This document shows, one piece after another, positions 1 to 51,757 of a stretch of DNA of 51,757 nt. The stretch spans positions 1 through 51,757 of IMG/VR virus record IMGVR_UViG_3300008262_006533; one strand, 5' to 3'. The stretch is from a virus. The notes below the pieces were generated by a model. It was not told where the DNA came from. It saw nothing but the letters and a program-made list of their open reading frames with translations, and did not search any database. A program made the position numbers and the translations under genes. Position 1 is the stretch's first letter. Each line of letters opens with the position of its first letter.

Positions 1-408
1 AAAAATTTTAACATTCGCAGCATTTGCAATCATATTAACAGACTCACAGACATTTTGATACCAACCACCTGTCCTTAAGTTTCTTTCATATACCGCAGAC
101 GGAGTTACTGATGGAGTTGGAGAATAAGTCGGAGTTGGTGTTTGTGTGATTGGTGTTGAAGATAAACTTACTGTTGGTGTTACTGATGGTGTAACTGAAG
201 TTGTTGGTGTAGCCGATGGACATAGTCCTATGTTGGATATGTCCAACGGCCCACTGTAACTTTCTTTCACCAAATCTTCAGCACAAACATACTCCGTGTT
301 TAATGGTGTTATGGTTCCGACACTTACAACACTGGTGCAACCTGTATATCGATAATATCCATCTTCAACACTATTGTAGTTTATTATTTGGTAATAGTTA
401 CATGCCAT
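1..408 (-). CDS. Thr-Pro-rich fibre-like structural protein, 3' part cut by window edge
   Basis: The frame is open from an ATG at 408 down to base 1 (136 codons seen), so the C-terminus lies outside the window. The visible protein has an N-terminal module of about 65 residues (start MACNYYQIINYN) with several Cys. It ends in GLCPSATPTT and leads into a short Thr/Pro/Ser tract (about residues 68-105), after which a second module begins (VYERNLRTGGWYQ). The same layout, a small Cys-bearing module followed by a TPT linker, occurs in the large gene at 1013-4291 and in the gene at 47164-48441, so this is probably another virion surface protein. It starts 7 bases after the stop of the gene at 416-985 and is presumably cotranscribed with it. 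No enzymatic motif is visible. The function is inferred from architecture and neighbours only. Confidence 0.7.
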   Translation of the reverse strand, partial: MACNYYQIINYNSVEDGYYRYTGCTSVVSVGTITPLNTEYVCAEDLVKESYSGPLDISNIGLCPSATPTTSVTPSVTPTVSLSSTPITQTPTPTYSPTPSVTPSAVYERNLRTGGWYQNVCESVNMIANAANVKIF

Positions 409-415
409 ATTCTAC

Positions 416-985
416 TTATATTTGAACGACTGTAACAATTAATGATGGAATACCTGGTCTTGTTGGAGCACTAACTGCAGGAGAACCAAATAATATTATT
501 TCGGAATCAGTGGTAGAAAACATTAATTCCATGTAATCTCCCGCATTTAATGGAATTACAAAATTCCAAGCGGCTACAGTCAAAACATTATTATTTGCAA
601 AAGTTAAATTTGTGGACGACCATGATACATCACTACCATTAACTCTCAACCAAATAGTTATTACCTCACTACTACCTCCTTGTAACTTTTGTAGTTGAGC
701 TGAGAATTGTAAGTTAAAAGTTCCACCACTAGAAACCGTGAATTTTGTATTATCAACAACTGTAATTCCAGCATTATCAGCGGTACTTGATGCCGATAAA
801 GCATATATTACATCTTGTGTGAAACCTGATTGAGGATTTTCTTGATAGAAAGACCCAAACAGTTTTCCGCTGGCCATATATCCTCTTTTGATTCTATATG
901 TTACACCATCTTGAGCAACCGCATATTCTGCGTTAGAAGTTGTTGCAGTTATTTCAGGTAATTGGGATATAGGTAAATTAGGCAT
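416..985 (-). CDS. putative tail-fibre/virion protein with jelly-roll-like C-terminus
   Basis: A 189-residue protein. The N-terminus (MPNLPISQLPEITATTSNAEYAVAQ) has the form seen at the start of many phage fibre or appendage proteins, where a short segment attaches to the particle. The rest is Ser/Thr/Asn-rich beta-type sequence, including FNLQFSAQLQKL, ITIWLRVNG and NAGDYMELMFS. That pattern of strands resembles the C1q/TNF-like jelly-roll domains found at fibre tips. It sits between two Thr-Pro-rich structural genes on the same strand, with gaps of 7 and 27 bases, and a TATTTATA site lies 13 bases upstream. Role as a fibre or decoration protein is inferred from composition and context. The jelly-roll call is by eye and needs a profile or structure search. 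Confidence 0.65.
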   Translation of the reverse strand: MPNLPISQLPEITATTSNAEYAVAQDGVTYRIKRGYMASGKLFGSFYQENPQSGFTQDVIYALSASSTADNAGITVVDNTKFTVSSGGTFNLQFSAQLQKLQGGSSEVITIWLRVNGSDVSWSSTNLTFANNNVLTVAAWNFVIPLNAGDYMELMFSTTDSEIILFGSPAVSAPTRPGIPSLIVTVVQI

Positions 986-998
986 TTCATTTTTATTT

Positions 999-1006
999 TA
1001 TAAATA
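999..1006 (-). promoter_or_regulatory. TATTTATA motif before the 985 gene
   Basis: 13 bases upstream of the ATG at 985 on the minus strand; flanks AA and AAA; lies between the two fibre genes. Confidence 0.5.
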
Positions 1007-1012
1007 TTATTT

Positions 1013-4000
1013 TTATGTCACAAATATATTGAAACCGTCTTCCTGTTGAATCGTGAAAAAGTCTTCTTGGGCTAAGAAAACTAATTCGGTTGGTGTCGGT
1101 GTCTGTGTTGTTGTAGGAGTTACTGTTGGTGTTGAAGTAGTTGTTGCGGTGTTGGTTGGTGTTGATGTAGGTGTTTCCGTATTTGTTGGAGTATTGGTTG
1201 GAGTTTTAGTGTTAGTCGGTGTTGGAGTTTCTGTATTAGTAGGTGTTACGGTTTGAGTAGGAGTTTCAGTCGGAGTTGGTGTTGATGTTTCAGTTGCGGT
1301 AGGTGTCAATCCGATGGTTACACTCGGTGTAGGAGTTTCGGTCGTAGTTGGAGTATTTGTTGTAGTCTCAGTATTGGTAGGTGTAGGAGTTAAGGTTGAT
1401 GTTTCAGTTGGAGTATTGGTCGGAGTCTCCGTGTTTGTTGGTGTTGGTGTTTGTGTTGGAGTCTCTGTGTTAGTTGGTGTTTGTGTTGGAGTTTCAGTAG
1501 GTGTAGGAGTTTGAGTTGGAGTTTCAGTCTCAGTTGAAGTCTGGGTTGGAGTTTCTGTATTTGTAGGAGTCTGAGTTGGCGTAGAAGTTTCTGTCTCCGT
1601 AGGAGTATTAGTTGGAGTATTGGTTGGAGTTTCAGTTGGAGTATTTGTCGGTGTCTCAGTTTGAGTAGGTGTTGGTGTTACTGTATTAGTTGGGGTTTCT
1701 GTATTAGTCGGAGTTGATGTTGGAGTTGGAGTCTCAGTAGGAGTCTGAGTTGTAGTTTCGGTAGGAGTTGGTGTCGAAGTTTCAGTGTTGCTTGGAGTAA
1801 TACTTGGTGTTGGTGTTTGAGTTTCAGTCGCAGTCGGAGTTAATCCAATTGTCACACTTGGTGTTGGAGTCTGAGTTGGCGTCTCAGTATTAGTTGGAGT
1901 TTGGGTTGGTGTCTCGGTTGGTGTTTCAGTGTTGGTTGGTGTATTAGTTACAGTTGGTGTCGGAGTAGGTGTTTGTGTGGGACAAATAGAATATGCACCA
2001 ACAGTAATCCCATCAGAATCCAATTCAATGAGGAATCCATTATATGAATAGAATCCAGTTAGGTTAGTTGTATTTGGCCCTGATGGTGAATCATAGAATT
2101 GAATGTTCTCATCAAAAATGACCTTGTCACCCCAAATCGATCCACTATAAACACAGAAGCAAGCCTCCTCCAAAGTTGCTCCTGAACAAACAACAAATTC
2201 AGTCCTTAATATAGTTGGAGTTGGTGTTTGTGTAGGAGTAGTTGTTGGTGATTCAGTATTCGTTGGAGTCTGAGTTGGTGATTCAGTATTCGTTGGAGTC
2301 GGTGTTTCAGTTGGTGTCTCAGTATTTGTTGGAGTCGGTGTTTCAGTTGGAGTTTCACTCGGTGTTGGTGTTTGGGTTGTAGTCTCAGTTGGGCTTAAAG
2401 TAACGCTCGGTGTAGGAGTTGCGGTTGGTATTATTACAACACAATTAGGGCATTTAGGGTCCAAAAGATTATATCTATCCTTCAACAAACTAAAGTTGTG
2501 ATAAACCTCGGAAGCGTCCAAAGGTTCGACATACATACGGAAAGCACTTATATCTCCAATCATGCTTCCACCAAAATATTCCTCTAACTTGATATGAGTC
2601 GTCAAACCCGAATAAATGGTATTGTCCAAATCATCAGTTGTCAAACATTCTGGATCTTGTTGATAAGTAATCCCACTAATAGATGGAGGACATCCACCAG
2701 AAAATGTAAGATTATCTTTTAATCCCTGAGTTCCTCCACCCAATGAAATATTATATCCCACACCAATTTGTTTTTCCCTTTGAACGTCCAACAATCTTGG
2801 TATTATCTCTTCGAAGTTTTCAATAACCAAGAATAGTTTTCCGTTGACAAAAACTTTGAATGTACCAAGTCTGTAGATTTGTTCTTCAGTCCAATTGTCA
2901 TTGAATGTTACAATTTCTGTGGTGGCTGGATCGTAAGGTAATTCATGTGTAAGTGGTGGTTCAATTAAACTCACACTATTGTGTGCGGGTGTTGCGGTAT
3001 AAATTGTGTCAACCAATAATCCGAGACCTCCTTTTTCATACAGGTCACAAGTATCTAACCATTCCCTTCGTTGGAATACCGCATCAATTTGAACCCAATG
3101 TTCTAACTGTATATAAGGAGTATTTTTACACTCATCAAATATTCCACGAGTTGAGCACCATTCAGTAACTGAGGTTCCTGTATGGTAAGTCAATCCTGTT
3201 TGACAAGTTCCAGTAGTTTCACAACCACCAGTTATTCTATATGTTTTTACACACAACCTCGGGTTTCCTGTATCCCCACTCAATCGTATCGAGAGTCCAT
3301 TTGAAACTCCATCATACAATGGGTCTTTTTCGGGATATTCGGCAAAAACTTGACATGAACATGGACATCCACAATTACAGTTGGTAGATGTTCCTCCTGA
3401 TATTTGATAAACGTGAAGACAAGTTGACGCGGTGTTCGCTGAACTTGCACAACCACAGGTTTCCATACATGTAAGACCTGAAGTTACTCTTGTATATCCC
3501 GTGTCTTGTTTTGGTTCCCCATCCGCATAATGATAAAACTTATTCTCTGCTCGGGCACCCATATAGAAGAATGTACCTTTATTGTTTGGATAGCGATTAT
3601 TTAAACCGACGTTTGTATCTCCCGTCCATCTGTATCTTAACATGAATTCAGCAGTCCATCCTAAAGGTACTCTTTGTGGAAATATTTGATAATCGTACCC
3701 AGGAATTTTGTAAAATCCTTGGAAAAATCCTCCATTTAATCTTGCAAAGTATCCTACAGGATTTCCATCTGTTGTATAATTCAAATTGTAACTATATGAA
3801 TCATCATTCCACAAACGATTTTGTGTTGTGGTGAATCCTGTGATAGGATGAAGTTTCATCCTCCTATCATATTTGTATCTACTATATTTGTCAGTATTCG
3901 AGGTATATAATCCTGTATTAATTTGGATTGTTTCTCCTGACATTTGTTTTACCAAACCATTGTCAATCCCTGTCAAACCTACATCACAAAGGTTAGTTAT

Positions 4001-4291
4001 TTTAGGACAAAAATTAGGGTCAAGTCCATCAGGATTCCAATAGTTTTCAGAAACAATCACATCATTGTCAAATGTACAAGTTCCTGATTGGCATAAAGTT
4101 GTTGCAGTATTATTAATGTCGAATTTGAATGGCATTCTATTTCCATCATTTTCTCCAATCAACAATGGGGAAAAAATTACTTCCTGATTGTAGTCTTTCT
4201 CATCAGAAGCTAAACAAATGTCAGTTATTTCGTTGACAGGTTTAATACCCCAACGTCTGAAGTTGTACTGATTAATATTTTGATATGCCAT
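1013..4291 (-). CDS. large modular fibre/adhesin with long mucin-like Thr-Pro tracts
   Basis: 1092 residues. Residues 1 to about 620 are a non-repetitive region rich in Tyr, Gly and Asn. It has a very Cys-rich patch around 275-315 (CGCASS, NCNCGCPCSC) and beta-rich stretches around 490-610 that look LamG/concanavalin-like (GTFKVFVNGKLFLVIENFE). A first TPT tract follows, then a module of about 75 residues with four Cys (VVCSGATLEEACFCVYSG). A second, very long tract built from T-P-T, N-T-E-T-P-T and Q-T-P-T units takes up most of the remainder. The last 20 or so residues (LAQEDFFTIQQEDG) are non-repetitive again. Length and composition fit a virion surface fibre. The Thr/Pro/Ser content resembles mucin linkers, which are typical O-glycosylation substrates; glycosylation here is a hypothesis. 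A TATTTATC site lies 8 bases upstream of the ATG. Confidence 0.75.
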   Translation of the reverse strand: MAYQNINQYNFRRWGIKPVNEITDICLASDEKDYNQEVIFSPLLIGENDGNRMPFKFDINNTATTLCQSGTCTFDNDVIVSENYWNPDGLDPNFCPKITNLCDVGLTGIDNGLVKQMSGETIQINTGLYTSNTDKYSRYKYDRRMKLHPITGFTTTQNRLWNDDSYSYNLNYTTDGNPVGYFARLNGGFFQGFYKIPGYDYQIFPQRVPLGWTAEFMLRYRWTGDTNVGLNNRYPNNKGTFFYMGARAENKFYHYADGEPKQDTGYTRVTSGLTCMETCGCASSANTASTCLHVYQISGGTSTNCNCGCPCSCQVFAEYPEKDPLYDGVSNGLSIRLSGDTGNPRLCVKTYRITGGCETTGTCQTGLTYHTGTSVTEWCSTRGIFDECKNTPYIQLEHWVQIDAVFQRREWLDTCDLYEKGGLGLLVDTIYTATPAHNSVSLIEPPLTHELPYDPATTEIVTFNDNWTEEQIYRLGTFKVFVNGKLFLVIENFEEIIPRLLDVQREKQIGVGYNISLGGGTQGLKDNLTFSGGCPPSISGITYQQDPECLTTDDLDNTIYSGLTTHIKLEEYFGGSMIGDISAFRMYVEPLDASEVYHNFSLLKDRYNLLDPKCPNCVVIIPTATPTPSVTLSPTETTTQTPTPSETPTETPTPTNTETPTETPTPTNTESPTQTPTNTESPTTTPTQTPTPTILRTEFVVCSGATLEEACFCVYSGSIWGDKVIFDENIQFYDSPSGPNTTNLTGFYSYNGFLIELDSDGITVGAYSICPTQTPTPTPTVTNTPTNTETPTETPTQTPTNTETPTQTPTPSVTIGLTPTATETQTPTPSITPSNTETSTPTPTETTTQTPTETPTPTSTPTNTETPTNTVTPTPTQTETPTNTPTETPTNTPTNTPTETETSTPTQTPTNTETPTQTSTETETPTQTPTPTETPTQTPTNTETPTQTPTPTNTETPTNTPTETSTLTPTPTNTETTTNTPTTTETPTPSVTIGLTPTATETSTPTPTETPTQTVTPTNTETPTPTNTKTPTNTPTNTETPTSTPTNTATTTSTPTVTPTTTQTPTPTELVFLAQEDFFTIQQEDGFNIFVT
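1080..1980 (-). repeat. long Thr-Pro-coding degenerate repeat tract
   Basis: About 900 bases of variants of GGAGTT, GGTGTT, GTAGGAGTT and similar in frame in the 1013-4291 gene, coding for TPT, NTET, QTPT units. A second part is at about 2210-2440. Similar shorter tracts occur at about 110-215, 47345-47730 and 47960-48215. Such tracts may change length by recombination. Confidence 0.85.
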
Positions 4292-4299
4292 AAACTAAT

Positions 4300-4307
4300 G
4301 ATAAATA
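4300..4307 (-). promoter_or_regulatory. TATTTATC motif before the large fibre gene
   Basis: 8 bases upstream of the ATG at 4291 on the minus strand; flanks GG and ATT. Confidence 0.45.
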
Positions 4308-4320
4308 CCTTATGTCATAG

Positions 4321-4328
4321 TATTTATA
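4321..4328 (+). promoter_or_regulatory. TATTTATA motif before the 4344 gene
   Basis: 15 bases upstream of the ATG at 4344 on the plus strand; flanks AG and GAT. Only 13 bases away from the opposite-strand motif of the 4291 gene, giving a two-way arrangement for divergent genes. Confidence 0.5.
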
Positions 4329-4343
4329 GATAAAAAATATACT

Positions 4344-5147
4344 ATGATTCCTGTGGACACTGAATTTTTTTCATCACCTTATTATTTCTTGATGAGAGAC
4401 AAAGGGGATAAATATTCTCTATACTTCTCTGTTGAAAACACTTTGACCGAAGCACGTAAAAAAGATGAGGTTATTCATTTCGACAAAGAAAAGGGTGAGA
4501 AAGTAAAAAAACACTTGAAAAAAGTTACAAAAGAGAAAAAAATTAAAGACACAAAAACTTTGAAAACTGATTTGGAAGAATTAGTCAATACCGATGGAAG
4601 TATGTCAAATTCAAAAATCCCAATTTTGGACCCAAGACTTCATCCAAGAAAAACTATGGACCAAACTGTTGCAGCGTCAAGAATTACAAACGACCCGATT
4701 TCACGTGGTTACAGAACATATTATGGTGAGAGTGAAGTTAAGGAAATCGATATGTCAGGAGCATTCGGATATGAAGAAACCGAGGATTTGGATGGTAAAG
4801 AAACTTTCAAATTTTTGGTGAAAGACATGGGAATGGAACCTGATGAAGCAAAAGAAAGAACAAAACAACAAGGAAAAGACCCTTCAGGTAAGAAAGATAA
4901 AAAATCTAAGTTTTATAAGGACCCTAATTTCATAACAAGAGCTACACTTTCTGAAATTCAGAAACAAAAAGCAATAAAAGTTGTGGAGGATATGTTGGCT
5001 AAGAAAAAGGATTCTGCAGATATATCAAAAAAAGAAACGGAAACTTTGTCACCAGTTCTCAAAAAGAATTTAAGTTCTTTACTCAAACAAGCAGAAAAAC
5101 ACGGAATTTCAAAAAAAGATTTGATTAAAATAATTCAAAGTGAATAA
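4344..5147 (+). CDS. Lys-rich phage protein of unknown function
   Basis: 267 residues, highly charged. The N-terminal 30 residues are hydrophobic/aromatic (FFSSPYYFLM). A strongly basic coiled segment follows (about residues 45-75, KVKKHLKKVTKEKK), then a central part with PILDPRLHPRKTMDQTVAASR, and a helical Lys/Glu-rich C-terminal third. I do not recognise a family. It is the first plus-strand gene after the divergent fibre cluster. A TATTTATA box lies 15 bases upstream, and it overlaps the next gene by 8 bases, so the block 4344-6920 is probably one transcript. The charged helical character would suit an internal virion or assembly protein, but nothing in the sequence proves that. Confidence 0.7.
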   Translation: MIPVDTEFFSSPYYFLMRDKGDKYSLYFSVENTLTEARKKDEVIHFDKEKGEKVKKHLKKVTKEKKIKDTKTLKTDLEELVNTDGSMSNSKIPILDPRLHPRKTMDQTVAASRITNDPISRGYRTYYGESEVKEIDMSGAFGYEETEDLDGKETFKFLVKDMGMEPDEAKERTKQQGKDPSGKKDKKSKFYKDPNFITRATLSEIQKQKAIKVVEDMLAKKKDSADISKKETETLSPVLKKNLSSLLKQAEKHGISKKDLIKIIQSE

Positions 5148-5616
5148 AGATTTATACAATTCATCGAAAGGGGAAATAGAATTTCCTTCAACTTTAAGAG
5201 ACCACATGAAAAAAAGTTTTCATATGGTTAAAGGTGCTGATGAAAATACCGAGGGTTACAAAAGAAATCAGGAACTACAAGACAAAAAATTTATAGAGTA
5301 CAAACAATTGAAAAGAATAAAAAACTTTTTCGACAATTTCATTGGTAATCAAAGAGACCCGTCATTCATATTGAACGGTGGAGTTGAAATGAAAAATTGG
5401 GTGAACAATGAATTGAGAAAAATGAGGGATTATACACAAATGACCAAGAAAAATAAAATGGATGCTGGAATGCAAAACCAATTTATTAAACCTCACGAGA
5501 AAAAGGATTTTACAAATGTCAGACCTTCTCAGAAACATGCGAATACATACAGTAAGTACGATGCGGCAGTAACTGAAAGTCTGAAAAGAATAAATGAAAT
5601 AATGAACAAAATATAA
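5140..5616 (+). CDS. hypothetical phage protein
   Basis: 158 residues with a GTG start at 5140 that overlaps the end of the previous gene. The first internal ATG is at 5206, so a shorter product starting MKKSFHMVKG is possible. The protein is basic, helical and rich in Lys, Asn and Met (KRIKNFFDNFIGNQRDPSF, RKMRDYTQMTKKNKMD), with no membrane segment, signal peptide or catalytic motif that I can recognise. The tight overlap with the gene before and the 2-base gap to the one after indicate translational coupling in a small operon of unknown function. Confidence 0.65.
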   Translation: MNKDLYNSSKGEIEFPSTLRDHMKKSFHMVKGADENTEGYKRNQELQDKKFIEYKQLKRIKNFFDNFIGNQRDPSFILNGGVEMKNWVNNELRKMRDYTQMTKKNKMDAGMQNQFIKPHEKKDFTNVRPSQKHANTYSKYDAAVTESLKRINEIMNKI

Positions 5617-5618
5617 TT

Positions 5619-5912
5619 ATGGCAAACGAACTCGCACTCGATTTATCGCAAGACATCCCAAATGCTTTAACCGCAATTGGTGACGCTGAAAGAGCAAAAT
5701 TAATCCCTAAGAACGACTTTAATGCCGTTGGAAACGAATATTCATCTGTGAACCGAGACGCTGTGGCTGATGGTGATTCAATGGGTAGAGGAACAGGAGC
5801 TTTCTTGGATGTGTATAACGTAAACGCTGGAACTATAACTGACATTGCGGAAAGAAAAAACGAAATTAAAATTAACAAATTTAACCCATCAAAACCTTAT
5901 CCTAACTTTTAA
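5619..5912 (+). CDS. small hypothetical phage protein
   Basis: 97 residues, beginning MANELALDLSQDIPNAL. It is moderately acidic with many Asp, Asn and Ala and a Gly-rich centre (GDSMGRGTGAFLDVYNVNAG). The C-terminal tail is basic, then Pro/aromatic (KFNPSKPYPNF). No known domain is recognised. The stop codon overlaps the ATG of the WYL-domain gene by one base (TAATG), so the two are probably translated together. Composition is compatible with a small structural or neck-type protein, but this is speculation. Confidence 0.65.
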   Translation: MANELALDLSQDIPNALTAIGDAERAKLIPKNDFNAVGNEYSSVNRDAVADGDSMGRGTGAFLDVYNVNAGTITDIAERKNEIKINKFNPSKPYPNF

Positions 5913-6292
5913 TGAAATTACAAAACACACTTAGAGGTTTAATCTGTGAAATCGCTTCTGTTGATAGTGTCGTAAATGCTATTAAAAACAAACAGAAAGT
6001 GGTCATCTATTACGATGGTGATGAGCCAGGTGGTAGAGGATTGAGAGAGGTTGAGCCCGTGTGTTTAGGAACAAGTAAAGCAGGAAATAAGGTATTAAGA
6101 GCGTGGGACGAAGAAGGATCGTCTCACACAGCCTACAAAGGAGAACAACCTCTACCAGGGTGGAGACTTTTTAGATTAGATAAGATCCTATCCCTTAAAC
6201 CAACTGGAGAAAATTTTACAGAAATGAGACCAAATTTCAATCCAAATGGTGACAAAAGTATGACTTCGATTATTATTATAGCAAAATTCTAA
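5912..6292 (+). CDS. stand-alone WYL-domain protein
   Basis: 126 residues. Residues about 29-95 match the WYL fold pattern. It opens with a VVIYYDG strand, followed by a Gly-rich turn and LREVEPVCLG, a strand VLRAWDEEG, and the signature GWRLFRLDKILSL. WYL domains (named for Trp-Tyr-Leu) bind nucleic-acid or nucleotide ligands and usually sit behind a helix-turn-helix in bacterial transcription factors. No DNA-binding domain is present here; only about 25 residues precede the WYL core. Those begin MKLQNTLRGLICEIAS, a short amphipathic helix with an L-x-x-L-I-x-E pattern that also occurs at the ends of other proteins in this window. Its partner is unknown. It might bind a nucleotide signal, or a host or phage polymerase. 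Confidence 0.7.
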   Translation: MKLQNTLRGLICEIASVDSVVNAIKNKQKVVIYYDGDEPGGRGLREVEPVCLGTSKAGNKVLRAWDEEGSSHTAYKGEQPLPGWRLFRLDKILSLKPTGENFTEMRPNFNPNGDKSMTSIIIIAKF

Positions 6293-6294
6293 TT

Positions 6295-6378
6295 ATGGAC
6301 CAATTAATGCAAAAACTTATGATTTCTAAAGCCATCATGGATAAGATGGAATCAAAAGAAGTGATAGTAGAGAAATGA
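6295..6378 (+). CDS. possible 27-residue microprotein
   Basis: ATG at 6295, stop TGA at 6376-6378, giving a Met/Lys/Glu-rich helix (MDQLMQKLMISKAIMDKMES...). It starts 2 bases after the WYL gene, and its stop overlaps the ATG of the next gene in the ATGA arrangement used throughout this phage. That exact fit between two genes is the only support. It might be a real coupled small gene or a leader that helps ribosomes reach the next start. Confidence 0.4.
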   Translation: MDQLMQKLMISKAIMDKMESKEVIVEK

Positions 6379-6920
6379 ATTCTCCGTCAAATATGGTGGA
6401 AAATTTCAATGTACCGCAAGCAAAATATAATATACCCCGAGAGTTTCTTCAGGAACAACCATCGATGCCTCAGATTAATCAACCATACTTGTCATCGTTG
6501 CCTGTTGAGAATACAAAACCTGTGGGAGTTCCAACCGTAGATGCAATCAAAAACTCCAAACTTCCTGATGAAATAAAAAAACTCATGATGGAGCATCCAA
6601 TCTCACAACCACAACAGGCAAACCCAACTTTGTCAAGCGACTTAATAGAAAGAGCCACAAGATTAATGAAAGAAAATCCTGGAAATTACGTCCCTGATTC
6701 GGCAAAATCTAAGCAACAAACATCATCTACTCAACCATCTCCCGTAACAAATATTGACTATAAATTGTTACAGAAAATGATTAATGAAGCTGTTAATAAT
6801 GCTCTAAAAGAAAATGGTTTAGTTTCAGAATCATCTGAGAAGACAAATGAAATTTTTAGTTTCAAAGTTGGGAAGCATATTTTTGAAGGTAAGGTTACAA
6901 AAATTAAAAAGTTGTCCTAA
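6375..6920 (+). CDS. hypothetical Pro/Gln-rich phage protein
   Basis: 181 residues. The first 120 are low-complexity and disordered-looking, rich in Pro, Gln, Asn and Ser (REFLQEQPSMPQINQPYL, HPISQPQQANPTLSSD). A short helix follows around 128-145 (YKLLQKMINEAVNNALKEN). The C-terminal strand-rich end (FSFKVGKHIFEGKVTKIKKL) is found in my experience at the tails of some phage assembly proteins, but I cannot assign a family. It closes the 4344-6920 gene group; a 53-base gap then separates it from the glycan operon. Confidence 0.65.
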   Translation: MNSPSNMVENFNVPQAKYNIPREFLQEQPSMPQINQPYLSSLPVENTKPVGVPTVDAIKNSKLPDEIKKLMMEHPISQPQQANPTLSSDLIERATRLMKENPGNYVPDSAKSKQQTSSTQPSPVTNIDYKLLQKMINEAVNNALKENGLVSESSEKTNEIFSFKVGKHIFEGKVTKIKKLS

Positions 6921-6973
6921 CTTCTTTTCTTATTTGACATAAAAACTTATACTTTAGGGTATATTATAAATTT
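6921..6973 (+). promoter_or_regulatory. probable promoter region of the glycan/nucleotide operon
   Basis: This 53-base gap is the only real break before 17 kb of touching plus-strand genes, so the operon promoter should be here. It contains a TTGACA hexamer (6934-6939), a TATACTTTAG stretch (6948-6957) and a TATTATAAATTT stretch (6962-6973) directly before the ATG. Spacing does not fit either the sigma-70 or the Bacteroidota TTTG/TAnnTTTG consensus well. It lacks the TATTTAT motif seen before late-type genes. The exact promoter is not resolved. Confidence 0.35.
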
Positions 6974-8194
6974 ATGTCAAAAGTCAAAGTTTTAGTTGTT
7001 CCATCAGACCGCTCAGGTGTTGGAAAATTTCGTTCAGTCGATCCTCACATTTTTCTTCAAAATCAATATCCCGACGAGTTTCACGTAGATATTATCTATG
7101 AACCACCATACGATGATGTTAATTTTTGGTCTCAGTATCAAATTGTAGCTTTTCACCGTAGTATAGGAGCAGACTTCGATAGGGCTCACAAACTTATTCA
7201 AGAACTAAATGATAAAGGAATTGTTACTGTTTGTGACATCGATGACTATTGGATGCCTGGTAAAGAACACCCCATTCACGATATAATTCGTGTAAATAAA
7301 ATCAATGAAAAAATTTTAGCGAATCTTAAAGTTGCTAAATTTGTAACAACTACCACAGAAATTTTTGCGGACGAAATTAAGAAATACAATAAAAATGTTA
7401 TTGTTTTCCCAAATGCAATTAATCCCAACGAATCTCAATTCAAAGAAAAAACTGAAAAGTTTGATAAAGTAAGAGTTGGTTGGTTAGGTGGGTCCTCACA
7501 CTTACACGACATACAATTATTAGATTCAGGGTTTGCTAAATTGCTTCCAATGAAAGACAAAATTCAATATGTATTATGTGGATTTGATACACGAGGAACT
7601 GTAACCGAAATTAACGCTCAAACAGGAGAACAAACAAAAAGAAACATACTACCAGCAGAAACTGTTTGGGCTATGTATGAAAAAATATTTACACAAAACT
7701 ATAAAATCATTTCAGACAACTACAAGAATCATTTGTTGAAGTATATTCAAGAAGAACATTCTGAAAGTCAAAATGAATCATATCTTAGAGTGTGGACTAA
7801 GCCTGTTACGGCATATGCAAAAAATTATTCAAAGTTCGACATTTCATTAGCTCCTATCAAAAATACAATGTTTAATAGAATGAAGTCACAACTAAAAGTA
7901 ATTGAAGCAGGTTTCTATAAAAAAGCAATCATTGCTTCAAACATCGGTCCATATACTATTGATTTGAAACATTGTTTTGACAATGGTAATTTTGTTGATG
8001 GGAACGCCATTTTAGTCAATGAATCAAGAAACCATGCAGATTGGGCAAAGTTTATAGAAAAATTAGTCAAAAATCCAAATCTTATAGAAGATATGGGTGA
8101 AAGGTTATATGAGACAGTGAAAGACAAATATGACTTGAACAATGTAACAAATGATAGAAAACAGTTTTACTTACACATTGCAAATAAATCATGA
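6974..8194 (+). CDS. GT-B (GT4-like) glycosyltransferase
   Basis: 406 residues with the two-domain GT-B layout. The N-terminal Rossmann-like half (MSKVKVLVVPSDRSGVGKFR) carries VTVCDIDDYW around 94-103 and VVFPNAINPNE near 150. The C-terminal half opens with VRVGWLGGSSHLHDI (about 167-181) and has the family-typical acidic/glycine segment SQLKVIEAGFYKKAIIASNIGPY (about 300-322), where GT4 enzymes hold the sugar nucleotide. It presumably transfers a sugar from a nucleotide donor to a growing glycan in the cytoplasm; donor and acceptor cannot be read from sequence. First gene of the operon; it overlaps the exonuclease gene by 4 bases (ATGA). Confidence 0.85.
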   Translation: MSKVKVLVVPSDRSGVGKFRSVDPHIFLQNQYPDEFHVDIIYEPPYDDVNFWSQYQIVAFHRSIGADFDRAHKLIQELNDKGIVTVCDIDDYWMPGKEHPIHDIIRVNKINEKILANLKVAKFVTTTTEIFADEIKKYNKNVIVFPNAINPNESQFKEKTEKFDKVRVGWLGGSSHLHDIQLLDSGFAKLLPMKDKIQYVLCGFDTRGTVTEINAQTGEQTKRNILPAETVWAMYEKIFTQNYKIISDNYKNHLLKYIQEEHSESQNESYLRVWTKPVTAYAKNYSKFDISLAPIKNTMFNRMKSQLKVIEAGFYKKAIIASNIGPYTIDLKHCFDNGNFVDGNAILVNESRNHADWAKFIEKLVKNPNLIEDMGERLYETVKDKYDLNNVTNDRKQFYLHIANKS

Positions 8195-8892
8195 TTAATA
8201 TTCCCATTACAAAACTTTTATTTCTTGATATTGAAACGGTAGGAGTTTATCCCGACTTCGAAACTTTGGAGTCAAAAAATCCTGAATTGTCTTTTCAGTT
8301 CAAAAATTATTTTGATTGGTTTCAGAAAAGGTTCCCTGAAGATGCCGACAAAGGACATTCACAAATGTTTGTCAATCGTTCTGCATTAGTACCAGAATTT
8401 GCCAAAATTGCATGTGTAAGTGTTGCCTTTGTATTAGATAATGGAGAAGTAAAAATACAATCATTCAGTAACGAAAATGAACAAAATTTGTTACAAGAAG
8501 TTCAAAAACTTTTGCGAAGAGTCGGAGAATTAGGATTTTTTCTTTGTGGTCATAATGTCAAAGGATTCGACATTCCAATGCTTGCAAAAAGAATGATTAT
8601 GAATGGTTTACTACCTCCAAAAATATTACCAGGTCACGACACCAAACCATGGGAAATAAAAGCATTGGATACAAAAGAACTTTGGCAGTACGGTGGTTAT
8701 GGTTCAATTGCATCCCTTGAACTAATGTGTGTTTGTATGGGAGTCGAGTCTTCAAAAAATATGGAAGTTACAGGAAACAAAGTTCATGAAGCTTATTGGA
8801 CAAATAAAGACATCAAGGGTATTGTAGAATATTGTGAGAAAGACGTTTTGGTGTTGATTAATGTCATAAAGAAAATAACAACATTAACATAA
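8191..8892 (+). CDS. predicted PolB-type 3'-5' exonuclease (DnaQ-like fold)
   Basis: 233 residues with the three exonuclease motifs in order. ExoI is FLDIETVG with D13 and E15. ExoII is GHNVKGFDIPML with D127. ExoIII is YCEKDV with Y214 and D218 (the YxxxD form). Together these bind two metal ions and remove nucleotides from DNA 3' ends. It is a stand-alone exonuclease of the type annotated as a predicted 3'-5' exonuclease related to PolB proofreading domains, without a polymerase domain. It lies in an operon of sugar genes, joined by a 4-base overlap in front and a 1-base overlap behind. Role in replication, repair or proofreading in trans is inferred. Confidence 0.85.
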   Translation: MINIPITKLLFLDIETVGVYPDFETLESKNPELSFQFKNYFDWFQKRFPEDADKGHSQMFVNRSALVPEFAKIACVSVAFVLDNGEVKIQSFSNENEQNLLQEVQKLLRRVGELGFFLCGHNVKGFDIPMLAKRMIMNGLLPPKILPGHDTKPWEIKALDTKELWQYGGYGSIASLELMCVCMGVESSKNMEVTGNKVHEAYWTNKDIKGIVEYCEKDVLVLINVIKKITTLT

Positions 8893-9821
8893 TGAATATG
8901 AAAGTTTTAGTTTTGGGGTCAAACGGATTGGTTGGTTCCCCTTTCAAAAAATTAATCGGTGATAATCACATTTTCCATACGAGAAAAGATGTTGATTTGA
9001 CAGATGAGAAACTTACAAAAGAGTATATCACACATCATGTAAAAAACTCAGGAGTAGATACAATTATAAATTGTGGAGCGAAGATAGGTGGTGTTCAAGC
9101 AAACATATTAGACAACGAAGCTTATTTTATAGAAAACTATATTATGAGTAACAACGTAATAAATGCCGCTTACGAGAATAGAGTTAAAAATTTTGTAAAC
9201 TTTTCCTCAACCTGTATATTTCCCGACAAAGAAGTTACATATCCTCTCACACCTGACCAAATTAATATGGGTGACCCTCACCCCTCAAATAGAGGATATG
9301 CATATTCAAAGAGATTGTCAGGCTATCAAACAAGAATGATTAGACTATACACAGGATTAAATTGGATTACCGTCATTCCTGCAAACGTGTATGGACCACA
9401 TGACAACTTCCATCCTGATTATAGTCATATAATTCCTGGAATCATTCAAAGAGCATATCACACTAAATTTTATAATGAGGACTTTATCGTTTGGGGAGAT
9501 GGTAGTCCTTTAAGACAATTCATTCATACTTATGACCTTGCAAAAAATATTTTGTGGGCGATTGAAAATTGGAATAGTGATGTACCATTCATGGCAGTCC
9601 CTGAGATGGAAAATTCAGTTTTGGACGTTGTAAAAATTGTAACAAAAAAATTCGACATAAGTCCTGATAAAATAGTTTTCGACCCATCGATGCCAAAAGG
9701 ACAACATAAGAAAACTGCAAAGTCGGATGTACCCAAAGACTACAAATTTATTGACCTCGAAGAAGGTATTAATGAAACCATAGATTGGTTTATAGAAAAT
9801 TATGACATTGCTAGAAAATGA
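8892..9821 (+). CDS. fcl: GDP-L-fucose synthase (GDP-4-keto-6-deoxymannose epimerase/reductase)
   Basis: 309 residues, the usual length for this extended short-chain dehydrogenase family. It has an NADP-binding GSNGLVG (residues 9-15), the substrate region GAKIGGVQAN (62-71), FSSTCIFP (104-111) with the catalytic Ser/Thr and Cys, and Y136xxxK140 in the catalytic place known from E. coli Fcl. The enzyme epimerises C3 and C5 and reduces C4 of GDP-4-keto-6-deoxy-D-mannose to give GDP-L-fucose. The preceding enzyme, GDP-mannose dehydratase (Gmd), is not in this window and must come from elsewhere in the phage or from the host. The two fucosyltransferase genes 5-6 kb downstream in the same operon would use the product. 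Confidence 0.9.
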   Translation: MNMKVLVLGSNGLVGSPFKKLIGDNHIFHTRKDVDLTDEKLTKEYITHHVKNSGVDTIINCGAKIGGVQANILDNEAYFIENYIMSNNVINAAYENRVKNFVNFSSTCIFPDKEVTYPLTPDQINMGDPHPSNRGYAYSKRLSGYQTRMIRLYTGLNWITVIPANVYGPHDNFHPDYSHIIPGIIQRAYHTKFYNEDFIVWGDGSPLRQFIHTYDLAKNILWAIENWNSDVPFMAVPEMENSVLDVVKIVTKKFDISPDKIVFDPSMPKGQHKKTAKSDVPKDYKFIDLEEGINETIDWFIENYDIARK

Positions 9822-10432
9822 TGAACGACGAATTAAAAAACGATAATGTTTGGAAACAAATTCAAGAAACATTTGACCAAATAAAAAGGGATGCAGGTGT
9901 AGAACCTGAGGAAGACTACATGAAAGAATTAGAAACTCTTTTGGGTATGTCCGCAGATGAAATGAATGAAGACCACATCAGAATGACAAAAACAAAGTCA
10001 ATCGGTGTTGAATTAATTCATGAAGATACTAAAGTTCCAACTTACGCTTATCCTTCAGACTCAGGATTTGATTTGAAGTCAACCAAAGAAATTATTATAC
10101 CTCCGTTTGGTAGAGCTTTAGTTCCAACAGGATTGAAACTTTCAATACCTGAAGAACACGAAATTCAAGTACGACCCAAAAGTGGATTGGCAATAAACAT
10201 GGGTTTGACAGTTTTGAATACTCCAGGTACAATCGACTCAGGTTATGTTGGTGAAATTCAAGTAATTGTTTTTAACACTAACAATCACTCAGTTACAGTT
10301 TCGAAAGGAATGAAAGTTGCTCAAGCGGTTTTATGCCCCGTAGTCAATGGTAAATTTGTAGAGTTTGAATTGGTTGATAAAGTAGAGGATAAAGATAGAG
10401 GAGATAAAGGATTCGGAAGTACTGGAATATGA
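9818..10432 (+). CDS. dut: dUTP diphosphatase with N-terminal extension
   Basis: Residues about 62-204 are a trimeric-type dUTPase with all five motifs. Motif 1 is DSGFDL (81-86), motif 2 RPKSGLA (119-125), and motif 3 GTIDSGYVGEI (137-147) with catalytic D140. Motif 4 is GMKVAQ (164-169), and motif 5 is the P-loop-like RGDKGFGSTG (194-203). It hydrolyses dUTP to dUMP, keeping uracil out of phage DNA and feeding thymidylate synthesis. An extra acidic helical segment of about 60 residues precedes the domain; it is absent from ordinary dUTPases and might be a regulatory or interaction arm. ATGA overlaps join it to the genes on both sides. Confidence 0.93.
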   Translation: MMNDELKNDNVWKQIQETFDQIKRDAGVEPEEDYMKELETLLGMSADEMNEDHIRMTKTKSIGVELIHEDTKVPTYAYPSDSGFDLKSTKEIIIPPFGRALVPTGLKLSIPEEHEIQVRPKSGLAINMGLTVLNTPGTIDSGYVGEIQVIVFNTNNHSVTVSKGMKVAQAVLCPVVNGKFVEFELVDKVEDKDRGDKGFGSTGI

Positions 10433-12057
10433 TTACTGTAGGATATTCAACAAGACAAACTAAACCTGAATTCATTGAATATTTGAAAAAAAGTTCAGGT
10501 TTTAAAAAACTTGAAGTCATTGAAAAAGTTAATAACGGAGAAAAATCTCTATCTCAAGTATATAACGAAATTTTATCCGAAGCAAAAACGGACATAGTTA
10601 TACTTTGTCACGATGATATATATTTTGACACACCCGCTTGGTATAACAAAATTCTAAAACATTTTGAAAAAACTGACTTTGGAATCATTGGAATGGCAGG
10701 AACAACCGTTATGCCTTCAAGTGGAATGTGGTGGGAAAATAGAAAAAAAATGGTTGGTATTGTCAATCATGAAAGTGGTGGAAAAAAGTGGGAATCCAAA
10801 TACGCAGATGCATTAGGCAATAACGTATGTGAGACTATTGTAGTTGATGGTCTATTTATTGCAATTCACAAGAAAAGAATCAAAAAAACTTTCAACGAAG
10901 AATTTATAGGATTTCATTTTTATGACATTCCATTCTGTTTGGAAAATCATTTGGAAGGAGTCAAAGTTGGTGTAATAACCAATATTAGAATGACTCATAA
11001 ATCAATTGGTCAAACAAATCAACAATGGGAAGAAAACCGTAAGTTGTTTGAAGAAAAATACAAATTACATCTACCTCTCAAACTTCCCTTAGACCCAAAC
11101 AAAAGACTCAAAGTTTTGATTAGTTGTTTATTCTTCAGAACTTTTACTGGTTCTGAATTATATGTTTATGAATTAGCCAAAAACTTGATGAAAGAAAATT
11201 GTGATGTAACAGTACTTTCACAAATTGGGGGTCCATTAACTGAGTTAGCAAAAAAACATGGAATTAAATGTCTTCCATTTGAGCAAGCACCTGGATTCAA
11301 ATTAGGTGATGGTAAATGGGGTATTCAAACAGAAAATGGTTTCCAAACATCACAACCCAACGTAATGTATCGTGTCAGTGAAGTAAATTTTGATTTAATA
11401 CATATGCAACATAAACCAGTTGCAGAAAGAATGATACAATTTTACCCTGAGATAGAAAAAATTTATTCAATTCACTCTGAAGTAATTGAGTTGGAAGACC
11501 CAATCAAACATGAATCAATTAAGAAATACATAGCGATAAGACCCGAAATCAAAGAACATATTATCAACAAATTTGAAATTGATGAAACTTCAATCGAAGT
11601 TATATATAATCCAGTTGATAATGAAAAATTTCAATCAAAACAAATCAAAGAGGAAAACTACATTTTGTTTGTCGGAACAATTGATTACTTGAGGAAAGAA
11701 ACAATAATGGATTTAATCGATTACACTTCGGAAATTGGAAAAGAACTTCTATTAATTGGTGAGGACAAATCAAATTATCTACCAGCTATTTTATTAAATT
11801 CTCATGTAAAACACGTTACACCAACATGGAATATTGAACCTTATGTACAAAGAAGTTCTGAGACTGCAGGGATACAATTAGGTCGTACAACAATTGAAGG
11901 ATGGATGTGTGGAAAACCAAGTTGGATATATAAAGTCGATTCGGGAGGATTCATATTGTCGAAAGAAAAATTTGACCCCCCTTCTGATATTGAGAAATAT
12001 TATTCCAAGAATGTTGCTAAACAAATAAAAGAAGAATACATAAAAATATTAGAATGA
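10429..12057 (+). CDS. two-domain glycosyltransferase (GT2-like + GT4-like fusion)
   Basis: 542 residues. Residues 1 to about 215 are GT-A type, with EAKTDIVILCHDDIYF (HDD at 61-63 as the metal/sugar-nucleotide site) and the later VVDGLFIAIHKKRI and GFHFYDIPFCLE segments of the GT2-like family. Residues about 225-540 are GT-B type: KRLKVLISCLFFRTFTGSELYVYELAKNL, then NPVDNEKF, FVGTIDYLRKET and the C-terminal donor-site region AGIQLGRTTIEGWMCGKPSW. Two transferase folds on one chain suggest that two consecutive sugars are added by one protein. There is no sign that the fusion is a sequencing artefact: the frame is open throughout and both ends overlap neighbours by 4 bases. Confidence 0.85.
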   Translation: MITVGYSTRQTKPEFIEYLKKSSGFKKLEVIEKVNNGEKSLSQVYNEILSEAKTDIVILCHDDIYFDTPAWYNKILKHFEKTDFGIIGMAGTTVMPSSGMWWENRKKMVGIVNHESGGKKWESKYADALGNNVCETIVVDGLFIAIHKKRIKKTFNEEFIGFHFYDIPFCLENHLEGVKVGVITNIRMTHKSIGQTNQQWEENRKLFEEKYKLHLPLKLPLDPNKRLKVLISCLFFRTFTGSELYVYELAKNLMKENCDVTVLSQIGGPLTELAKKHGIKCLPFEQAPGFKLGDGKWGIQTENGFQTSQPNVMYRVSEVNFDLIHMQHKPVAERMIQFYPEIEKIYSIHSEVIELEDPIKHESIKKYIAIRPEIKEHIINKFEIDETSIEVIYNPVDNEKFQSKQIKEENYILFVGTIDYLRKETIMDLIDYTSEIGKELLLIGEDKSNYLPAILLNSHVKHVTPTWNIEPYVQRSSETAGIQLGRTTIEGWMCGKPSWIYKVDSGGFILSKEKFDPPSDIEKYYSKNVAKQIKEEYIKILE

Positions 12058-13208
12058 AAATTGGCATTATAGGACTCGGCAATTTAGGAATTCCTTTTGC
12101 ACTTTTATGTCAAGAAGCAGGACTATCCGTAACTGTCTCAGATAAAGATGAAGATTTGATTTCCAACTTAAGTCAAAATATTTGTTTGACGAAAGAACCT
12201 AATGTACAAAAAATGTTATTCGAACAGGAAGGTATTCTTATTTCAGACCCCCTCGAGATAATCAAAAACTGTGACATTATTTTTACCTTTGTAGATACTT
12301 CACAATTTTTGGAAGGTAATATTGATACATCCGAAATATTTGAAGTTTCGAACTTATTTTTTACTGCATCTCAGTTGGAAATACCAATCTATGAGAAAAA
12401 ATTTGTAATTGGTTCAACTACCAATGTTGGAGACACCGAACAAATACAAAATAAATTGGAAATGTTCAATATACAAGTTGCGTATCATCCTTTCTTTTAT
12501 GAAAACGGATCGATAATCAACGATTTGAAAAACTTGGATACAATATTGATTGGAACTATACATCAAGAATTATCCAATCAAATAATTTCAATACATCAGA
12601 AAATTCGAACCAAGCCCACAAATGCATTTTTCATGAGTATGAAATCTGCTGAGATTGTAAAACTTTCAATAAGTTCATTTATTTCAATGAAGAAATCCTT
12701 CGCAAACATTATTGGAGATTTGATGGTGAAATCGAATTCAGAAAAAGAAATAGATTTGGTTTTAAATGCAATCGGAAACGACAGAAGAATTGGGGTAGAC
12801 GGTTTGAAATATGACTTTGGTGTTGGAGGTCCAATTCTAAATCGGGACAATAAAGCGTTTGCTTATTTTCTCAAAAAAACAAATGATAATATTGATTTGA
12901 TTTCGAAAGTCGATGAATACAATCAGCTACATTTGGAATTTATCAAACAGAAATATGTAGCTTTGAATCTCGAAAAGGAAATCCCATTTGTACTTGATGG
13001 TTTGAGTCATCCGAAAAATTCGGACAACTTGGAAAATTCTCCGAAATATAAACTTTGTATTGATTTACTTGATGAAGGGTATACATTAAATGTGATTGAA
13101 GACTCAAATATTTCATCTAAACTAAATTCGGTTTGTGAATCATTTGATGGAAGATTGAAATTTTTTAAGTTAGGTACAAAACCTGAAGGAATTCTAATTG
13201 ATTTGTAA
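12054..13208 (+). CDS. UDP-glucose/GDP-mannose dehydrogenase-like protein lacking catalytic residues
   Basis: 384 residues with the three-domain layout of nucleotide-sugar 6-dehydrogenases. It has an N-terminal NAD site (IGLGNLGIPFA, 6-16), a central helical region, SAEIVKLSISSFISMKKSF (198-216), and IGNDRRIGVDGL (240-251) directly before the active-site loop. In functional enzymes the loop reads FGFGGSCFPKD. Here it is FGVGGPILNRD (255-265), so the nucleophilic Cys is Ile261. The partner Asn is Ser207, and the acidic residue of the SPEF motif is Phe147 (HPFFYENG). Oxidation of a sugar to a uronic acid is therefore unlikely. It may be a binding protein or regulatory pseudoenzyme, or have changed chemistry. 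It lies inside the glycan operon with 4- and 1-base overlaps. Confidence 0.8.
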   Translation: MKIGIIGLGNLGIPFALLCQEAGLSVTVSDKDEDLISNLSQNICLTKEPNVQKMLFEQEGILISDPLEIIKNCDIIFTFVDTSQFLEGNIDTSEIFEVSNLFFTASQLEIPIYEKKFVIGSTTNVGDTEQIQNKLEMFNIQVAYHPFFYENGSIINDLKNLDTILIGTIHQELSNQIISIHQKIRTKPTNAFFMSMKSAEIVKLSISSFISMKKSFANIIGDLMVKSNSEKEIDLVLNAIGNDRRIGVDGLKYDFGVGGPILNRDNKAFAYFLKKTNDNIDLISKVDEYNQLHLEFIKQKYVALNLEKEIPFVLDGLSHPKNSDNLENSPKYKLCIDLLDEGYTLNVIEDSNISSKLNSVCESFDGRLKFFKLGTKPEGILIDL

Positions 13209-13918
13209 TGATAATTTTGACGACTACATACAATTGTGAAAAATTTATAGAAAAATCTTTGTTCAGTATTATGAGTCAAAGACACAAAGATTTTACTTGT
13301 TACATTACTGATGATTGTTCCACTGACAGCACAGTAAAAATTGTTCGTGAAACAATAAAAAATGATGATAGATTTATTTTAATCGAAAACAAATCCAAAT
13401 TTTTTCAACCTGGCAATTATGACCAAGTAATTAGTTCAAGGAATATAGATGGAGAAGAGATTTGTGTTGAGGTTGATGGTGATGATTGGCTTCCTGATTC
13501 GAATGTATTCACAAGAATTAATGAATTATATAAAGACAAAGAAGTTTGGATGACAAGTGGTTCTTTTCGATATCACGATGGACGACCAGGATTTGCAAGC
13601 CCTCCTACAAATTTCACCAATGTTAGAAAACAAGCTTTCACACTATCTCATCTTAGAACTTGGAAATCCTGGCTTTGGAAAAAAATTAAACCTGAGGACT
13701 TACGAGACGAAAATAATAATTATTGGAATGTAGCTGGCGATTTATCCTTCATGTTCCCGATGTTTGAAATGTCAGGTGAAAAACATTATAGATTTTTGTC
13801 GGACATAAATTACATTTATAATGAATCTAACCCTATCAATGACCACAAAGTTAATATGAGAAATGTGTTAGAAACTGTAGAAAAAATTAGAAATAAACCA
13901 GAATACAAACAATTATAA
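13208..13918 (+). CDS. GT2-family glycosyltransferase (GT-A fold)
   Basis: 236 residues. It starts IILTTTYNCEKFIEKSLFSI, the standard GT2 opening. DDCSTDST (35-42) is the uridine/diphosphate-binding part, and VEVDGDDW (87-94) supplies the DxD-type metal ligand. A possible catalytic acidic patch appears near WNVAGDLSFMFPMFEM (about 178-193). GT2 enzymes invert the anomeric configuration using a nucleotide-sugar donor; the specific sugar is unknown. It shares its first base with the last base of the previous stop and is followed after 1 base by an FkbM methyltransferase gene. Confidence 0.87.
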   Translation: MIILTTTYNCEKFIEKSLFSIMSQRHKDFTCYITDDCSTDSTVKIVRETIKNDDRFILIENKSKFFQPGNYDQVISSRNIDGEEICVEVDGDDWLPDSNVFTRINELYKDKEVWMTSGSFRYHDGRPGFASPPTNFTNVRKQAFTLSHLRTWKSWLWKKIKPEDLRDENNNYWNVAGDLSFMFPMFEMSGEKHYRFLSDINYIYNESNPINDHKVNMRNVLETVEKIRNKPEYKQL

Positions 13919-13919
13919 T

Positions 13920-14540
13920 ATGTCAAATGCACATGAAAGGTGGGGAGCAGACAAAGGTGATGAGATAAAAGTCATTGATTATCCATTGAATGAAAATTCA
14001 CAAGTCATAGAACTTGGAGGATTTCATGGACTATGGACTAAAAGAATTTCACAAAAGTTTAACTGCAATGTTTTAGTAGTTGAAGCTATACCTGATTTCT
14101 ACAATAAAATGGTCGAAGAGTTTGATTACTATTTGAAAGAAAATAGACACAAAATCAAAACTGAAAATTACGGAATTTCAACAGAGGAAAAAGAAGTCAC
14201 TTTTGCTGTTGATGGAGACGCAACCTCTTCATACTTGAATTCATCAAATAAAGTAACCGTTAAGTGTCTTCCATTAAAACATTTTTTAGACAAACATAAT
14301 ATCGAAAAAGTCGATCTTATTCAAATAAATGTTGAAGGAGAAGAATATCCACTTTTGGAAAATTGGATAGAATCAGGATTAATGAACAAAATAAAATTTC
14401 TTCAGGTTCAGTATCACAAGTTTGGGGAAGACTACGAATCAAGAAGAAATAATATCCAAGAAGGTCTTAAAAAATTGGGATTTACCTTAAGGTATGAATA
14501 CCCATTTGTTTGGGAATCATGGGAAAATACAAATATATAA
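13920..14540 (+). CDS. FkbM-family methyltransferase
   Basis: 206 residues. SAM-binding motif I is VIELGGFHGLWTKRI (29-43), and an acidic residue after the second strand is in VLVVEAIPDF. The FkbM signature of a late DLIQINVEGEEYPLLE (about 137-152) is present, where D/E and the V-E-G-E-E run form the active-site edge. FkbM enzymes O-methylate sugars or related metabolites. In the glycan operon it is likely to cap or decorate a sugar hydroxyl. A second FkbM-like gene lies at 17041-17676. Confidence 0.85.
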   Translation: MSNAHERWGADKGDEIKVIDYPLNENSQVIELGGFHGLWTKRISQKFNCNVLVVEAIPDFYNKMVEEFDYYLKENRHKIKTENYGISTEEKEVTFAVDGDATSSYLNSSNKVTVKCLPLKHFLDKHNIEKVDLIQINVEGEEYPLLENWIESGLMNKIKFLQVQYHKFGEDYESRRNNIQEGLKKLGFTLRYEYPFVWESWENTNI

Positions 14541-14543
14541 TTT

Positions 14544-15365
14544 ATGAATAACTTGATTTCATGTAATTTAATGGGAGGGTTAGGAAACCAAATGTTTCAA
14601 ACTTCGCATGCCTTATCCCAAGGCATGAAACATAACAGAGAAGTAGTTTTCATCGCAAAGTCATGGATTCCGATGCAAGGTAGAGATACATTTAACTACA
14701 AAGATAATGTATTTAGACATTTAAAATTTGTTGAGAACTTAGATGGATTTGTTAAGGTTCATGAGGGTCCATGGGAATTTTCAGAAATAAATCCCGTAGA
14801 AGAAAGCACCGTATTCGATGGATATTTCCAAAGTGGTAAAAATCTACTCGGATACGATGACAAAATTAGAGAGATGTTTGGGCCAACACAAGAATTCATC
14901 GACATGATGAAAACCAAATATCCTCAACTCAATCAAGATAATACTGTATCTGTTCACGTAAGATTGGGAGACTACAAACAAAATCCACATATCCATCCAA
15001 GTGTGTCCAAAGAGTATATTCAAAAAGCTCTTGAGTTGTGTGAAGATTATTCACATTTATTTTTATTTGGTGATGACAAAAATTGGTTAAATGAAAACTT
15101 CGGTGGAAACAATGTCACAATTATAGATGAAGAAGATTACATGGATTTGTGGATTATGTCCCTCTGTAAAATGAATATATTATCCAACTCAACTTTTTCT
15201 TGGTGGGGGGCATTTTTAAATAGAAACATCGACAAAAAAGTTTTTATTCCTTCTGTATGGTTTGGTCCAAGTGGACCACAAAACTACAAAGACATGTATC
15301 AACCCGATTGGACAAAAATTGAAGTCGAATATATAAATGGAGAATTGAAACCAAAAAATAATTAA
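14544..15365 (+). CDS. GT11-family fucosyltransferase (alpha-1,2-type)
   Basis: 273 residues, about the normal bacterial GT11 length. All hallmark motifs are visible: MGGLGNQMFQ near the N-terminus (10-19), VHVRLGDY (about 136-143, the HxRxGDY motif that binds the GDP-fucose diphosphate), and the C-terminal SNSTFSWWGAFLN (about 217-229). GT11 enzymes transfer L-fucose from GDP-fucose, usually in an alpha-1,2 linkage to galactose. The donor would come from the Fcl product encoded upstream in the same operon. The next gene, a GT10-type transferase, follows after a 1-base gap, so two fucosyl linkages appear to be made in succession. Confidence 0.92.
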   Translation: MNNLISCNLMGGLGNQMFQTSHALSQGMKHNREVVFIAKSWIPMQGRDTFNYKDNVFRHLKFVENLDGFVKVHEGPWEFSEINPVEESTVFDGYFQSGKNLLGYDDKIREMFGPTQEFIDMMKTKYPQLNQDNTVSVHVRLGDYKQNPHIHPSVSKEYIQKALELCEDYSHLFLFGDDKNWLNENFGGNNVTIIDEEDYMDLWIMSLCKMNILSNSTFSWWGAFLNRNIDKKVFIPSVWFGPSGPQNYKDMYQPDWTKIEVEYINGELKPKNN

Positions 15366-15366
15366 T

Positions 15367-16194
15367 ATGAACGAGAAAGTTAAAATTAGAAAAGTATCCG
15401 ATTGGTGGGGTGATTATGATTGTTCTTCAGCAAGAAACAATCCAAAATTACTTCAGTGGTTGTCAAGAGATACACAAGACCCCCATGAACATACAATTTA
15501 TGTGGACAATTATATTAAAGATTGGGGATTCAATGACCCATCAAGAGAAAAAATGGGATGGTTGTTAGAATCACCTCAAATGAATGAAGGAACCATAAAA
15601 TATCTTTTAGATAATTTGGAAATGGTTAAAGAACATTACAAATACATTTTTACATGTGTTGATAGTTTAATCGAATTGGGAGCACCATTTGTTTACACAA
15701 TTTCAAATGCAGTTCCATGGATTTGGGAAAACAATAGAAAAATTCACGAAAAGTCAAAATTAGTTTCGATGATTGCATCCAACAAAGGTTGGTTAAGAGG
15801 TCATCAAAACAGATTAAGTTGGGTTGAGAAATTAAAAGATAAAGTAGATTTGTTTGGTTCGGGAAGACCTAATCAATTGAAAGATAAAGAAGATGGATTG
15901 GTCGATTATATGTTTTCTGTTGCAATTGAAAACGACGACTCAGACACTTACTTTACAGAAAAATTGACTGATTGTTTCGCAGTTGGAACTGTTCCTGTTT
16001 ATTGGGGTTCAAGAAAAGTTGTGGAAAAATATTTCGATGCAAATGGTGTAATCTTTTTGGAAGACGACCCTGAACTACAAAGTTTATCAAAGGAAAAATA
16101 TGAGTCGATGATGCCTTATATTCAAAAAAATTATGAGTTGGCATTACAACTCCCAATTGCTGAAGATTATATATACGAAAATTATATTAAATAA
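15367..16194 (+). CDS. GT10-family (alpha-1,3/1,4-fucosyltransferase-like) glycosyltransferase
   Basis: 275 residues. The C-terminal half carries the GT10 donor-binding pattern: KLVSMIASNKGWLRGHQNRL (131-150), DLFGSGRP (161-168), SVAIENDDS (184-192) and the strong signature FTEKLTDCFAVGTVPVYWG (196-214). GT10 enzymes transfer L-fucose from GDP-fucose, typically alpha-1,3 or alpha-1,4 to GlcNAc. The N-terminal acceptor domain (1-120) is family-specific, with many Trp and Asp. Acceptor specificity cannot be read. Placed directly behind the GT11 gene, it suggests a difucosylated structure. Confidence 0.85.
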   Translation: MNEKVKIRKVSDWWGDYDCSSARNNPKLLQWLSRDTQDPHEHTIYVDNYIKDWGFNDPSREKMGWLLESPQMNEGTIKYLLDNLEMVKEHYKYIFTCVDSLIELGAPFVYTISNAVPWIWENNRKIHEKSKLVSMIASNKGWLRGHQNRLSWVEKLKDKVDLFGSGRPNQLKDKEDGLVDYMFSVAIENDDSDTYFTEKLTDCFAVGTVPVYWGSRKVVEKYFDANGVIFLEDDPELQSLSKEKYESMMPYIQKNYELALQLPIAEDYIYENYIK

Positions 16195-16198
16195 CCTA

Positions 16199-17044
16199 AT
16201 GTCACAAATGCATTTATTGAAAGATAAAAAAATGAAATATTTGGTTTTAGGGTCAGCTGGACAGATAGGTCTTGAACTTTGCATGTTTCTCAGAAATCAA
16301 GGTCATGAAGTTATTGAGTTTGACATCGAATCTGACCCGAGTCAGGATTTAAGAATTCAAGGAATTCTCGATGAATATATCAAATCGACCGACTTTGTAA
16401 TGTTTTTAGCATTTGATGTGGGGGGGTCTCGATATTTGAAAAAATATCAACACACCTATGAATTTATCGACAACAACGTAAGACTGACTTTATTCACATT
16501 CGAAACAATAAAGAAATATAACAAACCATTCATATTTGCTTCGTCTCAAATGGCGAACATGTCATATTCTCCATACGGAGTTTGTAAATCAATAGGAGAA
16601 ATATACACCAAATCATTGAACGGATTGACTGTCAAATTTTGGAATGTTTATGGTGTTGAACACGATTTTGAAAAGTCTCACGTAATTACGGATTTTATTA
16701 TCAAAGCAAAAGATGGTGAAATTAGAATGATGACGGACGGTAAAGAGGAAAGACAATTTCTTCATGCTGAAGATTGTTCCAATGCATTGATGATATTATC
16801 TCAGAACTACGACAGTATAGATCGTGATAAAAATTTACACATCACAAGTTTTGAATGGAACACAATTTTGGAAATTGCTCAATTGATACAAGAACAAATC
16901 CCCTGCAAAATTACTCCATCATCTGAAATTGATGAAGTACAACTGAACAAAAAGAATGACCCTGACCCTTACATACTTGAATTTTGGAACCCCAAAGTTT
17001 CATTGAAGGAAGGGATAAATAAAATTATAGAATCAATGAAATGA
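16199..17044 (+). CDS. NAD-dependent epimerase/dehydratase (extended SDR)
   Basis: The Rossmann core starts MKYLVLGSAGQIG, so likely starts are ATG 16199 (chosen, 4 bases after the previous stop) or ATG 16232, directly before the first strand. The open frame extends to 16133, but that start lies inside the GT10 gene. The cofactor loop is GSAGQIG, the active-site Ser region is FASSQMANMS, and YGVCK provides the YxxxK pair. The C-terminal substrate domain has EERQFLHAEDCSNAL, typical of sugar-nucleotide epimerases. It probably interconverts a nucleotide sugar for this pathway; which one is not clear from sequence. It overlaps the following methyltransferase gene by 4 bases. Confidence 0.82.
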   Translation: MSQMHLLKDKKMKYLVLGSAGQIGLELCMFLRNQGHEVIEFDIESDPSQDLRIQGILDEYIKSTDFVMFLAFDVGGSRYLKKYQHTYEFIDNNVRLTLFTFETIKKYNKPFIFASSQMANMSYSPYGVCKSIGEIYTKSLNGLTVKFWNVYGVEHDFEKSHVITDFIIKAKDGEIRMMTDGKEERQFLHAEDCSNALMILSQNYDSIDRDKNLHITSFEWNTILEIAQLIQEQIPCKITPSSEIDEVQLNKKNDPDPYILEFWNPKVSLKEGINKIIESMK

Positions 17045-17676
17045 AATCATACTCACAATGCGGGCAAGACTTATTTGTCCATTATTTAACAGACGGAAAA
17101 GCTGGAAAATTCTTAGACCTTGGATGTTCACTACCCAAAAAAATAAATAATACCTACCTCTTAGAGTTGAATGGATGGGATGGAATTTCTTTAGATATTC
17201 AAGACTTCAAACAACAATGGAAAGAGAGACAATGCAAATTCATTCAATCAGATTGTTTGAATGTAAATTATAATGATTTGTTAAAAGATTATTATACTGA
17301 AAAAACAATAGATTATTTGACATTGGATATGGAGGGTTGTGGAGACCGTTTCAGATTACTACAAAAAATAATTGACAGTGAATATACATTTAAAATAATC
17401 ACGATAGAGCATGATGCTTATATCGGAGAATCATTTGTAAAGAACGAACAAATTCCTCAAAGAGAACTATTAGAATCCAAAGGTTATAGACTCATTTGTT
17501 CAGATGTTTCTCATGACAATCACCCAAATTTATTTTTTGAAGATTGGTGGGTTAATCCAAACTTTTTTGACGAAGAAAAATTATCAAAATGTAAGTTTGA
17601 CAAAACTCCATGCGGTCAAATATTCAAATCTCTCGGAATCGAATATGAAGTTGCTGAAGAATCAAAAGATAGATAG
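17041..17676 (+). CDS. FkbM-like methyltransferase
   Basis: 211 residues. The start YSQCGQDLFVHYL and motif I GKFLDLGCSLPKKINNTYLLE (about 21-41) match the FkbM subgroup that begins S..GQD, and NGWDGISLDIQ places the SAM ribose-binding acidic residue (about 44-54). Later, YLTLDMEGCGDRFRLLQ is the equivalent of the FkbM D-x-E-G motif. It likely transfers a methyl group to a sugar hydroxyl. Downstream there is a 9-base gap before a transferase-like gene. A small overlapping frame at 17504-17689 is a shadow. Confidence 0.8.
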   Translation: MKSYSQCGQDLFVHYLTDGKAGKFLDLGCSLPKKINNTYLLELNGWDGISLDIQDFKQQWKERQCKFIQSDCLNVNYNDLLKDYYTEKTIDYLTLDMEGCGDRFRLLQKIIDSEYTFKIITIEHDAYIGESFVKNEQIPQRELLESKGYRLICSDVSHDNHPNLFFEDWWVNPNFFDEEKLSKCKFDKTPCGQIFKSLGIEYEVAEESKDR

Positions 17677-17685
17677 AATTTCAGA

Positions 17686-18558
17686 ATGAAAAGTTTGGAA
17701 CAAATTACTCCTAATCCTTATTACGAAAGTTATAATAGAGAAACAAAAACATATTATCACAGAAGAGATACAGGTTTATACTCAATTTTAACTTGGGCAG
17801 TTCGAAAAATATTTCTCTTGGAAATAAATGGATATGAAGTTGAAAATATTGTATTGGAAATGTCGGCATATTTACCAAAAATTGATGCCTACAAAATACT
17901 TTTTCAAAAAAAAGATATTAAAATTGATTTTTCTAACATTCCCGAAGAAGACAAAATTTTTTTCGAAACTCAAGTTGAGACTTGTGGTTGGGGGTTAGAA
18001 AACTTTGAAAAAGTAAATCTACAAATCACAAACCAAATTATTAACAAATTTTTTTCTCCTTCTCAAGAAGTGATTGATACATATGAACGTCTTTTATTAT
18101 CCAACAATATCAATTTGGATAAAACCACTTTCATATGGGCCAGAAATACTGACAAAGTAGAAACTCATCTACCTGAGGCAAAAAATTATTTAAACGTATT
18201 GAATGAAATCAACAAAGAATCAAACGAACTCATAATACAAACAGATGATTATCGTGTGATAGAAAACTTCGAAAAAATTGGGGTGGAGTTCAAAACAATC
18301 AAGGAAATTCCAATATCAGGCAACTTGACAGGATTTCATAACGAAATGAAAGAAACAAATGAAAAATTGTTTCATTTATTATACAATCAGACCAAAGAAG
18401 AACATTTGATTCAAATGTATTGTTTATCCCTTTTTTGTGTAAATTCTGATAAATCGATTGTATATCCAGGAAATCCAACAACATATTTACTGTTTTTGAA
18501 AGGGTCATCGGAGAACCTTTATTTATTTAAAAACAGTAATGAATTATTTTTATTATAA
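17686..18558 (+). CDS. putative fucosyltransferase-like/GT-B glycosyltransferase
   Basis: 290 residues, poorly conserved in the N-terminal half apart from TKTYYHRRDTGLYSILTWAVR (20-40). The C-terminal half has FIWARNTDKVETHLPEAKNY (about 146-165) followed by LIIQTDDYRVIENFEKIGV (about 178-196). This looks like the pattern of an Arg/Asp-bearing loop followed by a sugar-nucleotide strand seen in the GT11/GT23/O-FucT-type superfamily (R-x-x-D-K ... IQTDD). Then comes CLSLFCVNSDKSIVYPGNPTTYL, where such enzymes close the donor site. The position between an FkbM methyltransferase and a GDP-mannose epimerase supports a glycan role. The family call is by eye and uncertain. Confidence 0.5.
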   Translation: MKSLEQITPNPYYESYNRETKTYYHRRDTGLYSILTWAVRKIFLLEINGYEVENIVLEMSAYLPKIDAYKILFQKKDIKIDFSNIPEEDKIFFETQVETCGWGLENFEKVNLQITNQIINKFFSPSQEVIDTYERLLLSNNINLDKTTFIWARNTDKVETHLPEAKNYLNVLNEINKESNELIIQTDDYRVIENFEKIGVEFKTIKEIPISGNLTGFHNEMKETNEKLFHLLYNQTKEEHLIQMYCLSLFCVNSDKSIVYPGNPTTYLLFLKGSSENLYLFKNSNELFLL

Positions 18559-18570
18559 ACAAAACCAAAA

Positions 18571-19665
18571 ATGAAAAAAATAGTAGTATTGGGTGGTGGA
18601 GGTTTCATAGGAGGACACCTCGCCAAAAGACTGAAAGAAGAAGGTAATCACGTAAGAATTTGTGATATAAAAAAACATGAATATTTCTTTCAAGATGAAA
18701 TTTGCCATGAGTTCATTTTGGGAGATTTAACTGACCCCAAAGTTGTAGAGTTGGTTATTGAAGAAGGTGTTGATGAAGTTTATCAACTTGCTGCAGACAT
18801 GGGAGGTGCGTTATATATCTTTACTGGAGAACATGATGCAGACGTTATGTATAATTCAGCGACGATAAATCTGAACGTTGCTCGGGAAGCTGTTAAGAAA
18901 AAAGTTAAAAAACTATTCTACTCATCCTCAGCCTGTATGTATCCTGAACATAATCAATTGGACCCCGAGAATCCGAATTGTGAAGAATCATCCGCATACC
19001 CCGCAAATCCTGATTCAGAGTATGGATGGGAAAAATTATTTTCTGAAAGACTCTATTTGGCTTTCAATAGAAATTATGGGTTGAATGTGAGAATTGCAAG
19101 GTTCCACAACATTTTCGGACCACAAGGTACATGGATTGGAGGAAGAGAAAAATCACCAGCCGCAATGTGTAGGAAAGCGGCAGAAACCGAAGCTGGTGGT
19201 GAAATTGAAGTTTGGGGTAATGGTTTACAAACAAGATCCTTTTTGTATGTTGATGAATGTGTCGAAGCGGTGATACGATTGATGGAATCTGATTTTGAAG
19301 GTCCTGTAAATATTGGAAGTGAAGAAATGGTTACTATCAACCAATTAGCCACAATGGCAATTTCAATTTCAGGTAAAGATATTAATATCAAGAATATTGA
19401 AGGAGAAGAGTTTGAGAAAAAGTATGGGTTCCGATGCCCTTTGGGTGTAAAAGGAAGAAACTCTGACAACAAGTTATACAGAGAAAAAATTGGTTGGGAA
19501 GTAAATCAACCATTGTTATTAGGTTTACAAAAAACTTATCAATGGATAAAATCTCAGGTTGATACTAAACAGAAAGAAACTAAATACATTTATGAAAGTC
19601 CTGATGGTGGAAAAACAGTTTATAGAAGAGAGTTCCATAAAACAGATAAAACACAAATAAAATAA
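18571..19665 (+). CDS. GDP-mannose 3,5-epimerase-like enzyme
   Basis: 364 residues, close to the plant enzyme in length and motifs. It has GGGGFIGGHL (8-17, NAD site), YQLAADMGGALY (71-82), SSSACMYPE (118-126) with catalytic Cys122, and Y151xxxK155. FHNIFGPQGTWIGGREKSPAA (178-198) follows with Lys194, then CRKA, NGLQTRSFLYVDECVEA, NIGSEEMVTINQLA, and VKGRNSDNKL near the C-terminus. The spacing Cys122-Tyr151-Lys194 equals that of the Arabidopsis residues Cys145-Tyr174-Lys217. The known reaction converts GDP-D-mannose to GDP-L-galactose (and GDP-L-gulose). It would provide an L-galactose donor beside the GDP-fucose route. The C-terminal extension (IYESPDGGKTVYRREFH) is unusual and of unknown purpose. 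Confidence 0.87.
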   Translation: MKKIVVLGGGGFIGGHLAKRLKEEGNHVRICDIKKHEYFFQDEICHEFILGDLTDPKVVELVIEEGVDEVYQLAADMGGALYIFTGEHDADVMYNSATINLNVAREAVKKKVKKLFYSSSACMYPEHNQLDPENPNCEESSAYPANPDSEYGWEKLFSERLYLAFNRNYGLNVRIARFHNIFGPQGTWIGGREKSPAAMCRKAAETEAGGEIEVWGNGLQTRSFLYVDECVEAVIRLMESDFEGPVNIGSEEMVTINQLATMAISISGKDINIKNIEGEEFEKKYGFRCPLGVKGRNSDNKLYREKIGWEVNQPLLLGLQKTYQWIKSQVDTKQKETKYIYESPDGGKTVYRREFHKTDKTQIK

Positions 19666-19666
19666 C

Positions 19667-20047
19667 ATGTTGAAAATTCCAGTTAGTGTTGGAGAGTTGA
19701 TTGATAAATTATCAATTTTACAAGTAAAAAAAATTAAAATTCAAAATCCTCAATCTCTAAAATTTGTTTTTGAAGAATTTGATTTATTAAATGATTTATC
19801 TCAAAGTTTTTTAGAGAATGAAACCATTGAAAATCTATATAATCAATTAATCGAGGTAAATTCAAATCTTTGGGATGTCGAAGATAAACTCAGAGTTTAT
19901 GAATCAGAAAAAAGGTTCGACGAAGAATTTATAGAATTATCAAGAAAAGTTTATTATACTAATGATGAACGTTTCAGATTAAAGAATGAAATTAATTTGA
20001 TTACATCTTCACAAATTAGAGAGGTCAAGGATTATAAAAAATACTAA
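19667..20047 (+). CDS. DUF6165-family protein
   Basis: 126 residues. The opening IPVSVGELIDKLSILQVKK (4-22), the central LIEVNSNLWDVEDKLRVYE (about 61-79), FDEEFIELSRKVYYTNDERF (about 84-103) and the ending IREVKDYKKY fit a helical family known as DUF6165, often found next to polysaccharide or glycosyltransferase genes. No enzymatic residues are evident. It may be an accessory or scaffold protein for glycan enzymes, which is inference from context. The last base of its stop overlaps the PhoH start. Confidence 0.75.
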   Translation: MLKIPVSVGELIDKLSILQVKKIKIQNPQSLKFVFEEFDLLNDLSQSFLENETIENLYNQLIEVNSNLWDVEDKLRVYESEKRFDEEFIELSRKVYYTNDERFRLKNEINLITSSQIREVKDYKKY

Positions 20048-20781
20048 TGAGTAGAACCACAAAGAAAGTCCCTGCAGTCACCGCAGTCGTAGAAGAAAAG
20101 GTTATAAGAACAAAAAAAGAATTGATTTGTTCAATCATAAAAAGAAAAACTAAAGAAAAATTTTTATCAGAAAGTCAAAAAGAATATTACAAGAAACTTA
20201 CTGAAAACCAAATAACTATTTGTTCAGGGCCTGCTGGTGTGGGTAAAAGTTATATCGCAATGAAATCTGCGGTTGACTTGCTTGTTGACCCTTCAACTCC
20301 TTATGAAAAAATAATAATTGTTCGGCCCGCTGTTGAAGCCGAAGAAAAGCTCGGAAGTCTTCCAGGTGGTGTTGAAGAAAAATTGGACCCATACATTTTT
20401 CCGTCGTATTATCTTTTGAATAAGATAATAGGGAAAGAGGCTCGAGAAAAACTGAAAGAAATTGAAGCAATAGAAGTATTTGCATTAGCTTACATGAGAG
20501 GAATGAATATCGATAATTCAATATTGATTTTTGAGGAAGCTCAGAACTCTACACCAAGTCAAATGAAACTTCTATTGACTAGAATTGGTTTTAATTCAAA
20601 ATTTTTTATCTCAGGTGATTTGGAACAATTTGATAGACACAAAGACAAAACACAGACTGGTCTTTGGGATGCATTGAATAAATTTCAGAACATGAATGAT
20701 ATAGGTGTATTTGAATTCAAATCAAATGATATTGTAAGAAACCCTTTGATTTCTAAAATATTAGAAAAGTACGAAGAATGA
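20047..20781 (+). CDS. phoH: PhoH-family P-loop ATPase
   Basis: 244 residues. Walker A GPAGVGKS (61-68), the PhoH-specific IIVRPAVEAEEKLGSLPG (about 96-113), a Walker B-like strand ILIFEEAQN (Glu rather than Asp first, about 158-166), QMKLLLTRIG and FFISGDLEQFD complete the PhoH core. PhoH proteins are RNA-helicase-related ATPases widely carried by phages; their role in infection is unsettled (RNA handling or nucleotide metabolism have been suggested). An N-terminal tail of about 40 basic residues precedes the domain. It sits in the middle of the plus-strand operon and shares its end with the next start (ATGA). Confidence 0.92.
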   Translation: MSRTTKKVPAVTAVVEEKVIRTKKELICSIIKRKTKEKFLSESQKEYYKKLTENQITICSGPAGVGKSYIAMKSAVDLLVDPSTPYEKIIIVRPAVEAEEKLGSLPGGVEEKLDPYIFPSYYLLNKIIGKEAREKLKEIEAIEVFALAYMRGMNIDNSILIFEEAQNSTPSQMKLLLTRIGFNSKFFISGDLEQFDRHKDKTQTGLWDALNKFQNMNDIGVFEFKSNDIVRNPLISKILEKYEE

Positions 20782-21368
20782 GAATTGGTATAGAAATAAA
20801 CGGAGTGCTTAGAGACACTTTGAAAAAAATTCAGCAAGAATACGAAAAGTGGTATATTGATAATCCTTTCCAAGAAGAAGATGAGTTTGAATATGAAGTT
20901 TTGTCAGATGTTACATCATTGGACATTGGTAAACATTTGAAATTCAAAGATGACAATGAGTTATATGATTTTCTTTATAAAGAGCATACAATGGAAATTT
21001 TCGGTCATGCTGGGTCTGTAGAACCTTCAGGTCTTTTAGACTTGAATGATTTTTATATAGATATGAGAGACAATCACGATATAATCGTGGTTTCTGATGA
21101 AATTGGAAAATCTAAACCAGCATCTTTATTTTTTATCTCTAAATTTGGATGTCTCGTAGAATCGGTAAAATTTTATAGTGAAAGCACAATTAATTCCTTG
21201 TGGGATTCAATTGATATTTTACTTACGGCAAATCCTAAACTATTATTGAACCATCCGAAAAATAAAATTCTGATAAAATTCAACACAGTATACAATTCTG
21301 AAATTGAGTCTGAATTCAACATTTCGAGTCTTAAAGAATTAAAATCAAAATTAGAAGAAATTTTATGA
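20778..21368 (+). CDS. HAD-like protein with altered catalytic motif
   Basis: 196 residues. The N-terminus GIEINGVLRDT takes the place of the HAD motif I (normally D-x-D-G), with the nucleophilic Asp changed to Glu6 and the second Asp to Asn8. A later strand, IIVVSDEIGKSKPASLFFISKFG (about 102-124), resembles HAD motifs II and III with a Ser and Lys. Many phages carry such short HAD-like relatives of 5'-nucleotidases. The altered motif suggests it does not use the usual phospho-aspartate mechanism. It overlaps PhoH and the following gene by 4 bases. Function unknown. Confidence 0.55.
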   Translation: MRIGIEINGVLRDTLKKIQQEYEKWYIDNPFQEEDEFEYEVLSDVTSLDIGKHLKFKDDNELYDFLYKEHTMEIFGHAGSVEPSGLLDLNDFYIDMRDNHDIIVVSDEIGKSKPASLFFISKFGCLVESVKFYSESTINSLWDSIDILLTANPKLLLNHPKNKILIKFNTVYNSEIESEFNISSLKELKSKLEEIL

Positions 21369-21649
21369 TAAAAGTATTAGGTGAAAATTATTTCATTGAC
21401 ATGGATGAGGTGGAAAAATATCTTGACATGGGTCAAAGTGAAAACCATCTCGATTCAGAATCAGGGATGTCTGAAACAAAAATAAATATTGTAAAATATG
21501 AGATGGTCAAAATGTTGTTTGACACTGTTCTTACTGAACAAGAAAATATAGATGAAAAATTAGGAATAAAATCATCATCCAACGTAAGTATACCTTTCAG
21601 AATTGCATTCAACAGTTTATTAAATAAAAAACTTATCAATCATTATTAA
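21365..21649 (+). CDS. small acidic hypothetical protein
   Basis: 94 residues: an N-terminal strand (IKVLGENYFIDMDEVEKYLDMG) followed by acidic linker and two helices (IVKYEMVKMLFDTVLTEQENID; PFRIAFNSLLNKKLINHY). No family is recognised. It is translationally coupled to the HAD-like gene by a 4-base overlap and ends 1 base before the next glycosyltransferase gene. Confidence 0.65.
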   Translation: MIKVLGENYFIDMDEVEKYLDMGQSENHLDSESGMSETKINIVKYEMVKMLFDTVLTEQENIDEKLGIKSSSNVSIPFRIAFNSLLNKKLINHY

Positions 21650-21650
21650 T

Positions 21651-22703
21651 ATGGAAAACCAACTTCAAGAAAAAGTAAAACAATCCATTCAGATATTAAG
21701 AGACAAACAAGCTAGAATTTATTTTTTAGTTCAAGATACTAAGGGAAATGCGAAAGCTTCCGTTAGACTCATTTATCAGATGGCAAAAGCATTAAAGGAC
21801 AAAGGATTCAATCCTATCATACTTCATGAAAAAGCAGATTACGCAGGTGTAATTGCTTGGTTAGATGAAGAGTACATGAGTTTACCACACAGAGCAATTG
21901 AAGGTCAAAATTTAGAAATTTCACCTGAAGACTTTTTAATTATACCTGAAATCTTTGGTTTTGTAATGGAACAAGTGAAACAACTTCCATGTGCAAAAAT
22001 TGTTTTAACACAACAATACGCGCACATGTTAGAAACTTTACAACCAGGTCAAACTTGGAATCAATTCGGATTTCTGAAATGTATTACTACTTCAAGTAAG
22101 CAACAAGAATATATTGAGAGAGTTATGAGAGGAGTTTCTATCGATGTTGTAGACCCTTTGATTACTGATGAATTTTATCCAAAAGGTACACCTGCAATGC
22201 CAATTATTGGTGTTCATGCTAAGGAACAGAGTGACGCAATAAATTTGATTAAAACTTTTTATTTGAAATTCCCTCAATACAGATGGTTCACATTCAGAGA
22301 TTTGAGAGGTCTTTCTGAAAAAGAATTTGGAAATTCTCTAAGAGAATGTTTTTTAAGTGTATGGATCGATGACCATAGTGCATTCGGAACATTCCCACTC
22401 GAGTCAATGAAATCTAATGTACCTGTAATTGGTAAAGTTCCGAATCTTTCTCCCGATTGGATGAGTGAAGAAAATGGAATTTGGGTGACTGACCAAACTA
22501 TACTCCCCGATTTAGTTGCAGATTATGCCCAAAATTGGTTGGAAGATAATATTGACCCACAAATTTTCGATAAAATGAAAGATACAGTTAATAGATACAC
22601 AGATAAACAAAAATTTGAATCTACCGTAGTTTCTCTATTTGAAGGATATTTCAATACAAGAGCAGATTCATTTGAAAATCAAATTTCTAAAACAGAAGAA
22701 TAA
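21651..22703 (+). CDS. GT-B glycosyltransferase-like protein
   Basis: 350 residues. The opening ARIYFLVQDTKGNAKASVRLIYQMAKALKDKG (about 21-52) is the usual GT4 N-terminal strand and acceptor-side helix. A middle stretch, KIVLTQQYAHMLETLQPGQTW, and a second Rossmann-like half follow, ending in SVWIDDHSAFGTFPLESMKSNVPVIGKVPN (about 236-265). The F-x-x-x-x-E-S-M-x-x-x-x-P run is the GT4 donor-site pattern. Sugar and acceptor are unknown. A GT2-type gene follows after 1 base, so the operon closes with a second pair of transferases. Confidence 0.8.
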   Translation: MENQLQEKVKQSIQILRDKQARIYFLVQDTKGNAKASVRLIYQMAKALKDKGFNPIILHEKADYAGVIAWLDEEYMSLPHRAIEGQNLEISPEDFLIIPEIFGFVMEQVKQLPCAKIVLTQQYAHMLETLQPGQTWNQFGFLKCITTSSKQQEYIERVMRGVSIDVVDPLITDEFYPKGTPAMPIIGVHAKEQSDAINLIKTFYLKFPQYRWFTFRDLRGLSEKEFGNSLRECFLSVWIDDHSAFGTFPLESMKSNVPVIGKVPNLSPDWMSEENGIWVTDQTILPDLVADYAQNWLEDNIDPQIFDKMKDTVNRYTDKQKFESTVVSLFEGYFNTRADSFENQISKTEE

Positions 22704-22704
22704 T

Positions 22705-23511
22705 ATGAAAAATACTTTATCACTCTCAGTAATACTCCCAATCAAATCTTCAAAAGCAAGAGACTTCGATGAATTTTTTGAGAAAGCAATTACCTCATTA
22801 AAAAATCAATTAGTACCATTTGAGGAATTAGTTATAGTTCATTCTCAAGAACAATCATTAATTGATTTATTGAACGGATATGATTTTGGTGACCTGAATG
22901 TAACTAAACTATTATGGGACAAAGAACCAAATTATGCGGAACAAGTGAATTTCGGAATAAAAAATGCTAAAGGTCAATGGGTCTCTCTTTTTGAATTCGA
23001 TGATGAATATTCATCAATTTGGTTTAAAAATGTTCAGAAGTATATCGAATCATTTCCCGAAGTACAAATGTTTTTACCCGTAGTTGTCGAAACTGATGAG
23101 AAAGGATTATTTGCAGGATTCACAAATGAAGCAACGTTTGCAGCGAATTTCTCTCAAGAAATGGGTATTCTTACCAACGATACTTTACAAGATTATCAAA
23201 ATTTTCAAACAGCGGGTTCTGTATTCAAAAAATCTATTGTAGAAGATTTTGGAGGGTTTAAATCTTCTGTGAAACTTACATTTATTTATGAATTTCTGTT
23301 GAGATTGACATACAATTCAGTTTTGATTATGACTATCCCGAGATTAGGATACAAACATGTTAATCTGAGAGAAGGGTCAATTTTTTGGAATTACAAATAT
23401 GGTGAAAATAAAATGCTCGAAGATGAAGTCAAATTTTGGATTCAAGCTGCTAAGAGAGAATATTTTTTCACGGACGATAGATCCATAAAATATGAATCAG
23501 CGAATGCTTAA
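22705..23511 (+). CDS. GT2-like glycosyltransferase
   Basis: The ATG at 22705 follows the previous stop directly and gives a normal GT2 beginning (SLSVILPIKSSKARDFDEFFEKAITSL). The frame runs back to 22639 inside the preceding gene, but that start would add an unrelated 22 residues. FEELVIVHSQEQ (39-50) and WVSLFEFDDEYS (92-103) stand for the nucleotide and metal sites. FQTAGSVFKKSIVEDFGGF is the usual acceptor-side segment. The C-terminus is charged and short of the common length. Donor and acceptor are not predictable. Confidence 0.8.
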   Translation: MKNTLSLSVILPIKSSKARDFDEFFEKAITSLKNQLVPFEELVIVHSQEQSLIDLLNGYDFGDLNVTKLLWDKEPNYAEQVNFGIKNAKGQWVSLFEFDDEYSSIWFKNVQKYIESFPEVQMFLPVVVETDEKGLFAGFTNEATFAANFSQEMGILTNDTLQDYQNFQTAGSVFKKSIVEDFGGFKSSVKLTFIYEFLLRLTYNSVLIMTIPRLGYKHVNLREGSIFWNYKYGENKMLEDEVKFWIQAAKREYFFTDDRSIKYESANA

Positions 23512-24257
23512 TGCAAGAATCACACTCTGCAACGACAGAGGATATTTTATCAAAGAAGAGAGGTAGAAAAGCAGTTAAAGAAAATTATTTTGATGTAAGA
23601 GAAGAAGAAGCCGTTAGGAAATTTTTAATCGCTGAAACTTCATACGAAAAGAATAAAATCTATAATCAATTTCTGAGATTACCTTTGGATAAAATGATTT
23701 CCTCAATCATAAGACGATACAAATTATATCGTAAAGATATGGATTTTGAGGAAATTCATACTGACACTCATTCTTTTTTGATGACTAAGGTAGATAAGTT
23801 TAAGCCTGATAAGAACAAGAAGGCTTATTCTTACTTTGGTACTATTTGTAAAAACTATCTGATGGGTCAGATTATAAAAGACCAAAAAGAAACGAATAGA
23901 AAAATATCATACGAAGATATTTCATCAAGTTTAGAAGAAAGACCTGATCTGTCTTACACTATCGATGATGATGTAATTGAGACAGACCACGTAATCACTC
24001 AATATTTGACCGAGTTGAAGACCTATATTGAATCCGAACAACTGAACGATAATGAAAAAAAATTAGGATACGCGCTGATTGATTTGTTCGATAATTATGA
24101 AACAATATTTTCAGGCGCAGACAACAATAAATTTAACAAAAATGTCATTCTTTTATCTTTGAGAGAAATGACTAATCTAAGTACCAAAGAAATTAGAAGT
24201 TCTATTAAGAGATTCAAAAAATTGTATGTTGTGATTCAATCCAAAATCAAAAACTAA
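23511..24257 (+). CDS. gp55: late-transcription sigma factor (T4 gp55-like)
   Basis: 248 residues with a sigma-70 region-2-like core. A helix with IYNQFLRLPLDKMISSIIRRYKLY (50-73) and FEEIHTDTHSFLMTKVDKFKPDKNKKAYSYFG (79-110) lead to TICKNYLMGQIIKDQKETNR (111-130), the segment that in T4-type sigma factors contacts core polymerase and the -10 element. The C-terminal part (REMTNLSTKEIRSSIKRFKKLY) looks like a small helix-turn-helix, but region 4 is not obvious. gp55 proteins redirect host RNA polymerase to late promoters when a sliding clamp is present. The recurring TATTTAT motif in this window is a candidate target. It is the last gene of the operon. Confidence 0.82.
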   Translation: MQESHSATTEDILSKKRGRKAVKENYFDVREEEAVRKFLIAETSYEKNKIYNQFLRLPLDKMISSIIRRYKLYRKDMDFEEIHTDTHSFLMTKVDKFKPDKNKKAYSYFGTICKNYLMGQIIKDQKETNRKISYEDISSSLEERPDLSYTIDDDVIETDHVITQYLTELKTYIESEQLNDNEKKLGYALIDLFDNYETIFSGADNNKFNKNVILLSLREMTNLSTKEIRSSIKRFKKLYVVIQSKIKN

Positions 24258-24265
24258 CAGAAAAG

Positions 24266-24273
24266 TATTTATA
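24266..24273 (+). promoter_or_regulatory. TATTTATA motif, 3 bases before ATG of 24277 gene
   Basis: Flanks are AG before and GAT after. The 3-base spacing to the start codon is the same as at the genes ending at 31634, 49238 and 49781. If this is a promoter box the message would be almost leaderless. Confidence 0.45.
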
Positions 24274-24276
24274 GAT

Positions 24277-24645
24277 ATGCCGAGACCTCAAAGAAAAGAA
24301 ATTAATTTTACTAAAGATTCTATTTTATCTCTGATGCAAGAAATCTATAATGAACTTGTTGAACAGAGACAAACTGCCATCAGAATCCAAAACAAGATGT
24401 TGGCGATGTTGAAAGAACCATCAGACATGACTACCATAGGTCCAGTAATCGAGAAACAACAAAAAATTGTTAATGATTGTGTGGAAAAGAAAATCAGTTT
24501 GTCGAAGTTACAATCTACAATATGGGAAAAATCAAACAACAACAAAGAGGAGTCTTTTTCAATTGCAGATTTAGACGATGATTTAATACAAAATCTCATT
24601 GAAAAAGATGTTTCCAAAGATGAGGAATCATATAAAATGAGATAG
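24277..24645 (+). CDS. small helical protein at start of tail gene group
   Basis: 122 residues: basic start (PRPQRKEINFTKDS), a long helix (SLMQEIYNELVEQRQTAIRIQNKMLAML), a second helix around a Lys-rich segment (VEKKISLSKLQSTIWEKSNN) and an acidic end. It looks like a small coiled-coil chaperone or assembly protein. It is the first gene of the probable baseplate/tail group, preceded by a TATTTATA site, with 2 bases to the following 698-residue structural gene. No family match is known to me. Confidence 0.65.
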   Translation: MPRPQRKEINFTKDSILSLMQEIYNELVEQRQTAIRIQNKMLAMLKEPSDMTTIGPVIEKQQKIVNDCVEKKISLSKLQSTIWEKSNNNKEESFSIADLDDDLIQNLIEKDVSKDEESYKMR

Positions 24646-24647
24646 AT

Positions 24648-26744
24648 ATGCCATTAGATATAAATTCAACCCAGCAATCAATTCAAAGTAAAATTGATGC
24701 ATACAAAACTTTTAGAGAAGTTTCCACTTCTGAAAAAAGTTTGTTAGGGAAACTGGCTGATTCTAAAAGCTCAGCAACTTCTCAAATCACAAGTCAATTA
24801 AATCAAATTGAGGAATTCCAAAAAAGATTTCAACGGAATGCTCCGACCTCAATGGACCAATTGTTAGACTTTTTAGGTCTTACTCAAGGTAATGGACTTG
24901 CCACTACAAGATATTTGAGATCGAGAATCTTGGAAGCGGTTGCACAAATCGAACCCAAAATATCAGGTATTCTCAAAGAAGAAACAATCAAAGCCTTAGG
25001 GTGTTCCGTGGAACAAACTTATGTCGGAGTTTCGAGAGAAAGTTTAGACTTCGAACCATTGCCTTTAAGACCACAAGCTGAAGGTATTTACATACCTGTG
25101 AGTTCTTTGGACTTTTTTTCAAATCTTAAACAATCCCCATTGACTCAATTCGGAAGGGTTTATTATGAAAAAGAAGACCCATCGGGTGACCCAATTTTTC
25201 GTCCTTATGGTGGGGAAGTTCCATTTCCCATGAACAAACAACTTTTTGGTTTGATGACTTCGGACAATCAAAACAGGTCATTCAATCAAATTAATGGGAA
25301 GTATTATATTGGAAAATCGGGTCAAGATTTATTTGACATTCAATATACAAACACAAATAGTTTTGGGGTTACAGGGGACTATTACCGTATTGCCCTAATT
25401 GATAGAACAGATGATTCAGGAACTACTACCAACATTACTAACAATGTTGGAGAGTTTATTTCAGATTATTATAGTACAATCAAACTTGTAGATACTGTCG
25501 ACGTTGGATTACAAATTGTAAATTTGATTTCGGGGGCAATGAGTACTACCGCTCAAGTTGGGTTTGGAGATTTAAACAACCAATCGAAATTTTTCCTTCT
25601 TGTTCAAAGAATTCTTGGATTATGTTTTGATGACAGACAAGAAATTGATGTCAGCGGTGTCGCTAAAATTGCAGAATTGGATGGAGTTGATGACAGTTTT
25701 TTTGAACTTAACGAAATCGATTTACGAAATATTGAAGTTGAAATCTCTAACATCCAAAATGGAATTATGGAATTTCAGGATTGTGACAATCTCAAACTTC
25801 CTGTTGATTCTCAAGTTTTGGTTGACCAACTAATAAATTTCAGAAATTCAGAAAGTGGAGATACGGTCGAACGGCAGGTAGAAATTGTTTCAGAAATTAT
25901 AGATTCAATCTCTGAGAATCCACGTTGGGGGTTCGGTGTTCCATCCGATTTTAATCTGAAAGTGTCTATTGACAAAAGTGTAATTAAAAAAATTCCACTA
26001 GCGGTTGCCGCCGCAGTTTTGACACCAAAGAATCTTTTACCCCTTTATACATTATTATCTGTAGTACAATCAGGTGCAACCTACACTTATAATCAGGCTG
26101 CTACAGAAGTTAATCAATCTGCAGTACCATTCACTGAAATTGGTAATGCAGGTGCGGGTATTGGTTCTCAAGGAAGTAATATTATTTACGATGGAGCAGA
26201 CTTCTTAAAAAAATACAAGACGTTTGCAATCGAATTAATTTCAAAAATTAATGCTGAATTTTTACAAGTTTTATATGAGATATTAAAAAAAGATATTGTG
26301 AATTTAGTGTCCATCATAATTTCAGATATCAATAATTCCAAAAGATTAAAAAAATATGCAATAATATTGAGATTGGTTCAAATCGCCTTAGTGGTCTCTC
26401 AATTAATCAATGATTATAGAAAATGTAAAAGTCTTTTAGATAATATTCTTTTATTATTAAATTTAGTTGGACAATTTACAGCTCCATTTAAAAATAAAAT
26501 ACCGTTGCCTCTTTTGGCATTAGCAAGTGCACTCCCAGGTTATTCTGCGGAAAGAGCAACAATAAATGCAATCGAACTATTCCAAAGTGTTGGAATACCT
26601 ACAGGAATATTACCTGATGGGTCCCCAAACCTAATGGGATTGTATAGTTTATTGACGAATAAAGCTAATGACAAAGAGGAATCCGAAAATGGAGTAACAG
26701 AAATAGCTGTACTTGGCCCTGTTGGTTTTGGAAAAAAAATATAA
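24648..26744 (+). CDS. large probable baseplate/tail structural protein
   Basis: 698 residues. It starts with two helical stretches, IQSKIDAYKTFREVSTSEKSLLGKLAD and SQITSQLNQIEEFQKRFQ, and then has a mixed middle region rich in Phe, Gly and Asn (VPFPMNKQLFGLMTSDN). The C-terminal third is unusually hydrophobic and helical (LKKYAIILRLVQIALVVSQLIN; LLNLVGQFTAPFKNKIPLPLLALASALPG). It ends in a Gly-rich tail (LGPVGFGKKI). I do not recognise the family. Size, position upstream of a gp5-like hub protein and the 3-base spacing to the next gene suggest a baseplate protein. The hydrophobic segments are not clearly transmembrane and might be buried in a trimer or membrane-interacting on injection. Confidence 0.6.
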   Translation: MPLDINSTQQSIQSKIDAYKTFREVSTSEKSLLGKLADSKSSATSQITSQLNQIEEFQKRFQRNAPTSMDQLLDFLGLTQGNGLATTRYLRSRILEAVAQIEPKISGILKEETIKALGCSVEQTYVGVSRESLDFEPLPLRPQAEGIYIPVSSLDFFSNLKQSPLTQFGRVYYEKEDPSGDPIFRPYGGEVPFPMNKQLFGLMTSDNQNRSFNQINGKYYIGKSGQDLFDIQYTNTNSFGVTGDYYRIALIDRTDDSGTTTNITNNVGEFISDYYSTIKLVDTVDVGLQIVNLISGAMSTTAQVGFGDLNNQSKFFLLVQRILGLCFDDRQEIDVSGVAKIAELDGVDDSFFELNEIDLRNIEVEISNIQNGIMEFQDCDNLKLPVDSQVLVDQLINFRNSESGDTVERQVEIVSEIIDSISENPRWGFGVPSDFNLKVSIDKSVIKKIPLAVAAAVLTPKNLLPLYTLLSVVQSGATYTYNQAATEVNQSAVPFTEIGNAGAGIGSQGSNIIYDGADFLKKYKTFAIELISKINAEFLQVLYEILKKDIVNLVSIIISDINNSKRLKKYAIILRLVQIALVVSQLINDYRKCKSLLDNILLLLNLVGQFTAPFKNKIPLPLLALASALPGYSAERATINAIELFQSVGIPTGILPDGSPNLMGLYSLLTNKANDKEESENGVTEIAVLGPVGFGKKI

Positions 26745-26747
26745 GAC

Positions 26748-26960
26748 ATGAAAGACGAAAAATTTAAAGAAATACTTGACGTTCAAACTAATTTACAAGA
26801 CCAACCAAACACAAAGTTGGTGGAATATTTAGATTTGTTGTCCTCTGATTTCGAAGTCACTAAAGAATCTATTATCAAGAGCACTATCTATTTAGATACG
26901 GTAGAAGAATTGTATAACAGAATATTGAAAGTTTATCAAGACAGAAATAATGGAAAATAA
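26748..26960 (+). CDS. small acidic coiled-coil protein
   Basis: 70 residues, nearly all charged helix (FKEILDVQTNLQDQPNTK; FEVTKESIIKSTIYLDTVEEL). It overlaps the start of the baseplate-hub candidate by 11 bases and lies 3 bases after the 698-residue gene, implying coupled translation with structural genes. It may be a small chaperone or accessory protein of the hub. No homology is recognised. Confidence 0.6.
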   Translation: MKDEKFKEILDVQTNLQDQPNTKLVEYLDLLSSDFEVTKESIIKSTIYLDTVEELYNRILKVYQDRNNGK

Positions 26961-28485
26961 TTCGATTTTTTTTCAGTGTAGAGTTCTAAGTACTGAGGAC
27001 CCGATGATGCTTGGTAGAATCAGGGGTGTTAGACTTATTGACAACTATGATGATATTTTGAAAAGTATCACTTCCCCCCCATGGAACGAAGAAAAGGATA
27101 TATGGACTTCACGAGACCCATTTGTTTTCAATGCTCTCCTACCATACTTTGTATACTCAATACCCAAAGTTGATGAGTTAGTACAGGTAATATATGTAAA
27201 CAAGGATTTTCAATACCAAAACCAATATTACATACAAAATACATTTTCAAGCCCGACTGCAACCTTCAAAGAATTTTATTTCGGAGGAAATAAATTTACT
27301 GGTACGGGTATGCAAATCAAAAACCCCAAACCACTCAAAAATCAAGATGGGACATTTACGGACCAAGGAGCACACAAAGGTGTTTTCCCACAACCTGGTG
27401 ACAACGCTTTATTGGGAAGAGGAAGTGCCGATGTTGTCGTGAAACAAGATGAAGTTTTAATTAGAGCTGGAAAATTCAAAGGGGAACAATTACAACCAAA
27501 TGTTATTCCTGTTGCAAACCAACAAAGAGGATTTTTACAACTTTCTAAATTTCAGAGTATATTACAAAATCTTGAACCTAAAGTCTATTATGAACTTCGA
27601 GAAGATGTTTTACTCACGAAATATTTGATAGAGTGGGTTGTGACCAATCCTGAAAACACTCAGGAGAAGTTTTCGGGTTCAGTTTATCTATATCAATTAA
27701 AACCTGATGCATCAACAAATTCAAAAAATATTTCAGTGGACAGTGTGATTTCAGAGAATCTTAAGAAATTAGTTGCAACTGAAAATTTTTCTTTATTGTC
27801 CAAGATAGAAACAATCAACTTTATTAATAATTTCATCAAAACTTGTAATGAATCAGATGTCACTAGAAATGGTATAAGACTTTTCCCTGACAATAACGCA
27901 TCTAACAAATTTCCAATTTATTATCGACCAAATTCTCTGATGTATTCAAGATTGAATCCATCAACTCCTTTAGGTTCTGGTGCAACATCATCAGAAATAA
28001 GTAACATAAGTGACATTTATAAAGGAGTTAAGTTGAATCCAGCGTTAGCAGGTGGTTATGGTTTGATTTATACGAAAGGAAAAGTAGGAGTTCCAAAAAC
28101 TCCAATCAAGAAAGTTGCAAAACAACAAAAATACGTAAATCAGGAATCCTCTTATGGAGCACTTGGAAGTGATACATTATTTTTAGTTTCACATAACTCA
28201 CAAATTCCTGGTAAAGGTAAAATCAATTTTGATGACACACTTTACGGAATTACTCCTGAAAAATTCACAAATGAATTTCTACCAAAAACTTCAAGTATGG
28301 TGAGAGGGGAAGAACTTTTGGAGTTAATAAATTTGATTGTTAGATTTTTAGTTACACACACTCATGCATATCCTGGACTACCTCCTGTCCCTGTAACGCA
28401 AGACGGTTCGAACACACCAGCAATCCTGACAGAACTTCAAAATGCGGTCAATAAAATTCTAAACAAAAATATTCGACTTAATTGA
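26950..28485 (+). CDS. baseplate hub/spike-like protein with N-terminal OB fold (gp5-type)
   Basis: 511 residues. The N-terminal FFQCRVLSTEDPMMLGRIRGVRL (7-29) is the pattern of gp5/VgrG-type OB domains, in which a short peptide D-P-x-x-x-G-R-x-R/G follows the first strand. Next is VQVIYVNKDFQYQNQYYIQ. From residue about 135, repeated turns (QPGDNALLGRGSADVVVKQDEVLIRAGK) suggest the beginning of a spike or hub domain. The C-terminal end has VTHTHAYPGLPPVPVTQDG. No lysozyme motif is seen, unlike T4 gp5. The call depends on the OB pattern and on location in a structural cluster. Confidence 0.6.
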   Translation: MENNSIFFQCRVLSTEDPMMLGRIRGVRLIDNYDDILKSITSPPWNEEKDIWTSRDPFVFNALLPYFVYSIPKVDELVQVIYVNKDFQYQNQYYIQNTFSSPTATFKEFYFGGNKFTGTGMQIKNPKPLKNQDGTFTDQGAHKGVFPQPGDNALLGRGSADVVVKQDEVLIRAGKFKGEQLQPNVIPVANQQRGFLQLSKFQSILQNLEPKVYYELREDVLLTKYLIEWVVTNPENTQEKFSGSVYLYQLKPDASTNSKNISVDSVISENLKKLVATENFSLLSKIETINFINNFIKTCNESDVTRNGIRLFPDNNASNKFPIYYRPNSLMYSRLNPSTPLGSGATSSEISNISDIYKGVKLNPALAGGYGLIYTKGKVGVPKTPIKKVAKQQKYVNQESSYGALGSDTLFLVSHNSQIPGKGKINFDDTLYGITPEKFTNEFLPKTSSMVRGEELLELINLIVRFLVTHTHAYPGLPPVPVTQDGSNTPAILTELQNAVNKILNKNIRLN

Positions 28486-28493
28486 TATTTATA
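28486..28493 (+). promoter_or_regulatory. TATTTATA motif before the 28507 structural gene
   Basis: Directly follows the stop codon of the hub gene; 13 bases to the ATG. Flanks GA and AGAT. Confidence 0.5.
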
Positions 28494-28506
28494 AGATAAA
28501 AGATAA

Positions 28507-30009
28507 ATGTCGATTTTAAGGTCTTATATAGATAAAAACAATACCATCATTTCAAACTCATATGTAAACACAGGTAGAAATCCTGTGATTGAGTTAAATT
28601 TTGGTGCATCAGATTTGATTGTTCCCAATTTTGGATATACGAGATTCATTTTTGATTTAGACCTCGACCTTCTACAAGAAAATATTGCAACAGGGGTAAT
28701 CTCAACAGGTTGTACTTCAGCCATGACCCATACCCTGAAAATGACAAACACATCTTCATTTGATAATGAATTACTAAATTCATTCATGTCAAATGAAAGG
28801 AGGAGAGCAACTTCATTCGATTTAATCTTATGGAGAATCCCTAAGTTTTCAGGGAATACTGGAAACCCTCAATATTGGGATGAAGGAGTTGGTTATGATT
28901 ACAGTGATTTCAATATCGCACAAAACAGTGCCAATGGTGGAATTTCCCCTTTAACTTACGTTGACAGTCGTGCATATTCCACACGACCATCTAACTGGTT
29001 TCAAACGTCAACTCTCTCTGGATGGTCTCAAAATGGTATATACAACAATGTTAATCAAGGGATTGTAAATTATTCAGGATTAACAATTATTGCCACCCAA
29101 CATTTCGAGTTAGGAAACGAAGACCTCAACATGGATATGACCAACGAAATCAATGGAATCTTAAACGGTTCTATTACTGGTGTCACAGGTTGGGGTATTT
29201 CATATGTCCCACAAATTGAAAATATCACGGGGTTGACTGACAGTTACAGTGTAGCGTTCTTTTCAAGACATACTCAAACTTTTTATCAGCCATATTTACT
29301 TACAAACTATAACGACCTTATTCAGGACGATAGAAATCAATTCCTAAAGAATCAAGAAAATAGACTATTCCTTTACGTTTATCAAAATGGAGATTTGGTG
29401 AATTTGGATGCAGACCCAACTGTTAGAATTGAAGACAGAAATGGTACTGCTGTGGCGGGGATGGCTGCTCTATCAACTTGTTTAAGAACAAAAGGAGTAT
29501 ATGAAGTAGTTGTACCAAATGGATTTTCAAATTATCCAACTCCTTGTCAATTCTTCGATGTTTGGTCAGGATTAACAATTAATGGTCAATCTATACCAAA
29601 CGTTACTAATCAATTTACTCTACAACAATATAATGCAGGTATTCAAATAGGCCCCGTATCAAAAGAACCTCAAATCTATGGATTCGATTTTTACGGAATA
29701 TTACAAAACGAAAAAATATTGAATACCGATATTCGTAAAGTCGGTGTAACAATTAAGAAAGCCTACACAGGCCAACAAATGTTGTTGGACGTTTCAGCTT
29801 TCTACAGAGTTTATTTAACTGAAGGAACAACTGAAGTCATAGTTCAAGATTGGACTCCAATAAACAGAACTCCAAACGAATACTATTTCATATTCGACAT
29901 GAGAGACAAAATTCCTAATCAATATTATGTTGATATTCAGGTGAATTCCTCTGGTGAGAAGAATACTTATAAAAGACAATTAACCTTTTCAATTGTTAAT
30001 ACAAAATGA
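28507..30009 (+). CDS. virion structural protein of unknown type
   Basis: 500 residues, predominantly beta-type and aromatic. It begins MSILRSYIDKNNTIISNSYVNTGRNPVIELNFG, a form often seen at the N-terminus of baseplate or fibre-attachment proteins of Bacteroidota phages. The middle has many Asn, Gly and Ser repeats of strand-turn type, and the last 100 residues (VDIQVNSSGEKNTYKRQLTFSIVNTK) look like an Ig-like or fibronectin-like beta domain. A TATTTATA site precedes it, and the end overlaps the next gene by 4 bases. Likely a fibre attachment or baseplate wedge component; this is inferred. Confidence 0.6.
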   Translation: MSILRSYIDKNNTIISNSYVNTGRNPVIELNFGASDLIVPNFGYTRFIFDLDLDLLQENIATGVISTGCTSAMTHTLKMTNTSSFDNELLNSFMSNERRRATSFDLILWRIPKFSGNTGNPQYWDEGVGYDYSDFNIAQNSANGGISPLTYVDSRAYSTRPSNWFQTSTLSGWSQNGIYNNVNQGIVNYSGLTIIATQHFELGNEDLNMDMTNEINGILNGSITGVTGWGISYVPQIENITGLTDSYSVAFFSRHTQTFYQPYLLTNYNDLIQDDRNQFLKNQENRLFLYVYQNGDLVNLDADPTVRIEDRNGTAVAGMAALSTCLRTKGVYEVVVPNGFSNYPTPCQFFDVWSGLTINGQSIPNVTNQFTLQQYNAGIQIGPVSKEPQIYGFDFYGILQNEKILNTDIRKVGVTIKKAYTGQQMLLDVSAFYRVYLTEGTTEVIVQDWTPINRTPNEYYFIFDMRDKIPNQYYVDIQVNSSGEKNTYKRQLTFSIVNTK

Positions 30010-30476
30010 ACAAATTAGTAAAAATTACAGAAAATGATTTGACTCGCTTAGTCAAAAAAGTTCTTAGGGAACAAGATGTAGAATCTGAAAACTATATGTT
30101 CTTCAGTAACCTACAACAAATTGCAAGACAGTGTAAAATGTTATTGGAACTCGATCATGAAATGATTGACCAAATTTTACTCGATGGTCATGATTGGGCT
30201 GATGACCACGTGACTGAGGCTAAAGTGAACATGGACCAAGTTTTCGATTTTATAATGAATGAAAAAAGAAAGATGGACCAATATATTGATTACGAAGAAG
30301 TGAATGAAGGTCGTAAAAAAACTGGTACTAAATTGTGTGCAAGAGGTAAAGCAGCCGCAAAGTCAAAGTTCGATGTTTATCCATCAGCTTATGCTAATGG
30401 ATATGCAGTTCAAGTCTGTAAAGGAAAAATGCCAGGTTTAGATGGTAAAAAACATTGTTCAGGAGCATATTGTTAG
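30006..30476 (+). CDS. DUF5872-like protein with N-terminal helix/targeting-type peptide
   Basis: 156 residues. The first 22 (KLVKITENDLTRLVKKVLRE) form an amphipathic helix of the L-V-K-K-V-L-R-E type that occurs again in the minus-strand gene at 30939-31634. A helical middle contains DHEMIDQILLDGHDWADDH. The last 50 residues, KLCARGKAAAKSKFDVYPSA then CKGK, DGKKHCSGAYC, resemble a short family (DUF5872) found in phages and large viruses, with four Cys that could bind metal. The Glu at the end of the helix suits cleavage by a T4-type prohead protease, so packaging into the head is a possibility. A hairpin terminator follows immediately. Confidence 0.65.
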   Translation: MNKLVKITENDLTRLVKKVLREQDVESENYMFFSNLQQIARQCKMLLELDHEMIDQILLDGHDWADDHVTEAKVNMDQVFDFIMNEKRKMDQYIDYEEVNEGRKKTGTKLCARGKAAAKSKFDVYPSAYANGYAVQVCKGKMPGLDGKKHCSGAYC

Positions 30477-30502
30477 AAAAGGGCTCATACCCTTTTTTTT
30501 TT
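30477..30502 (+). terminator. intrinsic terminator after the tail gene group
   Basis: Stem AAAAGGG/CCCTTTT with loop CTCATA, followed by a run of ten T. It stands right behind the stop codon at 30476 and ends plus-strand transcription from the 24277-30476 group. Confidence 0.85.
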
Positions 30503-30516
30503 ATCAAAAAATGTTT

Positions 30517-30524
30517 TATCTTTG
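30517..30524 (+). promoter_or_regulatory. possible Bacteroidota-type -7 element (TATCTTTG)
   Basis: Matches TAnnTTTG exactly and lies 24 bases before the ATG of the 30549 gene, just after a terminator. No convincing TTTG -33 element is present at the usual distance, so support is partial. Confidence 0.35.
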
Positions 30525-30548
30525 AAGAATAAATAATACTTATTTCAA

Positions 30549-30950
30549 ATGACAAAATTCTTCAAAAAACTTTGGTTACGCATTTTCATTCGAACTTCCA
30601 AAATAATTCATCCACCACTTGAAACACTCGAAGAAAACGAAAAATTAGCTTCAGCTATTTGTAGAACTTTAATTAAACATCCCGAGTCCACATTCTTAAT
30701 TGCTCCTTTGTCTCAAAAAAGATACATCAGAAATGAGGTTATGCAAATGTTTATCATATTACAGGATGATAGAATGAATATAACCAATCACATTTACAAC
30801 TACGATATTCTACTCACAAAAGAAACAAGCGATAGACTCAACAGGATATTCGATTATAAGGTTGAAGAAGCAAGATCAAAATTCGAAAAAGAGATGAAAA
30901 GTCAAGTCCGTCATTCTCTTTTTTCAATTTTAGAAAAATTATCTAATTGA
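30549..30950 (+). CDS. hypothetical helical protein
   Basis: 133 residues with a basic, aromatic start (MTKFFKKLWLRIFIRTSKIIHPP) that could associate with membrane or nucleic acid. Mainly helical sequence follows, ending in a Lys/Glu-rich helix (KVEEARSKFEKEMKSQVRHS). No domain is recognised. It is a single gene between a terminator upstream and a convergent gene downstream, with which its last 12 bases overlap, so it is probably controlled on its own, perhaps as an early gene. Confidence 0.6.
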   Translation: MTKFFKKLWLRIFIRTSKIIHPPLETLEENEKLASAICRTLIKHPESTFLIAPLSQKRYIRNEVMQMFIILQDDRMNITNHIYNYDILLTKETSDRLNRIFDYKVEEARSKFEKEMKSQVRHSLFSILEKLSN

Positions 30951-31634
30951 TTCTCTCAAAACCTTTTTCACCAAATCCCGTAATTGTTCATTTCGGGATT
31001 TTTTTGGTCTATAACTCGTCATTGTTGGTGCATTACCTTTTCCTACTTTAGGGTCAGCTTTTTCAGCCTTCCTTTTTTGTTGACAAGCGGATTTTTTCTG
31101 AGAGTCAGTCATTTTTGATGCCACGCCAGCAGCACGACATTTTGGATATCCCTTACTATTAGCTTCAGGTCTTCCACAGGGTGGATGTCCTCCACCCTCT
31201 TTTTTTCTACATATGTTGACCCACGGCCCTTTTGGCTGTTTAGAACCTTTTGGTTTTTTCTTTGTACCAAACCAAACCGCTAAGTCTTCTTTAACTAATT
31301 TTTCTTTCAAAGGTTCTCCACTCATTGTCGGATTTATTGCCGAACCCTCCTCGTCATTTTGACCTGTATATTTTTTCTTCTTCTCCATATTAATTTTACT
31401 CATTAACTTGGTTTTCTTTTCAATTTTTTTTCTTTCTTCAGATGATTCAGTAAAATCACCATCCGCCTCTTGATAGGCAAGTTGAGCGTTCGTATATTTG
31501 TAGACTGGCTCTGTGAAAGGACCAACTTGGTTGTCTTTCCAAATTTGGGGGCCAAGTACAAGTGGACCTGAATAGGCGCCAGTAAAACCAGCTCCACTTA
31601 CTTCTTTTATTACTTTTCTTATAATATCTTTCAC
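30939..31634 (-). CDS. Lys-rich, Cys-containing protein (DUF6321-like), termini with repeated helix motif
   Basis: 231 residues with a GTG start at 31634; the ATG just upstream is out of frame and runs into a stop at once. The N-terminus MKDIIRKVIKEVSGAG and the C-terminus LRDLVKKVLRESIR show the same helix pattern. The central basic segment (about 125-200, FGTKKKPKGSKQPKGPWVNI, then CGRP, PKCRAAGVASKMTDSQKKSAC) resembles a small family of phage and giant-virus proteins (DUF6321-like); the Cys may bind zinc. Basic charge suggests DNA binding, for example inside the head. The I-K-E and L-R-E sites look like cleavage sites of a T4-type prohead protease. The pattern call is by eye. Confidence 0.6.
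   Translation of the reverse strand: MKDIIRKVIKEVSGAGFTGAYSGPLVLGPQIWKDNQVGPFTEPVYKYTNAQLAYQEADGDFTESSEERKKIEKKTKLMSKINMEKKKKYTGQNDEEGSAINPTMSGEPLKEKLVKEDLAVWFGTKKKPKGSKQPKGPWVNICRKKEGGGHPPCGRPEANSKGYPKCRAAGVASKMTDSQKKSACQQKRKAEKADPKVGKGNAPTMTSYRPKKSRNEQLRDLVKKVLRESIR
30973..31006 (+). terminator. plus-strand terminator inside the 3' end of the convergent gene
   Basis: Stem AAATCCCG/CGGGATTT with a 13-base loop, followed by a T run (TTTTTTT). It lies 23 bases beyond the stop of the 30549 gene and inside the coding part of the minus-strand gene, so it would stop plus-strand readthrough. Confidence 0.6.
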
Positions 31635-31637
31635 ATA

Positions 31638-31645
31638 TATAAATA
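31638..31645 (-). promoter_or_regulatory. TATTTATA motif, 3 bases before the GTG of the 31634 gene
   Basis: Read on the minus strand it is preceded by ATA and followed by TAT, then the GTG start. One of four sites with the 3-base spacing. Confidence 0.45.
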
Positions 31646-31663
31646 TATTGTTAAACTAAAATT

Positions 31664-31891
31664 ATGGAACAAAAACAACCTATTGGATTACTTTTCGGAA
31701 GTGTCGGGTATTACAGTCCTGATGACATCAATTCTATCTGTGACGATATGAATTTAGAACAAGCATATTTTATGATAATCAAGGCATTAGAATATTCACA
31801 CAGTTCAAATTTGTTTTCACTTCAAGAATCCGAGTTAGTATCAAAATCACTTAGAATATTAAACAATCATTTCACCCAAGAAAAAATCTAA
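31664..31891 (+). CDS. small hypothetical protein
   Basis: 75 residues (MEQKQPIGLLFGSVGYYSPDD...), acidic, with helices in the second half (EQAYFMIIKALEYS; ESELVSKSLRILNNHF). Divergent from the Lys-rich gene and followed after 7 bases by a secreted-protein gene on the same strand. No known domain. Confidence 0.55.
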   Translation: MEQKQPIGLLFGSVGYYSPDDINSICDDMNLEQAYFMIIKALEYSHSSNLFSLQESELVSKSLRILNNHFTQEKI

Positions 31892-31898
31892 AATTGAC

Positions 31899-32384
31899 AT
31901 GAAATATCTTTTGTCTTTTTCTCTCGTTTTGTTTTCTTTCTTAGCTAATGCTCAGAATCGTGGATACATTCACTACTTAGACGTTGTTGCAGCAAATGAG
32001 GATATTGAATCTATTAAAAAATATGGTTTGAATGTTCAAATACTACCTCTCCTTGTAAACATTGAAAATGTACAAGGTTTAGATGGTTTGCTAAATGATT
32101 ACAAATCCTATATTACAACTTGGTATAGTCAAATTAACTCAATTACCTTTTTAGATGCTTACCAATTTGATGAAATAGATAGAAAAAATTTAAAAGTACA
32201 AACCTTATGTTACGTTCAATATAAAAATAAAGACTACAAATGGGGAGGATGTAAATATTTCGAAAGTTTCGAGATTTTGTCTGATTTATATTTTACTGCA
32301 AACGTGAAAGAATATTCCGATCGTTATGAAATGCAAGTGATTATTGCCGAGAAACGGGTCAGAGTTTTCTCACATCCAAATTAA
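31899..32384 (+). CDS. exported protein with Bacteroidota-type signal peptide
   Basis: 161 residues. The N-terminus MKYLLSFSLVLFSFLANAQ is a classical Sec signal peptide: Lys, a hydrophobic core of about 12 residues and the ANA-Q cleavage site often found in Bacteroidota. The mature part has a Tyr/Asp-rich mixed fold (GYIHYLDVVAANEDIESIKKYG; KVQTLCYVQYKNKDYKWGGCKYF) with two Cys that might form a disulphide in the periplasm. No lipobox. A phage gene coding for a periplasmic or surface protein could alter the cell envelope, block superinfection or help lysis; which is not known. Its 3' end overlaps that of the convergent OmpA-like gene by 26 bases. Confidence 0.65.
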   Translation: MKYLLSFSLVLFSFLANAQNRGYIHYLDVVAANEDIESIKKYGLNVQILPLLVNIENVQGLDGLLNDYKSYITTWYSQINSITFLDAYQFDEIDRKNLKVQTLCYVQYKNKDYKWGGCKYFESFEILSDLYFTANVKEYSDRYEMQVIIAEKRVRVFSHPN

Positions 32385-33594
32385 CTTTCCTGTATTTTTG
32401 ATTTTCAGCTTCCGTACCGCAAATTCCTATAGAACCTTGTGCGATTACCTCAAATTTTGCATTCTTCAATTTTGGTAAATTCGTAATCAAAAAATTCTTG
32501 AGGTTTTGCGCTCTTGCTTTTGTTAGATTAAGATTACCTAAATCGTTTTTATCCGCACTATCGGCTACTACAACGTCAGGATAATTATCTTTGTCGTCAC
32601 TCCATTTACCATTTGCACTGTTTCCTTCTTTATAACCTGCGGCACATTTAGACGCTGATGACTCAATAACAAACACGAATTTGGTCATATCATTACCTTC
32701 CACAAATTTTTTGAATTCGATAAAATTTGGGTCATTTAATATTGCATCTCTGTTTGGTTGTGATATGTTGTTTGCAAATTTATCACCCAATGCGACTGGT
32801 TCTGGTTTGGGGGTTGGATTTGGATCAGGAGTATCTTCTGGTGTTTTACCAGGATTAAAAAATTCAGGATCGACTGGATAACCAGTAAATGTACTTACTA
32901 AAATCGCTGAAAATCTTTGATTTATTTTTCCTCCTTTAACTGTATAAAACCCTTCTGTATCAGGATTGAAATACGTTGTTGAACCAATTTCCAACTCGTT
33001 AAAGTTAATGTCATACTCTTTAGCATACCTACCACTGTCGTCACTAGTAAAATCAACAACGGCAGTTGCAGGCCTTCCATTTCTTTCATTCAAAACTCCA
33101 TACAAATACCTTCCTGTTCCTTGTAAACCTTCTTTCTCTTGCTCTTCTAACCCATTTTTAGTGAGTTCATCACCGAAAGTATATCTCCAGTCATTTTTTG
33201 ATGTCTTTACTAACCCAATTTTGAATTCATTTGTTTCAGGGTTTTTTGAGAGTTTTGGAAGTGGTTTATCTGTCAAAACTGTAACACCAGTTGGTATTCC
33301 TTTTTCATCTTTACCTATAATATCACATCGAAAAGCTGAACCATTCATATCCATTGCGTATATGAAATATTGTCCCTGCCAATTTATTTTCCCACTAGTA
33401 ACACTGTATGAGACTTGAGATACAAAGTAAACATAATCTTTATCTTGGTCATAAACTTGACTTGGATCACCTGGACCCACAAAAACTTCAGCCCCTTGTT
33501 CTGACATTAAATAATGATTTTTCGTTGCTGATTCATGAAGAGATAAAATTCTATTTCTTTCGTCGTTTGATATTTCCCAAGTTTGCTTAATCAT
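32359..33594 (-). CDS. OmpA-like C-terminal domain protein with LHESAT N-terminal peptide
   Basis: 411 residues. The N-terminus ISNDERNRILSLHESATKN (8-26), followed by HYLMSEQ, is a motif I associate with the starts of many T4-type Bacteroidota-phage proteins. A mixed domain follows (about 35-250), with WQGQYFIYAMDMNGSAF and repeated short strands, then a Pro-rich linker (about 252-266). The C-terminal part has NLTKARAQNLKNFLITNL and YRKVNLDVRKL, the residues around the OmpA/Pal peptidoglycan-binding site. No signal peptide is present. It may be a virion protein that touches peptidoglycan during entry, or an internal protein. A TATTTATT site lies 14 bases upstream. Confidence 0.6.
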   Translation of the reverse strand: MIKQTWEISNDERNRILSLHESATKNHYLMSEQGAEVFVGPGDPSQVYDQDKDYVYFVSQVSYSVTSGKINWQGQYFIYAMDMNGSAFRCDIIGKDEKGIPTGVTVLTDKPLPKLSKNPETNEFKIGLVKTSKNDWRYTFGDELTKNGLEEQEKEGLQGTGRYLYGVLNERNGRPATAVVDFTSDDSGRYAKEYDINFNELEIGSTTYFNPDTEGFYTVKGGKINQRFSAILVSTFTGYPVDPEFFNPGKTPEDTPDPNPTPKPEPVALGDKFANNISQPNRDAILNDPNFIEFKKFVEGNDMTKFVFVIESSASKCAAGYKEGNSANGKWSDDKDNYPDVVVADSADKNDLGNLNLTKARAQNLKNFLITNLPKLKNAKFEVIAQGSIGICGTEAENQKYRKVNLDVRKL

Positions 33595-33608
33595 ACTATA
33601 CAGTTTTT

Positions 33609-33616
33609 AATAAATA
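33609..33616 (-). promoter_or_regulatory. TATTTATT motif before the OmpA-like gene
   Basis: 14 bases upstream of the ATG at 33594, read on the minus strand; flanks GA and AAA. It lies between that gene and the terminator of the capsid gene. Confidence 0.5.
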
Positions 33617-33624
33617 TCAGAATA

Positions 33625-33656
33625 AAAAAAAAGGGACAATTTCTTGTCCCTTTTTA
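33625..33656 (-). terminator. intrinsic terminator after the major capsid gene
   Basis: Perfect stem AAAAAGGGACAA/TTGTCCCTTTTT with a 4-base loop (GAAA on the minus strand), with A/T runs on each side, so it may work in both directions. It lies 18 bases past the capsid stop codon. Confidence 0.9.
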
Positions 33657-33673
33657 CCATATCGAAATTTCGA

Positions 33674-35476
33674 TTATCTCAATTCTCTCAAGTCGAATGT
33701 TCTTACTCCATCAACTGTGATTCTACCATAGAATCTGTTATTAACCATTTTCTTAGCGTATCTAGTCATAATACCTTTGATTGGTGTAAAGTTGAATGGA
33801 TTGTACATTGTAGGAGTTAATTGTAGAGGTACATACGGTGCGTAGATGTAACCAGTGTCCAATAGAGAAGTTCCTTTGTGACCCATCAATACTTGGTTTG
33901 GTGGGAAGTAAGGGTCTCTATACACTTGATAACGACCTGCTAATGTACCAACTCTTTCAATACCCATGTTGTACTGATCCTGCTCAGGAGCTGCGTTTGA
34001 TACGTGGAAGTATTCCAAATCATCAAAAATAGCACTAATTTCAGAAGAAACAACGATCCAGTTTGCTCCACCTCTCAATGTAGATTTGTGGATTTGAGCT
34101 GAAATTTGGTTGATTGCTGTGATAAGAGTCTGATTCCAATCTTTCTGAGTATAAGGAACTGCGTTAGATCCTAATCTCTTCCATCCATTGTAATCCCATC
34201 TTAAGTTCCAAGCTGCTCCTTTTCTAAGGTCTCTCAAGATTTCTCGATCAATTTCAGCCGCAACTTGCTCAGACAACAATGCTGTTAATTCAGCTTCAGC
34301 GTCGATGTTGTGGAATGCCGCAACGTCCTGTGCCATTTCTGGAGACCACTGAGCTCTTAATTTTCTTTCAGTCACAGAAACTGTTACTGACATAAGGTCA
34401 AAAGAAACTTCACCGATTCTATCTTCGAATTCCAAGTTCTTATAGATTCTATAAGTAGCTGAGAATGCACTGTCAGCAGCAGTTGTTGAAGAGAATGTTG
34501 AACCTGTGTAACCATCTAATGAACCACCACAAGTGATACATACTGGAACTTGTAAGTCAACTTCAAGATAAATCTTACCTTCAGCGTCACAAAGGTTGTC
34601 GTACTGACCACCATCTGTCTTACTCTGAGGGAATAATAAAGTTGCGTTATTGTTTCCATACTCTACAATACCTTTACCATATCTTTGAGTTACAACTCTG
34701 AATAAATAAGGATTGTTTACGTTTGCAGCAGTATTAACGTTTCCTGCAACACCATAAATTGTTAAATCAGACAAGAAAGCTTCGTTGTCCATTGGTTGAC
34801 CGTCAGGACCGATTAATTTACCAGCTCCATCAGATGCAAAACCTGACATAACTACCAACACTTTTCTATAATTGTCTTCACCATAACCTGAAACAATCAA
34901 GTTACTTCCAGCCCATACTACAGTTCCAACTTGAGCAGTAATAGCTGAATATTGTCCCTTAGAATAGTCGAACAACCCTGGAGGATCCAAAGCTGGTTCG
35001 TTTCCTTCATAGAATCTGTCGTAGAGATCCTTTGTGTTGTTGTAGTCGTATCCAGAATTTGGAGTTTGACCAGTTGATGCGTTAGGAGAACCATAAGGTG
35101 CGTAGTGAATACCTGTGTTATTCGCTCCCAAGTTCTCATAAGATTGGATGTTAGGTACGAAGTAGAACAATTTACCGATAGGTAAGTTCATAGCTTGTAC
35201 TGAAACGATGTCGTTCGCTAATAATTTTGAGAAAACTCTTCTAACGATAGGGAAAACAACTGTTTCAAATGCACCTGTATCAGATGTAGATGATGCTTCA
35301 TTGATTAAGTGTGAAGCTTGGTTTTCATAAAGTTGAGCAACGTTCTCTCTCATGTGACCTTTAAGACCCTCTAAGAATCCTAATTTGTCCCATTTGTTGA
35401 TTGTGTCTTCTTTGATAACTTTAAGGTGCTTAAGACCGATATTACCAACAAGACCTGATTCTAATAATGCTCCCAT
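33674..35476 (-). CDS. gp23: major capsid protein, T4 gp23-type
   Basis: 600 residues. The N-terminal part resembles T4 gp23: TINKWDKLGFLEGLKG (25-40) compares with the gp23 LLNKWKPLLEGEG segment. HLINEASSTSDTGAFETVVFPIVRRVF (56-82) corresponds to FLTEAEIGG..., where the T4 prohead protease cuts after Glu. Cleavage here is expected between Glu60 and Ala61. LLANDIVSVQAMNLPIGKLFYF fits the gp23 pattern DICGVQPMNSPTGQVFAL. The mature chain would be about 540 residues and form the HK97-fold head shell. The gene lies at the end of the minus-strand head cassette after the core protein, as in T4, and is followed by a strong terminator. Confidence 0.93.
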   Translation of the reverse strand: MGALLESGLVGNIGLKHLKVIKEDTINKWDKLGFLEGLKGHMRENVAQLYENQASHLINEASSTSDTGAFETVVFPIVRRVFSKLLANDIVSVQAMNLPIGKLFYFVPNIQSYENLGANNTGIHYAPYGSPNASTGQTPNSGYDYNNTKDLYDRFYEGNEPALDPPGLFDYSKGQYSAITAQVGTVVWAGSNLIVSGYGEDNYRKVLVVMSGFASDGAGKLIGPDGQPMDNEAFLSDLTIYGVAGNVNTAANVNNPYLFRVVTQRYGKGIVEYGNNNATLLFPQSKTDGGQYDNLCDAEGKIYLEVDLQVPVCITCGGSLDGYTGSTFSSTTAADSAFSATYRIYKNLEFEDRIGEVSFDLMSVTVSVTERKLRAQWSPEMAQDVAAFHNIDAEAELTALLSEQVAAEIDREILRDLRKGAAWNLRWDYNGWKRLGSNAVPYTQKDWNQTLITAINQISAQIHKSTLRGGANWIVVSSEISAIFDDLEYFHVSNAAPEQDQYNMGIERVGTLAGRYQVYRDPYFPPNQVLMGHKGTSLLDTGYIYAPYVPLQLTPTMYNPFNFTPIKGIMTRYAKKMVNNRFYGRITVDGVRTFDLRELR

Positions 35477-35520
35477 TTTTAGTTTTTTTTGGTTTGTTTA
35501 ATTTATTTATTTAATTTTAA

Positions 35521-37131
35521 TTACCCAATCTTACTCATCAAATCTTTCATTCTTAAGAATTGTGGATTCTCATAAGTTTTTGATTCGATTAAGGTAGTTG
35601 ATGAACCTGTAGAAACATTTTTGTTTAATTTAGTCTCTACTGATTCGTTAATTGGTGCTGTTTCAGTGTTAGATAATTCGTCTTTAATTGACTTGTAAAG
35701 GTTTTTAGATTCTTTCAAAGTTTCTACATTATCGAATCTTCTTAGAATGTTTATTTTTTCCTTTTTAGTAGTCGAATGTTCAGTGAATAATCTTGTAGCG
35801 TAAGCTAAGTTAGAATTGAAAATTGCAACTTCATTAAGTTTTTCTCTGAAAACATTTAATGCTTTTCTATACTCTTCATTTTTCTCTCTCAACATTGCCA
35901 CTTCTGACTCTGTGGATTCAACTTTTACTCCGTTATTTCCATAAACATAATTTCTGTTGTTAGTAATACCTTTTCTAAGTCCTCGTCCTTCTTTCGAACC
36001 CATTCCATAAGTTCTTGCTGCTTCTTTAGTTTCTTCCTTTTCGAAAGCTTTTCTTTTTAGAGTATCACCTTTTTTGGTTGTAAAATCTTCTTTACCTTTC
36101 ATGGTCTTTGATTTATCACCTTTGTTCATTCCGTAATTACCCTCTTTTGTTTCAGCCTTAACAACTTTGGATTTTGATTCCATATTTTCACCTTTCTTGT
36201 ATTCGAATTTAGGTTTACCAGTACCTACTGATTTTGGCCCTTCTTTCTTCTTCTCATCGAATCCGCCTTTAGCTTTATCTTTGTAAGTGAATTTAGGTCC
36301 TGACCCAATTCCAACACCTTTAGGTTTTACTGTCGATTTTCCTTCTCTAACAGCTCTTCTATGGTTGTAAGATTCGTCCAATTCTTCATCTTCTTCTTCG
36401 TCCATCATGTCTTCTTCGTCCATCATGTCTTCTTCATCCATCATGTCTTCTTCGTCCATCATGTCTTCTCCTTCTTCAAGGTCTTCTCCTTCTTCAAGGT
36501 CTTCTCCTTCTTCGAGGTCTTCACCTTCTTCAAGGTCTTCTTCCTCATCGAATTCGATCTCATACATAACTTCTTCATCTTCAACGTCGAGATCCTCAAC
36601 GTCACCGTCTTTTGAGAAAATTGCATTGATTACATCTTCTGTATCAACATCCATTTCATCGATTTCATCTACGTGCATAGTTTCATCTAATTCTTCTTCC
36701 TCTTCTGACTCACCTAGCTTGATTAAGTATTCTGTATCAGCGTCTTCGTCTTTTAAGTGAATTTCGTCATCATCTTTTTTCACGATGATTCCATCTTCGT
36801 CACTCATAGCTTTGAAAACCTTAAGAATTTCTTCGTCTGAAGCATCAGTTAAATCTATTGGACTTTCTTCAGAATCCATGTCCATGTCCATATCAAATTC
36901 CATGTCCATACCCATTTCATCTTCATTATCAACATCAACATCGGTTTCGATGTCTGTATCTAATTCAATCTCATCTTCCATATCTTGCTCTGACAGAGAT
37001 TCTTTTACTAGTTGGTTGATTTCTTCCTTCATAGTAGAAGCAAGTATTCCTTTTGCATTTTGGGCGATTGCCTCTTCAACATTTTTCATTTGAATCAACG
37101 CCTCTTGTACTAAGTTTTTATTTTCTTGCAT
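35521..37131 (-). CDS. prohead core/scaffold candidate, very acidic with tandem repeats
   Basis: 536 residues in the gp22 position between protease and capsid genes. The N-terminal helix QEALIQMKNVEEAIAQNAKG leads to INQLVKESLSEQDMEDEIE. Residues about 55-255 are extremely acidic, with DMEFDMDMDMDSEE and two blocks of six-residue repeats (EEGEDL and MMDEED, four copies each). A basic Gly/Lys-rich region comes next (about 270-390). A helical C-terminal region (about 405-450, SEVAMLREKNEEYRKALNVF, EKLNEVAIFNSNLAYATRLF) resembles T4 gp22-type core proteins. It probably forms the internal scaffold and is destroyed by the protease. A TATTTATA box lies 22 bases upstream. Confidence 0.8.
   Translation of the reverse strand: MQENKNLVQEALIQMKNVEEAIAQNAKGILASTMKEEINQLVKESLSEQDMEDEIELDTDIETDVDVDNEDEMGMDMEFDMDMDMDSEESPIDLTDASDEEILKVFKAMSDEDGIIVKKDDDEIHLKDEDADTEYLIKLGESEEEEELDETMHVDEIDEMDVDTEDVINAIFSKDGDVEDLDVEDEEVMYEIEFDEEEDLEEGEDLEEGEDLEEGEDLEEGEDMMDEEDMMDEEDMMDEEDMMDEEEDEELDESYNHRRAVREGKSTVKPKGVGIGSGPKFTYKDKAKGGFDEKKKEGPKSVGTGKPKFEYKKGENMESKSKVVKAETKEGNYGMNKGDKSKTMKGKEDFTTKKGDTLKRKAFEKEETKEAARTYGMGSKEGRGLRKGITNNRNYVYGNNGVKVESTESEVAMLREKNEEYRKALNVFREKLNEVAIFNSNLAYATRLFTEHSTTKKEKINILRRFDNVETLKESKNLYKSIKDELSNTETAPINESVETKLNKNVSTGSSTTLIESKTYENPQFLRMKDLMSKIG
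36391..36462 (-). repeat. four 18-base tandem repeats encoding MMDEED
   Basis: On the plus strand the unit is GTCTTCTTCGTCCATCAT; the four copies differ at only a few bases (one copy has CATCCATCAT). They are in frame inside the acidic core protein, so copy number changes would not shift the frame. Confidence 0.9.
36463..36534 (-). repeat. four 18-base tandem repeats encoding EEGEDL
   Basis: Plus-strand unit GTCTTCTCCTTCTTCAAG, two exact copies followed by copies with G for A or A for T changes. Directly next to the MMDEED block; together 144 bases of in-frame acidic repeat. Confidence 0.9.
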
Positions 37132-37153
37132 GAAAAAACTGTTTATTTTAACA

Positions 37154-37161
37154 TATAAATA
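37154..37161 (-). promoter_or_regulatory. TATTTATA motif before the scaffold gene
   Basis: 22 bases from the ATG at 37131 on the minus strand; flanks AC and TGT. It is in the 149-base gap that also holds the terminator of the 37281 gene, so the scaffold and capsid genes probably have their own start of transcription. Confidence 0.5.
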
Positions 37162-37232
37162 GTACCAAAATGAAAAAAATTCATTTGTTGGTACTTCTGA
37201 TTAGAATTATTGTTAATAAATAGTATTAAAAC

Positions 37233-37270
37233 AAAAAAAGTGGTCTTTCGACCACTTCTGTTTTTTTTTC
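37233..37270 (-). terminator. intrinsic terminator after the 37281 gene
   Basis: Stem AAGTGGTC/GACCACTT, loop GAAA on the minus strand, followed there by a T run (TTTTTGT). On the plus strand a T run also follows, so it may act in both directions. It separates the protease transcript from the scaffold/capsid transcript. Confidence 0.85.
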
Positions 37271-37280
37271 AATTTTTTGA

Positions 37281-37490
37281 TTATTCGATTACTTCATCAA
37301 TTTTACTTTCAGAAACTGAAGTAATTCTCCAATCATGAGTAAATCCTTCATATTTTTTTGTCACCTTTGCTTCTACATCAGTAACAGAAAAACCTTTGAC
37401 CAATTTCTCTTCTCTTACTTTTTTAATTTTACCAGTGTTTTCGTCAGGAAAATCGTACTGAATTTTTGCTACAAAATATTTTTCGTCCAT
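37281..37490 (-). CDS. DUF4494-like small protein
   Basis: 69 residues: KYFVAKIQYDFPDENTGKIKKVREEKLVKGFSVTDVEAKVTKKY. The pattern strand, Lys-rich turn, E-x-x-L-V-x-x-x-S-V-T-x-x-E-A fits the DUF4494 family, common in Bacteroidota. Function unknown. It lies 4 bases after the prohead protease gene and is followed by a terminator. It is one of the reasons for proposing a Bacteroidota host. Confidence 0.65.
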   Translation of the reverse strand: MDEKYFVAKIQYDFPDENTGKIKKVREEKLVKGFSVTDVEAKVTKKYEGFTHDWRITSVSESKIDEVIE

Positions 37491-37494
37491 AATA

Positions 37495-38211
37495 TTATTT
37501 TCCTAAAAAATCGGTTAATTTTTTCATTAAGTCAACCTGCTTACCAACATACTCATTATTTTGTTTAGATTTTTTTTCTTCATCTAAATTTTCTTCATAT
37601 TTTGCTCTATCATCAGGGTTAGAAAACAAGTAAGCGCCAGGAGTAGATGGTGATGAAACTAAATCGAAACATATCAATTCAAAATCATCTTGAACTTCAT
37701 TCCGTTCTCCAACCTTTTTCAAAGAACCAACACCTCTTGATGAAATACCCAAAGTCACCCCTTGTCTCATCAAGTTTGCTGCTTGGTCACCCTTTGTCGA
37801 AACTATACCTCTTTCGTGAAACCCAGGAGAGGTCAATAGTTTGAGTTTTCCCATGAGTATATTTTTATCCCACCATATATCAGTTATGATGTGAGATACT
37901 CTGTCGAGGTCTATAAGAGATGATTCAGGGTGGTTTAATTCTGATGTAGACAAACCTTTTGCGATTGCTTGCTTATACCTGTCAGCTTCTCTTTTAAGAA
38001 TTCTTTCAGGATACGTTCTACCATTTCTATTTGGTGTGTCAAATTTTTGTAAAACCGCATAAAATTCAAAAGGATTTCTGTAATCCATATTGGATGCCTC
38101 CTTGAGTACATCCACATTGTGAGCATCTTTTGGGGAAACCCAACCCGCATCCATTTCTATTAGGATTCCGTGACCGAGTTCACTTGCTTCTAAAATTCTT
38201 AAATTTTTCAT
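37495..38211 (-). CDS. gp21: prohead protease, T4 gp21-type
   Basis: 238 residues. It has VLQKFDTPNRNGRTYPERIL (53-72, the N-x-N-G-R-x-Y-P motif of this serine protease family), GLSTSELNHPESSLID (86-101) with catalytic His94, and GVTLGISSRGVGSLKK (151-166) with the catalytic Ser. CFDLVSSPSTPGAYLFSN (181-198) contains the third residue. In T4 the protease digests the core and trims the capsid protein after I/L-x-E sites during maturation. The order portal, protease, core, capsid is kept. The N-terminus ILEASELGHGILIEMDAGW is extended compared with the domain. A TATTTATC site lies 12 bases upstream. Confidence 0.9.
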   Translation of the reverse strand: MKNLRILEASELGHGILIEMDAGWVSPKDAHNVDVLKEASNMDYRNPFEFYAVLQKFDTPNRNGRTYPERILKREADRYKQAIAKGLSTSELNHPESSLIDLDRVSHIITDIWWDKNILMGKLKLLTSPGFHERGIVSTKGDQAANLMRQGVTLGISSRGVGSLKKVGERNEVQDDFELICFDLVSSPSTPGAYLFSNPDDRAKYEENLDEEKKSKQNNEYVGKQVDLMKKLTDFLGK

Positions 38212-38223
38212 TTAATCTTTTAA

Positions 38224-38231
38224 GATAAATA
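38224..38231 (-). promoter_or_regulatory. TATTTATC motif before the protease gene
   Basis: 12 bases upstream of the ATG at 38211 on the minus strand; flanks ATA and TTA. Confidence 0.5.
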
Positions 38232-38247
38232 TATCAACTCAGATATA

Positions 38248-38688
38248 TTACAGGTCATTCCCTTTTTTTGAAATTGAAAAATCAAAGTATTTGTTCTGAA
38301 CAACATTGTTTTTGTATATTGATTTCACAATTTGTTTTACTGATTCTTTAATTTCATCACTTTTAAAATCTATGTCTTTAGTGGTATAAAGATTGATTTC
38401 GAGATTGAAAAAGGATTTTTTACCTTTGAATATACCACTTGTTCTAAGGTCCAAGTCGACTATATTTTTTTGTTGAAAAATTTTGGAATCGATAGATTCG
38501 AAAATTGAATTTTTTATTTCTCTACCTAAACTAGAGACAACTCGATTCCAATTATTAAATTCTTCTTTAGGTGTAACCCATGATTGGATATTAATATAAA
38601 CTGATTTTAAGTTTTTAGAATCGACTGTACCGTACTGAGATTTTATTGGACTGAACAGGTTAAGTTTTACACTTTTTCCTTTTTTCAT
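38248..38688 (-). CDS. hypothetical protein in the head cassette
   Basis: 146 residues: basic start (MKKGKSVKLNLFSPIKSQYG), followed by strands and helices (KSVYINIQSWVTPKEEFNNW; IVDLDLRTSGIFKGKKSFFNLEINLYT). No catalytic motif and no known family that I recognise. It lies between the portal-side gene and the protease, where T4 has its small prohead genes gp67 and gp68, so a small head-assembly role is possible. It is separated from the next plus-strand gene (bS21) by 97 bases. Confidence 0.6.
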   Translation of the reverse strand: MKKGKSVKLNLFSPIKSQYGTVDSKNLKSVYINIQSWVTPKEEFNNWNRVVSSLGREIKNSIFESIDSKIFQQKNIVDLDLRTSGIFKGKKSFFNLEINLYTTKDIDFKSDEIKESVKQIVKSIYKNNVVQNKYFDFSISKKGNDL

Positions 38689-38763
38689 TAATAATGATAT
38701 TAAACTTGTTTATTCGTTGATGAAAAAATATACATTATATGGAGAAATGTCAAAATTTTTTTA

Positions 38764-38771
38764 TATTTATT
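38764..38771 (+). promoter_or_regulatory. TATTTATT motif before the bS21 gene
   Basis: 14 bases from the ATG at 38786, in plus-strand orientation although the surrounding genes are on the minus strand. Flanks TA and AAT. This is the best evidence that the motif follows gene orientation and is not just a property of the head cassette strand. Confidence 0.5.
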
Positions 38772-38785
38772 AATATTTCTAATAT

Positions 38786-38977
38786 ATGATAATAGTAAAA
38801 ATTACTCAGGGGAATAACCTTGAAAGAGCATTGAAAACTCTCAAATCAAAAGTAATCAAAACAAAACAAAATCAAATTTTATTTGACAAAAGGGAGTTTA
38901 CAAAAAAATCTGTACTCAGAAGAGCACAGATTTTGAAAGCGAAACACGTACAAAGTCTCAAAGATAAATCAAATTGA
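38786..38977 (+). CDS. rpsU: ribosomal protein bS21 homologue
   Basis: 63 residues, the usual length for bS21. IIVKITQGNNLERALKTLKSKV (2-23) matches the bacterial opening (V/I-x-V-x-x-G-E-x-x-x-x-A-L-K-R-x-K). KREFTKKSVLRRAQILKAKHVQSL (35-58) matches the basic R-R-x-F-x-K-P-S-x-x-R-x-x-x-x-K segment that lies along 16S rRNA near the anti-Shine-Dalgarno sequence. bS21 is among the few ribosomal proteins carried by phages. The phage copy could replace the host protein and bias initiation toward phage messages. It is the only plus-strand gene in the head cassette, and its last 9 bases overlap the end of the convergent gene at 38969-39667. Confidence 0.87.
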   Translation: MIIVKITQGNNLERALKTLKSKVIKTKQNQILFDKREFTKKSVLRRAQILKAKHVQSLKDKSN

Positions 38978-39667
38978 TTCTTCTAAATTTTTTAATCTAA
39001 GAAAATTTAATTGGTCAAATTTTTCAGATTTTACTCTATTAATTGTTTCAGAAATTTTTGATTTTATGTCTTGAGATTCTTCATTGTTCTGAAGTACTTC
39101 GAGTTTAGAAATTGCACTTTCTCTGATTGTTTCAAACTTACTTTCTAAACTTTTTGTATCTTCGGAAACTATTTGAAAAAATTCTTTTTTGGAATTTTCA
39201 TCCAAATTCAAAATGTAATTATTGACAGTTTGGTTCGCAACTGCAACCATTGAACTTATTGGGATATTAATATTTTCTTTAATATTTTCTTTCACAGATG
39301 TGATTACTTTCAAAATATTTTTCTTCGCATTTACTCTTTCAATTAAATCAATTCCTTGATTGTAGACTAATGTATCGATGTCGGAATATTTGTTTTCAAT
39401 CTCCTGAGAAAAACTTTTTGGTAATTTGATACTTGGTAAAATTTTATTTAACAGACTAACCCCTTCTTCAATAAAAAATTTTGCATCCTGTTCACTTATC
39501 CCTTGAGGTGAACTCAGTTGATCATATATTGCGTATGCTTTTGACATAGCTTTATTACTCAAAACGTTGTGTTTGAATTCTCGTATTGTTCTCTTGAACT
39601 CATTCTCATTTCTATAAGATTCTAAGAGATTTTTTTCTATTAGGGATTTTACTATTCCGAAGGTCAT
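38969..39667 (-). CDS. helical hypothetical protein next to portal
   Basis: 232 residues, almost entirely helical with Lys/Glu/Ile/Asn and no Cys (GIVKSLIEKNLLESYRNENEFKRTIREF; NAKKNILKVITSVKENIKENI; ESKFETIRESAISKLEVLQNNEE). It sits directly after the portal gene, 20 bases away, in the place of T4 gp67/gp68 core proteins, so it may be a minor core or scaffold protein. No family is recognised. A TATTTATT site lies 12 bases upstream. Confidence 0.65.
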   Translation of the reverse strand: MTFGIVKSLIEKNLLESYRNENEFKRTIREFKHNVLSNKAMSKAYAIYDQLSSPQGISEQDAKFFIEEGVSLLNKILPSIKLPKSFSQEIENKYSDIDTLVYNQGIDLIERVNAKKNILKVITSVKENIKENINIPISSMVAVANQTVNNYILNLDENSKKEFFQIVSEDTKSLESKFETIRESAISKLEVLQNNEESQDIKSKISETINRVKSEKFDQLNFLRLKNLEESI

Positions 39668-39679
39668 TGTCTTTTTTCA

Positions 39680-39687
39680 AATAAATA
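39680..39687 (-). promoter_or_regulatory. TATTTATT motif before the 39667 gene
   Basis: 12 bases upstream of the ATG at 39667 on the minus strand; flanks AA and TGA; directly overlaps the stop region of the portal gene. Confidence 0.5.
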
Positions 39688-41544
39688 TTATGAATTTAAT
39701 AACTTATCTAACTCTTTTGAAATTTCTCCCAAAGAATCTTGTGCCTGACCCAAATTTATCATTTGAGAACCTTCGATTAAATTGTTTTCTAGCAAAATAT
39801 TCAAATCTTTTTTCCTTGATTCTGGTGTAACTTCTGCCGCTGGTGGTGGAGCTTCAGCTCCTGCTGGTGGTGGAGCTTCTGCACCCAATTCAGTACCTCC
39901 CATATCTCCACTGAATGACGAAGGTGGAGGACCTAATTCTTCTCCTCCATCCGTAGTTGTTTCTGCACCAGCCGTAGGAGTTGCTCCTGTTTGGGAACCA
40001 TACAATTTATCGATGTTGTCAAACAATCCAGTTTTTGTAATTACAGTTGGTGTTGCCTTCAGTTCTTCACCGACCGCTCTTTCAACTCGTTGTTGTTGTA
40101 AATCCAAACGAACTTCCTCATCGGACCAACCAAAGATATGTTTCTTAGCCCAAGTTGATGAAGTTGCTTGAATTCCGTTTCCTGGATCTGCAACCAAATC
40201 TTTATATAATAATACTTTTTCTTTCCACACATCGATTTTTAACAAATCTGCTTGTGTTGAAGGATTTGTTAAACCAAGTGTAAAGTTCGATAGTTCATCT
40301 TCGAATCCCAATAAAAATAAGTGAACAATTGCTATTTTGTTCAATTCAGCCAACATACTTTTTTGTATTCTGTTGATTGTACGGGCAAATCTAATATCTT
40401 GTAATGCTAAATTCTTTCCATCACCAACAACTTCTTCAAATCCCAAAAATGCTTTTGGAACTCTCAACGCTGTTAATAATTTCTTTTGAATATATTCAAT
40501 ATCGGCAATTTCTGATAGGTTTTGAGCACCTGCCAATGTATCAATTGGTGTTGGTGCTGCTGGATCACGAACAGGAATAAAGTAATCTTGGTCTACCGCC
40601 ATTTGGTTAAATCTCATGTCGACATTACCTGTCTTACTATCAACAATTTGTTCTCTCTTGAACTTGTTGGCAACTCTTTGTACGTACGCTTCAACGTCGT
40701 CATCATTCATGTTTCCAACGAAAACTTTAAAAATTCTTCTTTCAGGTGCTCGAGATGTTCTATAAATTAACATAGCATCCTCACAAAGAAGAAGTTGTTT
40801 CCATATACGTCTTGCTTTTTCCAACATTGAAGTTCCATAAGGGAGTTTTCTGTCATCACCCAATAATCTGAAGTGAGCCATTTCCCAAGATTGAAATTCC
40901 ATGTTTTTATTTTTCCAAGTAAAGTGTAATGACTTTTGGTCCTTATCCACTTCATTTTTTACATCAACAGATATTTTGCCACTTGCTCCAACCTCATGTC
41001 GTTCAATTTCTATAGTTGGTAATTGTTGACACCCTACAACTCCTTTTTCAGGGTCCAACTTCAAATAAACAAAGTTGTCACCATACTTACAGGTGTTCCG
41101 AGTCCACATTGGCAAGTTAGTGTTAATGTCCAATGCATTATTGAACAAATCAGCTAAGACACCTTTAATTCTTTTTGATTCAGAATAAATTTGTAAGATG
41201 AATCCATCCTCATTTGTTGTAGTGGATTCCTCGGCGTATATGTCCAATGCTGCTGAAATTTCAGGGGTGTACTCCATAGACTCATAGTCATATTGAGCAG
41301 ACAACCTTGTTGGTTCATAATAAATTGCTTGGGAATATAAATTGTTTTCTACCTTAGCCCACTGATTTGTAAGGTAGTATGTTTGTTGTGCTTGTAGTTT
41401 TTCTTTTTCGTACTCTTCTCTACTTTTTGTTCGCAGAAGTTCCTTTTTATCAAACTTAAATGTTGGATAATCCTGATTGAGAAGTGAGTTCGGCCCAAAG
41501 GTTTGAGACAATCTCTGCCAAACGGTCATGTTTTGTTCTGCCAT
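39688..41544 (-). CDS. gp20: portal vertex protein, T4 gp20-type
   Basis: 618 residues. EYTPEISAALDIYAEESTTT (91-110), EMAHFRLLGDDRKLPYGTS (221-239), YRTSRAPERRIFKVFVGNM (261-279) and the following VEAYVQRVANKFKRE are characteristic of the gp20 wing and stem domains. YIPV-type repeats (DQDYFIPVRD) and FLGFEEVVGDGKNLALQDIRFARTI complete the family. After about residue 500 the chain becomes Pro/Ala/Gly-rich and low-complexity (GAEAPPPAGAEAPPPAAEV), an extension T4 gp20 does not have, followed by a helical end. The dodecameric ring is the site of DNA packaging and tail attachment. A TATTTATA site lies 27 bases upstream. Confidence 0.92.
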   Translation of the reverse strand: MAEQNMTVWQRLSQTFGPNSLLNQDYPTFKFDKKELLRTKSREEYEKEKLQAQQTYYLTNQWAKVENNLYSQAIYYEPTRLSAQYDYESMEYTPEISAALDIYAEESTTTNEDGFILQIYSESKRIKGVLADLFNNALDINTNLPMWTRNTCKYGDNFVYLKLDPEKGVVGCQQLPTIEIERHEVGASGKISVDVKNEVDKDQKSLHFTWKNKNMEFQSWEMAHFRLLGDDRKLPYGTSMLEKARRIWKQLLLCEDAMLIYRTSRAPERRIFKVFVGNMNDDDVEAYVQRVANKFKREQIVDSKTGNVDMRFNQMAVDQDYFIPVRDPAAPTPIDTLAGAQNLSEIADIEYIQKKLLTALRVPKAFLGFEEVVGDGKNLALQDIRFARTINRIQKSMLAELNKIAIVHLFLLGFEDELSNFTLGLTNPSTQADLLKIDVWKEKVLLYKDLVADPGNGIQATSSTWAKKHIFGWSDEEVRLDLQQQRVERAVGEELKATPTVITKTGLFDNIDKLYGSQTGATPTAGAETTTDGGEELGPPPSSFSGDMGGTELGAEAPPPAGAEAPPPAAEVTPESRKKDLNILLENNLIEGSQMINLGQAQDSLGEISKELDKLLNS

Positions 41545-41571
41545 ACGTAATTTTACTATTTACCCTGATAA

Positions 41572-41579
41572 TATAAATA
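41572..41579 (-). promoter_or_regulatory. TATTTATA motif before the portal gene
   Basis: 27 bases from the ATG at 41544 on the minus strand, 2 bases from the terminase stop. Flanks AC and TTA. This is the longest spacing of the set. Confidence 0.45.
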
Positions 41580-41580
41580 G

Positions 41581-43341
41581 TTATTTAGCACCAAATAACC
41601 ACCCATATTTTTGATAATCCGATTTGGATGGGCCATTATTCATCAAGTTGGGGTCTTTACCCATTTGAGGAACCATAGGATTAAAATAGTCCGAGGTATT
41701 TTTGTTCTCACTGACCACAGTCGCCCATGAATTCAACATTGCTTTTGTATGGTTTACCACTTTAGTAAGGGATTGAAATGATTTTTCTGCAACATAAATT
41801 GCCATAGATAAAGCCATGATACAATCATCATGTTGTCCCTTTTGATGGTCAGGTCTTCCGTTTATGTAAACGAAAGTATTCATTTCATTGTATGTTCTAT
41901 GTGAAAAAATTTTGAACCCGTGTCTAACTCCTTCTTCGAATGCAGCAATAATTTGAACTCTTTTTGTGTTAAAATTAATACCTGGTATTTTTTCATTAAT
42001 TTTGGGGTCCCACTTCCATTTGTTTGAAGTATCAACACCATCAACATAGAGACCTCCTTGATACTGTAGTTCTTGTAGTTTTCTTGCGGTTGAAACTCCC
42101 ATTCCTCCTGTAATATCTATGACACAAAACGCATTATACATAGTACCCCATTTGTAAGCAATCTCGGCTAAGACATCAGGTGGAACTTTCCCAACATATT
42201 CTAAGGATTGTTCTCTTTCATCAAAATCGATAATCTGTATGGATGAAAAGTCTTCTGAGTCACCACGAGAAACGTCAATTCCCATAACATATTTGTGACC
42301 ATTGACTGGCTCTTTGAAAATCCACAATGCATTGCCCATTAGTTTTGCTTGTGGTGATTGAAGTTGATTTTTAGCAATATTTTGCATCAAGTCAGAATCG
42401 AAAACGTTGTCCCCTGAACCCAAGAAATTGCATTCCAATTCTTGTGCAACCTTTCTTCTGTCATACTTCAATTTTTTTACCATCCCCTCAAACCAAGAAG
42501 AACATGGTTTGTATCCTTTTTCTATGTAATCTGTCGTTACGGCATGATCTCGGTCATACGGATTATCCGTAGATAAATCTATGATAGTATCGATTGGATA
42601 GTCTTCTCTGTTAAGTAAATAATGAACCAAATCTCCAGTTTTGACCATATACAAATCTTTGGTATATCTCGGATCTCTGTACCAAAACATTTCGGAGATT
42701 TTGAAATCATTCATACCTCTCAAAGCTTGGTCATAAATTTCATAGTAAATTGGGTCATATCCGTTAGGTGTAGATACAACTATCACTTTACCACCTGTAG
42801 ATAGGGAAGCCATACAAGCTGACCAAAAGTCTCCGTCAGCCTCGATGAAGGCAGCTTCGTCAAAAATAAGGATTGTAGGTGTATAACCTCTCAAGGCGTC
42901 CTTAGATGTTGCAACCGCTTTGACTTCACATCCGTTATTTAATTTGAAATGTCTTTGAGAATTCTTTTCTGCTGAAAATCCAATTCCAACCCATGCTGGC
43001 CATTGTTCTATAAACCCACGTATTTTGTTTGCCATTTCTACGGACGTATCCAATTTGTTGGCAATAATCAAAACTTTTTCAGGTTTTTCTTTTCTTGCGA
43101 AGGCTAGTTTTTTTGATGCCCATGCAGCTGTTACTGTGGAAACACCTGCTTGTCGATATTTTAGGGCAATATTTTCGTTGTGACTTTCGTAATCTTCGAG
43201 TAGAGATACTTGGTCGGGGAATAAATCCAAAGGGACATATTTGGATACTGTATTATCGTATGTCTGTAAATAAGTACGAAGTGCATAAGGGGTATTCCTC
43301 ATACACTTCGTATATTCTATAATTAATTGTTCTTTATTCAC
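41581..43341 (-). CDS. gp17: terminase large subunit, T4 gp17-type
   Basis: 586 residues. The N-terminal ATPase has KYRQAGVSTVTA (61-72, Walker A variant without a lysine in the usual place, as in T4 gp17-type enzymes), TILIFDEAAF (156-165, Walker B with D161/E162) and VVSTPNGYDP (188-197, coupling motif). The C-terminal RNase H-like nuclease has VMGIDVSRGDSEDFSSIQI (352-370) with D356, CVIDITGGMG (406-415) with D409, and QHDDCIMALSMAIYVAE for the third acidic residue. It cuts concatemeric DNA and pumps it into the head. The small subunit is not recognised in the window. It lies 21 bases after the 43363 gene. Confidence 0.95.
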   Translation of the reverse strand: MNKEQLIIEYTKCMRNTPYALRTYLQTYDNTVSKYVPLDLFPDQVSLLEDYESHNENIALKYRQAGVSTVTAAWASKKLAFARKEKPEKVLIIANKLDTSVEMANKIRGFIEQWPAWVGIGFSAEKNSQRHFKLNNGCEVKAVATSKDALRGYTPTILIFDEAAFIEADGDFWSACMASLSTGGKVIVVSTPNGYDPIYYEIYDQALRGMNDFKISEMFWYRDPRYTKDLYMVKTGDLVHYLLNREDYPIDTIIDLSTDNPYDRDHAVTTDYIEKGYKPCSSWFEGMVKKLKYDRRKVAQELECNFLGSGDNVFDSDLMQNIAKNQLQSPQAKLMGNALWIFKEPVNGHKYVMGIDVSRGDSEDFSSIQIIDFDEREQSLEYVGKVPPDVLAEIAYKWGTMYNAFCVIDITGGMGVSTARKLQELQYQGGLYVDGVDTSNKWKWDPKINEKIPGINFNTKRVQIIAAFEEGVRHGFKIFSHRTYNEMNTFVYINGRPDHQKGQHDDCIMALSMAIYVAEKSFQSLTKVVNHTKAMLNSWATVVSENKNTSDYFNPMVPQMGKDPNLMNNGPSKSDYQKYGWLFGAK

Positions 43342-43362
43342 ACAGTCAAATCAATATATGAT

Positions 43363-44637
43363 TTATGGTCTTGGTATTCCCAAATCTCTGTAGAGTTGAT
43401 CATAATCATCATCTTCGTCTTCGGAACTATCGGTCCCTTTGGACTCATCATACTCACTTTTCTGTTGTTGAGCCTTTCTCATGATTTCTTTGAATTTTGC
43501 GGTCGCTTTTTTGACTTTCGATTCATCTTCAGAGATTGCGTTTCCAATAATTTCTAAAAACTCTTGAGCTGGTGTCTGATACAGATTAGAATAAAACCAA
43601 GGAACCAAACCTTTATTCTCTTCATCAAACATTTCATCTGGTAAAGCAAATCTGATTTTTTCTACAATCTCTGGACCGATTCTGAGTTGCATTGGTTCAT
43701 TGGACAATACATCAGTAACCCCTCTTACATTTCTTGACATTTCAGGGTCTTCAGGTAATCCATGTCTTGCAATAGATTCCTCCAAACCTTTGATTATCTC
43801 ATGACACAAAATAGGGAATATTAATCCTTCAGCAACAATTTTAGTGTCGGGTCTATCTTCTCCACCTTCTTCCTCCTCATCCTCATCTTTATTCTCCAAT
43901 TTTACTTTACCCGCAACACCACTTCCTGTGCGAGACATCATTTCAATCATTTGTTCCATTGAAAAATACATGAAATCATTGATTGCCATAATTCCCAAAT
44001 ACGCTGGATAAAGTTGGGGGTCAATTGCATCAAGTCTTTCTTTTACCTCTGGTTTTTGGAATATATAATGTCCTTTCTTCGCTGCCCCTTGAATGATTGC
44101 ATTAATCATATTTCTTTTATGAATTTCCAATTCCATCAATTCGTCTTCAGTCAAGTCTTCAACATCGAAAGAAGGGATTTCAGGTTGTTTAGAATCGTCG
44201 TCTTTTTTTTCAGGTTTGGACATTTTCATTCTAAAGTCCGAAGTATTAATTGGTGCTCTATTCAGTAATGCTTCGATTTCAAACCAGTCTGTAGGCACTT
44301 GGGTTTCTTCCAAAGAAGCGTCAATCGCTAATTGTTCCAATTCTTCTCTGTGTCTTCCTTCAATTCTTGTTATTGCAGGGACCTTACTCATCATTTCCTG
44401 ATAAATCATGCCCTGTACTTGTTGAGAACTAATATCTTCTATTCCAGTTACTTGTTTTAACTTGTCAGCAACTTTACCAAATCTTGAACTTACCAATCTT
44501 TGTACGTCTTCAACACCCTTTCTCATTGCAGGATTTTTTGCATACAAATTTTCAGGACTCCCTAATTTGAGTTCCAATCTTGGGTCCATTCTTTCAGGTC
44601 TGTCCCCGTACTTTATTTGTTCTTTTAATTTTGCCAT
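43363..44637 (-). CDS. hypothetical protein upstream of terminase
   Basis: 424 residues. It begins with basic helices (MAKLKEQIKYGDRPERMDP; EDVQRLVSSRFGKVADKLKQV). The middle is helical with aromatic residues (AIDPQLYPAYLGIMAINDFMYF), and there are two strongly acidic low-complexity runs (KDEDEEEEGGED and DSSEDEDDDYD). No known family. It is transcribed in the same direction as the head cassette, with a 1-base gap to the gene upstream. Acidic tails are typical of phage proteins that deal with DNA or neighbouring proteins during assembly; its role here is unknown. Confidence 0.65.
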   Translation of the reverse strand: MAKLKEQIKYGDRPERMDPRLELKLGSPENLYAKNPAMRKGVEDVQRLVSSRFGKVADKLKQVTGIEDISSQQVQGMIYQEMMSKVPAITRIEGRHREELEQLAIDASLEETQVPTDWFEIEALLNRAPINTSDFRMKMSKPEKKDDDSKQPEIPSFDVEDLTEDELMELEIHKRNMINAIIQGAAKKGHYIFQKPEVKERLDAIDPQLYPAYLGIMAINDFMYFSMEQMIEMMSRTGSGVAGKVKLENKDEDEEEEGGEDRPDTKIVAEGLIFPILCHEIIKGLEESIARHGLPEDPEMSRNVRGVTDVLSNEPMQLRIGPEIVEKIRFALPDEMFDEENKGLVPWFYSNLYQTPAQEFLEIIGNAISEDESKVKKATAKFKEIMRKAQQQKSEYDESKGTDSSEDEDDDYDQLYRDLGIPRP

Positions 44638-44638
44638 T

Positions 44639-45553
44639 TTATTTACCCAATAAATTTAGTATAACATCAATTACTTCTTGTTTAGCATCTTCGGGAGATA
44701 TTCTTCCTGCTTTCGGGTCAATTTGTTCTCCTGGTCTTGGATTTTTTCCAGGGTGTGCAGGTCGTGTAGTTGGTTTCGTGTCAGGTTTGGTAATTGGTTT
44801 AGTTGGAGCGGTAGTTGGTTCACCAGCTTTTGGATCGATTTGTTCTCCTGGCCTTGGATTTTTTCCAGGATGCGCAGGTCTTGTAGTTGGTTTTGTATCA
44901 GGTTTGGTAATAGGTTTTGTTGGAGCCTCTGTTGGAGCTTCAGACAAATATTTCAATAAGTCACCTTTGGTGATTCTTGGGAGAATGTTTCTTTCCACGA
45001 TTTTCATAATTTCAGTTTCCAAAAACAAAGATACAGGATTTTTTCCTTCTTCCAATTGTTTTTTTACTGATTTTACACATCTTTCAAATTTTCTTGTTTT
45101 CTTTGGTCCCACCTGTGCATGACATATTGCCCATGGATTCGGTTGACCTGGCTTGAGGTCTGTCTCACTTTCGAACATACCCATACCATCAGTTTCATCA
45201 CCAAATCCATCATCTGATGAAGGACCGACTTGTTTCGGATCTTGAGTTTCAGTTTCTTTGTTCGGATCGATTGTAACTTCTTCTTCTTCAGCCATTTCTT
45301 CCATCGGAGTCGCCTTGATTCCTGTTGATGTTTTTTGAATTACCATTTTTTTCCCTGCAGGAGGGGCTGGAACTGCGGTTCCTTTTTCCAAATCACTTGT
45401 GGGTATATTGTAAGATGTGGTTGTCTGTTGTGTAACAGCTTCAATCATCAATTTTGAATGTAATACGGCAATCTGAGATTCAGTCATCTTCCCCACGGTC
45501 TTTGCTGACAATCCTTTATCTATCAATTCGAGTGCTTTCTTATTAATTTTCAT
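44639..45553 (-). CDS. hypothetical protein with Pro/Lys-rich 39-residue repeat
   Basis: 304 residues. The helical N-terminus (ALELIDKGLSAKTVGKMTESQIAVLHSK) is followed by an acidic middle. The segment NPWAICHAQVGPKKTRKFERCVKSVKKQ has a C-x(n)-C spacing like that of small phage head or DNA-binding proteins. A 39-residue unit, APTKPITKPDTKPTTRPAHP then GKNPRPGEQIDPKAG, is present twice almost end to end near the C-terminus, and a short helix closes the chain. The repeat encodes an extended, positively charged linker. It lies 1 base from the 43363 gene and overlaps the next by 11 bases. Function unknown. Confidence 0.65.
   Translation of the reverse strand: MKINKKALELIDKGLSAKTVGKMTESQIAVLHSKLMIEAVTQQTTTSYNIPTSDLEKGTAVPAPPAGKKMVIQKTSTGIKATPMEEMAEEEEVTIDPNKETETQDPKQVGPSSDDGFGDETDGMGMFESETDLKPGQPNPWAICHAQVGPKKTRKFERCVKSVKKQLEEGKNPVSLFLETEIMKIVERNILPRITKGDLLKYLSEAPTEAPTKPITKPDTKPTTRPAHPGKNPRPGEQIDPKAGEPTTAPTKPITKPDTKPTTRPAHPGKNPRPGEQIDPKAGRISPEDAKQEVIDVILNLLGK
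44702..44935 (-). repeat. two 117-base direct repeats in the 44639 gene
   Basis: Copy 1 covers about 44820-44935 and copy 2 about 44702-44818 (minus-strand order). Along at least 34 compared codons both code for the same residues, but about a dozen bases differ, all at silent positions. Confidence 0.8.
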
Positions 45554-45938
45554 AAACTACTTTTTTTTCGAATTCCAATATCAAATCTCTTTCGTAGAGT
45601 TTGTCTTTTATTTGTTGTTCGGACATCCCAAATCTAAAAACCATTCTTTTCTGATTCTCATACTCGTCTGTTTCCCAAGCTAAAGCAACCACATCATCGA
45701 TTGCATCTTCCATAGAAAAAAAATCGGAGTTCTGAATCAATTCCAATTTAACATCAGTATTTCTCAGAACTCCCACTTTTTTTATGTATTGTAATTCAGG
45801 TGGTCCTGGATAGCCATTCGATGGCTTGTTGTCCCAAGAATCTCCCCAAACATCAAGACTATCAGAGAAAATGAATTCGTAAAGATTGTCCCCCCTATAA
45901 TTAGGTCCCAAACCATTTACGTATATCAAATTACTCAT
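45543..45938 (-). CDS. hypothetical protein
   Basis: 131 residues. The N-terminus MSNLIYVNGLGPNYRGDNLYEFIFSDSL is strand-rich with a Gly-Pro turn. The middle has a Trp/Pro-rich stretch (VWGDSWDNKPSNGYPGPPEL). The C-terminal part is helical and charged (FGMSEQQIKDKLYERDLILEFEKKV). It overlaps genes on both sides (11 and 4 bases), indicating coupled translation with the 44639 and 45935 genes. No family is recognised. Confidence 0.6.
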   Translation of the reverse strand: MSNLIYVNGLGPNYRGDNLYEFIFSDSLDVWGDSWDNKPSNGYPGPPELQYIKKVGVLRNTDVKLELIQNSDFFSMEDAIDDVVALAWETDEYENQKRMVFRFGMSEQQIKDKLYERDLILEFEKKVVYEN

Positions 45939-47137
45939 ACTAATAATCCTTCAGGTGATATTTTTACTTGTTGTCCTTTATTTTCGAACACCAAATTTTT
46001 CTTATTAGTAATTCCAACAATTTTAGCTGAAGAATTTTCCTGTAAGAATTTTTTTGATGTCAATTCTTGTTCGATTGTCTCACTTAATTTTACAACTTCT
46101 TCCATCTGTTTTTTTACAGACAAAGATTCATTCATTTTATTTTTTTTACTTTCAAGAATTTCTTTCTTTGAAATTTCAAAATACTTGGAAATAACTTTAT
46201 CGATTGCAGATTCACCAAAAATACTGTCGATGATTGCACCGTTTCCGTACCCACCTTCTTCCATTTCACTCTCAACAGGTACGTCCATATCAGCTTGAAT
46301 ATCTTCAACTTCTGAATCGTCCGTCATGTCCAATCCACCCATATCATCTCCACCTAAATCTTCAGATTCCTCATCAAACTTAGATAGAATGTCTTCTCTA
46401 TCTTCTTCGGATAAAGTTTTCAAATCAACTGAAGAAAGGACCATGTTAATCACATACTTTATATCTTCAGAAGTCATTGGTTCTTGACTATCCAATGTTC
46501 TAATTTTCTGAGTCAATTTACCTGTAAGTTTTTGGATAGTCTTGAAAGATACTTCTTCGTCCCCCATATCAGACGTTTCAACATCCATAGATACGTCAAC
46601 TCCCATTTCACCTTCAGGACCCATATCTTCCATACCCATATCTTCACCACCCTCAGGGGCGTCTACTGGAGATGGAGGTAATGCTGGAGCTGGAACCGCT
46701 GGCGGAGCTGCAGGTGCCGAAGGTTCTGCCATTGCTGGCATTTCATCAGCTGCTGGCTTTGGGGTTTTCAAAACGAATTTTTTCTGTTCTCCGAAAAAAG
46801 ATACTCCTTCTTCATTCTCATTGAGTCTGTTCAATTCACCAGCCAACAAGTTCAGTCTCTTGAATGCCTGAGAATATGAAGAATAGTACTTTCTATTTTT
46901 CATTGGCTCAATGTATTCAGTCTGAGACTCAGAAATAGTTTTCTTAATAATATACCCTTGTCTTTCTTTGACTATCTCATAATTGTTTCCATCAGCAAGT
47001 GAAATAGAATATTCAGACTTTGCAGTTTCATTCATAGTAGCAGGAATTACCTCGTTGAAACGAGCAATTTCCATGATTCTTTTTATCTTTTCTTGTCCAG
47101 TCAATTTTTCACTGCCAAGTGGTTTCAAATCTCCCAT
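45935..47137 (-). CDS. acidic hypothetical protein with Pro/Ala-rich linker
   Basis: 400 residues. Residues 1 to about 110 are helical with a strand hairpin (YSISLADGNNYEIVKERQGYIIKKTIS). Residues about 125-165 are a Pro/Ala-rich linker. An acidic Met/Gly/Asp region follows (EGGEDMGMEDMGPEGEMGVD), then a helical domain with acidic Gly-rich repeats (DLGGDDMGGLDMTDD), and the end ASAKIVGITNKKNLVFENKGQ looks like a small beta domain. The Met-Asp-Gly pattern is similar in style to the scaffold protein at 35521-37131, so it may be another core or chaperone-type protein. This is a resemblance only. Confidence 0.6.
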   Translation of the reverse strand: MGDLKPLGSEKLTGQEKIKRIMEIARFNEVIPATMNETAKSEYSISLADGNNYEIVKERQGYIIKKTISESQTEYIEPMKNRKYYSSYSQAFKRLNLLAGELNRLNENEEGVSFFGEQKKFVLKTPKPAADEMPAMAEPSAPAAPPAVPAPALPPSPVDAPEGGEDMGMEDMGPEGEMGVDVSMDVETSDMGDEEVSFKTIQKLTGKLTQKIRTLDSQEPMTSEDIKYVINMVLSSVDLKTLSEEDREDILSKFDEESEDLGGDDMGGLDMTDDSEVEDIQADMDVPVESEMEEGGYGNGAIIDSIFGESAIDKVISKYFEISKKEILESKKNKMNESLSVKKQMEEVVKLSETIEQELTSKKFLQENSSAKIVGITNKKNLVFENKGQQVKISPEGLLV

Positions 47138-47163
47138 ATTGTAATTTATTTTTTTTTCTATGT

Positions 47164-48441
47164 TTAATTATTTAATCCTTGGAATCCTCCTAAAGATATT
47201 GCGTTCAACTGAATTATTGTTACGTTGCCATCTTCATCAGTCATTACTTGGTAAGGGACTGTTGAACCCGATGGTGCGGTTCCTCCACTGAATGAACCCA
47301 ACATATCAATTGTATATTCGTATTGTTGGTTTACTTCTATTGTATAATTGAAAGTTACACTCGGAGTTGGGGTTGCGGTTGGAGTTGTATTTGGTGTTCC
47401 TGATGGTGTTGAAGTTACTGTTGGTGTTGGTGTTGGTGTTGATGTGACTGGTGGTGTTCCACTCGCAGATGCAGTAATACTTGGTGTCGGTGTAATCGTT
47501 GTGGTATTAGTTGGTGTTGAAGTAACTGTTGGTGTTTGAGTTGGTGTCGCAGTAACAGTAGTTGTAACTGTTACTGATGGTGTTACAGTTGGTGTTGAAG
47601 TTGCAGTTTGAGTCACTGTAGCCGTAGGAGTTGGAGTCACTCCTGCAGTTCTTGTTGGAGTCGGAGTTGTAGTTGATGTTGGTGTAGCACTTGGAGTCGA
47701 TGTATTCGATGCTGTTGGTGTTGGAGTTATATCTCCAAGACATTCAATACAAGTTTCCCAAGGTCCATTGAATATAGTCACATCCAAAGCCAAAGGTGTA
47801 TCAAAACCATTATTTACCGTGTAGCATTGATGACCTCCTCCGTCGACATTCAAATCATATATTTTTCCACTGACAAGAGTACCTCTAAATTTTGCGTATA
47901 AAGTTGTGCCTCCCGTACAAGGAGTAATAATATAATATGTGTAAGCCAACAATGAAGTAGTTGGAGTCACCGTATTGGTTGGTGTAATTGATGGTGTAGG
48001 AGTAATAGTTGCAGTTTGGGTTGGAGTAGTTGTAACAGTTGGTGTTTGAGTTGGTGTTCTTGTCACCGTAGCAGTGTTTGTAGGCGAAGTAGTATTTGTT
48101 ACAGTTTGAGTAACAGTTGGTGTTGGTGTGACTGCCGCGGTTTTTGTCGGTGTAGGTGTTGGAGTTTTGGTTGGTGTTACTGTCGGAGTCGATGTATTTG
48201 ACGCTGTAGGAGTTGGAGTAATATCACCCAAACATTCAATACAGTTGTCCCATGGTCCATTAAAAATTGTTGCAGTCAAAGCTAAAGGAGTGTCAAAACC
48301 TGACGCGATGGTATAACATCCATTACCACCACCATCGATGTTCAAGTCGTAGATTTTACCCTGAATGAGATTTTCCTCCGACTTGATGTATAGTTGTGTG
48401 GTGGAATTACAGGAAGACGCAATATAATAATTAAAAGCCAT
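47164..48441 (-). CDS. duplicated-module protein with Thr-Pro-rich linkers
   Basis: 425 residues. Module 1 (residues 4-75) and module 2 (166-240) are clear duplicates: both contain GKIYDLN.DGGG, .CYT, GFDTPLAL, .TIFNGPW and C-I-E-C-LGDITPTPTASNTSTP. The Thr/Pro/Ser tracts lie between them (about 76-163) and after the second (about 241-368). The C-terminal domain (about 370-425) is unrelated (TIEVNQQYEYTIDMLGSFSGG). The small Cys-bearing modules and TPT tracts match those in the gene at 1-408 and the large gene at 1013-4291, so it is probably a surface fibre or decoration protein. A TATTTATA site lies 13 bases upstream. It stands at the far end of the head gene group. Confidence 0.7.
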   Translation of the reverse strand: MAFNYYIASSCNSTTQLYIKSEENLIQGKIYDLNIDGGGNGCYTIASGFDTPLALTATIFNGPWDNCIECLGDITPTPTASNTSTPTVTPTKTPTPTPTKTAAVTPTPTVTQTVTNTTSPTNTATVTRTPTQTPTVTTTPTQTATITPTPSITPTNTVTPTTSLLAYTYYIITPCTGGTTLYAKFRGTLVSGKIYDLNVDGGGHQCYTVNNGFDTPLALDVTIFNGPWETCIECLGDITPTPTASNTSTPSATPTSTTTPTPTRTAGVTPTPTATVTQTATSTPTVTPSVTVTTTVTATPTQTPTVTSTPTNTTTITPTPSITASASGTPPVTSTPTPTPTVTSTPSGTPNTTPTATPTPSVTFNYTIEVNQQYEYTIDMLGSFSGGTAPSGSTVPYQVMTDEDGNVTIIQLNAISLGGFQGLNN

Positions 48442-48454
48442 TTAATTTTTTCTT

Positions 48455-48462
48455 TATAAATA
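48455..48462 (-). promoter_or_regulatory. TATTTATA motif before the 48441 gene
   Basis: 13 bases upstream of the ATG at 48441 on the minus strand; flanks TA and AAG. Confidence 0.5.
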
Positions 48463-48494
48463 TACGGTTATTCACATTTATTAAGGTGTAAGTA

Positions 48495-49238
48495 TCAGTC
48501 TTCCAATTTTCTCTCAACAGAAAGTTCTTTATCGACTGCTTTATTTGAAATATCGAACAACTTTTCGATGTGTCCCGACCTTCTCAAAAATTTAAAAACC
48601 AAGTTTTCATATGAAAGTTCACCTTCCTTTTCCAACCCTGATTTACGGTAATTCTTTAACTTTTCTTTGATTGAATCAATTAGTTTAATATCATCCTCTG
48701 AATGTTCTGACTCAATTACTTTGTCTATCTTTTCAGTCCAATTCTTGATTTTTTTCTCTAATACACCTCTATCAATTTCAATGTCTATTTTTTTGGGCTT
48801 TGTAACCCACTCATCGTTTAATACTGAATAAACACCTGTGGCAAAATGTGGCTCTTCACTGTCTTGGGCGTACAATTCAACATCATACCCAAATATTTTG
48901 ATGTCGTGTTTGTCGTTGAAAACTTGTTTTTTCAAATTGTATAATTCTTTGTATAAATCTGACTCGTCTTCGTATTGTTGGAAATCAACAATAATGTGTA
49001 GATCGAAATCGGAGAACTCTGACCAATTGAAATTAGCCAACGAACCAGTTAAAACAATATCTTCAACAAAAACATCTTCTCCCAAATAATCAATAAATTC
49101 TTCAGCAATTCTCATCAAAGCTTTTTTCACTTTAGGAATCATTTTAGCTTTTTGAGGATTTTCAGGATTTTCCCATACTTTCGGATTGAGAGTTTCTTGT
49201 ACTGAAAAACTGTTAAGAATTTTTTGAAAATTATTCAT
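48495..49238 (-). CDS. nucleotidyltransferase-domain protein
   Basis: 247 residues. IVLTGSLANFNWSEFSDFDLHIIVDF (61-86) is the core of the nucleotidyltransferase fold: Gly65-Ser66, then a 10-residue linker, then D77-x-D79. The third acidic residue may come from YDVELYAQD (about 116-124). The rest is helical and charged. Such proteins transfer a nucleotide or AMP to a small molecule, RNA or protein. No HEPN partner (the usual toxin-antitoxin arrangement) is next to it, so a TA module is not indicated. It is preceded by a TATTTATC site 3 bases from the ATG. Confidence 0.75.
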   Translation of the reverse strand: MNNFQKILNSFSVQETLNPKVWENPENPQKAKMIPKVKKALMRIAEEFIDYLGEDVFVEDIVLTGSLANFNWSEFSDFDLHIIVDFQQYEDESDLYKELYNLKKQVFNDKHDIKIFGYDVELYAQDSEEPHFATGVYSVLNDEWVTKPKKIDIEIDRGVLEKKIKNWTEKIDKVIESEHSEDDIKLIDSIKEKLKNYRKSGLEKEGELSYENLVFKFLRRSGHIEKLFDISNKAVDKELSVERKLED

Positions 49239-49241
49239 TTA

Positions 49242-49249
49242 GATAAATA
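49242..49249 (-). promoter_or_regulatory. TATTTATC motif before the nucleotidyltransferase gene
   Basis: 3 bases from the ATG at 49238 on the minus strand; flanks AG and TAA. Confidence 0.45.
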
Positions 49250-49492
49250 CTATATTTTTTTGTACTTGAATGCTCTCGATATGTCCGTAGTGAAAAACTT
49301 TCCTTGTGACTCGGACACTCTAAACTTAGTATATGTCTGATGTGGAACGTCTTCGTACTCGTACTTTAATCCATTGTTGAATTCAACAACGAGTTTTTTC
49401 GTTTCAGTATCGTATTCTGTTTTTTTTATGTTTGAAGATTTAATCTCATTGAGAATCTTCGTCCCCTTTATCTCTTCTTTCAGTATCGCCAT
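49250..49492 (-). CDS. KTSC-domain protein
   Basis: 80 residues. SSNIKKTEYDTETKKLVVEFNNGLKYEYEDVPHQTYTKF (19-57), SESQGKFFTTDI and FKYKKI follow the KTSC pattern (strand Y-D, L-x-V-x-F, G-x-x-Y-x-Y-x-x-V-P, and a late G-K-x-F). KTSC domains occur in phage and bacterial proteins, often attached to nucleic-acid or lysyl-tRNA-synthetase-like proteins; the function is unknown. Its start lies 47 bases inside the end of the upstream gene, a larger overlap than elsewhere here; a later start would remove the first strand, so the longer form is preferred. Confidence 0.75.
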   Translation of the reverse strand: MAILKEEIKGTKILNEIKSSNIKKTEYDTETKKLVVEFNNGLKYEYEDVPHQTYTKFRVSESQGKFFTTDISRAFKYKKI

Positions 49493-49781
49493 CTCGGAGT
49501 GGTATTAATTCGTTTATTTTTAATAGTAACGGCATAATGTAGTCTTGAACTTCTTCTTTGGTGACATCAAATCCATAATCGATAATAAACCTAATCAAAG
49601 AATTGAATTGACTTTGAAATTTTTCTTGGAGACTCATCATCTTAAAAGTATATTGGGGAGGACTATCAAGTTCTGATTCACTGAATCCAAGTTCTTGTAG
49701 ATGTCGTCTGAGTTCCAAATAGGTCTCCAATAATTCATTCAAGAACGGAGAGTTATTCAAATATTTTTGGAATGGTTTCAT
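49446..49781 (-). CDS. hypothetical helical protein
   Basis: 111 residues, acidic and helical (NELLETYLELRRHLQELGFSESELD; FQSQFNSLIRFIIDYGFDVTKEEVQDYIMPLLLKINELIP). Its last 15 residues are strongly charged (RDGDTERRDKGDEDSQ). No family match is recognised. It is the first gene of the small cluster that also contains the KTSC and nucleotidyltransferase genes; a TATTTATA site lies 3 bases before the ATG. Confidence 0.6.
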   Translation of the reverse strand: MKPFQKYLNNSPFLNELLETYLELRRHLQELGFSESELDSPPQYTFKMMSLQEKFQSQFNSLIRFIIDYGFDVTKEEVQDYIMPLLLKINELIPLRDGDTERRDKGDEDSQ

Positions 49782-49784
49782 AAA

Positions 49785-49792
49785 TATAAATA
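49785..49792 (-). promoter_or_regulatory. TATTTATA motif before the 49781 gene
   Basis: 3 bases before the ATG at 49781 on the minus strand; flanks AA and TTT. It is downstream of the 49831-49860 terminator, so the next transcript on this strand would begin here. Confidence 0.5.
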
Positions 49793-49830
49793 TTATGAAA
49801 ACTTTTTACATTTTGACTATTATAAAAAAT

Positions 49831-49860
49831 AAAAACCCTCACCGATAGTGAGGGTTTTTT
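49831..49860 (-). terminator. intrinsic terminator after the UVR-protein gene
   Basis: Stem AAAAACCCTCAC/GTGAGGGTTTTT with loop CGATA on the plus strand. T runs follow on both strands, so it can work in both directions. It lies 2 bases after the stop codon (49863 end) of the UVR gene. Confidence 0.9.
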
Positions 49861-49862
49861 GA

Positions 49863-50240
49863 TTACTTCAATTTCTTGAGTTGGTCTCTAATTTCAATTG
49901 ATTTCTCAAAATTTTGTTCTTTGATTGATTGTTTGAGTTCAAGTTCCAACTTTTCGATTTCAACTTGATTACTTTCAAGTTTTTTAATTTTATCTCTCAA
50001 TTCAACCGCTTTTTCAAAATCTTCATTTTCGATTGCAAGATCTAGTTGTTGTTTAAGAGTCTTAGTATTTGTTTCTTTAGGGACTTGGTTTCCACCATAA
50101 AAATAACTCGTGAATACCATACTTCCATCATCGGAAATTTTCTTATGGGTTTTCCATTGTCCATCTACGTCATCGAATTGTTTGAACATATCGTCAAACG
50201 CTTTCCACAAATCATTTAAGTTTCTTTCTCTACCGAACAT
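49863..50240 (-). CDS. UVR-motif protein (McsA/UvrB-like coil), 125 residues
   Basis: The ATG at 50240 is preferred: it gives MFGRERNLNDLWKAFDDMF, while the longer frame to 50333 would run through two palindromic sites and has an odd hydrophobic start. The C-terminal half contains two UVR-type helical hairpins: LKQQLDLAIENEDFEKAVELRDKIKKLE (about 65-92) and LELELKQSIKEQNFEKSIEIRDQLKKL (about 98-124). UVR motifs let UvrB bind UvrC, and in McsA-type proteins they are part of Clp protease adaptors. The neighbouring divergent gene codes for a ClpC-like unfoldase which itself has a UVR-like segment. That suggests an adaptor or modulator of that unfoldase, inferred from context. A terminator follows. 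Confidence 0.75.
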   Translation of the reverse strand: MFGRERNLNDLWKAFDDMFKQFDDVDGQWKTHKKISDDGSMVFTSYFYGGNQVPKETNTKTLKQQLDLAIENEDFEKAVELRDKIKKLESNQVEIEKLELELKQSIKEQNFEKSIEIRDQLKKLK

Positions 50241-50308
50241 AATTATATTTTTTTTGTTTAAGTTTATTTTCGTATATTTGTAATCAAGTTTGATGCCCAC
50301 ACAAATTA

Positions 50309-50325
50309 TATGACACCATGTCACA
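50309..50325. promoter_or_regulatory. palindrome 1: TGACA-CCA-TGTCA (likely operator)
   Basis: Inverted repeat TGACA (50311-50315) and TGTCA (50319-50323) with a 3-base centre CCA, bounded by TA and CA. It matches the palindrome 41 bases away closely. Sits in the intergenic gap between divergent genes, upstream of both starts. Confidence 0.7.
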
Positions 50326-50334
50326 AAAATCAAA

Positions 50335-50352
50335 TATTTTCATGAAAAATAT
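50335..50352. promoter_or_regulatory. AT-rich palindrome between the two operators
   Basis: ATATTTTCATGAAAAATAT is nearly symmetrical around CATG, with one extra A on the right arm. It may be an independent protein site or a structural element of the same regulatory region. AT-rich palindromes occur by chance more often, so confidence is low. Confidence 0.35.
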
Positions 50353-50366
50353 GACATTTTGTCATA
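50350..50366. promoter_or_regulatory. palindrome 2: TATGACA-TTT-TGTCATA (likely operator)
   Basis: Perfect 17-base inverted repeat with a 3-base TTT centre. The TGACA-N3-TGTCA core equals that of palindrome 1; the centres (50317 and 50358) are 41 bases apart, close to four turns of DNA, so both would face the same side. The ATG of the Clp-like gene is 51 bases downstream. Confidence 0.75.
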
Positions 50367-50416
50367 ATATTTGGAAAAGAATAAACTTTGTTATTACTTT
50401 GTAAAAAAAAAGAACT

Positions 50417-51757
50417 ATGAATGACCTAATGGACGACGAAGACAAAATGATGAGTAAAAAACAGAAGTCTGCAAGTGAGACCTCAACACCTGTACTTGAT
50501 AATTTCAGTAGAGATTTGAATAAACTTGCTGAAGCGGGAAAGTTAGACCCCGTAATCGGAAGAGACAGAGAAATTCTTAGAATTGCTCAAATCTTATCCC
50601 GAAGAAAAAAGAATAACCCAATTATCATTGGTGAACCTGGTTGTGGTAAGACTGCAATCGTTGAAGGTTTAGCGATGAAAATTGTAAATGGGGATTGTCC
50701 AAGAAATTTGTTGGACAAAAGATTGGTTAATCTTGATTTGACTTCCGTTGTCGCTGGTACAAAATACCGTGGACAATTCGAGGAGAGGATGAAAGTAATT
50801 ATCGAAGAACTTCAAGCGAATCCAAACATCATTGTTTTCATTGATGAGATTCACACTTTGGTAGGTTCAGGAAATTCATCTGGTTCAATGGACGGTTCCA
50901 ACATTTTTAAACCTGCATTGTCTCGTGGGGAAATCCAAGTCATCGGTGCTACAACTTTGGATGAATTCAGAAAAAACATCGAGAAAGATGGGGCATTGGA
51001 GCGTAGATTCCAAAAAGTAATTGTAGAACCATCTTCAGTTGTTGAAACGATTCAAATTCTGAAAAACGTTCGTGATAAGTATGAATCATATCACAAAGTA
51101 GTTTATTCGGATGAGGTAATTGAAACATGTGTGAAACTTGCCGAGAGGTACATCACTGACCGTGAATTTCCCGACAAAGCTTTTGACATTATGGATGAGG
51201 TCGGAGCAAGAATGCAGACTGAATTGAAAGTACCTGAATCAATTGAGGAGTTGAAACGTAAAGCTGCGGAATTGAAACAACAAAAGTTAGATGTTGTTAA
51301 AAAACAGAATTATGAACAAGCAGCTCAACTCAGAGACAAGGAGAAAAAGTTGTTGGACAAATTAGAACAAGAAAAACAGAAGTTTGAAGAACAGATGTCA
51401 AAGGACAAACAGAAAATCAGTTTGGAGGATGTATATGATGTTGTTTCGAACATGACCAAAATTCCTGTCAATAAAATGTCCACAGATGATTCGAAAGCTC
51501 TTCTCAACTTGGATAAACAAATTGTTGGTACAGTAATCGGTCAAGATGCAGCTGTAATCAAAGTTGCAAAGTCCATCAAAAGAAATCGTCTTGGAATTAA
51601 AGATCCGAATCGTCCAATAGGGTCATTCATTTTCTTAGGTTCTACGGGTGTTGGTAAAACTCATTTAGCTAAACAACTTGCAAAAGAAATGTTTGGAAGT
51701 GAAGATTCTCTTATCCGTGTAGATATGTCCGAGTACCAAGAGAAACATACGGTTTCT
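50417..51757 (+). CDS. ClpC-like AAA+ unfoldase without N-domain, cut at right edge
   Basis: 447 codons visible, open to the window end. The first AAA module has GEPGCGKT (72-79, Walker A), VAGTKYRGQFEERM (112-125, the pore-loop region KYRG), FIDEIHTLVG (141-150, Walker B) and GATTLDEFRKNIEKDGALERRF (177-198). A middle helical segment with a UVR-like stretch (VVKKQNYEQAAQLRDKEKKL, 293-312) is like that of ClpC. The second module opens with FLGSTGVGKTHLAKQLAK (406-423). The Clp N-terminal domain is missing: only about 26 residues (MNDLMDDEDKMMSKKQK...) precede the VLDNFSRDL start of the first AAA module. Such unfoldases feed proteins to ClpP or disaggregate them. The ClpP-binding loop lies beyond the window and cannot be judged. 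Confidence 0.87.
   Translation, partial: MNDLMDDEDKMMSKKQKSASETSTPVLDNFSRDLNKLAEAGKLDPVIGRDREILRIAQILSRRKKNNPIIIGEPGCGKTAIVEGLAMKIVNGDCPRNLLDKRLVNLDLTSVVAGTKYRGQFEERMKVIIEELQANPNIIVFIDEIHTLVGSGNSSGSMDGSNIFKPALSRGEIQVIGATTLDEFRKNIEKDGALERRFQKVIVEPSSVVETIQILKNVRDKYESYHKVVYSDEVIETCVKLAERYITDREFPDKAFDIMDEVGARMQTELKVPESIEELKRKAAELKQQKLDVVKKQNYEQAAQLRDKEKKLLDKLEQEKQKFEEQMSKDKQKISLEDVYDVVSNMTKIPVNKMSTDDSKALLNLDKQIVGTVIGQDAAVIKVAKSIKRNRLGIKDPNRPIGSFIFLGSTGVGKTHLAKQLAKEMFGSEDSLIRVDMSEYQEKHTVS

Follow-up and report, generated by a model that had tools for sequence, protein, structure and literature searches.

A Phage bS21 Gene without the Host's Shine-Dalgarno Control Element Lies Antiparallel in a Conserved Head-Gene Cassette

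The bS21 Gene and Its Neighborhood

The ribosomal protein most commonly reported in phages is bS21, and a single copy of its gene was found in the linear virus record investigated here (51,757 bases; hereafter, the window). The gene occupies positions 38786–38977 of the plus strand, from an ATG at 38786 to a TGA ending at 38977, and encodes 63 amino acids (MIIVKITQGNNLERALKTLKSKVIKTKQNQILFDKREFTKKSVLRRAQILKAKHVQSLKDKSN). Its product scored 30.8 bits against PF01165 (E 2.4e-7), a family whose gathering score is 27 bits. The only significant solved relatives were the bS21 of Flavobacterium johnsoniae (7JIL; E 1e-9, 61 of 63 amino acids), which was the nearest, and 9i5v. An earlier note on this DNA had described a full bS21-like protein on the plus strand between minus-strand head genes; the coordinates, strand, and frame were exact, and the matches to Pfam and to solved structures point to bS21 rather than to other small basic proteins, an alternative that the note had raised. 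The score against TIGR00030, the NCBI S21p equivalog, was 19.1 bits and lay below the cutoff of 28.95 bits. Judged by these profile matches, the phage protein is a bS21 homologue whose equivalog status was not confirmed by TIGR00030. The dN/dS values were 0.04–0.22 against the 12 relatives with measurable values, with a median of 0.149 over 806 pairs; by this measure the gene is under purifying selection and is thus more than a chance open reading frame. The host of the virus is probably a member of the Bacteroidota.

The surrounding head genes lie on the minus strand. They encode the major head protein (33674–35476; phrog_138, E 2.9e-65), the head maturation protease (37495–38211; phrog_207, E 2.7e-42), the portal protein (39688–41544; phrog_213, E 2.5e-65), and the terminase large subunit (41581–43341; phrog_2, E 2.2e-42). 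Directly flanking bS21 on the same minus strand are a divergent gene for 146 amino acids (38248–38688) and a convergent gene for 232 amino acids (38969–39667), each of which was detected, antiparallel to bS21, in 136 of 140 loci; the 3' ends of bS21 and the latter overlap by 9 bp. The 232-amino acid product may correspond to the bS21_CN described by Chen et al. Its predicted model was all-helical (pTM 0.52), that of the 146-amino acid protein reached a pTM of 0.85, and a fold search of both models against the PDB gave no significant match. A weak Pfam match of 38248–38688 to NNH2 was below the cutoff and was set aside. The plus-strand part of the window carries genes for glycosyltransferases, an epimerase, a UDP-glucose/GDP-mannose dehydrogenase, an FkbM methyltransferase, and a dUTPase, and a search of the window for tRNA genes found none. 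Two genes lying far apart, 1013–4291 and 47164–48441 (minus strand), both matched phrog_15511, of unknown function, and the match to one PHROG suggests that they have a domain in common.

Conservation of the Antiparallel Arrangement

The arrangement is not new, since the antiparallel position of bS21 in the head-gene region of Bacteroidetes jumbo phages (clades a–e) was described by Chen et al. (2022, PMC9723584), and the window is a further case of it. As in their phages, bS21 runs against the surrounding TerL, portal, protease, and MCP genes, conserved hypothetical genes flank it, sugar, FkbM methyltransferase, and dUTPase genes accompany it, and the protein is Bacteroidetes-like with Tyr or sometimes His at residue 54. 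However, the window is a 51.8-kb linear fragment, whereas their genomes measure 293–331 kb; one related contig that carries this cassette reaches 326 kb.

The antiparallel slot was kept in about 198 viral loci, of which 139, counting that of the window, came from the first scans and 59 from a later one that used host-type bS21. All 1094 matches to cassette genes were antiparallel to bS21 (796 in the first set and 298 in the later set) and none was parallel, although these locus counts are not counts of independent events because loci on different contigs can be near-copies. While the set of Chen et al. had a TerL limit of about 70%, some relatives gathered here keep the arrangement at TerL identities of only 42–63% to the window (best segments). 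In a farther group (L163–L182), about 250–430 bases separate bS21 from the convergent CN homologue, compared with an overlap of 4–9 bases elsewhere. One viral contig (L162, near position 4001) has a host-like bS21 with neither the cassette nor a Shine-Dalgarno (SD) site, and probably acquired it independently.

Sequence Elements Upstream of bS21

Upstream of bS21 on the plus strand, a GTCAAAATTTTTTTA block (38749–38763) is conserved in near relatives and may be the upstream part of a promoter. It is followed by TATTTATT (38764–38771), which the earlier note named as the gene's own site, and by AATATTTCTAATAT (38772–38785), a promoter-like stretch that abuts the ATG, contains no SD, and is conserved in near relatives (44 distinct upstream regions). 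The conserved parts in these relatives are GTCAAAAtTTTTTT and gATATTTnTAATAT, the latter abutting the ATG, while the exact TATTTAT was found in 8 of the 44 regions. So TATTTATT is indeed present where it was reported, but it is not the conserved bS21 promoter of near relatives, in which the proximal element is conserved instead, nor is it enriched as a stand-alone 8-mer (11 occurrences in the window vs. 7.7 expected). Among the farther phages, the distance from TATTTAT to bS21 downstream is about 17–18 nt.

The shorter word behaved differently from the 8-mer. Of the 55 window genes, 16 had a sense-oriented TATTTAT in the 60 nt before the start codon, where the coding rate predicted 0.2 and mononucleotide shuffles gave a mean of 2.2 and a largest value of 8. 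Examples are the genes at 35521, 37495, 38969, 39688, 47164, 48495, and 49446 on the minus strand and at 4344, 24277, and 28507 on the plus strand. In the 326-kb relative (L221–L236) it preceded 75 of 329 genes (2.9 expected), and its spacing from the ATG fell mainly into two classes, 4–6 and 13–20 nt. These counts show that TATTTAT is a real directional element, which we read as a phage-specific promoter element, and the nearer distance class suggests leaderless or very short-leader messages. That bS21 and other phage genes share the element is no more than consistent with late transcription of bS21 alongside the structural genes. The only other window site with a two-part upstream element of the bS21 type, in which GTCAAAA precedes an ATATTT close to the ATG, was located at 49782–49817 (minus strand), upstream of 49446–49781, a gene of unknown function. 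The words TGACATAA and TGTCATA were observed near TATTTAT upstream of 416–985, 1013–4291, and 4344–5147, being common to the divergent pair 1013–4291/4344–5147, and they may represent a second promoter class.

Shine-Dalgarno Sites in Host rpsU and Phage Genes

In F. johnsoniae, bS21 is autoregulated through the extended SD of rpsU: ribosomes lacking bS21 have a free anti-SD and translate rpsU best (McNutt et al. 2023, PMC9976891). SD strength was scored by pairing positions -25 to -4 of each gene with a single generic 16S tail, CACCUCCUUUCU, at all loci. An extended SD was present in all 79 readable host rpsU loci, which were chosen by similarity to bS21 and were mostly from Flavobacteriaceae; every one of them scored at or below -13 kcal/mol (about -17 to -21), and one further host locus was masked by N, could not be read, and stands outside the 79. 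In contrast, none of the 139 phage bS21 genes scored at or below -7 kcal/mol. The energy for the bS21 gene of the window was +2.9 kcal/mol, which does not reach the extended-SD threshold of -13 kcal/mol, and no SD was found among the bS21 genes of the further cassette loci in the later scan. By predicted pairing, the bS21 genes of cassette phages are without the SD control element of the host. We found no mention of this absence in a literature search that covered few subscription papers and preprints; neither it nor the upstream element is discussed by Chen et al. (2022, PMC9723584), and both are described here.

A further viral set contained an SD-like site in 2 of 82 loci, L237 (-12.1 kcal/mol) and L240 (-9.7 kcal/mol), both without the cassette; given these two, host-like SD control may persist in certain other lineages of phages. 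L237 is LR756501.1, a 735-kb phage, and both bS21 genes lie near position 3001.

The absence of SD sites extends beyond bS21. None of the 55 window genes reached -7 kcal/mol, compared with 4 of 55 mock positions, which bears out the claim of the earlier note that the phage messages lack SD sites; in the 326-kb relative, 7 of 329 genes had an SD compared with 32 of 329 mock positions. On these scores phage genes in general avoid SD, and because of this, the missing SD of phage bS21 may reflect what is usual for phage genes and not a selected escape. Phage genes whose strong SD might make them targets of bS21-free ribosomes were also sought; the best candidate (L231:5094–5795, -16.3 kcal/mol, in the 326-kb relative) looks incidental, since its SD falls within the last part of the preceding reading frame.

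Residue 54 and the Phage Signature

Tyr54 of F. johnsoniae bS21 stacks on the 16S tail, at A1534, and the Y54A exchange derepressed a strong-SD reporter about threefold (McNutt et al. 2023, PMC9976891). The bS21 of the window has His at the corresponding position. In the comparison of pocket residues with host bS21 that the earlier note proposed, the protein is of the Bacteroidia type and full length, and it carries His where hosts have Tyr. Among the 139 scored phage loci, 95 had Tyr and 44 had His, whereas all 80 hosts had Tyr. At least eight changes between Tyr and His were needed on the tree of flanking DNA, and some proteins, such as those of L046 and L057, differed solely at residue 54. 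V23, I24, K27, and Q28 were common to 60 of 61 distinct phage bS21 sequences, whereas the host residues at these positions are F, D, G, and T, which agrees with Chen et al. (2022, PMC9723584). Compared with the rpsU product of Flavobacteriales hosts, the bS21 of the window is homologous, of the same length, and Bacteroidia-type in its C-terminal region, but it is 41–52% identical, with His54 and KVIKTKQ in place of KFD[KR]T, and its gene has no extended SD.

Phage bS21 and the Host Control Circuit

The earlier note proposed that the phage might modify host ribosomes late in infection in favor of its own messages, which lack SD sites. The identity of bS21 and its link to covering of the anti-SD are sound and match the account of Chen et al. 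(2022, PMC9723584), whose ribosome-substitution hypothesis came with late transcription of bS21 in related phages and Bacteroidetes hosts. However, messages of Bacteroidia hosts are also without SD (McNutt et al. 2023, PMC9976891), so favoring SD-less messages does not discriminate, and anti-SD covering alone cannot favor phage over host messages. Host rpsU, with its extended SD, stands out from the other host messages and is the one expected to respond. An unregulated supply of phage bS21, together with feedback repression of host rpsU, appears to fit better.

The explanation we consider best, to which we give about an even chance, is that a functional, Bacteroidia-type, SD-free phage bS21 enters the host 30S subunit and represses host rpsU. 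It is drawn from the published host circuit and the sequence contrast shown here. A dedicated promoter within the head cassette would drive phage bS21, which would replace host bS21 in the 30S subunit or compete with it for that place. Since the protein has kept its full length and a residue 54 that is aromatic or an imidazole, it probably still covers the anti-SD tail. The phage gene has no SD, so phage bS21 should not switch off its own synthesis. With the anti-SD kept covered by the phage protein, host rpsU specifically should be repressed; phage bS21 would thereby close the host loop, and synthesis of host bS21 would fall. Ribosomes competent for SD-less messages would then increasingly carry phage bS21, with its KVIKTKQ linker, during head-protein synthesis.

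Counted for this explanation are the homology, the purifying selection, the antiparallel orientation of 1094 of 1094 matches, the SD contrast, Tyr or His at residue 54 in 139 of 139 loci, and the shared TATTTAT, along with published late transcription (PMC9723584), autoregulation and the Y54A effect (PMC9976891), and incorporation into Escherichia coli ribosomes (PMC6375957). The last refers to Pelagibacter phage HTVC008M, which likewise carries bS21 on its genome and whose protein entered E. coli ribosomes (Mizuno et al. 2019, PMC6375957). Three points count against it. Phage genes in general are without SD, so the SD-free state of bS21 need not be a selected escape; His54 might weaken the covering of the anti-SD; and E. 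coli ribosomes that carried the pelagiphage bS21 showed almost no activity in vitro (Mizuno et al. 2019, PMC6375957), which by analogy would speak against a functional replacement, though in a different phylum. The HTVC008M protein, unlike that of the window, is of the alphaproteobacterial type and was acquired from Pelagibacter, and anti-SD sequestration of the F. johnsoniae type has been described as a Bacteroidia trait.

An unlikely but still serious alternative, put forward by Chen et al. (2022, PMC9723584) and by the earlier note, is that the altered N-terminal helix and linker of phage bS21 select phage over host mRNAs directly. The V23/I24/K27/Q28 signature in 60 of 61 distinct phage sequences, against F/D/G/T in hosts, agrees with it, and Chen et al. 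(2022, PMC9723584) locate changes of this kind in phage bS21 close to the path of the mRNA. Nevertheless, there is no known shared mark that sets phage messages apart from host messages, both being without SD (McNutt et al. 2023, PMC9976891). Moreover, a lineage signature would also be expected from common descent.

bS21 is a loosely bound, late-assembling ribosomal protein, and extra ordinary bS21 could simply keep ribosomes complete during heavy late synthesis, with neither a change of specificity nor an effect on host rpsU being needed. Initiation on SD-less mRNA is poor when ribosomes lack bS21 (McNutt et al. 2023, PMC9976891), and the phage mRNAs are SD-less, yet host autoregulation should refill bS21 already, and the fixed signature of the phage protein, unlike that of hosts, also speaks against simple dosage, which we regard as rather improbable. 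A nonribosomal role, in which this small protein binds RNA or DNA during head assembly or is packaged and delivered on infection, seems very improbable, since its invariable position among head genes and the possibility of packaging raised by Chen et al. (2022, PMC9723584) are set against the opposite strand, the separate upstream element, and the retention of the whole bS21 length and of the 16S-tail contact residue, as a ribosomal role predicts.

The repression of host rpsU by an SD-free phage bS21 thus remains our preferred reading. More broadly, and with a confidence that falls short of even, we propose that cassette phages take over the host autoregulatory circuit: SD-free bS21 would cover the anti-SD, translation of host rpsU would fall, and ribosomes would be converted by replacement. 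The repeated exchange of Tyr and His at a residue touching the 16S tail provides natural variants to compare. In this sample, the contrast between an SD that is always present in hosts and never present in cassette phages ties phage bS21 to a characterized control circuit of the host.
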